Below, in pieces: positions 1-64,000 of a stretch of DNA of 64,000 nucleotides. Origin of the DNA: Ilex aquifolium. Its lineage: Eukaryota; Streptophyta; Magnoliopsida; Aquifoliales; Aquifoliaceae. The position numbers and the translations under genes were made by a program. The notes beneath the pieces are model-generated. The model saw nothing but the letters and a program-made list of their open reading frames with translations. It searched no databases and was not told the origin of the DNA. Every line of letters begins with the position of its first letter. Position 1 is the first letter of the stretch. The stretch spans positions 1,685,501 to 1,749,500 of the forward strand of contig OX637394.1 of NCBI GenBank assembly GCA_951799425.1. The letters are read 5' to 3'.

Positions 1-2074
1 GCTCATACGAAATATGGGCTACAGGGTAGTTTATGGCAGGAACTCTCTGGGAGACTTGTCTCATACCCCCTAGCTTAGAGGAATGACATCTAGTAAATTT
101 GACTCCCGCATTTGGAGGTTGTGCATCATAGATCGTGAACTTGGTTCCCAGAAAGTTAGATCTGTCAGAAAAGAAATATAGATGAAAATTTAGCCTGCCA
201 AATTGTGTAGAAGTAGACATGCCATGCACTAGCCAACTTGCCTCAACTTCCCAACGCAAGTGCTGCTTCCCTTTGACACGTCCTCAGCATTTAGAGAAAT
301 TATGTAATCTGTGAAAGCGGGACGTCGACACTTCCGTGCAACCAGAAGGAACTTCCCATCATCATGTGAAGCTGCCAAGAGATCAGATAATAAATAAGGT
401 AGGCAAACCAAGTATTTGCCTGCAGCCAGCTCAAAAAGAAGACAAGCCCACCCTTTTCTCCAGATATCCTACATAGGAATTCAGAACATGTATATCGAAC
501 TTCCTATCATATTGAAACTAGTATACCACGCTGATTGCAAGTATGATAAACAATAAGTTTTTAGAAATGGATAACACGAAAAAGCAAATTGCACACAGCT
601 ATACCACCAAAGAAACATGAATATATAGAGACTAAAAATAAATGATTGCATGATCACCTTGATTTAAACCAAGGTAAAGGCGATATGTTTGGGTGCTACG
701 GTTCCGTTTAATAAAACACTGCAGAAGAGAATCCCTTGGACCAGGCTGCAGGAAAAATGATCAGTAATCTTCAGTATGAGCTAGAAAAAATATCAAATAC
801 TTTGATGGACTGTAATCCCCCAACAAGAACATGCCAATGAAAAATATTCAACAAAATTCTTCCCCACAGAGAGCCATCAATCGACTTTAAACAGTGAACA
901 ATAACTGGGGGCAATTAAAAGACGGGAAGGTACATTATTTAAAACATAGGGGCCACAGGGAAAATTTCATTTCATTAAGGGGTGTGGCACTGTGGCTACA
1001 TAAGTAATTTCTAAAAATTAATGCAAATTCAAGAGGACCAAAAGGAAAATATTCCTCCTCAAGTGGGAATGAAATACCCAGCCTTAGCAAGAATCTCACT
1101 CCAAGGAAAGTGAGAGTTTTCTAGCAACAGTGTTCTAACATAGAGATGAGATAAAGTAAGAACCAAAATTCCCATTCAAAACATAGATTCTTTCCATACA
1201 AACATAGCCTTACTTCTGACGTATTCTTCAATTGAAAAGACAATACTTGTCTAAGAAGAGTAGACCCCTGGTTAAAACAGCCCGAAATCACCCTCTACTT
1301 ACTTCATGTCCCTCTCGCGAGGTGTAATTTTCATTTAATTTAATAAAATTAAACCCTCGTACCGTCGAGGTTCAACCAAAAAAGAAAAGTTACTTCATGT
1401 CCTCATGCCTAACATGGAGTGTTTGATGGAGCTCAACAACAAATTTAATTCATTTAATTTAATAAAATTACACCCTCGGTACCGACGAGGTTCAACCAAA
1501 AAAAAAAAACATACTTCATGTCCTCATGCCTAACATGGAGTGTTTGATGGAGCTCAACAACAAATGCTTCATCCTAATTGATTATAACCCTTAAAAATTA
1601 AGTTGAAGACATAATAAACACAATAGCAGACATCATCAACTTGCCAGAGGCCAAATAACAGCAACCATAATTGAAAAGCGAAAGGAAATTTAATCCCAAA
1701 AACTTGATACAACGAACCTGTTTCAAGGAGATCGGAAAAGTCAAATTGCCAGAAAGTTCCGGGATTTTCACGATTTCCCTCATAATTTCTCTCCAATTCC
1801 TACAAACACCAGCACAAGCAACCACATCCTTCCGAGGAGGCCAAGTACACTCAGACGCCTCTATCCTCATCAACACATCTCTCAAGAGCTCAGGAGGCAT
1901 ATTAGCCCAACAACTCTGCTTCAACACATCAACAGCCACCGAAGTATCCTGAACCACTCGGTGCGACCTCGACCTCGACCTCAACCCATAACTAAACTTT
2001 AGTTCAAACGGTTTTTTTCTGGAAATGCTCACAAAATCACCCTTCATGTCTTGAATTATACTCTTAAAAGACAT
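1..2074 (-). CDS. TLP3: Tubby-like F-box protein (TLP3-like), 5' part, truncated by window edge
   Basis: Exons on the minus strand: 2074-1718, 745-658, 371-242 and 161-1, continuing past the left edge. Exon 1 encodes 119 residues: a short N-terminus (MSFKSIIQDM...), an F-box at about residues 55-103 (MPPELLRDVLMRIE, then CAGVCRNWREI) and the linker FPISLKQ. Later exons begin the tubby domain (PGPRDSLLQCFIKRN, ARKCRRPAFTDYIISLNAED, then SNFLGTKFTIYDAQPP). From family knowledge, the tubby domain binds PtdIns(4,5)P2 through a conserved Lys/Arg pair (the RKCRR segment fits) and tethers the protein to the plasma membrane; the F-box contacts SKP1/ASK proteins, and TLPs act in ABA, stress and pathogen responses. 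Intron 3 (241-162) has a GC donor in the context AG|GCAAGT. The C-terminal half of the tubby domain lies outside the window. The closest family member I recall is Arabidopsis TLP3. Confidence 0.93.
1301..1566. repeat. Tandem duplication of about 121 bp in TLP intron 1
   Basis: Two adjacent copies hold the same pair of blocks: an AT-rich block ending in ACCCTCGGTACCGACGAGG-like sequence plus an A-run (about 1331-1385 and 1452-1510), then a block starting ACTTCATGTCCTCATGCC (about 1393-1445 and 1514-1566). It lies wholly within intron 1 (1717-746). Confidence 0.7.
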
Positions 2075-4381
2075 TTTCTCACTTACCCATCAAACTGAAT
2101 TGCATTTATCCCGGAAAGCCCAATTCCTCTAACTTTCTATCAGACCCACATTTACAATGAGCTTCAAATGATATATTGAGCCATAAATAGAAGCTAAGAA
2201 GGGCTAATCAAGAATACCCACAAGTTCTTAAGGTAGAATCATACTTCGACAACAAAAAATGCGAAATAATTACCTCGAATTATTTTCAAACAAGGCCACA
2301 ACCAAATACAATGTTCCTCCAAATAAGGGATGATACAAAGAACCACACCAGAAAATCGACCAATCTGAGATCCACATCACCACTATTCAACAAAAATCAA
2401 AGTGCAAACCAACAAAATCAACATCACGACGACAAGCCATCATGAATCCATAGTTCAGTAGATCTATCCTTCAAGAGATTACAAAACCTATTTCAAATTA
2501 CAATAGCATCCAACTGATCATTTGTCGAACAAGTCGACATAGCTTGAAAAGTGTAGATCAAATGCTTTTCTGATGTAAGAAAGATTCGATTTTCAGATTA
2601 GGAGTTGGAGACCATTTCGATTAAAGCTAGAGAAGGAATGTGTAAACAAAGATTAAGGATTGGGGAGGGGTTTGTTGCGATCTGATCGTCAGTTTCTCAT
2701 TAGGATTGACAGAGAGTGTAGTTAATGGCCTTATCCGATTGGATGTTTGTGTAATAACATCTGGATTCGGGTCCGAGTGTGGACAGGCCAGCAGGATCTG
2801 GGTCCAGAAATGGACGGCATTGGGCCTGTGGGTCACAACTGGACAGGCTTTTGTCCAGGCTCACTGTTATAGATATGGAGAAGTCTTGTATCTTATCTTA
2901 TCTTTGTTTAGACAATCATGAACCTAACTAAAGGTTTTTTTTTTTAAGAGATTTCCCTAACCTTTCAGAAGGTATTCTGTAATCGAGAAATATTCTAATC
3001 AAAAGTTCTTTGAATTCATTGTAGTAATGCAAATTTTGAATATACAAAGGTAGCAAGTGACAATCATGAGCTACAGAGGCAGAGCCAGGTTTCTAGTTAA
3101 GGGAGGGCCAAAATGTGAATTAGAAATATATCATGTCACAGGAAGAAAGAAAAAAAAAGATTAGGGTCATTTATAGTGACAAAATTAAGGGGGCAATACA
3201 TCAAATTGAACAAAGTTATGCTTTTTTCACACTTTACATACAAAGCCTATCCCAAGTCAATGGGGGTACTGTTTTTTGAGAACATTAAGCTCTGTGATGA
3301 TGCATGGAGCGTGATGCTCCAAAAACGATATCGTATCACAAACCGTCGGTTTGTAATTGCCATGGGGTCAACCCATGATAGTGCGTGTTGTTGGTCATTG
3401 GCATAATGATGAATGGACCTGAATGCAGAGTAGAGTAGCCCGTGGTCCATCACTATTGTGCACATTTGCATTTACTTTTCATAAGTGCCTTGAGAGTGTT
3501 CTACACACCCTCTAGAAGCATTCTTTCATAGCCTAATAATGTACTGGACCCCTGAATCTAGCTTAAATATAAAAAAAGGTGGGTACCTTAAGCACCAGGT
3601 ATGGGTAGTTTTATGCGTAGGACCAAGTCACTTTCCGTTCCAGTTCACGATACCTAATTATGTATTCATCAAAAAATCGTTCCTTAAAGTACCTTGAAAG
3701 TGTTAGTGCCTTGAAAGTGTTACTGCTCTTGCTCTGAATTTGATGTAGTATTAAAATACGTGCTATTAGTTCAATCTTAATTACCACAAAAAAACAAAAA
3801 AAAATTTAGTTCAATCTTCTTCAATCTCTCTCGTCATATGTTTTAGTTATCATTTCTCACTCCATATCATCATATGCATTTGTAAAGATTTTGATTCTAG
3901 AAATGTATTCATAACTAAGGGTAACTCGTATCTGAAAATACGGTGCAATGTGAATGATTATAAAGGAGATGTTGGTGGCCGTTAGATGAGTCTATTTGAA
4001 ATCGTCAGATAAACTTATTAAAATGTACCTTATTTTATATTATAGATATTTCAGGTTGTTGTGGTAGCCGTTAGATGAGTGATTACTTATTAGGTTCTGC
4101 TTTTCTCTGGTATCTGATCTCCAAACGCCAAACGGAGAGGAAAAAAGACTTAAAATGCTGCTTCAAAAGCTATTGCTTTAAGAATGAAGACAAAATACCA
4201 AAAGAAAGTCTGCTGAAAGTAACAATTTTTTTTTGTTGTAATTTTACTATATTTTCAGTACACAAATCAGAACAATGTCATACAGGTCAGAAACCTAATA
4301 CCGCAATAACATAAAATTACAACAATAATTGGAGAGTTTCCCACAAACAATACCTCACACATGACAAAGCTGCAAGAACCT
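2075..4381. other. Intergenic: upstream of the TLP gene, downstream of the AGP gene
   Basis: Both flanking genes point left, so this holds the TLP promoter and 5' UTR on the right side of its ATG and the AGP 3' flank. I see no open frame with family resemblance. A near-direct repeat containing GCCGTTAGATGAGT occurs at about 3978 and 4066; the same motif is common inside MITEs, so this is probably a transposon remnant. Confidence 0.4.
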
Positions 4382-4783
4382 TTACACATCAGAAAACTGA
4401 ATTAACCAAAACCCTAGCAAACCCAAAACCATCACTAAACTTAGAGTCTCAGATACATTCCGAGGAATTGCTGAGGAAGCTGGCAGAGATCCAGATGGTG
4501 AAAAGGCCATAAATGGCCCAGGAGCAACCATTGCATCGGGATTCGGAGGGCTGGGGCTTGAAGGAATGATGGGCACTGAGGACTGAGATGGAGAGAGCCC
4601 TGAACCACCAGGTGAAGGAAAGAGAGGACTAATGTCCGGAGATAATGTTGGTGGAGACGATAGAGGAGCCTCTGGCAGCAATGCTGGCGCTGCTGAGATG
4701 GTAGAGGTTGGCAAATTTAGCTGATAAGATGGACAGGGCATGAATGTCATAACCAATACCAAGAGAAATTTAATGGACTCCAT
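4382..4783 (-). CDS. Classical arabinogalactan protein (AGP25/26/27-like), GPI-anchored
   Basis: Single exon, 133 codons plus stop. The ATG at 4783 is preferred over an in-frame ATG at 4888 because it starts directly with a signal peptide (MESIKFLLVLVMTFMPCPSY). The mature part is rich in Pro, Ser, Ala and Thr with dispersed SP, AP and TP dipeptides (SAAPALLPEAPLSSPP, SLSPSQSSVPIIPSSPSPP), the pattern that directs Hyp-arabinogalactan addition. The C-terminus ends in a hydrophobic stretch (LSLVMVLGLLGFWLIQF), as expected of a GPI-anchor signal. The protein would sit on the outer face of the plasma membrane and cell wall. Upstream of the chosen start a CT/CCCCCT-rich tract, probably 5' UTR, gives a run of prolines if translated, which also argues against the longer start. 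The subgroup assignment is by overall resemblance. Confidence 0.85.
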   Translation of the reverse strand: MESIKFLLVLVMTFMPCPSYQLNLPTSTISAAPALLPEAPLSSPPTLSPDISPLFPSPGGSGLSPSQSSVPIIPSSPSPPNPDAMVAPGPFMAFSPSGSLPASSAIPRNVSETLSLVMVLGLLGFWLIQFSDV

Positions 4784-5121
4784 TAAATGATTGCAAAAAT
4801 CAATGCTGCAATCAATGTCTTTTTGGCTGGGAGAGAGAGAAGGAGGGGGAGGGGGAGGGGGAGAATGAGAGACTATGAGAGGCCGCATGATTGAAGGATT
4901 AAAAGGACTGAGAGAGCAGTTATGGTGGGGACAGAAGGATAGGTGGCCAACGGTGGTTGGCGAGTGTTTCTGATATACAGGTTGGCAGGTTTGCTAAGTG
5001 ACAAGATTGATTATTTGAAAATGTTCTGGAACACATGAAAGATGAATAGGTGCTTGTGTCCTTTTCCCTTGAGGTTGTTGGCTGCAAATTCATCTCCCGT
5101 GAAATTCTTTTTGTGTTCTTG
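4784..5121. other. Promoter and 5' UTR region of the AGP gene
   Basis: Minus-strand upstream sequence of the AGP. A purine-rich tract at about 4830-4875 (CT-rich on the coding strand) is likely 5' UTR. No clear TATA box was identified. Confidence 0.4.
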
Positions 5122-5132
5122 GAGCCTATTCT

Positions 5133-5426
5133 TTTTTTTTTTTTTTTTGCTTTCGAAAAAAAAAAGGTGAGAAAAAAGGAGAACGCTCAGACACTATTTT
5201 ATAAATTTTTATTAGTAGGATTATGAGATTTTTGATCACGTCTATTACTCTTCTTGAGAACGAACTTAATTAGATTAGTATAGCGGTCAATCACCAAACC
5301 CTTTTTTGAATTAGGGAGCATCACCAAACCCTAATGTAGACTTTAAGATTCGAATCTCTAACTACAAAGTAAAAAATTCGATCAATACCACATTAGACCA
5401 CCCTAGTTGTTGGTTATTACTTATTA
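5133..5426 (-). mobile_element. tRNA-derived SINE, minus orientation
   Basis: A T-run at about 5132-5148 is the poly(A) tail of a minus-strand element. The direct repeat GAGCCTATTCT flanks it at 5122-5132 and 5427-5437 (11 bp TSD). Read on the minus strand, its head contains an A-box-like TGGTCTAATGTGG and a B-box-like AGATTCGAATCT, the two parts of an internal RNA polymerase III promoter. It encodes no protein; mobilisation would depend on LINE enzymes. Confidence 0.75.
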
Positions 5427-5799
5427 GAGCCTATTCTAAATTGCATGTGAGAGACTCCATGAATAAGGGTATTTTTGGCCTTATTTATCTGAATGAAGGG
5501 AGCCAGAAATTCAAAGGTTCAGTTGAATTGCACATGGTAGGTGCCAATGTTACTGGGTGTCTTCTTTTTTTTTCTTCCTCTTTTACTTGGGTGTGTCATA
5601 GGTAGATTAAATAACACCTTTGAAATTATAATATTTCTTTACTAGTCTTACCTTATTACTTATGGTTTTAAACTAGATGCTTTATAGGTAGTTATGGATT
5701 TGTAATTTGATTTCCCTTTTATTGATATTGATGCTGTACTTGTTCTATCTGTCAATTTGGTTTTGAAATTCCACCTATATTATTGAGTTACTTGTCTTC

Positions 5800-6095
5800 T
5801 TCTTTTTTTCCCCTTCTGGAAAAGGGTCCGGGGATGACTAGCGTGGAAATCTTGAGCGTAATCATAGAAGTTCGAACTCGTTGAGGTAGTCTTCCAGAAG
5901 GGCCTAAACGGTGGACTTTGCAAGGACTCCTGAAAAACGATTAGACTCATAGCTTGATTCCAAGTCCCACCAAACTGTTAGAAGCAAGTCAATAGTCTAT
6001 TCTCTTCGAATCGAACATTGATAATCATTTACAAGATAACTCTTATAGGGGGCGTTATCTTGCCACTAAACCACCAAACTCGATGATAAATTATT
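5800..6095 (-). mobile_element. Probable tRNA-derived SINE, minus orientation
   Basis: A short T-run at the left end, and TTGTCTTC at both flanks (5792-5799 and 6096-6103; 8 bp TSD). The minus-strand head reads GGTTTAGTGGCAAGATAACG, an A-box-like segment, followed by GTTCGATTCGAAG, a B-box-like segment. It differs in sequence from the SINE at 5133-5426. Confidence 0.6.
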
Positions 6096-6346
6096 TTGTC
6101 TTCGTAATCTGAACTTCCTGCTAAAATCGTTGCCCATTTTGTTTTTCAAAAAACCATAACACCCTTTGCCCCAAAAAAAAAAAATTAAATAAAAGGCAAG
6201 CCCATGAGGAGGCAAAGAGTTTTAGAAATTTTGGGCTAGGAGGGTCGACATCGTCCCAACCCAATGGCACACTTGTAATGAAAGAATTGAGGCCTGTTAA
6301 TAATCTTCAACTTCTGAGGTTTCGCTACGATTTAGCAATAATTTTT

Positions 6347-6496
6347 GAGTAATGTTATGTGCACCAAAAATATACATAAAAAATTGCATCAAATCACTTG
6401 CAATCGTTAGATCAGTGGGCCACATTAGTAATTCAACGACTACAGTTAATTTGGTGTAAGTTTGGGTGCAAAAATTTAGTGCACATAGAATTATTT
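6347..6496. mobile_element. MITE, Mutator-like, 150 bp
   Basis: Perfect 9 bp TSD ATAATTTTT at 6338-6346 and 6497-6505. Terminal inverted repeats start GAGTAATGTTATGTGCAC at the left; the right arm, reverse-complemented, reads AAATAATTCTATGTGCAC. Too short to code. The TIR core TAATGTTATGT resembles those of the MITEs at 9714-9896 and 13583-13754. Confidence 0.75.
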
Positions 6497-6914
6497 ATAA
6501 TTTTTCTGTGGACTTCTGAAAAATTATTTAATGTAGCTTGACAAGAAAATTTTGAGTCATGGGTACAATACAGAATCTTGCTATTTAGATTTAATTTGTT
6601 GATCTAATAATGTAATTTTAGTAAAACTATTAGATCAATACTAAATTTAAATACTTGATGGGCATACATTCAATCCAAAAGTCGTAAGAAATTAAATCAA
6701 TATATATGACGCGTTAAAAGAACGGGCAAGTGTCCTGCATTGGCCCAACTTGTTAGGGATCAGGGTGAGCCAGGGCCCAAAGCATCATGTCTTTTGTTAA
6801 CAGTAAGCCAGGCGATAGCCACCATGACCAGCCAGCCCACCTTGATCAGCCTGCCCCCCTTAACCCACTAGATTTTCGGGTTGGACAGCAGAGAAAAGAC
6901 TAATGCCCTGTTTA

Positions 6915-7337
6915 GCGGGAGTGAAAATTGGGCAAATGGAAAAATGAGATGGAAAATGGGAGGAAAAAAAAAGGCGAGTAGGGAAAAGTGGGTGGAAAGA
7001 AAAAGTAGACGGAAAGATTTTTCTCTAGGCCCACTATTTTTTATCAGGAGTGAAAATTAGGCGAATGGAAAAGTGAGAATAGAAAATGGGAGGAAAAAAA
7101 GTATTTTTTATTGTTTGGCAATTATGAAAAAATGGATAGAAAGAAAAAGTAAAGGGGTTTTTGGAAGCCGGTACACCTAATTAGAGTTATTTGGCAAAAA
7201 GTACACATTAAAAAATGTCTTATTCAAAGACCTAAATACCCCCTTTAGGGTCATTTAATTCAAAATCTCTTATCTTTAATGCACTTTGATTCATGTGTAC
7301 TAACAATTCAAAATATCTTATATTTAATGCACTTTGA

Positions 7338-7375
<38 letters not shown>

Positions 7376-8098
7376 TTTATATACGTATACATACATATTT
7401 ATATATATATATAAATTATATATGTGTGTGTGTATATATATATAAATATGAGAACTTTAATATTCTATATTTGTATGTCCTCTCTTGATTCATGCGAATT
7501 TTTTTTGGAAAGTGATTTTGTTTGTAAATTATATTTAATGCACCTTGATTCATGCGTTTTTTTTTTTTTGAAAGTGGTTTTATTTTCAAATTAATTTAAT
7601 ATCCGGAATCGTGTAATAGTGTAACAATAACAGTGTAACAATAAAAGTGTAACAGTGTAACAATAACAGTATAACAAGCTATATACACAAAATATTGTAC
7701 TATTACATTTTGTTAAACATATATTTGCACATAATTTCATTCAAAACAGTCCATCTCCGTTTATAATTTATTACCACATGTACAAAGTGTAACAATAAAA
7801 GTGTAATAGTGTAACAATAACTGTTACACTGTTATTGGTACACTGTTACACTTTTATTGTTACACTGTTATTGTTACACTATTATACTATTTCGGATATT
7901 AAATTAATTTGAAAATAAAATTACTTTCCAAAAAAAAACCGCATGAATAAAGGTGTATTAAATATAATTTGAAAATAAAATCACTTTCCAAAAAAAATTC
8001 GCATGAATCAAGGGAGGATATACAAAAATAGAATATTAAAGTTCTAAAAAAAATTCGCATGAATCAAGAGAGGATATACAAATATAGAATATTAAACT

Positions 8099-8150
<52 letters not shown>

Positions 8151-8342
8151 GAATTTATATATGTATATGTGTGTACGAATATATATATATATATACACAC
8201 GAATTTATATATGTGTGTATATATATATATATAAATTATATACGTATATATACATATATACGAATTTATACACATATATACGAATTTATATATATATATA
8301 AAAATTATATACATATATATACATATATATACATATATACGA

Positions 8343-8404
<62 letters not shown>

Positions 8405-8800
8405 TATATGTGTATATATATATAAAAAATCGTGTATATATATATGTGTGTGTGTGTATGTATATACTTGTTTGAATTTGTATATATATTCAAACAAGTA
8501 TAGACACGAATTTAATGCACCACTTTCCCATAAAAGTAGGAGATGTTTAATGCACCACTTTCCAAAGAAAATACACATGGATCAATGGAGGACAAAAATG
8601 TCACAAAAAAATCAATAAAATTCAAATAATGTACTTAGATACAAATAAGTATCAAAATTAAAGACTTAATTACCCAACATTTTTTTCTGTGTACTTTTTT
8701 ACAATTAAGTCTAATTTGGTGTACCCCCTTCCAATTTCCCCAAAAGTAAATGGAAAGAGTTTCCTCTAAGCCCACTATTTTTTATCCGCCCACATGTGGG
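6915..8800. repeat. Pair of direct repeats of about 127 bp, the second split by a transposon
   Basis: A block beginning GAGTGAAAATTGGGCAAATG (about 6920) recurs as GAGTGAAAATTAGGCGAATG (about 7047). Both are followed by GGAGGAAAAAAA and then by TCTAGGCCCACTATTTTTTA-like sequence. In the second copy this last part lies beyond the insertion at 7154-8741 and reappears at about 8765. Confidence 0.6.
7154..8741. mobile_element. 1.6 kb foldback element, Mutator-like 9 bp TSD, TA-rich core
   Basis: Nine-base TSD AAAAGTAAA at 7145-7153 and 8742-8750. The left end reads GGGGTTTTTGGAAGCCGGTA; the right end, reverse-complemented, reads GGGGAAATTGGAAGGGGGTA. The arms pair over most of the length: for example GGAAAGTGATTTTGTTTG near 7510 pairs with sequence near 7985, and the GTGTAACAATAACAGTGTAAC repeats near 7615-7670 pair with those at 7820-7890. 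The core contains (TA)n tracts at about 7341-7372, 8103-8147 and 8350-8402. Open frames across the TA tracts are low complexity and not genes. Confidence 0.75.
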
Positions 8801-9531
8801 CGGAAAATAAGAGAGAATGGTTAACTCTGAAAAGGTTATTACATTAATTTACATTTATACCCTTATGAATTGCATATTCTTCATCAACTGCCATGTAAGT
8901 GCAATTTGTATAAGGACTCAATTAAGTTTTGGGCGAAAAATCAATCTTGCGGGAGTAATTTTTGGCTATTGGATCACTTATAATTTTTTTATAAATGATT
9001 TGAACCGTGAAAGATATAAATTATTTTTTATGTCTTGAAGGATTAAACTCGTTTGATTGTCATATTGACTAAAAAAAGGGGGGTTGAATTAATAACTTTG
9101 TATAAATTGATAAAATATAAGATTGAATAGAAGATAAAAATATTTTGTATTCTATCTTACGTTTTGTATGACATCGAGTTAAGATCCAGATAACAATTAT
9201 CTTATCTAATCTTACATTTGTTTAGTCATGAATCTCGTGGTATTAGTATAACATTGACTAAAATACCAGTAATTTGAACTAATCTAATTTTTTGTACTAT
9301 TTTTTTACTAGAATTTATATAATCATAAATTTATAGTAAATTCAAACAATCAATAACCAAAAAAATTACTTTACTTGGTTGATGATGGATAAAAGATGGA
9401 AAGGATCTCTACCGAGCGAAGGGGATGAATTTTTGTGGAGAACAAAAGTAGAGATAAGAGAAGAGAAATGAAATAATGAAAAGGTTGTTCTGAGGAGAGA
9501 CATGAATTGTGTGGGTTACACTAGTTTTGGG

Positions 9532-10741
9532 CAGTGTTATTAAAATGGGACCGGACCGGTCGGTTGGACCGTGAATCGGTACTTAAAACGGTCCGGTTCT
9601 ATAGTTAGACCGCATAAGGAAGTAAACCGCCTAGAAACTGTTAAACCGGGCGGTTTGAATTTCAGGGGTTCTATATAAAAAAAAAAAATCTTTTTTTGGG
9701 GTCATTTGCCCTACAGTAATGCTATGTTGACCAAATTTTGGGACCAAATTAAGAGCCCAAATGACATGACAACATATTATTTGAAGTCTTTATTGAGGCT
9801 CAAATGACATAGCACCAAATAAAAAAATCCAAGTCAACTGTCATGTCATTTGGGCTCTTAATTTGATCCCAAAATTTGGTCAGTCTAACATTACTGTTTG
9901 CCCTAAATCGATTATTGATTTTTTGCTCCTTCACAGCTCAATGGCCACAGAGGCGACCACCCATCACCCACCCACCAGTCAGGCGACCGCTTAGGCGAAG
10001 AAGAGAAGGCCAGAGGCGACCACTCAGCTGGTCTGGTTTATCGCTCCTTCCTCTGGTTTTTTCTCTTCCTTTGGTTTATTTTCCTCTAGTTTCTTTTCTC
10101 TAGTTGAATTTGAGTGAAGATTGGGGAGTTTAGGACCTCCACCATTTGGTTCATGTGTTTTAGAGAGGCTGATAATGTTGATGATCGTTTGGCAAACCAA
10201 GTAGTGCTGGTCGAAGAATCTTTTGATTATTCGGTTGATTTACGGCTGCCTTGTGAAGTGCGACTGACTTTGCTGCAAGATATGAGGGGTTTGCCTTTTC
10301 TGAGAAAAAGACGGAGATTGTTGTTTGATGATAAAGGTTGATTTGTTATAAAGGGTGTTATTTTGCTGTGGCTTGCTGGTTCTCTGTTAAGAGTGGTTTG
10401 AGTGGTTGCTTATGCTGGCTTGGAGTTGCTGAACTTGTGTTGGGTTTTTGTTATGTAAAGGCTGTGTTGCCTGTTTTGTTTCTTGTATTTTTGTCTTTGG
10501 AGTTGCTGAACTTGAAAATATTTTGTTTTTATCTCTTTTTTAATCTGCTTAATACTTAATTTTATGAGCAAATTACATTGTGGACATATTTCATATTTTT
10601 TAGCTAAATTATTATTTTTTTTAATTTTTTTAATTTTTTATTATATGACCGGTCCGACCAATTGACCCAACGGTTGAACCAATAAACCATTGACCCAGTC
10701 ACCTTACCGATTTGATGGTCGGTCCGGTTCTGATAACATTG
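9532..10741. mobile_element. Non-autonomous hAT-like element, 1.2 kb
   Basis: The left end is CAGTGTTATTAAAATGGGAC; the right end, reverse-complemented, is CAATGTTATCAGAACCGGAC. The flanking 8-mers GTTTTGGG (9524-9531) and GTTTTGAG (10742-10749) differ at one position, consistent with an aged 8 bp hAT TSD. Both subterminal regions are rich in GGTCCGGTY motifs. The interior encodes nothing resembling a transposase, and a separate MITE is nested at 9714-9896. Confidence 0.7.
9714..9896. mobile_element. MITE, Mutator-like, 183 bp, nested in the hAT-like element
   Basis: Perfect 9 bp TSD TTTGCCCTA at 9705-9713 and 9897-9905. The long TIRs begin CAGTAATGCTATGTTGACC on the left and CAGTAATGTTAGACTGACC on the right (reverse complement). 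The arms pair for about 60 bp, including GAGCCCAAATGACATGACA. Its position inside 9532-10741 shows that it inserted later. Confidence 0.82.
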
Positions 10742-11084
10742 GTTTTGAGGATAAAATAGTAAAATAATAACATAATACTTTTAGAATGGATTATATTACC
10801 ATCTCCTAGGTAGTATTAAAATTGGCTTAATAGCATATTAAAAATATATATATAATAAAGTAACTTACAATTCAAATTTCAAAAGATAAATAAAATGACT
10901 TTTACTTTTCACGATTCAGATCACTTTAAATTTTACTTTAAAGTTAATCTAACGGCTAATATTAACACTCTAAATTAAATAGGAAAAATAGGCCCCCAAG
11001 TGTGTATTTGAAGTGACTTTTTAAAAGTACTTCTAGATATTATTTCTCATAAGTACTTTACAAAAAAAAAAGGGGGTTTGAAAC

Positions 11085-12290
11085 CGCCCCACCACTACCT
11101 CTACCACCCCCACCCCCACCACCACAACCATTGCCGCCACCGCCACCACCCACCCCCACCACCGCCACCGTCCCCACCCCCACCACCACCACCACCGCCG
11201 CCACCATCACCACCACCACTGTCGTCATCGCCGCCACCACCAGCATTGCCACCACCATCGTCGTCGCTGCCGTCACCACCACCGTCGCCATCGCCGCCAC
11301 CACCACCACCGTTGCCGTCGTCGCCATCACCACCGCCCCTGTCATCACCACCAGCACTGCCGCCGCCACCGCCGTCGTCGCCGCTGTCGCCACCATCGCC
11401 ACCCATCAGTGATTGTTACCACCGTCGTCCACCACCACCTCCCTCCACCATCGTTATCTCATTTTTATATTTATTACTACTACTCCCATCATTCCATTAC
11501 CACCACCACCATCACCACTACCACTACCGCCACCCCACCACCACCTTTGCCATAACCACCACCCCGCCACCATCACCACTCCCACTCCCACCCCCACCGC
11601 CCCATCACCACCATCCCACTACCACCACCATCGTTACTGCCACCCTACCACCACCGCTATTATCCCACCATCACCCCCACCACCACCACCCCCACTACCC
11701 CACCATCGTCACTCACCAGCGATTGTTACCATCGTCGTCCACCGCCACTACCCACCACCATTGTTATCTCATTCTTATATTTATTACCATCACTACCTTC
11801 ATCCCATTACCACCGTCGCCCATCGTCAGTACTCACCACCACCATTATTTCCTACCATAACCCATCGCCAACCGCTACCACAACTCACCACCACCTGTCA
11901 TCGCCAATCACTGCCGTCACCCACTGTCACTCACCCCCCTACCACACTTACCACCACCACCATCACCGTCATTATCCACCACCCTCACACTGTCACTCAG
12001 AAGCATCTGTCGTCGCCCACTACCGCCACCACCACCATTGTCGTCCTACCACCACTATTGCCAACCACCATCACCGTCGCCCACCCACCATCACTACCGC
12101 CGTCACCCATGACTGCCACTACCTCCATTGTCACCCAAAATCCATTACCACCATCACCATTGCCACTCACGGTTGCCACTATCACATGCACCATGATCAT
12201 TGCCACCCACCACAACCATCACCATTTCACACCATCACTATTGCTGTCCACCACCATTACCATCGCTCACTCTCACTACAATCGATACTT
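11085..12290. repeat. CCACCA-rich low-complexity block with a ~309 bp higher-order period
   Basis: About 1.2 kb of CCACCA, CCGCCA and CCATCA triplets, strongly strand-asymmetric in C versus G. A larger unit is visible: a segment GATTGTTACCACCGTCGTCC at about 11410 followed by ATTTTTATATTTATTAC recurs at about 11720. Because the triplet repeat lacks stops, long open frames arise on both strands (Pro/His-rich on plus; Val/Ala- or Gly-rich on minus). These change frame character freely and are not credible proteins. Confidence 0.85.
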
Positions 12291-12738
12291 AAATTTTTTC
12301 ATCTCTCCTCTATATTTAAGATTTAATTTTTGGTATAAATACAAATATATTTGTTGTTAATAATTTTTTTTATTACTTCGTACCTTTAGACACGAACAAT
12401 AACTTATACAATTATATTGCATATTTAATTTAATATTTTTTTTGCTATAAGATGTTCAAATTCGTATCGATTACTCCTTCAAATTCAATCATATACATAA
12501 TACCAAATGACTTTTGTCTTCCGGATGTTATTTTAATCTTATACGACTCATTTAGTACCTTATCTTATATGACAACCACACAAGTATCTTCCGAAGGTTA
12601 TTGTATACAGCACAGCTTCTCGTAGTTCATTTTTCAGGCGCCACAAATATCTTCCCCTACTGATGTTTACAACCTGCTTTCTCATTGGTCTTTGGTAGCA
12701 ATAAAGAGAGAGTGAATCGGGAGACCTGACCATCAGCC

Positions 12739-15700
12739 ATGGAAGCGCAAGAAGCAGTAGTTATCGTAGTAGGAGCAGGCACAACTGGCGTTGCCACCGC
12801 CGCATGCCTCAAAAACCTTTCAATCCCATACATAATTCTGGAGAGAGAAGATTGTTTCGCTTCATTGTGGAAGAAATATTCATACGACCGCCTTCATCTT
12901 CACTTGGCAAAGCAATACTGTGAGCTACCTCTCATGCCATTTCCGACCACTTTTCCTACATACGTTTCAAGGACGGAGTTTATACAATTCTTGGATGATT
13001 ATGTTTCTCATTTTCAGATCAGTCCTTTGTACGGAAGATCCGTCGAATCCGCCATTTACGCCGAAGATTCGAAGAAATGGTGCGTTCAGGCGAGGAATTT
13101 GAGTTCCGATGAGGTAGAGGAATATTCCTGCAGGTTTTTAGTGGTGGCTACTGGAGAAACGAGCGATCCATTCATCCCGGAGGTTGAAGGTTTGAATACT
13201 TTCACCGGGGAAGTCATTCACTCGACTGGATATAAAAATGGAGAGAAGTATCGTAATAGAAGCGTTTTGGTTGTTGGATCTGGAAATTCTGGTATGGAAA
13301 TTGCACTTGACCTAGCTAACTATGGAGCCAAGACGTCCATCGCTGTACGAAGCCCGGTAATTATTTCATGAGCAATTTTCCTTGACCTAATTTATTTACG
13401 GTAATGTTATTTAAATTTAAAAATATAACTTTATTTGTTAACTTGATTTATTATGCCTTTTGAATTGATTATTGACCTAATTAAACATAGGAACTTATTC
13501 TTCCTCCAATGGTTTCAATAAAATTAAGATCAATAAATGAGATCAAATTTTTAGGTCTAAATAGTATTACTCATTTATTTAAGGGAAATGTTATGTATCC
13601 CAAATGTGTAACCCAAATTTGCATTCCAAATGAAGGGGGACCGTTAGATGAATGAGTCTCATTTAAAAAAGTTAATAGGACACACTCATCCAACGGTCCT
13701 CCTTCATTTGGGATGCAAATTTGGGTTACACATTTGGGATACATAGCATTGCTCTTTATTTAAAGGCTAAAATATGTATTTTTTGTCAGTAGTTATTGTA
13801 TTAATTTTGTCAATTTAGTTCCTAAAATATTTAATTCGTGTCACTTGATCCTAATTAGACAATTCATCAAGTTTTTTGGCAGAAGTGACCACCTGTCATA
13901 TTTGTAGATGGTATCATATGTTCAACACGTGATTATTCTGTCAAAAATTTATCAGTCCGTCTATGTAAGGACTAAAATAGCACAAATTGAATAATTTAAG
14001 GATTAAATTAACAAAATAGATACAATGAGAATTAAATTGATTTAAAAAATGCATACTTAACTACTATTAAATCCTTTATTTAAAGTAATGTTAGATAAAA
14101 GAATATACATAAAAATCTAAACCAGATACTTTTGTTCCATTTTTTTGGTAATTATTATCGTTAAATTGACAGTGAACTCTAGTATTGAATGAGGTTTACT
14201 ATCTCAATAACTGTAATACATAAATTTAGGGAATTAGATCACTAAATAAAATTTAATAATTAGTAGTATTGTTATTTCACTAATTTTAGATCTATATATA
14301 ATTTATTTATATGTTCATTTAGGTATGAGTAAGACTAAAACACGATAAAGTTATTGAATATAAAGTCACAAGTAAATAATAATTTGGAGTTAAGTTATGA
14401 TAAGAAAAAAAAAATCATTTTTGACTCTATGAGGGTCAACTTAAGACCAAAAAAATTGTGGTATCTATATGAAATGTTTAATTCTAGAGTGTTCATATAA
14501 GCTTCAAACAATTCGATATTCTTATGATAGATTTGATTGGAATATTATCCGACATTTTTGTGTTTGTGTTTGTGTTTGTATTTGTGTTTGTTTGTACTGT
14601 GACGCCTTACGTGTGTGGGGGTGTTTGAATCGTGCAGCTTCACGTTATCTCAAGGGGAATGATGTATATGGCGTCAATTTTACTGAGGTATATTCCCTAC
14701 AAGATGGTGGAGTCTTTGTTGGTGTTGCTTAGCAAGCTAGTGTATGGGGACCTCAGCAAGTATGGGATTGAGAGGCCTAAAGAGGGTCCCCTCACAATGA
14801 AAATGAAGTATGCCAAGTACCCAGTTATCGACTTGGGAACCACCAAGAAAATAAAGTCCGGTGAGATTCAGGTAGTCCCCCCTTTCCTTTTTCCTTTCTT
14901 TCTTTCTTTCGCTTTTATCAGATGGAAATTGCAGCATAATTTTTCACATGAATTCTTCTAGGGTACGTTTGGTTAGAAAAGAAAAATATGATGGAAAAAA
15001 ATGATAGAAAATAAAGTGGAAGTAAAGAAAAAAAAAATATTTTCTCACATATGTTTGATTAGGATGAAAGTTTTCGTACTTTACAAATTAACTTTTTTAA
15101 TTTTTGCATAGGGGAACAATTAGCTTGCTAAGCAATGTTACTAGGCTTAAAATGTTGGATTGATTTGTTGACATAATCAATTATTACTATTGATTTAACT
15201 GTGAATTTTAAGTATTTGTTGGGATTCATTACCAATTCAATTATTATAACACCAAATTTGATACCTGAATATATTATCAATAAATGAAGGGATATGTGAT
15301 GATTGAGGAGAAAAGACGAGGAAAAAAACATGGGTACAATGGGAATTAAAATAAGAATAAAAATGTGTTTCTCAAATTTGTTTATCAAATTTTGTATATC
15401 AAATGATGTGTTAAAATTTATGTATTGAATGTTTGATAGAAGTTATTGGACCTCACTGAAAGGGAAGCTTCTCCACACTTTTTGCAAGAAACCAAAGCCA
15501 CCTTTACATGCGTACAGCCCACCTAAAGCCAATGATCTACCCATTAAGATTGTCTTCATAGATTTTTTTTTTTTTTTTTTTTTCTAACTGTAGATTTTTT
15601 TGTTCAATGGGATAAATTTTTGAATATTTTTTATATTTTATTATTGGGGCAATACTTCGGCTCTCATGTATGCCTCATTGGGCACCCTTAGTTGGCCCAA

Positions 15701-16317
15701 TTATCGCGCCTAACGGCAAAATTATCAGCCCATAGTAAGCCCAACTGCCTGCTGGCAATCATGCCGGGCTAAACAGGTCAACCCACATGCCGTGTTGAAT
15801 TTGTCGACCATTAGTTATGTAGCAGCCCACGGGGGTGGGCGGTGTCTGGTTGAACATATATGTGACCATTAAACATAAAACATGGTTCTTTTTCACATTA
15901 TTTTATCGATATGCATATGTATGTATCACCAGGTCTTGCCGGCAATAGCCAAGCTATCAAGCAATGTTGTGGTCTTTGTAAACGGCGAATCACATCCATT
16001 TGATACTATTATTTTCGCTACCGGATTCAAAAGATCAACACACAAGTGGCTTAAGGTAATTTTAAAAATACATGAAGATTTAATTTTCTCATCGTACTTG
16101 TCCCTTTTTCAGAAAAATACGATGATTTGAACAATTTTATTTAATTAAACAGGGCGACGATTATCTTCTGGGTGAGGATGGGATTGCAAAGCAAAGCTTT
16201 CCAAACCACTGGAAGGGAGAGAAGGGATTGTACTGTGCTGGACTGTCGAGAAGAGGATTTTATGGAGCTGCCATGGATGCTCAAAACATAGCCAAGGATA
16301 TCAAGATGTTACTGTAA
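12739..16317 (+). CDS. YUC10: YUCCA flavin monooxygenase (YUC10/11-like), indole-3-pyruvate monooxygenase
   Basis: Four exons: 12739-13356, 14638-14871, 15933-16055 and 16153-16317 (TAA), 379 residues; all introns are GT-AG in phase 0. YUCCAs convert indole-3-pyruvate to indole-3-acetic acid using NADPH and O2, the last step of the main auxin pathway. Motifs: FAD-binding GAGTTG (12-17), an ATG-containing motif VVATGET (135-141), the FMO signature [11 protein letters not shown] (155-165), NADPH-binding GSGNSGMEI (180-188), YGDLSKYG in exon 2, and FATGF (312-316). The short N-terminus and the [13 protein letters not shown]-type end (here [19 protein letters not shown]) match YUC10/11, a group I recall as seed- and embryo-expressed. 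The glycine loop is GAGTTG rather than the usual GAGPxG, but its glycines are intact. Intron 1 carries a MITE. No premature stop was found, so the gene looks functional. Confidence 0.95.
13583..13754. mobile_element. MITE, Mutator-like, 172 bp, in YUC10-like intron 1
   Basis: Perfect 9 bp TSD TTTATTTAA at 13574-13582 and 13755-13763. The left TIR is GGGAAATGTTATGTATCCC; the right, reverse-complemented, is GAGCAATGCTATGTATCCC. The arms pair for about 70 bp, including AAATGTGTAACCCAAATTTG and the CCGTTAGATGAATGAGT-type inner motif, leaving a small loop. It lies well inside the intron, away from the splice sites. Confidence 0.85.
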
Positions 16318-16396
16318 TTTGCAAAAAGATATCAGTGTTAAAGAGTGTAGCCCAATAATTATGTAGCTGTACACAACAGTGTTAAGAGTATACCAA

Positions 16397-16402
16397 AATA
16401 AA
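16397..16402 (+). terminator. Possible poly(A) signal AATAAA of the YUC10-like gene
   Basis: AATAAA, 80 bases after the stop codon, is the best near-consensus signal in the 3' flank. Plant signals are loose, so this is tentative. Confidence 0.35.
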
Positions 16403-16684
16403 TTTATCTTTATGTACTCCATTTGGAAGAGTGTCCTCGTAGCTTGTGGTCTGGTTTATGGTTAAAAAGGCCCAAGTTCCTCGACCAACAATAATTTTGT
16501 TACATATCAGTTGTTTGCAGAACGAGTTTTTTTTTTTTTCCTTCTTTTTTCATTATTTGATAGATCTCTATGAGGAGAAGGATAGGTTTAATAAAAGCAT
16601 TACACTCTGAGATTACCATTCTCTAACTTCAAGTGAAGGTGGATTTGACAAACTTGTAGAATCATCCACATACTAATAATAGGC

Positions 16685-17653
16685 GAATCTATTACCAATG
16701 TACAGTTATTTTAAAACATATATACCAAAATACAGCACTTTTAAACTTATTTACCAAAGTACAGCAGTTTTTAAAAGCGGATGTAATAATCCCGCTTTTA
16801 TTAGAAAGCGGATGTAATAATCCGCTTTTATTAGAAAGCGGATTTCGCTTTTTACCCTTTTTCGCGCAACCCAGTTACTCCGGCACTCTCTCTCCTCTCA
16901 TCTCCAAACACACCCAATTCACCATCCTTGACCTCTCCGACGATGATGAAAACATCCGAGCTTTATTCTCCAAAGAAATCAAAGAAGGTGAGGGATTTAA
17001 TCGAAGAAGGTTACATATGGCAGGTTGGTAATGGAGGTGAAATCAAAATCTGGGAGGACAGCCTGGATGCTAGGATATAATCAGATCCCAAATATTAAAC
17101 ACAACTAAGTACTGGGTTGAAGAAATACTGGTCAGGGTTCAACTTCCACGGCCCAATTCCTTCTCTCTCCTCCCTCCCTAATCTCCAATCCCTCTCCCTC
17201 TCCCTCCGATCCAACTCGTTCTCCGGCTCAGTCCCTCCCTCCATAACCACCCTCAAAGCAGTAGTTGTTGTTGTTGCTAAGGGAACCGAAGGTTAGCTAG
17301 GATTCGACGGTTTAACTCAGTTAGAAGTGGTCGAACTCAGTCAAAACTCGCTTTTGTTGAACGAGAATCTGCCCAGGCGTGAAAAGCGTGTTTATGAAAC
17401 ACGTTTTTTACCATTTTTATTAAAATCGTGTTTGGTAAACACGCTTTTCTCACAGCCCAAAATTTTTTTTTTTTTAAAAAGCGGGATTGTTAAATCCGCT
17501 TTCTAATAAAAGCGGGATTATTACATCCGTTTTCTAATAAAAGCGGGATTCTTACATCCGCTTTTAAAAACTGCTGTATTTTGATAAATAAGTTTAAAAG
17601 TGTTGTATTTTGGTATATATGTTATAAAATAGCTGCACATTGGTAATAGATTC
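16685..17653. mobile_element. Pack-MULE-like element with captured LRR gene fragments and a LINE fragment
   Basis: Perfect 10 bp TSD AATAATAGGC at 16675-16684 and 17654-17663. TIRs of about 160 bp begin GAATCTATTACCAATGT at both ends and contain repeated GCGGATGTAATAATCC-type motifs. The non-repeat interior (about 16860-17450) resembles protein-coding DNA on the plus strand: YSGTLSPLISKHTQFTILDL (about 16872-16932), FHGPIPSLSSLPNLQSLSL with NSFSGSVPPSITTLK (about 17142-17262), and GFDGLTQLEVVELSQNSLL (about 17300-17360), all leucine-rich-repeat-like. Between the first two is VRDLIEEGYIWQVGNGGEIK with IWEDS (about 16988-17060), like the C-terminal region of plant LINE reverse transcriptases. 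Stops and frame changes make it non-functional as a protein. No transposase is visible. Confidence 0.75.
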
Positions 17654-17673
17654 AATAATAGGCCCCGAACTTT

Positions 17674-17700
<27 letters not shown>
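17674..17700. repeat. (GA)n microsatellite
   Basis: Uninterrupted GA dinucleotide run immediately 3' of the Pack-MULE-like element. Confidence 0.9.
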
Positions 17701-17705
<5 letters not shown>

Positions 17706-18049
17706 AACGGAAAGGTAGGGGTACCAATTTCAATATGTGTGCTTTAATAAATTTTGGTCGTCGTGCATTAAATAATTATTAATTATTAATTAAAATTTTA
17801 TAAAATAAATAATTATGTATATGACGTATTTTTTTTGATTAAAAAATAAAAATATCTTATGAAGAATAATTTAGGATACCTAATGGGACACAAAATTAAA
17901 TAGGTTGATTCTCATAGTGTGAGTTTGACTGGTTGTTGAACAAGCCTGTGACGGAAGTTCCTCCGTCACATTTTGTATTTACTCAAGTCAGTGACTTCTT
18001 TGTTTTGGATTTCACTTCGTCTTGTACCGAAATTTATCATGTCTATGTA

Positions 18050-18330
18050 ATTTTTATTATATTTATAAATATTTTTATTATTGTTATAGCACTTAAAAAA
18101 ATAGTAAAAATAACTATCATAAGATTCATAACAGTGATAAAAATATTTACAAATGTGATAAAAATACCCATAAATATGGTAAATCAAGCACAAAAATAAT
18201 AATTTTTTTTGTACTTAAGAAAAATTATAAAAATAATTACCACAAATGTGGTAAAAATTTCTACAAAAGTGATAAATTTTTAATTATAAAATAACTCATA
18301 AAAATAATAAAAATATTATTTAAAATAATA
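18050..18330. repeat. AT-rich degenerate minisatellite
   Basis: Recurring variants of ATAAAAATATTTACAAATGTG and CACAAATGTGGTAAAAAT, several locally palindromic. It has open frames on both strands, but the composition is simple and no gene is supported. Confidence 0.45.
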
Positions 18331-19329
18331 AATTTTGGAGGTACGGTACCTAAATTTTTTTTACGGTACCGAAATCAAATTCCTTTGTTTTATACAACTT
18401 CCCTGATGCAAAAATCAGTGGTCCCACGGAATAACAAATTAACGACGTTTAAAGAATAGGTTGTACTATTGTACGTTAAAAGTAAATTTCGTTAAATTTT
18501 AGGAGTAGTTCAAATAGTAATAGAGATAAATTATAAATTTAGTTGTTTTAAATTTGAATCTTGCTAATTTTTTGGGATCAGGTCCTCATGAATCCCCTAG
18601 TTCCGATATGAATATCCTAATTTTGATCGAATTAAATAAGAGATTAATAAAAATGCACATAAGCTGACTTAAATACTTCTAAATGTTGTACTCTTGCAGG
18701 CCTTTTTCATTTATTTACGGTACAAACTAATCTTAAAGGAATCTTCAACAACCTGACCCTGCACAGAGTCCGAATTGTGATTTAATGAAAAAACTCTCCC
18801 TCTCTCACACACAGACACACACCCCTAAAATCTTAATTTAATGAGAATTTTATATTAGACATGTTCTCCGACTCCGAGTTTCAATTCTTATTAGGGGTGA
18901 CCAAAAGAAAGGTTATGCACAAATCTTTATCAGCCATCTCTCGTAACCAATAGGCCATCACCACATCAAAGCAGCCAGAAGGCTGCTACATCAAGGGTCA
19001 TGCCATGAGAAAGATTCGTAACGTATAATTTAACACATGTAAATTGTTTGTTTTATTAATAAGGCTGTCTTATTCAATACTTCTAAAAAAATTTAATTAA
19101 TGAAAAACCTAAAAAAGAAAAAAAAAGTGCGAATCATTCTTTTTTATGGTTCAAAGGATTTTGATCAAAAAAATGTTTGTGGCTTCTAGAAGACCACTGA
19201 CCTAAGCAATAATTCTTCAGTTTTATAAGGTTTGAAGGACTTGCACTAATTGTTTTGTGATTAAAGTGTTTGATTGAGAGGTAAAAAAAATTGCAGTCTT
19301 TCGAATCAAAATAAGGGGCTTGATTGTAA

Positions 19330-19694
19330 GAGCAACTCTAAGGGAGTGACATCAAGGGTGACAATTTCATATGTCACTCCAAATTCAAAATTTGTCGCTC
19401 CAAGAAGGGTGGTATCAAAGGTTAAAAAATGGCATCAAGGCTCTTGGGGTGACATTTTTGGCAACTCTAGAGAGAGAAAAAGAGATGTTGCAAATGAGTT
19501 GATGAATATAAATCCGTTAGATGAATATAGATCTAACGATTCATATAGATTGATGAATAAAAATATGAAAATGACACCCCATTTTGGCACCTGTCATTAG
19601 AGCAGATTTATAATTCAGGAATGCCAAAACACTGTTCAAAATTATAAATGAGTGATTTGACACCTCAAAATGACAACTCCCTTTAGAGTTCCTC
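19330..19694. mobile_element. Tourist/Harbinger-like MITE, 365 bp
   Basis: TIRs GAGCAACTCTAAGGGAGT (left) and GAGGAACTCTAAAGGGAGT (right, reverse-complemented), flanked by TAA at 19327-19329 and 19695-19697, the 3 bp TWA duplication typical of PIF/Harbinger elements. A second family member in opposite orientation lies at 50861-51248. The open frame crossing its left end is fortuitous. Confidence 0.75.
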
Positions 19695-20262
19695 TAAGAT
19701 AAGACAGTAGTCTAAGAATGCAAAGGCAACATATCAAATAGATTATAACTATTCATCCTAATTGTGAGGATATTATCTATTTTAAGTGTTTATATGTATT
19801 CACGGTTTTACTCTTCTAAAATTTTCCCCCTAAAAAATACATTTTAATAGTTAAGTCGGAGAAATTACATAAAATAACCCAAAAAAAATTTCCTCTCCAA
19901 GCAACGTGGGATAGCACACATGACAGCTGTAGTATTTCCTCACCTCGAAAGACATTTTTGGCACGCTACTACACACACAGGGTTGTCATTTTTTCCTCTT
20001 TTTTTTTTTTTTCTCCCTTTGTTCTCTTGTGATGATTGTGAAATTTTTGATCGTTTATGATTAGTCCAGCTAATAGAAAGTGTCCCATCAAGGGTATTTG
20101 TTTTCAACTTCAAGATCTAATTAAATCTTGAATGATGGTATCTGTTTATGATTATTAGAGTTTTGATTTTTAATTAAATAGTTTAGGTGCTTGTTGAAAA
20201 AACAAGACGTAGAGGAAGTAGAGGGACCAAATCAGAGCATGTCACAGTCCGATCTTGCTTAT

Positions 20263-20270
20263 TATATAAG
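20263..20270 (+). promoter_or_regulatory. Candidate TATA box of the quinate dehydrogenase-like gene
   Basis: TATATAAG lies 106 bases before the ATG at 20376. A start site about 30 bases downstream would leave an 80-base leader containing a CT-repeat (20321-20341), a common plant 5' UTR feature. Confidence 0.5.
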
Positions 20271-20375
20271 GAAGCTTGGCTATTACCTGGCTATGCTTTT
20301 ATACAAGCATTATAACTACCCCTCTCTCTCTCTCTCTCTCTCCTCACACACATACACACAAGCACACGAGCAAGC

Positions 20376-21075
20376 ATGGGCTTCAAGGGCGAGCTCTTGG
20401 TGTGCGCAATATTAGAATGTGAAACCATGGAACAAATGTTATCTTCCATGGAGAAAGCAAAGGAAGAAGGTGCAGATTTAGTGGAACTCTGTATAAACTC
20501 CATGTCCTTCTCCCACATTTCTGAGGTTGAACAACTCCTCAAACAGAGAACTCTCCCTGCAATCGTCTCTTTCAGGTACCCTTTTTTTTTTCCTATTTCT
20601 TTTTTCCTTCTCTTTTGACCCCCTAATTACCTAATTTTGTTATGTAAGTGTAAGTCTGCCTTTCCATTCCATCGCTCCTTTCAGTTTCTTTGTTTAGCAC
20701 CATAATGTAATTTGATCCATCTTCCACAACTTGATAATATTATAATTAAAACAATAACAGTAAAGTTCGACAATCTTTTGAGGGACGGGAGTCTGACAAA
20801 GAACTCACATAAGGGAAAAAGAGAACATGAATGTCAAAGGCTTAAAAGGCCCTCACTGCAGCTCTGGCATATAGTTTTTTTTTTTTTTACTGTAAAGGAT
20901 GTTTGGACCATTTTATGCACATTTTGTCTCTAAATTTACAATTTGTCCATGCTACCACTTTGAGGTTCTATGGGATATAGTTCAATCTACTCCCCCTCGG
21001 TCTTTCTTTCACCTGTTTGTTGTTGGTGTTCCTGAAGCAAATAACTGGGGAATCAAAGAACCAAGAAGACACCTG

Positions 21076-21116
<41 letters not shown>

Positions 21117-24100
21117 GGGGGGAGGTGTCTGGGTGGGGACTGTGAAGTAGTTTTTTTTTCTTGCAAACACGTGAGCGGCAGCTTACCTTACATGAAGATT
21201 GGAGAGTCGGTAGAACACATCAAGGCGGTGGCCCATGGGATATGAACCAGACGTACGAGTGGTCAGTGAAGCTGGGCCAGCAGTTTTGTAATCAAAGGCA
21301 TAAGGCATGTATTGTATTGATTGTATGAATTATTTATGTCTACGGGGCATATATTTAAAGTGCCATTTCACGTGGGGTGCAACACTTTGATTCCTCTTGC
21401 AATCGCTTTCATGTCCCTTTTAACCCTTCCTCCTTTCATCGACTAATTGTTAGACAAAAATTCGTGGAAAAAAATGAACAAAAGTTAATCTATCAATTGT
21501 GCTGATTACCGACACTAATGCACATCTATTGTCGGTAGCTGTAAAGATTTTTTGAGTACCTAATTTATCGATTTAATATCTGTAATTATTAAATTATTGG
21601 TAAATTCTAATATTAATTAATTAATTAATCAAATTTTTTTTTTGTTCGGAGTTTGGATGATTTTGCTTGCCTTAACATGAATGACTGATTTTTCATATTT
21701 TTGACATGTCTCTGGATGGATCAAATTCTCAAAGGACATTTTGCAGAGGTGACTCCAAGAAGACATGTTTGCAAGTTCTGCGACTCGCCCTCCAACTAAA
21801 TGTCGAATTCGTCGAAATTGAGCTCGAGGTTGGTTAACTATTCAAGGGTCCTCTCATTCGCCTTACCTATAATCAGACCCCCCCAAGTTAACACTCTCAT
21901 TAAGGAATCTAGTCCAACATGGACACCACTTTCTATGCCACATGACTTCCACTCAATTGGGTTTCGAACCGAGCTGCTCGTGTTCCGTTCGAGTTCGATT
22001 TATTTTGGGCTTTGATTGAATAATTTTTTAGGCTGATTTATAAAAACAAGCCTAAAGGCTCGTCTCGAGTTCGGGCTCGTTTCTAAAGAGCCAAGCTTGA
22101 ACAATGTTTTAAGTTTGCTTAGAAAAATGAGTTCGACTGACTCGGCTTGAACTCGTAAAACACGGCTTGATTATCCGCCCTAATTGGATTATTAGCAAAA
22201 TTAATTGCAGTTATTTATTGTCTGATAATTTGGAAGTAAATTTGTTATGGTAGTTTGGAATCATGATATAAGTTTCCTCCTAAATGTTGCAATGGAGAGG
22301 TAGTCTCATAAAGATTTTATATTCCCTGAGTGTGCACATATTATTCAAGTCCATGGGATTGCAGACACATGATGAATGTATATCTATCTCATGAAGTAAC
22401 AAGTCTAGTGTCTTCAATTTGTAGCATCCTGACTCCTGAGGTATGTTGTACATTCCTGCCTCTGTTTCCAGAGGAGCAACCACATGTAAAAATGGGATAT
22501 TCGGATCGAGGCAAAGAAGAGATACTTCTTTCACTTGCATTATAGCCAAATTTCTTTTGCACCTGTCTATGAAGTTGATTATCATTGGTGATAATTTGAT
22601 AACATCGAGCATTTGTTAAAATGAACTTCAGATTGTACAATTGCTTTCATTCCTAGTGCCTTTGATTTCATTTTATATCTTCATATGTTATTTTTTTCTG
22701 TCTTAAAAGAACTATCTATTCTTGTAAAAAGAGTTTGTTGGAGTATTTTTCTTGGTAATTTTTCTTGATGCCATCATGCCGCACTTCTGGCTTTTGTATA
22801 CAACTTTTATATGAAAGACAAGAAGCTGATCCTGATAGGATTTCCATATTCTCACTTAACCAATTGTGTAGCATGTGATATTTAACATTTTTAAGCTGAA
22901 AGTTTCGTTAAGTTCTCTCTTGAACACACTGAACTTTCCAGGTGGCTTCTAATTTTGTCATGACTGAGCTTATGAACAAGAGATCAAATAGCAAGCTAAT
23001 TGTATCAAGCTATATACAAGGTGGGCATCTTTCTAAAGAGAAACTTGGTAACCTGGTTACATGCTTGCAATGCACAGGGGCAGATGCCATCAAACTTGTG
23101 GTTGATGTTGTTTACATTACAGACATCGCACCAGTTTTCCATATGCTTACCCATTGTCAGGTACTTGTTATCACTTGGGAACTTAACAGATTTTCCATTT
23201 TGTTATGTCAAATAATTGTAACTCTTGTTCAACTTATTGCCTTACTCTTATAAAATATTTACAATGCTATATAAGTTTCTAAATGTTTTGCTCAGAGAAA
23301 CTCCGTATTGGTAATAATTGAAAAATTAAATAGCAATGTACAGCACTTTACTTTTTTTCTCAATAATGTGCAAAAGTGCATCTGATTGTGGTGTTGGTAA
23401 TCCATCACTGGACATCAGACATGGCGGATATGGGGTTGTTTTGTTCCTTCCTTTTGCCATATACCATACCTTTATTAAGTTCCTTCCATTTCCTCTTCAT
23501 AAGTTTAACTGTACAAATTCACTTAACTTTGGTTGCTCTACCTGCAGATACCACTAATAGCCAGAGCCGTGGGAGATAGAGGTCTTATAAGCCAATTATT
23601 GGGCCCAAAATATGGTGCTTTTCTAGTCTCTGGATCTTTGGGAGGCAATTCCATTCCTGGCTTGCCACCCCTAGCTAGCATCAAACAAGTTTATAAGCTC
23701 GAATATATGGATGTGGATACAAAAGTTTTTGGTGTCATCTCAAATCCAGTAGGCCATAGCAAAGGGCCCCTTCTGCATAATCCTGCCTTTAGACATACAA
23801 GATATAATGGAATTTATGTCCCGTTGCTTGTCGACAATGTCAAGGAATTCTTTAGGGTGTATTCTTGCAACGATTTTGCGGGATTCAGGTATGCAGAATT
23901 TTCCAAATGGAGGAACACATGAGAAATTTTTTGTTAGTTGTACTTATAAGGTGTCTCTAGTTCCCCTGGTCATATATGTCAATATTTGGTGACTGGTATT
24001 TTTAAACGTAATTGCTGCAGCTTAAGATTCTGAATAATACATGCTGACAACAAAATTCTAAGGCTTAAAAAATCCTATATAGTTTGACAAGTTATTTCTC

Positions 24101-26688
24101 TTTTCATTTTTTGAAGGATTCATTAGTTCTGAGTAACTGACAAGGAAACCATGCCCTATTGATGTAGAATCACGGAAGTCATGGAGCTTTACTTTATCTT
24201 TGTAATCATTTTGAATAGATTTCCTCTCTTCCCCCCCCCCCTCCCCCGCGGGCGGGAAGTGAATAGAGTTTCTTCATATTTTCTTTTATGTTTTATAGGG
24301 TGTTCTAGATTTGTTTTAATTATAAGGGAATTTTTGTGGTATTTTTTGTGAATCATTATCATCAAGCTAGATGTCTCTGTTTTTAATTGAACACAGTTTG
24401 TTGAGTAAAATTTTCTGATGCATGGTTTTCTTCCTTTTGGTGGATTTGTAGTGTTGGAATTCCACATAAGGAAGCAGCAGTAGAGTGTTGTGATGAAGTC
24501 CATCCCCTAGCTAAGGTCTGAAAACTTTGCAATCTGATCTGTGTTTTGTAAAGAGGACCACATTACAAGAAATGAATTTTGTTATTTCATTGTAGTGTCC
24601 AAAAGTTCTCCCCTAAGGAAAAAAGGAAAAGGGAAACAACAAAAACCCCTCTTTTGTGTGTGTGAGTAAGATTCAACCTTAAATCCTCCCTTTTTATGTT
24701 TTCCCCTTATTTCCTATGATTAATGTGTAATTAGCAACCTGTTCAGGCTAGGGTATTTTGGCTTAGGGGGCAAATGAGCTTTTGTTCTCAATTTCCTATT
24801 TAAAATATGATCTGGTGCCAAACTGAACCAACTCTGGTGCTTGCACTATTTCAGTTAATTCTCATGCCGGGACATTTGAGTTCATCTCTCTCTACACTCA
24901 ATTTCATAGGGCCTCAACTCAACTACCTTGATTCAACTAAGGCTACTTATTCTTTGTCATTTTGCTTTCTCTAGGGCTACACAATAAAAAATAAGATTTA
25001 TGTGTATAAGATATTAAGGATTTAGCACTTTAAACGTGACTGGTCAGGTTGAGATAGATGGCACAGTGCCCAATTGGCATTTTCATCTATGATTAGTGTC
25101 TTGAATTAAGTATTAATTCATTCTTCCTGCCTAAGACCTAGAGTCTTCATTACCTGCCATTGATATTGAATACTTTGTGGCACAAAATTTCGTATTTGCT
25201 GTTTTTAATGTGTCATTGATAAACCTTTTCAAACTGTCCAATGCTTTGCCAATCAGTCCATTGGAGCTGTAAACACCATTGTAAGGAGGCCTACTGATGG
25301 GAAGCTGGTTGGTTACAATACAGATTGTGACGCTTGTATATCTGCAATTGAGGATGCACTTAGAGGTACTATCACCTATTCTAAAATTGAAAGAATTATC
25401 TTACCATGGAGGATTTATATATGTCATTTCTTTTTTGATTTAATGTAATGCATCTCTATTATTTTTCTAATTTAAAATATGAACAGTCTCTTTAGGAAAA
25501 TTATAAAAGCTTCAGTTGATTTCAAAAGGACTGAGGCTCCTGAAATAATGGATTAGAAATTTTGTTTATAATTTGGTATGTAACTCGGTTTATTCTGCTT
25601 TAGCCAATTTAATTATAGCTGATATTTAAATTTCTTTATTTGTATGGAGTAAATAACTTAAGCACCAGGCTAGTCCGACAATAAAAAGCTAATTCGCATT
25701 TATGGGTTGATCAGAAAGACGAATTACCAATGGGCAAGCATCTCATGCTTCTCCTATTGCTGGGAAACTGTTCGTTTTGGTTGGAGCAGGAGGTGCTGCA
25801 AGAGCAATGGCTTTTGGTGCCAAAAGCAGAGGAGCAAGGATTGTCATTTTCAATCGTAACTTTGGTAAAGACTGAAAACTCTCCACTTAACGTTTATAGG
25901 CAGTTTCCTTTTGTCGAGATTCTGATCCTTCTTTTCAAAGAGAGAGCAAAGGCTCTTGCACAAGCAGTTTCTGGTGAAGCTCTGCCATATGAATGTCTAG
26001 ACAAATTTTGCCCTGAGAATGGAATGATTCTTGCAAATGCTTCTGCTGTGGGCATGCAGCCAAATACAAATCAGACTCCTGTTTCTAAGGTTTCTCTCTC
26101 TGTCTCTCTGTGTGTGTGTGAGCGCACACGTGTGTGTATACAGATAAATAATAATGACCCTCAAATCTTCCCCTTTTCAACTGCTTTTAGGATGTCTTGG
26201 GATCATATGAGCTGGTTTTGGATGCGGTTTACACACCAAGAAACACACTGCTATTGCAAGAGGCTGCAGAGGCGGGAGCCATAGTGGTGAGTGGCGTTGA
26301 AATGTTCATCAGGCAGGCGGTTGGTCAGTTCAAATTGTTCACTGGTGGATTAGGTACTCATTCTCTACAACATCAGATCAATAAAATTAAGATGTAAGAA
26401 ATCAAACAATCGAGGGTTCTTCCTCTCTTGCCCCCGTTTTTCATTAGGTATAGTGGAGGCATTTTCTAGCGCGTAGAACTGTTGATGACAAGAAGTAGGT
26501 TTCAATCTGTGAGTTTAGCTCAATGATTTGAGGCCTGTTGTTCTTGGAAGTTGCCGGGGGTTTTCACTCCTTACAAAAGACTTGATGATTGCCTTAAATT
26601 GGAAACTTGATTAGTTATTTTTTTGGCTTTTACTGTTTTTCCAGCGCCAGAGGACTTCATGCGCAAGATTGTTTTGGAGCAATTCTGA
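20376..26688 (+). CDS. QDH: Quinate dehydrogenase-like member of the dehydroquinate dehydratase/shikimate dehydrogenase family
   Basis: Ten exons: 20376-20575, 21747-21828, 22942-23160, 23548-23888, 24452-24515, 25257-25365, 25715-25864, 25941-26089, 26191-26353 and 26645-26688 (TGA); 506 residues, all GT-AG. The N-terminal half (about 1-215) is dehydroquinate dehydratase-like; the C-terminal half (about 225-506) is shikimate dehydrogenase-like. The dehydratase His is replaced by Tyr118 (IVSSYIQGG; true DHD-SDHs have S-x-H), while Lys145 of the IKLV motif remains. In the SDH half, NPVGHSKGP has Gly240 where shikimate dehydrogenases have Ser, and SVGIPHK has Gly283 where they have Thr. Plant quinate dehydrogenases are known for these changes. 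Catalytic Lys287 and Asp325 (NTD) and the nucleotide loop GAGGAA (362-367), followed by NRN (385-387), are present. The likely reaction is NAD(P)-dependent quinate/dehydroquinate interconversion, feeding quinate and chlorogenate metabolism. No transit peptide is apparent. Substrate choice is inferred, not proved. Confidence 0.93.
21078..21121. repeat. Compound (TG)n(AG)n microsatellite in intron 1 of the QDH-like gene
   Basis: A TG run followed directly by an AG run and a G-tract, inside intron 1 (20576-21746). Confidence 0.85.
21940..22190. repeat. Transposon-derived GAGCTCG/GGCTCG-rich sequence in intron 2 of the QDH-like gene
   Basis: Repeated short motifs such as GAGTTCGGGCTCG, AAGAGCCAAGCTTGAAC and GACTCGGCTTGAACTCG recall subterminal regions of common plant non-autonomous DNA elements. 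No clear termini or TSD were found. Confidence 0.35.
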
Positions 26689-27792
26689 TTGCCTTCATGG
26701 ATTTCTTGAAGTTGCGAAGTGATCCAGCCATGAATATGTTCGCAAGATAAACTCTAAAGTTTGTTGAAGTTGTCCCAACTTTTGCCAGCTTGGTAGTTAA
26801 AGTGAGAGATTGAAAAAAGTGCAGGCGAGCTCGAGGGAGATTGAATTGAAGATTAATTTTTTGTAATTGGAATAATGTGAACTGAAGATTATTTTCTTTA
26901 TCATTGAGAGAAGTTGGGTGAATTTCTTGATGCTTCTGCTGTTATCTTGAAATTAAAAAAAAGGGACATCAACTCTTAATTCTCAAGTACCCCCATCAAT
27001 TATCATATAATCATCTTGAATCCAACCATATCCAACAGTTATATTTCATCTTTCCATTGAGCTTGATCTAAGTTGGTTGAAGCAGATGGTGGGAAATGTA
27101 ACACCAACTGAGACTCTTGTTGGCGGAAGGAAGATCCTCGTGGTGCTAAAATCTGGGAATCCCCACATGTTGCTAAAATCATGGGCTGAAATTGTGGTTG
27201 ATTATGATGGTGACATTGCTTTAAGACACGTTTGGATTACAGTAATGTGATACCTGGTTTTTAATTACCATAATAATGTCATATTTAGTGTTTAGTTATT
27301 TTCAATAATTTAGTGTGTGAATTAATGTCATTGTCAAATTGTTTTAAGTAAGAACTTAATTATAAATCGGAGATTAATTTTAGGAATGAGTTTCATTTTG
27401 AAATTTTTATTCTTTTTATAGAATACTCGATGAATGTAGGTATTAGATTACCACTATTAACCATAAGTTTAGAATACTCACTATTATTGAGAATTGAATT
27501 ATTGTAGTAATCTTATTCCCGAATTAAATTACTAAATAATTGACTATTTAAACATAATAATTTACGACTTAGAAATGAAAATCCTATTCTTAATCAAAAT
27601 TGCAGTTATCCAAACAGGGGGTTAGAGGCCTTCAAGTCCTGTTTTCTATCAAACTTGGCGTTGGTATCTAGATTCATTGGTGCGGCAGTGGCTTAGATCG
27701 AATCGTTGCCTTGCTTCCTTCGGTCGCTGCTCGTTTGTTACACAACCAACCTTTTTTCTTGGTGAGATTTTTTTTTTTTTTTTTGGTCTTTT

Positions 27793-28692
27793 GGGCTAAT
27801 CTCAACTTACAGCTTAAAACATTTCTCGAATATCAATTTATACCCTCAAAGTTTAAAAATATCAATTTATACCCTAAAAGACATAAATTTGTATCAATGT
27901 GCATCGGAGGTCAACAGCCATCCATTTTACCATTAAAAAAGTTTGGGATAATTATAAATTGCACCTTCAAAGTTTAAATATTTCACATTTATGATTAAAA
28001 AAAATTCATCAATTAATACTCGTTAAATACCTCTCAATTGTGTCGTATCGTGTTATTTTGTGTCATGTCATATCATTTTAGTGTTGTGTTCAAGTTGATA
28101 AAAAAATATTTTTAACACAAAATATTTTCATGTCGAGTTAATTGCCTTGTGTCATACATTTCACATTTACAACAATTTACATAATACTATTTAATATTTT
28201 TTTTAAATTATAAAAATACCTATTTTTTACCTATAATACTTATTAAATAGTTATTTTTTGTCTACAGTTTTGTTATTCATATGTAACTTTAATTTGATTG
28301 AATAGTCAAAAGATTCGTGTCTAACTGATTAACTGTAGACAAAAAATAGTTGTTTAACAAGTATTGTAAGTAAAAAATAAGTATTTTATATTTTTTTTAA
28401 AATTTTTAAAATATTTTTTTATTGACTCGAACATGACACGATACAATTGAGAGTTATTTAACAAGTATTAATGGAAGAAATTCTTTTGGATCATAAATTT
28501 GAAATATTTAAACTTTAAGGATGGAATTTATAATTAGCCCAAACTTTTTTAATGACAAAATGGATGACAGTTAATTTCAGGTGCACATTGATACGAATTT
28601 ATATCTTTTAGGGTGTAAATTAATATTTTTAAACTTTAATGGTATAAATTGAGATTCAAGTGATTTTTTAGGGTGCAAGTTGATATTAGCCC
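27793..28692. mobile_element. Foldback repeat, about 900 bp
   Basis: The ends read GGGCTAATCTCAACTTAC (left) and, reverse-complemented, GGGCTAATATCAACTTGC (right). The arms pair for several hundred bases, for example ATATCAATTTATACCCT near 27830-27875 with the complementary stretch near 28610-28650. I could not define a clean TSD because the left flank is T-rich, so borders are approximate. Confidence 0.6.
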
Positions 28693-31600
28693 TTCTCTTT
28701 TTTGGGAGAATTACACTTTGTGCCTCAAAGAATCAAAAATTTTTACTTTATATCCTTAAATATTAGATTTTTCATGTTGCATACTCAATGTATTAAAAAT
28801 GTTGTAATGTGGCTCTTCTCTTAATTTTCGTTACTTATTCCTTCAACTTTAATGGGGTAGATTTTGACGAAATAAATAATGAAAGACCACATTAGAACAC
28901 TTTCAATATATTAAGAGGATAATGTGAAAAATCTCATTTTGAGGTTGGAAAGTAAGAAATCTTAAATCAAAAAAACGACTCCTACTATTGTATATGAATC
29001 TGAGTCTAATCCTAGTATGAGACTCTCCTCAGTCTTGTTGAATGACCTTAATTATGTCTCATGGTCTCCGGCTGTCACTTTGTCATTGAGAGGTAAAGCA
29101 AAACTAGGATATATCAATGGAAAAATAAGCCCCTAGTAAGATAACTCTAAATATGATGGGTGGTTGTCAATTGATCAGTTGGATATGTCATTACTTTTGT
29201 AAATAATTGTGAAAGTGAGGCAAAAAAAATCATGCTGAAGCTTAACTTCAAAGGTTCATTTCAATTGGGAGGCTGATGGTATGCTTTTTGGAATCTCTGA
29301 TTATTATTCATAATGCATGGTGAGTAGTAAGTAACTTTTATGTACAACTTATTTACCAAAAAAAACTCGTGTACAAGAACAATCCATAAAATATAAAGAT
29401 ATTACATGCATAGCAGGTACCAAGGACTTAACACCAATAACAAATTGTCATTTTATAAAGTATTAGGTAGTGTAAGAAATTTTCTCCGTCAGTCAAATGA
29501 TCCGACTTTGTTGACGGTAAGCAACGGATGATAGCCTTCTCACCATTTATCATCTCCATGGATGTGATGGAATCTATATTGGATCCATATCCCTCTCAGA
29601 TGACAGTTTCGTCTTTATACTTTGATCCAAATTATCTCATTGTTGATGGCGATATCATATTATGCACCTCTTATACGTTCCTATGATCGAAATAACGATG
29701 TTCTTCACCAAATCTAGCATATGAAGTTTAGTGTTTCCAAAAAAATCTATCCATGTGTGGAATGGAAGTTTTTCCTTTTTTGTACATGGTTTGGTGTAAA
29801 AAACAAAATATACCTTCCACTACTTCTCCGCAATGAAAAATACCAAAGCTGCATTGAAGAAATCTAAGAAGTAAAATGTATTATCTTTGTAGGTAACGTG
29901 GTAATGCTGGTTGTGAATTGTCCGAGACTAAATCTCTCATTATAGTCATATCTCAACCACAACCCACGAGAAAGCAGATGGAAATCGACTGTGTTTACCA
30001 ATAACAGCTACGATGCAATCTGAAGATGTTGGAATTATCGTGGAATGCGAGGAGGGCAAAAGAACCCGATTGAATTTTCACTTGGTTGGATGCTGAGTAT
30101 GATACTCCAATGAGTTCTGATATATCAATCAAATACCTTTTATTAATTTTAATATAAATTGTGGTTTAAAGTAAAAATTTCATGATAATACTAAATATAT
30201 TATATGATTATTAGACATTTTATAAAGAATTACAATTTAGTTCCAATTTGTTAGTGGTTTTGGCTGGATGAAACGATGTTAGTGCTTTTGGGATGGATCA
30301 AACGACAAAATGATTGCAAATTGTGAAGTTATGATCATATAAATAAATAAATAAATTGGAGTCTTAAAAAGGGAGTGAAAAGATGAGACAATTAGAGATA
30401 ATGACAAAGAGTCAAAATAAGACAGTGAGAATGGGAGGGAGAGAGACTGGGAGAGAAGCAATGAGAGTGAATGGAAACATAATGAAATAAATTTGAGAGA
30501 GATTATTCCTTTTAAAGTTAGAAATCATTATTGTTTAGGTTTTTTTAGAATGTTTTATTATATTGTAGGTATTTAAAGATTTTCCTATAGAATGTTTTAT
30601 TACATTTTAGGTCTTTATAGAAAGACTTTCCAAAGACAATTTAGACTAAGAAGGTTCCAACGGCTATGTGCGAGTGTAGTGTAGTTCAACACATTCCTCA
30701 AATCAATAGTTCAAACAACTCAAATAAGACAACAATTAACGAAAACAACCCCGAAAACGTGTAATATAACTCAAAAAATCATGTGTCAAATTTGTGTCAG
30801 CAACCCCAAGCATGGAGAGAGTTGCGAGACTGAAAACTCCGTGCATAAGAAAGGGATAATTGGATAGGTAAGGGGCCATCATAAAATTAGTTCAAATAAT
30901 GTAGATGCCCAAAGTATTTTTACACTTTTACACCTATAACTTTATTTTATCATAATTGTATCCTTATATATTGAACAATATAACAATCAACCGCTCTTAT
31001 AAAGATCCTTCTTTAAAACTAGAAAAGTCTCAACGTCAATGTCGCATGACCGAAGGTAAATTTCATTAATATTTGACCCTTATAAATTATGATAATTATA
31101 GGGACACTAATCATTTTTTTTAAATATCACTACACACTTTTAAGTACTTTTATACTAAAACATACTTTTAATACAACCAGGGGCGGTGATTACGCCCAAA
31201 TAATAAAGCGGTAGTTATAGCACAGTTTTGGAGTGTCGATTCCACAGAGAGACAAATTAAAAGAATAGTAGAAGAAACAAAAAAACTAAAGAAAAATATT
31301 AAATGATTACTGGAGAACAAAGATTAATTTTAAATGCAAATTAAAGTGAAGCAAAGTGACTAACAGAAAAAGTACTCAAATTTGACAAACAGTAAAGCGT
31401 CGGGAATCCCTTGCACAAATCTGGTATTTTAATTATTTTTAATTCATTGAATAACTCAATTGTGAATTCAATTCTCAAAATTCCCAGCCGGAATGTATAG
31501 ATTTATAAACCAAGATTAAACCACATGTAACCCTTTGAAAAATCATTCACCACTTTTAAAAATACGTAAATTATTTTCACTATTGAGAAAATCAAACGAC

Positions 31601-32091
31601 GACAATATACTCAGGAAGCGATATTGCAGCAAAGAATTAAATCAATATAGATAAATAATTAATCCAAACATAATCAAAGAGCTAATCCATTCAATAGAAA
31701 AAGTCTGACTAAATCCATAAATAAAATAAATTCTATGACTATTTGGAGAAGAAAACACCAACAATAAATTGAGAATGATAAAACAAAAGAGTTTTACTAA
31801 TTAGAAATCAAATGCATAAATTAAAAATAAATAAAATACTATCTACTGTGTAAGTTCATCTCTCGTCCTACCTGAGAATTTAGTTACCCATAGATATAGT
31901 GGACAACAAAAATCTCCTGAAAGAATAGAGCAAAATGATGGTCATCGGCATTTTTTTCTGCTCTCTGATCAAGAAACAGCCGTCTCCTCCTCCGTTTTCT
32001 TCTAGCCGCCACACACCAAAGAAAGAGAAAAGGCACCGCCCACACAAAGAAGAAAAAAAGGTTTAAAAGTCAATACCCTTTTTAAAAAATA

Positions 32092-32642
32092 GGGTTAATT
32101 GCACTAGAGGTCCCTAAAATATGAAGTTTGTCTCATTTTGGTCCCCAATGTTTCAATTGCATCATTTTGGTCCCTGGAGTATTGAATATGTTTCTATATG
32201 GTACCCCAAGCAGACAGTGTCCAGATTGCTAACGATTTTTTATCATAAACTTGTCAAATGATACTTAAATATGGACAAAAAAATAATTTGGATTACTCTT
32301 GACCAAATTTTTACTCAAATTTTGGTTAAATACCTACCTAAATTACACAGTTTTGATTATGAGCTATTCAAATTTTGGTCAAAAGCTACCAATATTACAC
32401 ATTTTTTGGTCAATAGCTACCCAAATTTTGTTTAAGAGCTATCAAAATTATTTTTTGTTCATATTTAGATATTACGTGACAAGTTTATGATAAAAAAATC
32501 GTTAGCAATCTGGATGTTGTCTGCTTGAAGGACCATATAGAAACATATTCAATACTTCATGGACTAAAATGATGCAATTGAAACATTGAGGACCAAAATG
32601 AGACAGACTCCATACTTTGGGGACCTCTAGTGTAATTAATCC
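32092..32642. mobile_element. Long-TIR MITE, Mutator-like, 551 bp
   Basis: Perfect 9 bp TSD TAAAAAATA at 32083-32091 and 32643-32651. The left end is GGGTTAATTGCACTAGAGG; the right end, reverse-complemented, is GGATTAATTACACTAGAGG. TIRs of about 180 bp include TCATTTTGGTCCCC-type stretches, with a short AT-rich centre. The small open frame in the centre is not a gene. Confidence 0.8.
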
Positions 32643-35485
32643 TAAAAAATATTTTTTTCTCCTCTCTTTATTCCAGCATTTCTATTTCAGCCCCTATTGA
32701 TTCCAACATTTTTACTTTAGCCCCTAAAACCCAAATCTCGTGTAATTTGAGAAAGATAAAGCCCAATAAAAATTATAAGTGTCGGACCCACGTGAAAGCT
32801 ATATCAGTTTCAGCCTTTTCGCTCCATGGGCTGCCATCAAAATAAAAACAAATATAAAACCCGAATAATAAAGTCCCAAAAAAAATGTAAAGCCCAATTG
32901 TAAATAATCCATCACCAACCAATAATACAATATTTAAGATTTAAAATATTATAAAATCATGCTCAAATATATCTCAATGTGAATAGATATTAAATTTAAT
33001 AATATAAATTATATCTAATTATTTATATTCACATTTTAGCATTTTAATCCAATAAAAGGGTATTTAAAATGCACTTTCGCGCACTCATCAGGCGGCTTTA
33101 CTTTAACGATTAAGTTTCAACTTTTAATAAATAATTTACAACTCTTTGAGGTTATTCGATCAATTATAAATGTCGTGATCGATTATAAATATTGTAATAA
33201 GATCATAAGATGTTATGACGATCACGAATAACCTTTAAAATGTTTACACTTACCTTTGAAACATGTATTTTTTGTGATCAATCATTTTTGAGTTATAACT
33301 CAAATTTGAAAAGTTGTAACTTAGCCTAAATTGTTTTATCTTTCACCATGGTATCTCCTTTGATACCATTAGGATAGTAATATTAGAAACATTTAATCTG
33401 TCACATCATTATGCCACCAAATAACATTATATTTAAAAAAATAGAAGGAAATTTTTTTCCATAAATTCTTTTTATAAGTTTGAATGTCAAGCAAGCATGA
33501 CTAATTAGAATTTAATCAATAAATCATAAATTTGGGGGAGAAGAGAATGCATGCACATATTATATGAAAGATTTGATCTTTTTTTTTTAATTTTCTATAG
33601 TTGTCTTGAATTTCTTATGGAATTGCACATCTATATTTGAATTCTAGAGTTAATAACAATTAATTAAATTATTTTTGATTGACCTCTTAAAAGTCAAGTG
33701 TGCATATTTTGTAATGGATTAAACTTTTCTTTCATATTCTTATAACTAAATGTTTCTATATTTAAAATTTGGCTATATATAAATCATATTTGAAATAACG
33801 TATATTTATTGATTGATTTTTTAGTATTGACATATCAACATATTTGTGATAAATTGAATAACCTTAACATTTTTAATCAAAAAAAAAAATTTAACATTAT
33901 GATTTTAATATAACAATTAGTTATAATTTATCCCCACTGCACATAAATCCTGATTCCGCCCTTGAATAAAACGATAGGATTTTCATAGAAAATCCATGTT
34001 GGGGTGGTATGTTATTTTTTCCCCCAAATGGTAGAATTGGTCCGTTAATTAAGATTGGCTATTATTTTTAAAGGGCAAATGACTCTTTAAAACCTAAAAG
34101 ATATTTGTATTCTCAATTAACACTTTTTTTTTTTGAAAAGGAAATTAACACTTGAAAGATTAACTTTTTTTATATGATACCATCACTCGAACATAAAGTT
34201 AGCACTGTTATCTATTTTAAGAAAATTGAGTATTATGCAAAAAATTTGTATAAAAATAGAATAATATGATAAATACTATTAAAAAAATGAGAAAAAACAA
34301 CTAACATTTACTTTTAGACTATTTTATTACTTTTTTTTTATTTAGATGAGAGTGCAATGTGAAATTTTTAGGGTGTAAAGTGTCATTCAACCTTTTTAAA
34401 ATTGTCCTGATGAAGTAAATAAAAATCTAAGAGACAATCCCACTTTGAATTCGGAAAGATTTATTAATTTTTATTTTATATCTTTGAAGATTAAATTTTT
34501 TATATTATATACTCAATGTATTAAAAGTGTTGTAAATGCAAACCTTCCGATAATTTTTATTTCTTATTTCATCAAAATAATCTCATTGATATTGACGAAA
34601 TGAGTAACATAAACTAACTAAAAGGCCAAATTTCAACAATTTATATAATAAAACACATAACAACTTGAATTTTTATCTTCTACATATTTTTTCCCCTAAG
34701 AACATCACATCACTCATTTCTATCATATGTTCAATCATTTAATATTTGATTAATTTGTAATTTAACATAATTTTTATTTCAAATATTATTCATATACGAT
34801 AGTATACACATATTGAAAAATTTTAATATAGTGAGATCGATTTTTTAAGCACTCGAATTTTATGTTTTATCGTGCCTTCAGGTACGGGTCATGGCTAGTT
34901 TTAATATATTAAGAATGTAATAAAAAAATCTAATATTTAAAGATATAAAGTGATAATTATTAAATGTTTTAGGGTACAAAGTGAAATTCAGCCAAAATCT
35001 AAACGACAGTTTGACCTTGTTTCTTCATTGTCCAGGCAGGCGTCCATGAACCTAGGAACTTTTCTCCAATTACAAACAACCGTCGAAAGTGCAAGTTGGC
35101 AAAACGTTGCTCCTTTTTTTCTTTGTCAGGTATATACGCACTCTTCAACGGTTTAATTCAATCCTCTAATGGCATAGTAAACAGAAAGCTGATGAAATAA
35201 CAAATGGGTGGCGATTCGACCACCGGGAAACATTCTCCTTCATAACAAATTTTCTTCTTTCTTTTGTAGGATCTTCCAGTCATTTTTTTCCGTTTCCTGT
35301 GATTGTTCTCTTTTAAATTCGTTTGATTATGCTATGAATCTTGAAAAATTGAATCAAATGTTCTAATTTTTTACTTGGGATAGATAGAATGTTTTGAATC
35401 TTTATAGATTTGAGTGTATTATGTTCTTGTGGTTATTTTTTTTGCTGATCTGATGTGTGTATTGAATTGATTAGGGTCTGTGAGA

Positions 35486-38400
35486 ATGAACGAGAAGCAG
35501 AATTTGTGGGTTTCGCCAGCCTATGTTATGAATCACTTTGGAACCAGTGGAGTTTCCGTTGCTACTGCGACTGGCATTACTCACCCTTTAGGTTTCTCTC
35601 TCTCTCTCTCTCTCATTTGGCAGATATTAGCTTCTCAGTTATCACTGTTAAACAATCATCTACTCCAAAAGAGTGTAACTTAAAGGATTTATACTTCCTC
35701 GTCCCTTAGGGGCTGGCTAGATTTTGGACTTAGCACATAAAAATCTTAATTAGGGTGACGGCGAGATTGTTAGGGTGGTGGTGAGATTCGAACATAGGGC
35801 CTTCTATCATGTTAAACATTCATCTACTCTAAAACCTTAAGCTGAGAGGGTGTAACTTAAATATTTATACTTCAACAATCACAATTCCTTCCGAAGCTAG
35901 GTTGTTTAATCGCTCCTATTAACTATTGTCATTTAAGATAAGGAAACCACTGGGCAGGACTTTGGTTTTGAGAGGGACAAAATGAGTGGTACTAACTGAC
36001 TCACCAGGCATCTTGATGCACTATATGGGTAAACGTGAAAGTCCAGTCCCTGAACACTTTCTTGACCTTTCCATCCTTTTTCCGGGTGATGCAATTGGTA
36101 GTCACACCAAAATCGGATTTCAACACAAGGACTTTCAAGATGACATGAGCAAAAAAACCTAAACTGTGGCTGAATCCTTGCCCAAGTAGTGATTTTATGG
36201 ACTGCTTTTATCCTGTTTCTTGGCATCATGCAGTTGTTTAATTGGTTTTGGTGATTGTGTTGAATAAGGTTTATGGTTAAGATCTAAGTAAAATGTGGCC
36301 TGGAATTAACTTGAAAATGATGTCCTTGAAGAAATTAAGAATACTGCAATCTTGGCCTCCCTTGGTGCTACAATCTCATATAAGGAAAAAGAGGAGCCAG
36401 ACATAAGAGTTTATACGAAGTTAAAATGACACTAGAAGAGGTAGAAAGCATTCATGAACTAAAGAAGGACGAGTAGAATGAAAGTTCTGATGATGTGGTT
36501 GGGTTGCAGACTCTCATGGAATGTCCGTTCAATTTCTATTTGTGACAAGTGTTCAGATGAGTGGACTTTTTAGTCGGGCTGCTCCAATCACGTGTCCCAC
36601 CAGGGACTGCGTTGCCATGTACAAGTTTATAGATGGTAATACATTCTTAATGGGAACAGTGTGCCCTTTAAGACTGGATATAAGCACAATTCTAGAATTC
36701 GCATGATGAGGTTGGGACGGGGAAGGATTTTTATAATATTTTAAGGCCTACTGGTGGAGCATAATGCCTATAGGACATTCTCAGCGCCATGTTGAAGATT
36801 GCCATCTGTTTCTTTTTTCTTTCCTTTTTGGGAGAAGAGGGGTAGGGGTGTGTTTTTTTTTTTTTTTTTTTTTTTTGGGGGGGGGGGGGGTGGGGGGGTT
36901 GTGCTTTACTAGTAAAATGCTTTTTCGGTTTCTACTTCTACAGTCCATATTCAAGATTCATAGGATCGACAGATAAAAATTGAGGAAGCAATTAGAAACT
37001 GAAGTATAAGTAGAACTGCAGTCCATATTCAAGATTCATAGGGTCTACAGATAAAAATTGACAAAGCAATTAGAACTGGAGTTGATGAAGTCCTATGTCC
37101 TCAGAAATCCGTTTTAGATTTTGGTTAAAAAAAAATAGGGTGACCTGCAGTCAAATTTTTGTGATTTTCGATAGGGAATTCATAAAGAGATTACTGAAAA
37201 ATTGAAAATACAAATTCTAGAGGAAATAGATTCTATTTGGTTGAATCAGGAGATTTGATCTATATCATTTTGGAATGCAGATGTTCTCAAAGTTAGGCTG
37301 CAGATGCAACTTGTTGGTCAGAGGGGTCCATTAACTGGGTTGGTATGACATGAACATTGATTTTTATCAGGATATTCCAGTTTATCAGATCCACTTGGAG
37401 CTATGTTATCTCATAAGTGGATGCATACAGGGAGGACTTTTTCTTCAGGTTGTGAAAAATGAAGGGCCTAGGTCACTGTATTTGGGATTGGCACCTGCAT
37501 TGATGAGGTCAGTGTTTTATGGAGGTCTCCGCTTAGGCTTGTATGAACCGTCAAAATATGTATGTGAATTGGCTTTTGAGTCCACCAATATCTTGGTGAA
37601 GATTGCGTCTGGAGCATTCTCTGGTTCCCTTGCCACTGCACTGACCAACCCTATGGAAGTTCTAAAGGTAAAATGATATAAAGGCTTTTTGTATCTTGTA
37701 AACCTTTTCTGATGCGATCTTTTCTTTTCTTTTCTTATTTTTCAGGTGAGGTTACAGATGAATCCAAACTCTAGCAGAGGACCACTGGGTGAAATGCGGA
37801 AAATAACTTCAAAGGAGGGAATAACTGCTCTTTGGAAGGGGGTTGGCCCTGCTATGGCTAGAGCTGCTGCTTTGACTGCATCACAGCTGGCAACATATGA
37901 CGAATCCAAGCAGGTCAAGTTCTGAGCATGCTATTTTTCAATTTAAATATCCACAAATTAACTTCCACAGATTCTGAATAGTTTGACTGCTAATTTCTAA
38001 TCTTTATGGGTTATATTTTGTATTATCAGTTTGTCATCTGCTAAATGATCTTAATTAGATTTGCACCGGTGCAGGTTTTGACAATGTGGACACCTCTTGA
38101 AGAAGGATTTTATCTGCACTTAACGTATGCATAGTTTCTATGTTTCCTTTATCTTTTGGATATTTAAGCAATGTGCATTGAATAATCTTGTATGCAATAG
38201 CTACTTAATGTTCCTTTCTGTTAATCATTAAATCTGGAATCTGGAAAAAAAAAATGTTTGACTCAACAAAATACGCACCCTCTTTGACATCTGTTTCTAA
38301 ATTAAGAAGAATGCCAGGCCCCTTTCTTCATATCGTAACTGTACTTTTCTCCTTATGAAGCGCAAGTACAATTGCAGGTGCAGTAAGCACCATTATAACA

Positions 38401-41400
38401 GCACCCATCGACATGATTAAAACACGTCTCATGTTGCAGCAAGAATCAAGAAGCCTTGGAGCCTATAAGAATGGATTCCATTGCGCGTACCAGGTAGCAA
38501 TGTTGCTTTTGTTTGGTCGTTGCAACTGATTAATTTTTTGACTTTCTATGGTCAATAATATTGTTCGAGTTTTACTAGTTTACTTAATATTATGCGGTTC
38601 TGTCCTCACTTAGATTTGCTTTCAAGCAAGGCTTATTGATGTAGATCGTATTGGTTCTGATATCAAATTGATGTAGATCGTATTAGCTCTGATACCAAAT
38701 TGATGTAGATCGTATTAGCTCTGATACCAAATTAATGTAGACTAGGATGGGAAGAATTAGGGATGAGAAGAGAAGAAGAAAGGGATAAGAAAAGACAAAG
38801 AATTTGAGAAGGAAGTAATATCAGTATTCAATAATAATCAAAGTCTAATCTAAATAAAACTTTTACATGCATCCCTTTATATAGGGAAACTAAACCCTAA
38901 AACAAATAAATAATGATAAATAAACCTTCAAAAGTTAAAAGAAATTACTTAAAAGATAAATATTAAAAGTATCTAAATAACTCACATAACTAATCTATAA
39001 TATCTATTCAATTCTTACACAATTCCCATCTTTCTCTCCCGATTGAGAAAAACTCTCATCCGAAGAGTCTTCAAAGTAGAAGTACCCTTAGAGAGTAGGA
39101 TGAAGGTGACATAATGCCTCATCTAGAATGAAAGAACCATCGACCAGGATAAATGCAAGAATCTCCATCTATATGAACACCTGCTAATAAAATAGGAGGC
39201 TTTGGAGTACCTCGATTAAGTAGCATGTCCTCCAAATAAAAATTTGAACTAATACTAACATTCAATGGAAAATTAAGCAAATAAGCATTAGATCCAAAGT
39301 TGAGAATAGCACAACAATTCTCATTAGGTTTCAATAAAAAAGTATTCAATAGGACAAGACATCGATGACAAAGGAGTAACAATAACGCCTTGGTGGTGAA
39401 AATAATTAAGTACCAACTCAAGTGAAATCTTGATAGTAGGAATAAAGTCAACTATTTCAGAGGGGAAAGACTTGGGAACAAAGTTAGATTGACTTGAAAT
39501 AGGAGACACAAAACAATCACCAAAAGATTCTGAAATAGGTAACTCAATATGCTCGACATCTTTCATAAGTGTGGACTCAATAGACTTTTCAGCAAGTTCC
39601 ATTACAATTGGTAACTCAACATTTGACTCCGGCAAAGGCTCAAACTCACTTTCTTCAGGTATTGACTTTTGTTGGTATGAAGGAGGCGAGCTCTGATCTG
39701 ATGAAACTGAATGAGGGAGTTGGAAGTCAATATGAGTAACATCTTTCTCTTTATTTGATGCTAGCATATTTAAATCCTTTGCCACATTCAGATTAGGAAA
39801 GCATGCAAAAACAACATGGACATCATTCAAGTAATCACGAGACTCGTGTGATGGAATTAAAATTGGAAGGTGTCATGTCATGTTGTTTTAACAAAGTGTG
39901 ATTGAGAACTCATCAAGTTATAGTTGGACTTCGTATGAAATCTTTTAACCTTTAGAGCATATTGATAGGCCGTAACTAATGTATCGAAAGTGTATAGCTT
40001 GACCTTCCTACTAATTTTTTGTCTCAACCCAAGAATAAACTGATCAATTATCCAAGGTTCTTCAACAATGTCACACAAGCATAGTTATTAGTATCGTACG
40101 ATACGCGATACGTATCGTACGATACGTCACGATACACTTGAAAAACGATACGTATCGTTTTTGTATCGTATCGTACGATACACACGATACGATACGTCTG
40201 ATACGTGACGATTCTATTTTTTTTATTTTTTATTTTGGTTATTTGGGGCTGAAATGACATCGTTTTACCTAGGACTTATTTTTAAATCACTAGTCAGTGA
40301 ATCAACGTCGTTTCAATGGTTATGGTTTAAAAAAAATAAATATAGTCTATTGTTAATGTTGTTCAATTGAATTCAAAATTCTTGATTAATATAAAGTTGT
40401 TCAAGCAGTTGATGTTAGAAATTTGAATTAGAAGTCTTTGCATTTTGATATTACTGAATTATGTTGGGAACTTAAATAGTTGGTGGAATTATATATATTT
40501 TATTAATAATTATTTAAAAATTAAAATTGCGTGTATCTTACGATACACGATACGATATGCCTTCTGATACGCGATTTGACAACTATGCACACAAGTACAT
40601 GAGATAATCGAACTGGGCAAAGTAATCAGAGACACTAGAAGAATGTTGTCTAAGATTGAGCCATTAATCATAAAATTGATTCGTGTAGGAAGTAGGCAAA
40701 TATTTCTCTTTCAATTTATATCTCATTCCAACCCAAGTGATAGGTGATTCTCCTAAGCTATCTAAGCTTCTTTGGATTGCTTGCCAATACCGCTTGGCAG
40801 AACCCTCCAACATCAATTTAGCAAAACGGACGCAATGGGAATCCAACATGTCATGCCAATCAAAATATTCTTTTAAATTAGCTAACCAATCCAAGAATTC
40901 AAAAGGATCTAAAGTGCCACTAAATATAGAAGGATCTTTGACTAGTTTGGTCATATGGGACTCCATGTAAACATTCATAGACTTCCTATGATGATGACTT
41001 TGAGGAGAGACTCTTGAAACATGCGCATTAGAGGAACTCATGAGTGACTCTTGAAAGAAGGAAATGAACCCAAAAAAAAAATAAATTCAAGAATTGCAAT
41101 TAACAATTTCAAGAAGTAAAAAGCTCAAATAGAAGAACATATGTTTTGGACCATTTGCAAGTTCTCTAATTTCTCAATAAATAAAAATATTAGTCTCAAA
41201 TTCTATGGAAGTATGCATACCATAATCAAGCTTTTGCCCGGAGGAAATTCTGAAACTTTTTAGGGATAATTTTGTAATTTTTGAAACTTTTGGGAGTAAT
41301 TTTGCAATTTTATGGATCTGTTGAAGATGTTTCTACAATTCTGGAACTTCTGGGGGGAGATTCTGCAATTTCTGGTGGTGGTTCTGCAACTTCTGGAACT

Positions 41401-42752
41401 TTCTGGGGTGTTTCTGTAATTTTATGAATCTTCTGGGGCACTTTTTGAAATTTCGAAACTGTTGGCACTGTAGTTTTTTTTTTTGTAAAACCCTAGTGCC
41501 AAAGTTCAACAACAACAAGAAGGAAGTAGATTGAGTGAAGGACAACGGCGAAGACGATGGTACCCAAACGATGATAGATCGACGACGATGGCACCAATGA
41601 AACACAACACCAACAATGAAGCAAGAAACTAGTGGAAAGGGCAATAGATGTCGACCTTGAAACACAGTCCTTCAAACCTTGAAAAGTTTTGTTTTTTTAA
41701 TATGACTGGACAGTGAGATGTTGGTGGCGATGAATAGTGTTGCCGATGAACAGTGTCGTGATGAACAGTCGCAATGAACAATGTTGTCGATGAACAGTGC
41801 CCCCGATGAACAAATGAACCGTGATGATGTGATTTGCACTAATCGAAGTTGGGCTCTGATATCAAATTGATGTAGATCGTATTAGTTCTGATACCAAATT
41901 GATGTAGATCGTATTAGCTCTGATACTAAATTGATGTAGACTAGGAAATGAAGAATTAGGGATGAGAAGAGAAGAAGAAAATGATGAGAAAAGAGAAAGA
42001 ATTTGAGAATGAAGTAATATCAGTATGCAATAATAATCAAAGTCTAATTTAAATAAAACTTTTACATGCATCCCTTTATATAGGAAAACTAAACCCTAAA
42101 ACAAAAAAATAATGATAAATAAACTCTCAAAAGTTAAAAGAAATTACTTAAAAGATAAATATTAAAAGTATCTAAATAACTCTTATAACTAATTTATAAT
42201 ATCTATCCAATTCCTATACAATCCCCATCACTTATTCATGAAACAGATGAGGGTAAGTTTACTCTGTAATTACCGGGGGGAAAAAAATAAAGTTTGCTCT
42301 GTAAGTAGTATGAGTTTTTGAATGGAAGTTCACAGCCTGCCAAAAAGGGAAAAAGAAACGAAGAAAATGATGGCTTGAGTTTGGCAGGGTGAAATGATGG
42401 CCATAAATTTGTGCACCCGGCTGCTTTTGGCGTAATTTGTTTAATTTCTTGTAATGTTTGATTTCAGGTCCTGCTTAAAGAAGGTCTCAAAGGACTTTAC
42501 AAAGGGTGAGATGCTACACATGCCCTCTTATTATTGCTTCTCAGTTGAATATTTCCATATGACACTGTTGTTCTCCAGTTGAGAAATAAGCAGCGGTTAG
42601 TTTGGCTCAATATGTTTATTGCCATTTTCTGTGGTGCTGATTAATTTTTGGCCAGGGGTCTTGCAATGTTCGCAAGATTGGGTCCACAGACTACAATCAC
42701 CTTCATACTCTGTGAGAAGCTGCGGGAGCTTGCTGGATTGAAAGCAATCTAG
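35486..42752 (+). CDS. Mitochondrial carrier family protein (ucpB / At4g03115-like)
   Basis: Eight exons: 35486-35591, 37281-37342, 37431-37667, 37746-37913, 38075-38124, 38361-38493, 42468-42505 and 42656-42752 (TAG); 296 residues, all GT-AG and in frame. Three SLC25 repeats are recognisable by their signatures: HPLDVLKVRLQ, NPMEVLKVRLQ and APIDMIKTRLM, each Px[D/E]xx[K/R]. This implies six transmembrane helices in the inner mitochondrial membrane and a transporter of small metabolites. Other conserved stretches are LYLGLAPALMRSVFYGGLRL, LWKGVGPAMARAAALTASQL and FARLGPQTTITFILCEKLRE. The closest match I recall is the Arabidopsis At4g03115 protein, grouped with uncoupling/dicarboxylate-type carriers; the substrate cannot be inferred here. 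The start ATG at 35486 gives a length typical of the family. Intron 6 (38494-42467) is enlarged to about 4 kb by a retrotransposon lying antisense to the gene. Confidence 0.95.
36848..36898. repeat. Adjacent poly-T and poly-G homopolymers
   Basis: A run of about 22 T followed by about 11 G, a T and more G, in intron 1 of the carrier gene. Run lengths may be affected by sequencing error. Confidence 0.8.
38637..39031 (-). repeat. 3' LTR of the gag-only retrotransposon (395 bp)
   Basis: Starts TGATGTAGATCG on the plus strand and ends at CCCATCT. It holds three tandem copies of a 32 bp unit at its outer edge, each with a TCTGATACCAAAT-type segment, then sequence nearly identical to the other LTR (for example CATCCCTTTATATAGG). 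Confidence 0.85.
40080..40587. mobile_element. hAT-like MITE nested in the gag region, 508 bp
   Basis: Perfect 8 bp TSD CACACAAG at 40072-40079 and 40588-40595. TIRs CATAGTTATTAG and CATAGTTGTCAA (reverse-complemented right end). The left subterminal region is packed with GTATCGTACGATACG palindromes, and similar CGATACGATATG motifs occur at the right. It interrupts the gag reading frame, so it inserted after the retrotransposon. Confidence 0.8.
40664..41041 (-). pseudogene. gag fragment of the LTR retrotransposon
   Basis: A 125-codon open frame starting at the ATG at 41041. It carries the plant retrotransposon gag pattern: hydrophobic and aromatic residues around FEFLDWLANLKEYFDWHD, then KLMLEGSAKRYWQAI and TWVGMRYKLKEKYLP. 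It stops at an in-frame TAA. The same frame resumes beyond it, is interrupted by the MITE at 40080-40587, and continues on the far side with VEEPWIIDQFILGLRQKI. Gag would form the particle shell; this copy is broken. Confidence 0.8.
41868..42230 (-). repeat. 5' LTR of the gag-only retrotransposon (363 bp)
   Basis: Nearly identical to 38637-39031 but with two rather than three copies of the 32 bp unit; the length difference is exactly 32. It ends CCCCATCA on the plus strand, so the LTR in its own orientation begins TGATGGGG. Confidence 0.85.
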
Positions 42753-44282
42753 TCCATGGGATTGTCTTCCTGCTGGTTTCCTGGTTCTCCATATAAGTCG
42801 TCATTCATGCCAATCAGCTGCTGACATTGATAACAAACCCAATTGGGAGAATTGAAAATTTTCCCTGTTAGTAAACGGAATTGATTTGAGTACAGCTTTT
42901 TCTGTCATTTTTTTAGGTGATGCTATATTCATTTCCATGGATGGGCACCAGAATTTCATGTGGTTCCAGTGGGCATTGTTTTACACAGGTCACCCGTCAT
43001 CAACAGGGTCCAATAATTCTGTCGAATTGTTGTAATGATATCTTTGGTTCATCGTCTCTTTTACTTTGGAGCTTGGCTGTAACTTATAGAGCGCCATTTT
43101 TGTGGTGGTTTTTTTGTCATCAGTGTAACATCATAACAGAGATCATTAACTGGTTTTGTTGCAAGATGCCTCTCAAGTTCTCCACTGCTGTGTTGCTTGA
43201 AATCCCTCTCCACGTTAAAATTTGTTCCAATGCATCACACAGGTTGACCTTTATCGGTTGGAAGGCTGGTAAGGAACAGCATAAATGCCTAAAGCTAGTT
43301 GTAGTATACAATGAGAGGAGACGAATCAAGCGCTCAACTGTTCGGCTGTTTCATATCTTTTGTTTTTGGTTCAACTGTCAGGGGATTGAAAAAGCAGAAT
43401 CGTGGAAAACCACCTATTTACATACCGTTGGCTTTTACCTTAAAAACGAATTAAGCCCTTCACAACCTTTCCTTTTGGGTTTTGAGCTTAGACAAAACGG
43501 GCCAAATTTAGACACAATTGAGCATTGGACCTCAATTCGGTCCGGTAATTGGGCCGCCATGGGTCATCATCTCCTTCGCATCACCTCACTCCAGTAGCAA
43601 TATCTCTTCATACAAATCCCTCAAAATTGTTTCACCATTGTTATCGTCAGGATGATAATCAGAATCTGAAGCCGAGACGGCTTATAACGGTTCGCAATCG
43701 ACAATCGTCCAACTCAAACCCATAATCGAGTCGCAATCCAAACCCGAATCCTCTCCACCAACCAAAACCTCTTACTCGTCAAACCCTCGACGATATCATA
43801 TCGCCCGATTCACCGACATTACAACCCCACAGTTCACGGTTCCATCACATACCTTTCCTACGGAGGCGAAACGCAACATCGCCGGTCCCAATTTCAACCA
43901 TGCCGGCTCTTTTGGGAAAAAGATGACCATGGATAACCTCATTGCAAAAGAAATGCGAGACACTCGCCAAGAACACCCTCATTGAGGCCAATGCTTTTCA
44001 AAACTACGTCAATTAATCCCTCGCCTTTTGCGGTTAAAAAGGGGTGGAATTATGTATGGGACAGTGTCGACGGAGAGGAAGGTGGATGGAGGTCGATTTC
44101 ATTTACGATCCACCATAACGAGGGACGGAGGAGAATTTGATTCTTCTACGCGATTCTGATGAGCAGAATTTGGTGGATGCAATAGCAATGGGGGGTTGGG
44201 GATGAGGAAAGTTGGGTTTCTAATTTTACTCAAACGATAAGTCGAAACAAAAAAGGATTGAGTTAACTATCCTAAACTATAT

Positions 44283-44490
44283 CAGCCCCTAAACTATATT
44301 ATTTGTATCAATGTGACCTTTCATCCAAATTTATGATTAACTTGAATGGAATTCTTCATGTGCACATCACATAAGTCAGAAATTAAAATATAGTTTAAAG
44401 GTCACGTATTATATACCTGAGGAATTCCATTAAATTTAACAACAAATTTAAACAGATAAGTCATATTAATACAAATAATATAGTTCAAAG
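44283..44490. repeat. Small inverted repeat, probable MITE remnant
   Basis: ACTATATTATTTGTATCAAT near 44290 pairs with ATTAATACAAATAATATAGT near 44465. Inner arms GGAATTC (44350) and GAATTCC (44424) continue the pairing. No TSD was established. Confidence 0.5.
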
Positions 44491-44621
44491 ACTAAATTAA
44501 CACAAAATATAATTTAGAACCTTAATTGACACAAATTATATAATTCATGAATAGATACAAAAGGATTATACTATGTCCAGCGTGGAGGCTTTGAAGGCGA
44601 CAGAGTTGCATTCTAACAGAG

Positions 44622-45328
44622 GTGTAACTCGGGCGGGTTAAGAGGTCAATCCTAGTCCAACCCTAGATATATAATCTTCAACCTTAACCCTAACTCTAAC
44701 CCTACCTCAACGTGAGACACTCAACTCGAGTACTGCCCGAGTTTAATTCGGGCGGGCTCGAATTGAATTCGGGTTACTTAATTCGGGCTAATTTCGGGTT
44801 AAAAATCGAGTTGGACTTGAGTTGCTTAATTCGAGTTGATTTTTTAAAGTGTAGATTTGATTTTTTCAAATGTAGATTTAATTTTTTCAAGTGATATGAG
44901 ATAAAGGGCGAGACACAGATGAAGAGATAATGAGTGAGAGAAGGAGGAGTGATGAGTGAGGGAGGGAGGCTGAAAGTTTAAGACGACTCAGACGAGTGAC
45001 GATTGAGAGAGGGAGGCTAAAAAAGAGAGGAGTGACGAGTGAGATAGGGATCTGAGAGTGATGGATGCGCAGGGGTGAATACGTGAAGTGAAGTGAATGT
45101 CTGGTATCTAAAGATTGAATATAAATACTAACCCTAGTTAAATATATTTATATATTTATGTATATTCGGGTTTAACCAGATTTTAATATTCGGGTTGAAC
45201 CCAACAACCTGATATTTGGGTTAGGATTTTTTTGCCCAAACCCAACCCAAATATTAAAAATTATAACTCAAGCCCTATTTTTTTTGAATTGGGCTCGGAT
45301 TGAATTCGAGTTGATCCGCTCAAGTTAC
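44622..45328. mobile_element. Probable non-autonomous DNA element, about 0.7 kb
   Basis: Left end GTGTAACTCGGGCGGGTTAA; right end, reverse-complemented, ATGTAACTTGAGCGGATCAA. Subterminal TTCGGGTT and AATTCGGG motifs recur on both sides. The flanks ATTCTAACAG and ATTCCAATAG are only partly alike, so the TSD is unsure. Confidence 0.45.
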
Positions 45329-45859
45329 ATTCCAATAGTGATTTAAAGGAGTGGTTGATGGCGGTGGTGAAGTTGGAAGTGAATGAAGATGGGTGCCGGT
45401 GTGCATTTCGAGGCGTTTCAGGTTAGTGGCATATGTGTTGGGTTGTTTAAATAGGGGTGGCTCGAGACGGAGGTTACATGTAGGTACTTCAATAATTACC
45501 TCAGTTGAGATATTATCGTCTACAACATTGTCATTAATCTTGTCTTCGCCTTTTAGTTCAACATTTTTTTATTGATAGTTTTTAAGAGGTTTCTCAATAT
45601 TACTATAAATCCACTCATCATCGTCAATATCATATTATGTCTTCTCAATTTAATATCTTTTTTTAGCTACCCAAGTACGTAATTGAAAACATCGTAATCA
45701 CATGGCTTTAATATAAAACTTGAGTCATAAGATTTTGATATGAGACTTGAATCACAAAATAATTATTATATTATAAAAAAAATTGCAACTCAATACTCTC
45801 TTGATACTACGTAGTTCTTTTTTTTCGAACAGATATTCTTTTGTTTCTCTTAATAACTA

Positions 45860-46117
45860 GAGTAAATTATATTCAACCCCCCTGAACTTTGTCACTAAAA
45901 CATATAGACCCCCTCAGGTATGACATATTACAATTACACCCTCTGTCAGTCATGGTCAACTAACACGTCTAACATAAGTATTAAAAAGACTATTCTGCCC
46001 TTATTCAAAATAAATAAAACCAGCCTACACCAAAACCCAATGCCAGACCCCTCCACCGACACAGAACCTCTCCCTTTCTCTCTTTCCACTGCCCACCATC
46101 GACCCTTTCTCTCTCTT

Positions 46118-46160
<43 letters not shown>

Positions 46161-47388
46161 TTTATCGTTAACCGCCACCACCAAATCCATATCACTGAAA
46201 TCGTCCATCAAACTCACCACCGACCCCTCCCTATCTCTCTATGTTCTATCGCTAATCGCCCATCAAATCAACCACCATAATAGCCATCATCAAATCCACC
46301 ACCATAACAGCCACCATCAAACCTATATCACCGAAATCGTCCATTAAACCTATATAACCGAAATCGTCCATCAAACCCATATAACAGAAACTGTCCATCA
46401 AACCCATATCACCGACCAGCCAGACCCATCAATACATCACCATCGTCGCCTGCCCAAACATCCTCTTCCTTATCGCTTGGTCCCGCCCGTGTGTGGTATT
46501 TTTGTGTGAAGAGAGAGAAAGAGAGAGAGAGAGAGAGAGTGGCAGAATTTGCCAATTGGTGGAGTTGGCAGTTAGGACTTCGGTGGGTTGGGCAGGCAGT
46601 GGGACGTATGCTTCAAGGGGAGGTGGTGGGGTTTGTAATAGGGAAAAAGGTATAATTAAAGGGTAAAACCCTATCCATTGCAAACCCCTTCTCTCTTTTA
46701 CGTTATTCACCACGACCTTCCCCCAACAATCCTCGACCTCACTATAACCCCCAAACTCAAGGGCCGCAATTCTGTTAATTGTTGGATGGAGAGACAAAAT
46801 CATAGCCATGCCAACTGAACAGTGAAAACTTCAATAACATTTATATGGATGACCCTCATGAAGAGATATTAGAGATATGGATGAGGGGTTAATGGGTGTG
46901 GTTGAGATGGTCTTAGGGAATTGGCTTCGACAAAGGTAGATTGGTGGTGGTGAGTGGTAGATTCTCATGCATGTGATGGTGGTAGTGGGTGGGGCGTAAA
47001 GTAGTGCTTCCATGGCAGAGATTGTGTCCGTGGTTATTTGTGGGAGAATGTCGGTAAGAGACGGTAGTGGTGGGTGAAGTTTCGTGTGCGTAATGGGTGG
47101 TGTGGTGGCGGCACAGGGTGGTGGAGGTTTTGCAACGAACTATAAATTTTTTGGGTTTTGTAGATATTTAGTGGTTTAGGATGGATATTTCAGGGGTAAT
47201 TTAGAGATTTTGTTACAAAAATATGTTGAATACATTGAGATTTAACGGTGCTTTGGACGAACTTTAACACCAGGGGGCTATTTGTTACATCATATCAAAC
47301 TTTAGGGGGTGGCGGTGTTATATTTTATACTTGAGGGGGTCTGTCTATATTAATGATAAACCTCATCAAGTTTTGATATAATTTACCC
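45860..47388. mobile_element. Mutator-like element, 1.5 kb, non-autonomous
   Basis: Perfect 9 bp TSD TAATAACTA at 45851-45859 and 47389-47397. The left end is GAGTAAATTATATTCAAC; the right end, reverse-complemented, is GGGTAAATTATATCAAAA. The arms share AGACCCCCTCAGGTAT-type sequence. The interior holds a (CT)n tract (about 46120-46157), a (GA)n tract (about 46507-46538) and a minisatellite of ACCGAAATCGTCCATCAAAC units (about 46190-46410). Open frames inside are low complexity or unrecognised. Confidence 0.75.
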
Positions 47389-47574
47389 TAATAACTATTG
47401 GCTGGTATACTGCTGAAGTCTTTTACCTTTCTTCCTTTTTCAAAAAGAAAGAAAAGTGTTTTTTTCTTTATGTAGGTGGACATACTTTCATTTTTATGGG
47501 GTCAAAATTATGTCAGGTTGTCCTTGCAGCCATAAAAGCCCTTAATGGGAAGCATAAACTGGAGTTTATGTTTT

Positions 47575-47770
47575 TACCACCGAGCGTTAGATCAGTTGAT
47601 GAGGGACTGTTCTAACTTAACCAAGGTCTCGGGTTCGAGTCTTGGGAACGTAGCTGCGTTCGGTAGGGAGAGCTTTGCCGCCCTTGTGGTCCCACCCGGC
47701 TCGAATCCGGATTAGTCGGAGCTCAATGTGACTTTCGGATACCGGATGATCTGACAAAAAAAAAAAAAAA
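47575..47770 (+). mobile_element. tRNA-derived SINE, plus orientation, 196 bp
   Basis: A 15 bp TSD TGGAGTTTATGTTTT at 47560-47574 and 47771-47785, with an A-run directly before the right copy. An A-box-like TTAGATCAGTTGATGAGG (about 47587) and a B-box-like GGGTTCGAGTCT (47631) are spaced as in a tRNA promoter. Downstream it carries CGAATCCGGATTAGTCGG and CGGATACCGGATG, sequences I recall from widespread plant SINEs. Confidence 0.85.
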
Positions 47771-47938
47771 TGGAGTTTATGTTTTCATATGTCAGTTTCT
47801 TTAATGAATAACTTTTTCATTTCTCGGCGTCTGAGCGGTTTTGTAGTTGTATTTGGAAACTAAGTGTAGTGATGTATGAAATATGTATTTTGTCTTTTTC
47901 TTTACTCATTCTTTTTTTCTTTTTATCTTATTATTTTT

Positions 47939-49062
47939 GGGAAAATTGGGACTGAGTCCTCCTAAATGGACTTATAATAACTTGAGTCCGTCAAAAAAAC
48001 TTATTTGGAGTAAGTCCGTTTTTAAACTTATTAGTAAGGAGTTAAGTCCACTTTTTTTTTAATCTAAAAAATACCCTTACCAGTGTTAATTTGGTCAGTT
48101 ATACAAAATTGAAGACATTATCTATAAGGAGCTATCTATGGACACCAATGATTAAATATAAAAATGCTTGATTTACGATGGTAATTGTCAATTACAAGCT
48201 TTCCACAATACTTCAAACTTAAATTCTTAATCATTATTTTGTCTGTTATACATTTAAATAATCAACTTTCGAAATTTGAGGTTAATTTGAAATAAATAAA
48301 GGTTGAAGCTGGAGTACGAGCTCGAGATTTTGAAAAAGTAACATGGGCAGTGCACAGTAAGTACATGATGTTAGCATAGTAACATCAGTTCAGTAGCATC
48401 AATTTCAAAACGTAATTTACTAACACATATCACTATCTTTTTTTCATGGTACTATTTGTTATTGAACATGTTATTACTTTTTCAGTGTTACTTTTTTGGA
48501 TGTTGAAGAATTGTGGGCTTCTTCCTTTGGTTATGAATTTAAATGCTACTATTTTTATTTTCAATTTTGTTCAATGTTTTATATTGCTATTTTTTTTTTG
48601 TTGAGCATGTTACTGTTTCTGTTAAGTATGTTACTATTTTTGTTGAACATATTACTATTTGTGTTGAACAGTTACTATTGTTATTTTTTAAAAATATTAA
48701 TATTGAATGTTAATATTTTTTTATGTATAAATGTTACTATTTTTTTTGTTTAAATGATACTTTTTTTTTGTATTTGAATGTTACTATTTTATATATATAT
48801 ATATATATATATGAGATATAGTCATAACCTATATATAGATATAGATAAATAAGAGATATTTTTTTTTTAATATTAGTCAAACTCTTAAAATTTAGGAGTT
48901 TTTAATTTTTAATTTTACTTCACTTCTAAAGGGAAGGGATATTCTAGTAAAATTGAAAAAAAATGGATTTTATAACAAATAAGTTTTCTTGGCGGATTTA
49001 AGTCCATATAGGGGGATTGGCGAACTTAAGTCCATATAGTGGGGCTGACCTCTAAATTTCCC
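47939..49062. mobile_element. Probable Mutator-like element, 1.1 kb
   Basis: Left end GGGAAAATTGGGACTGAGTC and right end GGGAAATTTAGAGGTCAGCC (reverse-complemented). Subterminal repeats of AAGTCCATATAG and GGACTTA occur in both arms. Flanks TATTATTTT (47929-47937) and TATCATTTT (49063-49071) match at 8 of 9 bases. The interior has a GTTACTATTTTTGTTGAAC-type minisatellite at about 48550-48780 and a TA tract near 48793. Confidence 0.55.
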
Positions 49063-49101
49063 TATCATTTTCGAAGTTAGATAAAGAAGTATAAAAAGTT
49101 A

Positions 49102-50002
49102 CTGGGCGGCCCAATGAAAACTGGGCCCCTAAGCGAAAGTGTTAAATGGAGCCTATCAAAATTTATCAAAAAAAAAATATTGTATGATTAAAATTTTATT
49201 TAAAATTTATTTTTTTCATTTTTTGTGATGCAAAATTAGTAATCAAATTTTTATATTTGAGTTTTGCTAGTATATTTTTTCAATGGATAATATGACTAAT
49301 CTATTCAATATTTCTTGTGCTATAGTTTATCGTAAGTAGAATTTTATGAGTTTTAATTTTGAAAAAACTTGACATATTTCAAACTAAAAATTTTTGTGAA
49401 TAAAATATAATTTAAAATAAAAAATAATTATACTAAGAGAACAATCTAATATCTTATAAAAGTCAATAAGAATTAAACACAATATCACCTAATAAATAAA
49501 AATTGTATAAGCTTTGAATTGACGATTTGTTCACCTCCTAAATTATCTACTATTTCAAACTTTCACAATAAAAAAAAAAATAATTGCATTAAATTAATCC
49601 TATCAATAAAATATTAAAAAATTAAATTACTAATCAAACAAATATGTACCTTTTCAATTTAATCTAAGTTGCAAGAGAGAGATACATAATTATGCTATAT
49701 GAACTTTTTTTACTTGGGGGAGAGAGAAAGAGAGAGAAGGAGTAGACTTTTATGCTTTAATTGTGAAAATTTAATTTTTGCCTTTTTTGAAACTTTCAAG
49801 TCTTTTAACCGTTGAAAAAATTGAGAGAGATGTGAATTGAGTTTTTGTTTTAGTCTAGGCCTTGTAAGAATTTTCATTAGATTGGGTCCTTTAAACCAAA
49901 TTTTTTGGATCAATTTAAATTATAGTTAAAGACTATATTTATTATTTGGGCTCCTCTTTTTTTGGGGCCCTAAGCAATTGTTTAAGTGGTCTGGCCGCCC
50001 TG
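49102..50002. mobile_element. Non-autonomous hAT-like element, 0.9 kb
   Basis: Perfect 8 bp TSD AAAAGTTA at 49094-49101 and 50003-50010. Ends CTGGGCGGCC and CAGGGCGGCC (reverse-complemented). Subterminal GGGCCCCTAAGC on the left pairs with GGGGCCCTAAGC on the right. The interior is AT-rich with no transposase. Confidence 0.7.
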
Positions 50003-50860
50003 AAAAGTTATGGCATAAAAAGTATAATTTTCTATGTAAATAAAATTTTAAAATAATGATAAGTTAGTGGGAAAATGAGGAGCGGTTATAAAGGAACATG
50101 GCATAAAGTGATTGGATGGAACTTTAGTTTGATAATTAAAGAAATCAAAACTCTTAACAATTTAAACAATGAGGAGAAAATGCTTCAAAAGTCTTTTCTT
50201 CTGTAATTTGATTAGTTTATATATATAGATAAATTTAAAAATAAAGTTAAATACCCATTTTATCATTGAAACTCTAATACCACAATTTCTCTTAAGCAAT
50301 TTACTCCTATGACAAACTGGCACTTATTCAATTCCATGATTTTTGTAATGGAAGTTTGCAGTTTGCCAATTTAAACAAACTTTCGAAACCTAAATGAACC
50401 AAATTAAAATTTTAAGAACTAAAAAGATAATGCGTTAAATTTTAGTACATACAAGTTGTATCTGACCCTATATTGTAGATGTTGAGTGATTGTTACGACG
50501 AGTTGCATTTGATAGTTGCATCATTCATACAATGGAACTTACTTGTATAGTTCTCATTTCCCCCTGTTCCTTTTTTTTTTTTTAATACAAAGTTAAATTT
50601 TAGTAAGAAATTTATGTTCAATAATGATATTGGTGAATAAAAAATGGGCGTTATTCCCCATTTATTCATCCCCTATCTATGTCAAATTGTAGTTTCATTA
50701 GGACAATAAAAGATTATTGTGCAAAATGATACAATTACCTACCCATTCATGGAGACAACATAAAATTTTAACATCATTCTTTTAATTAATCTATATCTAT
50801 ACTACCCTTTAAAGACTACTAAACCCAAATTAGTCAAATTAACTGTTCAATGTGTAATTA

Positions 50861-51248
50861 GAGCAACTCCAAAGGGAGTTGCCATTTTGGAGTGTCAAAT
50901 CACCAATTTGTAACCTTGAATAGTGTTTTGGTATTCCTGAATTATAAATCTGCTCCAATGACAGGTGCCAAAATGGGGTGTCATTTTCATATTTTCATTC
51001 ATCAATCTATATTCATCGTTGGATCATTCAACAATTTAACGAATTTATATTCATCAATCCATTTGCAACCTCTCTATTTCTTTCTCAAGAGTTGTCAAAA
51101 TTGCTACCCCAAGAAACATTGTTGCTATTTTTCAACCCTTGATGCCACCCCAATTAGAGTGAAAATTTTTGAATTTGGGGTGACATTTTGACAATTAGAG
51201 GCAGTTATAGGGTTGCCATCCTTGATGCCACTCCTCTTGGAGTTGCTC
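50861..51248. mobile_element. Tourist/Harbinger-like MITE, 388 bp, second copy
   Basis: TSD TTA at 50858-50860 and 51249-51251; ends GAGCAACTCCAAAGGGAGTT and GAGCAACTCCAAGAGGAGT (reverse-complemented). Internally it matches the reverse complement of 19330-19694, for example CAATGACAGGTGCCAAAATG here and CATTTTGGCACCTGTCATT there. The long open frame inside is a by-product. Confidence 0.78.
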
Positions 51249-51251
51249 TTA

Positions 51252-52002
51252 CTGTGCATGGTGTCCAAATGTCAAGAACTAGCCGTTCTCTTTTGGTCCG
51301 CTCTATCACTCTATGTATTCTAATTTTTTTTTGATCAAAATATGTATTCTAAATTCAATTTTTATTCTCTACACAACAATAAACTGTTAAAAACTTCAAC
51401 TCAAAGCCTTAATTTTTTTTTGTTTAGGTTAGATTCGAGTTAACCTGTTCAAGTTGCACCCCTACGTGAGATTGATGTAATGAATTTCTGTCACTTCTCA
51501 CGGTATGAAAGTAGTGGCAAAAGTCAATTAAAAACAATGTTGAAAAAGAAGGGGCAAATTGTTAAAATTGGGACCTAAGGGAATTAGTTGCGAAATAGTC
51601 AAAGTTGAAGGGGACAATTTATAATTAACCCTTGGTTAAATTATAAAGATGGAGTATAAAAAAAAAAATCAAAATGGTATTCTGCCAAATTTGACCCCTC
51701 TTTCTTTGTTGTCCCACTTAAAAAAAAAATTTAAAGACAAATTATGATGATACCCAAACTAACAGTTGCGGAACGAGACTGTCTATTACCGGCTGCCACT
51801 GGATATGGGCCTTCTTTCACACCCATCTGCCCTCACTACTTCGCATCCTTTCCGTGCTCAACAATCCCTTGGCGGGAGATTTTCTTTTGCACAACGTCAG
51901 GGCTGGTATCGTGCTTCACAATACATCTCTCTCTCTCTCTCGGACACAAACACATTAGCGTTTCTAGGGCAAACATTATCCGGTTCACTGAAGGAGTAGT
52001 TC
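51252..52002 (+). promoter_or_regulatory. Upstream region and leader of SCC3
   Basis: The region between the MITE and the SCC3 start. It includes a CT-repeat at about 51926-51940, probably in the 5' UTR, and no obvious TATA box, as often found for housekeeping genes. Confidence 0.4.
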
Positions 52003-55000
52003 ATGGAGGAAGAACCGGTGGCTTCCGAAACAGCGACTCGCCGCTCGGTTAGTTTTAGATCTTTCGTTTCTTGAGCTTTTCTTTTTGATTAATCTTTTGT
52101 AGCCCTTTAGACCTAATCTTTGAGTGATTTGATAAGTAGAAAAGGACTAGGGCTCAGACTAGGACTGCCGAACATCAACCTATCACGGCCAATGCCAAAG
52201 GCAGGAATGACCACGACAGAACCAGCGAAAATCAGGAGGAAAGAGAAGAATCTTTTGATGATTTTGAGGAACCTCGCCCGAGAACTAAACGTAATCGAGC
52301 TACGGAGTCCGCTACAGTCGCATCTCGCAAAACAGATCAGAGCCTGATCGGTAAAATTTAACCTTACAATTCTGCTGTTTAGGTTAATCTTTAAGTACTA
52401 AAGGGACATTTATGTCCTTAAAGAACATTAATACTTTGGAGATATGTTAATTCATCGCTTGAAAGTTCAAAAGAACTGAGAAATAAGTTAAATTGATGGA
52501 TGATTTTCATAAAGATACCCCGTAACGAATGTGCAAGTGGGTTTATGGGTTTACATCACAATTTACAAAAGGTTGACTCGGCTTGACCTACTTTACTCAG
52601 CGGTTAGTACCATTTTTAAAAAAAAATATTTGACTCTTTGGGTGCTTCTCTGAATGAATTTATTGTTTCACTTCAATTTAAGCTAGGTATTTTAGCATCT
52701 GTTTATTTCTCTGCATGTTTGCACTAAAATTTTGACATTAGTTTTAATGCATCAGTTAGTATCATGTTGCTTGCACATCTGTAACATCAAGTCATCTGTC
52801 GTATGTGAGCCAGCGGTGGGCTATGGCTTAAAGTCCTTTTCTATTATAAATTTTGAATCCTAGCATCCTCGGCTCATCTCTGCTCCTCATGGAGTATATA
52901 TTATCGAGGATCTTTTGGGGTTCTGGTTTACAAATATTGACAAAATTTCTTAAGTTTGTCTATTCCTGCAGAGGTTATCAAAGGTAATGGGAAACAAATT
53001 CCTCAAGTTGTTAATATATGGGTTGAACAATATGAGAAGGATCCAAAACCTGCCATGGTAGAACTTTTGATGATGCTTTTTGAGGTAGTCTAACATTTTT
53101 TCTACATTACCACTTGAGCTTGCTGCTTAGATCAGTGACTGGAAGACCAAATCCTTATCATCCTGTCAAATTTCAATTATGGACCTTATAACCATGCAGG
53201 CTTGTGGAGCAAAGTATCGTATTCAAGAAGAGTTCCTGGATGAGACTGATGTTGATGATGTAGTAGTTGCTCTTGTTAATCTGGCTAGGAAAGTATCCTC
53301 CACTGCTGCAGTACATATGTTTTCCTTTATATACCTTTCTGGGTTGACTAATACTCATTAGCCATCCTTTTCATGCATTTTGTCTGTTATCAAAATCAGT
53401 ATCTCTAGTTTTGCTTAACTGCTCTGGAATCTTAGGGGGAAGTTGAAGATTATCAAGGCTCAAAAAAGAAGGAGTTCAAGAATTTCAAAGATAATCTTGT
53501 CTTTTTCTGGGACAATTTGGTTGCTGAATGTCAAAATGGGCCGTTGTTTGATCAGGTCTTGTTTGACAAGTGCATGGACTATATAATTGCACTATCATGG
53601 TTAGTACTTATTTGCAGATATCCTTACACTTTTGAAGTAGCTTTGCTTAGTATATCTGTATTTTGTTTATGTGTTCCAGCACTCCTCCAAGGATTTATCG
53701 CCAGGTTGCTTCATTGATGGGACTCCAACTTGTTACATCTTTCATTAATGTTGCTAAAATGCTGGGCACCCAGCGAGAAACTACACAGAGACAGTTAAAT
53801 GCTGAAAAAAAGAAACGGTCTGAGGGGCCTCGAGTGGAATCCCTTGATAAAAGGTTATCAGAGACGCATGAAAAGATAACAGTGATAGAGGAGATGATGC
53901 GCAAAATATTTACTGGGTAGGATTCTCGGTTTTCATGTCATTCATCAAAAGAGCAGATGGTCAATTTTAAGAATATTTCTTATCTTCTAGCAACTTTTCC
54001 TTTCTTTTATTAGAAAAAGGGTTTACACTTAAAAACATGTCATCTTTTGAAGGTTATTTGTGCATCGGTACCGAGATATTGATCCTGAAATCCGAATGTC
54101 ATGCATACAGTCGCTCGGTGTGTGGATCCTGTCATATCCATCACTGTTCTTGCAGGATTTGTACTTAAAATACCTGGGATGGACACTGAATGACAAAGTA
54201 AGTTGTAGCTATGGGTTGAGCTTTTGTTCTTTACATATCACTGCTGAAGTGCTAAAAACATTGTTGGCTCTTTTTTTGTTCTGGGCATCTGAAGAGTGCT
54301 GGTGTAAGGAAAGCTTCTGTCCTTGCATTGCAAAATCTTTATGAGGTAGATGACAATGTGCCATCTCTTGGCCTTTTCACCGAAAGATTTTATAAACGGA
54401 TGCTTGAACTTGCTGATGATATTGATATTTCTGTGGCAGTATGTGCCATAGGACTCGTAAAACAACTACTCAGGTATATATGTGTGATTAATCATATGGA
54501 CGTTCTCTGACTTTATTTCAAGGGCTTATGCTTGCAATGGGCTTTTTGGTATTTTGCAGGCATCAGCTTGTTCCTGATGAGGAATTAGGTTCTTTATATG
54601 ATTTACTGATTGATGATCCGCCAGATATCAGGCGTGCCATTGGGGCACTCGTGTACGATCACTTGATTGCACAGAAATTCCATAGCTCTCAATCTCGTTC
54701 AACAGGTGTCTTATGACTCTATCTTACGCATGTGCATTATAACTTTGTCAAGTGATGCGGTCATTTGATGAAAATGATTTTGTCCCAGGTGATGAAAGTG
54801 ATTCTTCTGAGCTCCATCTTAGCAGAATGTTGCAAATACTGAGAGAGTTTTCAGCAGATCACATACTGAGTACCTATGTCATTGACGATGTTTGGGAGTA
54901 CATGGGTGCCATGAAAGTACGTTGTCATAGCTTATAAATGCAAAGGCTGCAACTTTTTTCTTGGCTTTTTTGTTTTTGGTTTTTTTCTGTTCGTGGGGGT

Positions 55001-58000
55001 AGGTGTGGGGGTGGTCTTTTTTGTTCTTGGTTTTTTTTCTGTTTGTGGGGGTAAGTGTGGGGGTGGGCACTTGACTAGGGCCAACCTGATCCCTGACTGT
55101 GATTCTTGGGAAACATGGGGTTGGGCCCGAGTCAAAAACTTTTAGCTGACCTAGAGTTGAGTTGGACAAGGCAGTGACCAACCAATGCAACTGGATCTGA
55201 TTTAATTTATTCTAATGGAATTCTACTCATTCTGTAGTTTTGTGAGAATTAGCCTATCCAAAATGGGGCTAAGGTTGCCTATCATCTCTCTCAGACCCGC
55301 TATAGGCGGGATCCTCATGCACCAAGTATGGCTGCAGTTTTAGATAACACATACACGCACCCCCGTTCATGAAAATGAAAAAGGTGCTGGCATTGAGTAA
55401 CTTTTTATTCTTGATGGTGTGCTAGCTTCGGCAACTGGTCTTAAGTTTTAGATTGGGACTAGTTTGGTTCAACCCTATAGTGGTATCTGCTGACGATCCT
55501 TCTTTCCCCAAGTAGAATGTGCATAGTTCAACTCTTGGTTTATCAGGAAAAAAATTGCACCTTGCAGGATTGGAAGCGTATTATCTCAATGCTACTGGAT
55601 GAGAACCCATCAATTGAGCTTACTGATGAGGATGCAACAAACTTGATTCGACTACTCTGTTCCTCTGTCAAAAAGGCAGTGGGAGAAAAGATTGTTCCCG
55701 CCACTGATAATCGGAAACAGTACTACAATAAAGCTCAAAGAGTGAGTACATCCTCAGTTAATTACCAATCTCTGTTTTGCTTTTGTTGGGTTTTTTTTTT
55801 TTTGTTGTTGTTTTTTTTTTTTTTTTTGGGGGGGGGGGACTCCCATGCAAACTATATTTTTGTGAATTCTAATTTTCCTTTTTTTTCCCCATCTTTTTCT
55901 GTTACAATTGCCAGGAAATGCTTGAAAACAATAGGCGGGATATAACTCTCTCTATGATGAAGAACTATCCGCAGCTCCTACGCAAGTTTATGGCTGACAA
56001 AGAAAAAATATCATCATTAGTTGAGATTATTGTACATATGAACCTTGAGCTCTATTCCCTGAAGAGGCAAGAGCAGGTGGGTTACAGAATTTCTTGCAGC
56101 ACAGGTTCATTGTGGTTTGCAATTTGACGCCGTATTCATTTGTGTTGCTTCACTTTTTCAGAATTTCAAGACTGTTCTTCAACTTATGAAAGAGGCATTC
56201 TTTAAACATGTCGAGAAGGATGCTTTGAGATCTTGTGTGAAAGCTATCAACTTCTGTTCCACTGAGAGTCGGGGAGAGTTAAAAGATTTTGCCCAAAACA
56301 AGTTGAAGGAACTTGAGGATGAGCTTATTGCTAAGCTTAAATCTGCAATCAAAGATGTTGTGGTATGTTCTGTACAACATTTTCTATTTTTTCCCCCTCT
56401 TTTGTGCCATATGGAGAAAAAATGACATGTTTTAGCTTTGTAGGATGGTGATGATGAATACTCGCTGCTTGTAAGCTTGAAAAGACTGTATGAGCTTCAA
56501 TTGTCAAGGCATATAAATATTGAGAGCTTATATGACGATATGGTTGGGATTCTTCAGAATTTCAGAAGCTTAGATGACGAGGTAAGTCTAAGCTTCCCTC
56601 AGAATCATAGTTCTCCTTCTGTTTGCATTATAGTCATTTGTGCTCATTCAGGTTGTCAGCTTTCTGCTTCTAAACATGTATTTGCATGTTGCCTGGTGCC
56701 TGCACTCTATCATAAAAAGTGACACAGTCTCCGAGACATCTTTGTCTTCCCTATTATCCAGACGCACTACTTTGTTTGAACAACTCGAGTACTTTCTGCA
56801 CACACCTCCTGGAGTTCAGGATGTGAGTAAAATTGGAAATCAGCTGGCGTGTAGGGTAAGCTTCTTGAACTTTTTGTGGACGTCACTATGGCAAATTTTG
56901 CAGTGAAGCATTATGCTAAAATATCTTCTTTTGAACTGGTATGCGTTAATTTTGGTCTAATAGAATCTACATTTTGTCCAAGGTTTGTACTATACTTGCT
57001 GAGGTGTGGTGTTTGTTCAGAAAGACAAACTTTGCTTCAACAAATCTGGAAAGTCTGGGATATTGTCCTAACGAGCCTATTCTTCATAAGTTTTGGAAAC
57101 TTTGTGAACAGCAGCTCTGTGTTTCAGGTGACTTAATTCTTTTACTTTTCACTGACTGCTGGCGCCAAGCCATGATTGCTTAGCATATATTGATCATAAA
57201 TTTATCATTGAGTTTATGTCTGCGTAACTCATCCCAACCTCAGAAAGGAATGGTATTACTATGAATCGGGTTTGACAATGTTACTGCTATTTTTCTTACT
57301 ATTAGGGATGGCCATGGGCCAGGCCCACATTCGGGGTAGGTTATCTAGCCCTAGCCTAGCCCAGCCCTTGGCCATGGACCATACTTATTCATGGGAAAAT
57401 GTTGTTAAATTTTCTTTATTTTTCATAATGTCTCTATGTATAAAGGCAATAAGGTTGTACAAGAATACCAATTCCGGGCAGACCAATGTTCTGGACCAGG
57501 CACTGGTTTTTGTGGGCTGTGCGGACTGCCTGTCCCATGGCACACCTACTTACTCCTGTTTTTAACTTTACATTAATTATGTGTCCAAGCTTTAGGCCAA
57601 GAATTTCAATAGATGTCTTTGAGTGATGATTCATAGTATTTGTTGGTAAGAAACATTAGGTGGATGCATTGGCCAAGAATTTATAAATATGGTAGTAAAT
57701 TGGTAATCTTCTGGTATTCCACACTTTTTTTTTTTTCTGGGCAGGTGCTCTTACTCGGTTAACACGAGTGATAGGTGGTTAAACTGGTGGGGAAAAAAAT
57801 GCAATTTCTCTTTTAGTATTTTGTGTGTAGTTACATAGAATAATCGAAGTTTACCATTTTCCTCAACTTTGAATTAGAGTCATGAAACACAAATCCACGG
57901 CAATCAACATTGAAGGATAATGGGGATCATGCGGAGTGTGTCATTTTTGCTTTTGACGAGAGCTATTTATTGGAGGAGGCAAATTGATTTACAGTGATTA

Positions 58001-61000
58001 GGTTGATGGCAGCCTAGACTGGAGTGATGTTAAGAACTTCTAGGTGAAGAGGATCAATTGGGTTCTCAGAATAAGCTATGTTCCAATCCATAGTGACCTC
58101 CAATTGGTAATTTTTAGTTTTGACTGGGTTTTTTTGGAGTGGATTGAAGTTCCTTTCCCACATTTGGATAACTTTATTATGTCTGGGTTTTACTGTAGGA
58201 AGGTAGTGTAACATGTATGGGTAGGTAGTGAAGCTACATCCTGTGTTGTTAATGATGACAATATAGAATGCTATGGGTGGTTTATGGAGTTATATTACAT
58301 GGTGAAGTAAACTGTGGGTCTTTCTAGGATCTAGATTTATCACTCTCTTGGAGTCCTTTTCTGGCTAATGGATAAGCTTATGTTTTGGTTAGAGGGATAA
58401 ATTTTTTTATTGGATATCAATGAGGGGCCAAAGCTTAATGCAATGGGAAACTCTTGGGCTGCCAACTATTACAGCTCGGGCTTAAAGATTAAAGCCTGAA
58501 AGCTGGTATTTTGTACAAGCAATGCTGCCATAGTCTTACTTGTTTTGGAGGAATTCATTTTCTTATTCTTTGTCTCTTCTACTTCATGGGGTTTAGACCT
58601 TATAGGACTAGTTCTATGGGCACCTTGAATTTAGAAGGTTGAATGCCATTGTTCGATTATGTCTCTTTGCCTCATAATTCTATATTTTTTCAGGAGGTAT
58701 TGTACATGTGTATTGCTTTCGATGAGAAACAAAGTTTTTCACTGAAGTTCACCCGCCATTCATCTTTGGCTATTCAACCTCTATATATTAGAGTTAAATG
58801 CATCCATTTCATGCAAAATACATAAGTCAGTAATAAAAATTTCTCAGATTTGTTTGGTAGCAATTTGTACCTTATTCAAAGCAAAAAGATGGGAGTGATT
58901 TAGGATTAAAATATCCAAAAGATTTGCCTCCATCTTCAGATATTTTGGTTTACAAATATTCTTAACAAAAGAACTGAAGAGGGTGGAATGGGAAATTCTG
59001 GATAGTTTCACGTCAATGATAGGTAGTTGCTTCTAGTTCTCATGTAATACTTCCATAACCTGTAGGCTGTAGATCAGGGGTGGAGCTAGACATCTTCCCC
59101 GTGGGGCAACGTAAACTATATTAATATTAAAATTCCAAATGTTCATAAAAATATAGTTTCATTAATAGAACGTGAATTAAAAGCGTAACCTATATACATG
59201 AGCGATATACAAAAGGAGTACAAAAAAAACTTACTATAAATTTATCTACAAGACTTAACAAAAAAATTTTGAACCAAAAAATTGGGCTTAATCATATATT
59301 GAATTTTAAGAAATTTTTCCATAATTGATTCAAAAATTAATTTGTTCAGTCACAAACTTAATATTCATCATAGAACGATGGGACAAATGGGTGGAAAGTG
59401 GCATTTAGCCTTTTAAAGCACTTTGTTGGCATTTACAAGTGAGACTTATATATTTGTTAAAATAACATAACTACCCTTAAATCTTTTAAAAAAAATTCAG
59501 TGGGGGCAAATCTCTAATAAATTCTAAATTTTTTAAAATTATTCCCTCTCCCCAAAATTTTTTAAAATTCCAGTGGGGGCAGCTGCTGCCACACTGTTGT
59601 TAGATAAACAATCAAATTATGATGATGAGATGCATTTTTTAAGTGGCGTTTTAGATGGCTTAACAAAAGTGTTTTATGAATTTATGACATCATAATTCAT
59701 AAGCACTCTCAACACAAAGAGTGTTAAAGAATGACTTATTTAAAATAGTACGTCGGACACCAAACCACCCTCGGCATGACCCCCACCACCCCCATCATCA
59801 TCACTGCTAACCATAATTGCCACCACAGTCATCCCCACCGCCAACCTCCATCCCTGCCATCATCGCCGAAGCCGCAATCACCACGAGCATGGCTGTCACC
59901 ATCACTACTATTGTTGTCCCCACCATCTCCACCACCTCCAATTACCATTATGGATATATATTGGTTTTTGGGTATTAGCAATTGTGACACAGAGAAGTGC
60001 TTACCCAAACACTCATGTTATAAAATATTATTTATTTGTGTTTTTTTGAGCAACAAAACCCTACTTATTCAATGAAAGTGTTTCCTTATAAAGTAATTTT
60101 TTTATCAAGTACTTACTTAAGCAGCACCATTTGAGTTAATAAGTCATCCCAAATGTGACCTTACCATTTTGATTTAATTTAGTCAACCAAATTTTTTTTT
60201 TTTAAATTTCGTAATATTTGTATTTGGTTTTTGGATATTGTAATAAGCTGTGCCTGTTGAGACCAGTTTTTACTGTGTAAAATGACTTTGGGATGTGGTT
60301 GCTACCTAAAGACATGATCCACTAATAGTCAATGTTGTGCACTTATTTGGCTTTCCATCTTGGCACTTCGACGTCATTTCTCAGTGTGTCTACAGATGAT
60401 ACAGAAGATGAAGATGTCAACAGAGAGTATGTTGAGGAGACAAACCGGGACGCAGTCATAATTGCTGCTGCCAAGTTGGTTGCTACTGATGCAGTTCCTA
60501 AGGTTAGCATGCATATATTGATGGTTTGAGGATTGCCACTCTTTCATCTGGGTAAAACATATTGAAGACTCGGGATAAGAAATGACTCTGATGATAAATC
60601 CCGATTGACAATTTGTTGCTCAAATTCTTGTAATTAGATTTCTAACTATCTCAATATATGCAACATAGAGTGGTAGGTGTGTCTTTATCCAATTGATTGC
60701 TAATTCATTTTGTTTGGTTGCAACTGTGACTGCAGGAGTATCTCGGTCCAGAGATCATTTCTCATTTTGTGATGCATGGAACAAGCATCAGTGAGATTGT
60801 TAAGCATCTGATAGCTGTTTTAAAGAAGCAAGATGACGATGTCTCTTATATTTTCCTAGAAGCACTGAAAAGGGTATGGCTCGAGGCTTTAGGGGTGCAG
60901 AACTGCATCTGGTCAATGGAACTGACTTATTTTCTGCTCTTCTGCATGCATATGAACATTAAGTGAATGACAGTGATTTCATTCTCTGCATTTTTCTGTT

Positions 61001-63277
61001 TGAATAATATCCTTCAAGTTTGATTTGGATAGGTTATATATTCTTATTTGTCTATGATGGCCATTCCAATGTCCTAAATGTATAGTAAAATTTTGTTTTC
61101 TCCTTTTTAAATTTTTATTTTCTTTTCGTTGGAGAAATTGGTAGTGATAATCTGTCTGTAACATGATTTGGTAATTTCAGTAGCAAACTTGAAAAGATCA
61201 TGTCACATAAAATATCATGCCTCGAGGTTTACTTGGAGACTGAACTCAGATTGGAGTGTTATTCAGGATAGGCAAAGCGTAGTTTACCTTTATTTACGAT
61301 AAAGTCATTCTATTTTGTTGTTAACAAATATTTACCTCCTCTTTTCTTGAGTTTTGATTAGGCCTACAAAAGACATTTGACGCTACTTTCCAGTGGCAAT
61401 GATGAAACCTTGTCAAGCAAGTCACTTATGGAATGTAAAGATTTGGCTGCTCGGCTTTCTGGAACATTTATAGGTGCTGCTCGAAACAAGCATAGGTCAG
61501 ATATTTCAAAAATTGTCAAGGAGGGGATCAAGTATGCATTTACGGATGCTCCAATGCATCTGTCTTTCTTGGATGGTGCGGTGCTGCATTTTGTGTCAAA
61601 ACTTCCTACAACTGATATTCTGGACATGTAGGTTTTTTGCCTTTAATGTGGATTTGTTCTATTTTATACTTCCAGGAAAGAAAGCACTAATATTTAATTG
61701 CTTTTGCAAGCAGTCTGAAAGATGTCCAAAAACAGACGGAGAATGTGAACACGGACGAAGATCCCAGTGGCTGGCGCCCCTATTACGCATTTGTAGAGAC
61801 CTTAAGTGACAAATATGCGAAAACTGAAGGTTTGCAAGGTACATTCATGTTTTACCTGCATTTTTTCCCTAAAACTTTCTTTGTGATCCAAAAGTTTGTA
61901 ATCTGTATACCCATCTGAAAGATGTTATGATTGACTTTAGCTTGGAAGATTACCTTATTTTTCTAGTTGTCCTTTTATATTTCCAAATTTCCAGCATTGA
62001 TCAAGAGGTGATTCCCAACTTTTTGTCCACAATGAATTGAAGTACATTCATCTCCTTTGTTGATTGTTTACAGTTTGAAAAGGAAAAAAAAAAAGGGGGG
62101 GGGGGGGGGGGGTGTCAAACTTGCTGCGGTCTACAAGTCAGTTCAAACTTACTGATGTCAGAAAGATGCTCCATAGTTACCAGAAATTGTTAAATCCCTG
62201 GCAACCCACGATTTGGTAGCAACAATCCCAAACGGGGTGGGTTCGCTATTTAGATAACCTAAATATCCGACACCAAATTATAATTACTAAGCCCAAATCG
62301 ATTTGTTTTGGAACATATGTCACAAATGTAAAACAAATATTTATGAATGTATTATTATTATTATTATTATATATAATTTCAGACAATAGGACATTGAGCG
62401 CAAACATAAAACAAATAGTAATTAACTATATGTTTATGGATGTATCATTACAAACAAATTGTATAGTAGTGAAAATGATCTAGATAAGGGTTTCAAAATG
62501 AACTGTGACTCAAAACATCATAGCAGTTAAGTCTATCTCTATCCCATGGTGTACCTAAGAAAGTGTCGTATCGTGTATTTGTATCCGTATCATGTATCAA
62601 ATCGACCCCTGATCCAGGTAACATTGGCTCGAACCTTATTTTAGATTGATGTTAAAGTGTTACTTGTTCTTCTGATGACTCTGCTTGCAAGGAGACTTTA
62701 ATGTATCCCACAACTGAATTGTCTAATCTGCATATTCATTGTATGATGTGCCCCCTGGGGGCGAAGCTCCAGTGTGATGATAAGGCAAATGCGGTTTAAC
62801 AAACAAAAAATGCTGCACGTCATTAGAAGATTTCCTATTGCAGATCATCCCATGATAAGAGCTTATGTTTGCTTAATCGATGTTAAGTAATATTGACATT
62901 TTTGTTTACCCAAGTTTTCCCTTTTCATCATCTAATTTAAATAATGAACATGGCTTTGAACTACTGTTTTTTTTGGCTTGTGCCTTGAGAGGTAATCTGG
63001 GTATGGATTGCAGATGAAAAAGAAGGGGCGTCTGTAAGAGGGCGTGGCCGTCCACGTAAGAGGCGCCATTTAGAGGGAAAGAAACTGTTTGACGAGCACA
63101 ACTCAAGTGAAGAAGAGGATTCAATCAGTGCATCTGACCAAGATGCTCACGATGAGGAAGAAAAGCAAGAGGAAGAGGAGGCTCCTTTAATACATTCACT
63201 TAGGCCGTCATCCAAGCTGAGGTCATTGAGAATTTCAAGAGAGAGGAATGAAGGATTGGCTGCTTCCAGAACATCAG
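52003..63277 (+). CDS. SCC3: Sister-chromatid cohesion protein 3 (cohesin SA/STAG subunit), 3' end beyond the window
   Basis: 21 exons, all GT-AG: 52003-52047, 52140-52350, 52972-53084, 53200-53292, 53436-53599, 53680-53916, 54053-54197, 54295-54473, 54560-54705, 54789-54916, 55568-55741, 55915-56076, 56162-56362, 56444-56581, 56652-56855, 56983-57127, 60396-60502, 60736-60873, 61362-61627, 61714-61838 and 63014-63277. They give 1128 codons, with the last junction open. SCC3 binds the SMC1-SMC3-SCC1/REC8 cohesin ring and is needed for sister-chromatid cohesion in mitosis and meiosis. The conserved STAG region ([20 protein letters not shown] and onward) is followed by the stromalin conservative domain ([20 protein letters not shown] to [14 protein letters not shown], about 291-360). 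The C-terminus has an AT-hook-like [10 protein letters not shown] (1049-1058) and acidic EEE clusters. Intron 16 (57128-60395) is unusually long. Length and motifs agree with intact plant SCC3. Confidence 0.95.
54960..55075. repeat. Tandem duplication of about 57 bp in SCC3 intron 10
   Basis: TTTTTGTTTTTGG...CTGTTCGTGGGGGTAGGTGTGGGGGTGG is repeated directly with few changes (second copy begins about 55017). Purely intronic. Confidence 0.65.
55255..55345 (+). repeat. Probable SINE 3' fragment in SCC3 intron 10
   Basis: GGCTAAGGTTGCCTATCATC, then GACCCGCTATAGGCGGGATC and GCACCAAGTATGG resemble the 3' part of Au/TS-type plant SINEs as I recall them. No A/B boxes or TSD were found. Confidence 0.4.
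59075..59596. mobile_element. Possible hAT-like remnant in SCC3 intron 16
   Basis: Starts CAGGGGTGGAGCTAG and ends GGCAGCTGCTGCCACACTG, the kind of termini seen in many plant hAT-derived repeats. The flanks are similar but not identical (CTGTAGAT versus TTGTTAGAT), so this is tentative. Confidence 0.3.
59776..59945. repeat. CCACC/CATCA-rich low-complexity block
   Basis: Same base character as the block at 11085-12290 but much shorter; again produces a Pro/His-rich open frame that is not a gene. Confidence 0.7.
62078..62113. repeat. Adjacent poly-A and poly-G homopolymers in SCC3 intron 20
   Basis: An A-run followed by a long G-run; a similar T-to-G junction occurs at about 55791-55838 in intron 11. 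Confidence 0.8.
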
Positions 63278-64000
63278 GTATTTATTGTGACTACTACATG
63301 CCAGGCACCCAGTCTTTATGATTTGATAATTCTTCCACTTCCATTCATGCATGTGTGGTTTTTTTATGGTTAACAGCTAAATTGCATCACAACAGAGATT
63401 TTATTTCCATCTGGTAACTGCAAGTAAGAATGTTCAACATTCCCAGTAGGCAGACACATCATGGGCACTTTATGAATGGCAATGTTTCTTTTGCCCTACA
63501 AACTAGGAAAACTGACCATGGTCTCGACTTTTCCCCAAGTCATTCTTTCTCCCATTCTTCTTCTCCTCACTACCATGCGTCATGAGTTCGCTAACAAATG
63601 TGGGAATGAGTTCGCTCCTATGATAGAGACTCCCATCCATTAGGTCTCCAAGCAATGACCACTCCACTTTATCAATTCTACTCGGATTTGATCATCACTT
63701 CCCAATCATTTGTAACATAGCTTTCTTTCTTCCTTTCGTGTTATGTGACTAGCTGCCCCTCACTTTGGCACTTGGTCTATTGGTTGACCTTTTCAACTGG
63801 ACTTTAGAAGAAGAGCAATGAGCGTAGTGTTTTACTCTTTGAGTAAGCACCCCTTCTGAAATCAATCCTTGATTGCCATTGATATTTTGTCTCCAACTAC
63901 TCCCTTCTTAAAGGAGAAGTTCGGGAAACTGTCATGCCCCACTCAAACTAGCTGCCCTGTCACCTTATAAAGAAGCACTTTTAAAAAATTTCCACTAGCC
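63278..64000. other. Last visible SCC3 intron or 3' region
   Basis: Follows a good donor (TCAG|GTATTT). I see no further exon that extends the acidic C-terminus, so the final short exon or exons should lie to the right of the window. Confidence 0.5.

Follow-up and report, generated by a model that had tools for sequence, protein, structure and literature searches.

A Pack-MULE of Ilex aquifolium with leucine-rich-repeat cargo broken by a LINE fragment, and the probable stepwise rewriting of its interior

The element and its surroundings

The window, by which we mean the whole 64-kb stretch of Ilex aquifolium DNA that was analyzed (C4:1685501-1749500), contains a transposable element at positions 16685-17653, beyond the end of a YUC-like gene. 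The first large exon of this gene matches flavin monooxygenases (PF00743 at 1.4e-16, PF13738 at 3.6e-24), and its stop codon ends at 16317. An earlier note on this DNA placed the right border of the element 1.3 kb from the stop, which is correct, but the left border is the nearer one and lies only 367 bases away. AATAAA motifs are present at 16397 and 16590, so that two candidate poly(A) signals lie ahead of the element. For an influence of the element on the 3' end of the gene, which the earlier note had suggested, the analysis gave no support. An open frame at 20378-20618 reads like the start of what we take to be a dehydroquinate dehydratase/shikimate dehydrogenase gene. The element is composed of the following parts, where C10, C12, and C19 denote the related loci described below:

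16675..16684, no strand: left target-site duplication (TSD) AATAATAGGC, exact 10-bp match
16685..16845, plus strand: left terminal inverted repeat (TIR), 94.4% identical to the right end, inner part with GCGGAT repeats of ~30 bp
16870..16941, plus strand: leucine-rich-repeat (LRR) fragment 1, covering the N-cap and the first repeat, 65/68 bases as in C19 and 68/68 as in C10
16942..16943, plus strand: two bases GA, matching neither the sister copies nor the LINE match
16944..17140, plus strand: LINE fragment, 95% identical to C12:21765698-21765895, homology extending to 17142
17141..17257, plus strand: LRR fragment 2, without mismatch to C10 across 110 aligned bases (gaps ignored)
17258..17301, plus strand: 44-bp piece of unassigned origin, common to C10 and C12, its left end being the joint of a 387-bp deletion
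17302..17365, plus strand: LRR fragment 3, 64 bases with 94% identity to the LRR cargo of C19
17381..17449, no strand: subterminal hairpin with 28-nt arms
17492..17653, minus strand: right TIR, 94.4% identical to the left end
17654..17663, no strand: right TSD AATAATAGGC, exact match to the left one

The ends of the element (16685-16845 and 17492-17653) were aligned over 162 columns to obtain the identity of 94.4%, and their inner parts consist of tandem units of ~30 bp with GCGGAT and CCGC palindromes. TIRs of ~160 bp lie within the 100-500 bp typical for MULEs, the exact 10-bp duplication lies within the expected 9-11 bp, and fragments of a host gene, the LRR cargo, are found between the TIRs, as is expected for a Pack-MULE. 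The borders given in the earlier note are correct to the base, and the designation as Pack-MULE-like holds as well: by structure the element is a Pack-MULE with LRR-gene fragments broken by a LINE fragment. The longest stop-free frame touching it has 123 codons. Elsewhere in the 64-kb window the TIR, LRR, and LINE pieces do not recur, apart from matches of 13-35 bases. A run of GA dinucleotides is present at 17674-17701, about 10 bases beyond the right TSD.

Sister copies and the LRR cargo

The interior of the element recurs at three other loci. The copy on C12 (L011) has 1016 bp, its own TSD TGATAACGAA, and carries the LINE piece, and the copy on C10 (L009) has 1194 bp and its own duplication of 10-11 bp and is free of the LINE piece. 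At the third locus on C19 (L010) the left end is present without a matching right end and without a TSD. Since paired right end and TSD are both missing there, C19 may not be a mobile copy. The LRR-carrying element at this locus (L010:1174-2307) is cut at its right end, where a second right-type end seems to abut tail to tail. In their common segments, gaps set aside, the window, C12, and C10 copies are 97-100% identical.

The LRR nature of the cargo, which had been proposed from the translations, is evident at the protein level. The uninterrupted cargo of C19 matches PF13855 at 2.1e-12 (in a typed translation in which X replaces both stops) and its longest stop-free stretch matches the same family at 8.2e-9, and the stop-free stretch of C10 matches PF12799 at 3.9e-11. 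The broken LRR pieces of the window alone reach only 0.023 for PF00560 and 0.061 for PF12799. Furthermore, in the PDB a typed composite query found LRR receptors of plants, with similarity from the N-cap onward, which shows the kind of protein and not the donor gene.

The LRR fragment of C19 contains two stop codons and no foreign DNA. The C10 copy matches it over 298 columns at 96%, and its reading frame changes shortly beyond the site of the LINE piece. After this LRR stretch C10 continues with a foreign piece, the unassigned 44-bp piece, and the third LRR part. The distance between two LRR anchors is 332 bp in C10 and 95 bp in C19. The start of the foreign piece reads like a MIZ1-like protein, as we presume; a Pfam search of this piece gave no match. 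Compared with C10, a stretch of 387 bp is missing from the copies of the window and C12, and its flanks are joined without overlap. This loss took the middle of the LRR sequence and the MIZ1-like piece and left the 44-bp piece in place, a remnant that links both copies to an ancestor like C10.

Origin and timing of the LINE piece

A stretch of 199 bp is situated between CTCTCCGAC and AACTTCCACGG in the copies of the window and C12, which differ from each other at 4/199 of its bases; C10 has AAC at this place. The piece is thus situated between LRR fragments 1 and 2, in the order LRR, LINE, LRR that the earlier note had given. Its best genomic match found is C12:21765698-21765895 with 95% identity, and downstream of this match a broken zf-RVT domain is detected (PF13966 at 4e-8 after two frames were linked through an X spacer; the frames scored separately reach only 0.15 and 0.25). 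The captured piece itself has no Pfam match. As its genomic match runs on into a broken zf-RVT, the window piece comes from a LINE, from a part upstream of the zf-RVT, and the earlier assignment to a LINE stands on this basis; we take it to be the stretch that follows the reverse transcriptase. A LINE fragment in a mixed repeat locus (L012:4699-5766) may be the source of the piece, and the sequence next to it presumably encodes another mobile-element protein.

At the site of the LINE piece C10 and C19 read CTCTC[CA]GACAACAACTTCCACGG uninterrupted. Since both are without the piece and have contiguous LRR sequence there, the piece arrived later than the LRR capture; the comparison of the copies settles this point, for which the earlier note had allowed either order. 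A LINE that was already inside the LRR donor gene is ruled out, as C10 and C19 have none. The joints are informative as well. Measured against the 95% match, which may not be the donor, the left joint has two extra bases (GA), and the right joint has a 3-base overlap CAA (17140-17142) with LRR fragment 2 and one mismatch three bases before this overlap. The piece occupies the place of 3 bp of target and ends upstream of the zf-RVT, and neither a poly(A) nor a target-site duplication, as a LINE insertion would leave, is present. In these respects it is like a filler of break repair.

Three other origins were weighed. Cargo could be gained by fusion of neighboring copies with the chromosomal DNA between them, according to a model in PMC8903248. 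Neighboring copies do occur if the second right-type end at C19 is read as abutting the cut right end, and for Pack-TYPE elements passages of PMC8903248 report a pattern that would fit a more internal position of newer DNA. However, relics of TIRs are absent at the LINE joints and at the joint of the 387-bp deletion, and the LINE piece sits in the middle of the LRR cargo. For the LINE step a neighbor fusion is ruled out by the lack of a TIR relic, and as an account of the cargo in general we consider fusion unlikely. Slightly less probable again is a nested insertion of a 5'-truncated LINE that was trimmed later. The piece is indeed of LINE origin, and coding MULEs of maize and rice commonly contain nested insertions according to passages of PMC3903597, but here TSD and poly(A) are lacking, the piece ends upstream of the zf-RVT, and the target has lost 3 bp. 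Moreover, the piece has identical ends in the window and in C12, which means that any trimming must predate the split of these two copies. An ordinary LINE insertion is ruled out, with neither TSD nor poly(A). Least probable is the capture, by the copies of the window and C12, of an LRR-LINE chimera that already existed as a pseudogene of the host, since the LRR 5' border, the 44-bp piece, and the right side are all shared with C10, which argues for one ancestral element without LINE.

Other cargos and edge scars in the TIR family

Sister elements were sought in the 800-Mb genome, where 40 of 803 candidates were scored; the family sample consists of the best matches to the window element, and all counts refer to the 37 loci of this selected sample. 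Paired ends with a duplication of 8-11 bp were found in 23/37 loci (18 exact, five with one mismatch), using a pairing pattern that tolerated up to 2 mismatches and displacements of up to 2 bases, and 14/37 have no end pair. As pairs with such duplications recur in 23 loci, chance is no explanation for the ends. L022 and L023, whose flanks are the same, represent a single insertion in a duplicated region. In a tree of the TIRs the elements are not cleanly grouped by cargo.

The cargos are diverse. A U-box is present in L018 (PF04564 at 2.1e-16) and L019 (6.8e-16), the interior of L028 is common to L019, and L025 carries a fragment of an ABCB19-like transporter (PF00005 at 2.7e-14; PDB 8woi at 3.1e-111). 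The cargo of L016 and L020-L023 we take to be PMT-like, that of L024 and L026 BEL1-like, and that of L027 FZR-like. Pfam searches of the BEL1-like and FZR-like cargos gave no match, and that of L016 two irrelevant matches below the cut-off. The U-box elements have stop-free frames of 165 codons (L018:1379-1873) and 189 codons (L019:1293-1859) on opposite strands and different TSDs. In L025 an open frame of 283 codons (1239-2087) runs from subterminal sequence through the ABCB19-like fragment, and this chimeric cargo is possibly translatable.

The edges of different elements agree just inside a hinge, CACTTTTTCGCACAA. On their left side L016, L020-L023, and L025 carry the edge of the LRR cargo of C19 over 33-35 bases with 94-100% identity, and it recurs in shorter form at the opposite end of these elements. 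A different gene lies between leftover edges of the LRR capture in 6/37 loci, which correspond to five insertions. Similarly, 37 bases at the left edge of L018, a U-box element, are found in L027. In an ungapped edge test the ABCB/PMT-like pairs and the FZR/U-box pairs reach scores of 21 to 35, with up to 35 bases for ABCB/PMT-like, and none of 200 shuffles exceeded 10; BEL1-like and U-box elements have only 11-14 bases in common, which is close to chance. In this test the edges of the window, C10, and C12 copies score under 8 against L016 or L025, because these copies are without the four bases CTGG near the hinge, and the hinge of C19 is not recognized, so that the link to the C19 edge comes from the separate alignment. 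As the LRR edge codes for an LRR N-cap, it is probably derived from the gene. L014 and L033, which have different TSDs, have ~116 bases in common just inside the hinge (the comparison ended at 120).

Serial replacement of the interior

Taken together, the element is probably a non-autonomous Mutator-like element (Pack-MULE) whose cargo was rewritten stepwise between transpositions. It would have started with an LRR-gene fragment without foreign DNA, as in C19, and passed through a state like C10, in which the anchors enclose 332 bp, including the MIZ1-like start, in place of the 95 bp of C19. Subsequently, 387 bp of the C10 arrangement would have been lost and 199 bp, nearly all LINE, would have taken the place of the 3 bp of C10, as seen in the window and C12. 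The states are those of the copies; the relative timing of the deletion and the LINE step, and the mechanism of repair, we infer. A break inside the element may have been filled with a copy of an unlinked template and closed by end joining (gap filling), and the altered copy would then be transposed with transposase from elsewhere. If breaks occurred nearer to the ends, most of the cargo would be exchanged and the old cargo edges would remain beside the TIRs. A wider claim, which we regard as evenly balanced, is that the family acquires genes serially: templated break repair would overwrite the interior, the former cargo edges (LRR, perhaps U-box) would be dated scars beside the TIRs, and the template could be unlinked DNA, even another transposon.

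The Pack-MULEs of rice, maize, Arabidopsis, and tomato are alike in having long TIRs, 9-11-bp TSDs, a size of ~1 kb, fragments of host genes, and several copies with different TSDs (passages of PMC3310237). Unlike in those, the copies described here keep successive cargo states, including a LINE fragment within the captured gene. Gap-filled and FoSTeST Pack-TIRs of animals also have fillers with short or no microhomology and multicopy forms that were spread by transposition (passages of PMC8277862), but here a plant MULE has several successive fillers in one lineage. In the same passages gap filling is supported for animal TIR elements and proposed for Pack-MULEs, with its application to those of plants left open. 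In MULEs with multiple or extended TIRs, as outlined in parts of PMC3310237, acquired sequence lies inside the extended TIRs, and C19 has a second TIR as well. Unlike there, the extension here is the recognizable edge of an earlier capture around a different gene. Among the MULE-derived putative genes of rice relatives ~5-10% have two or more parents, according to excerpts of PMC4858842. In the literature searched, hardly anything was found on sequential or successive acquisition in Pack-MULEs or MULEs, although such reports may still be in print. The best reading is therefore a known kind of element whose intermediates are unusually clear.

A review of 2026 states in its section 7 that an undiscovered mechanism for the uptake of unlinked gene pieces by Pack-MULEs might exist (PMC13317346, in part). 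If the serial reading is true, the copy series described here would show this possibly undiscovered route in plants. As the copies differ by single readable changes of their cargo, the question of uptake becomes one of joints, namely of template, microhomology, and order. If the donors are found, the family could be used to test gap filling against fusion directly.
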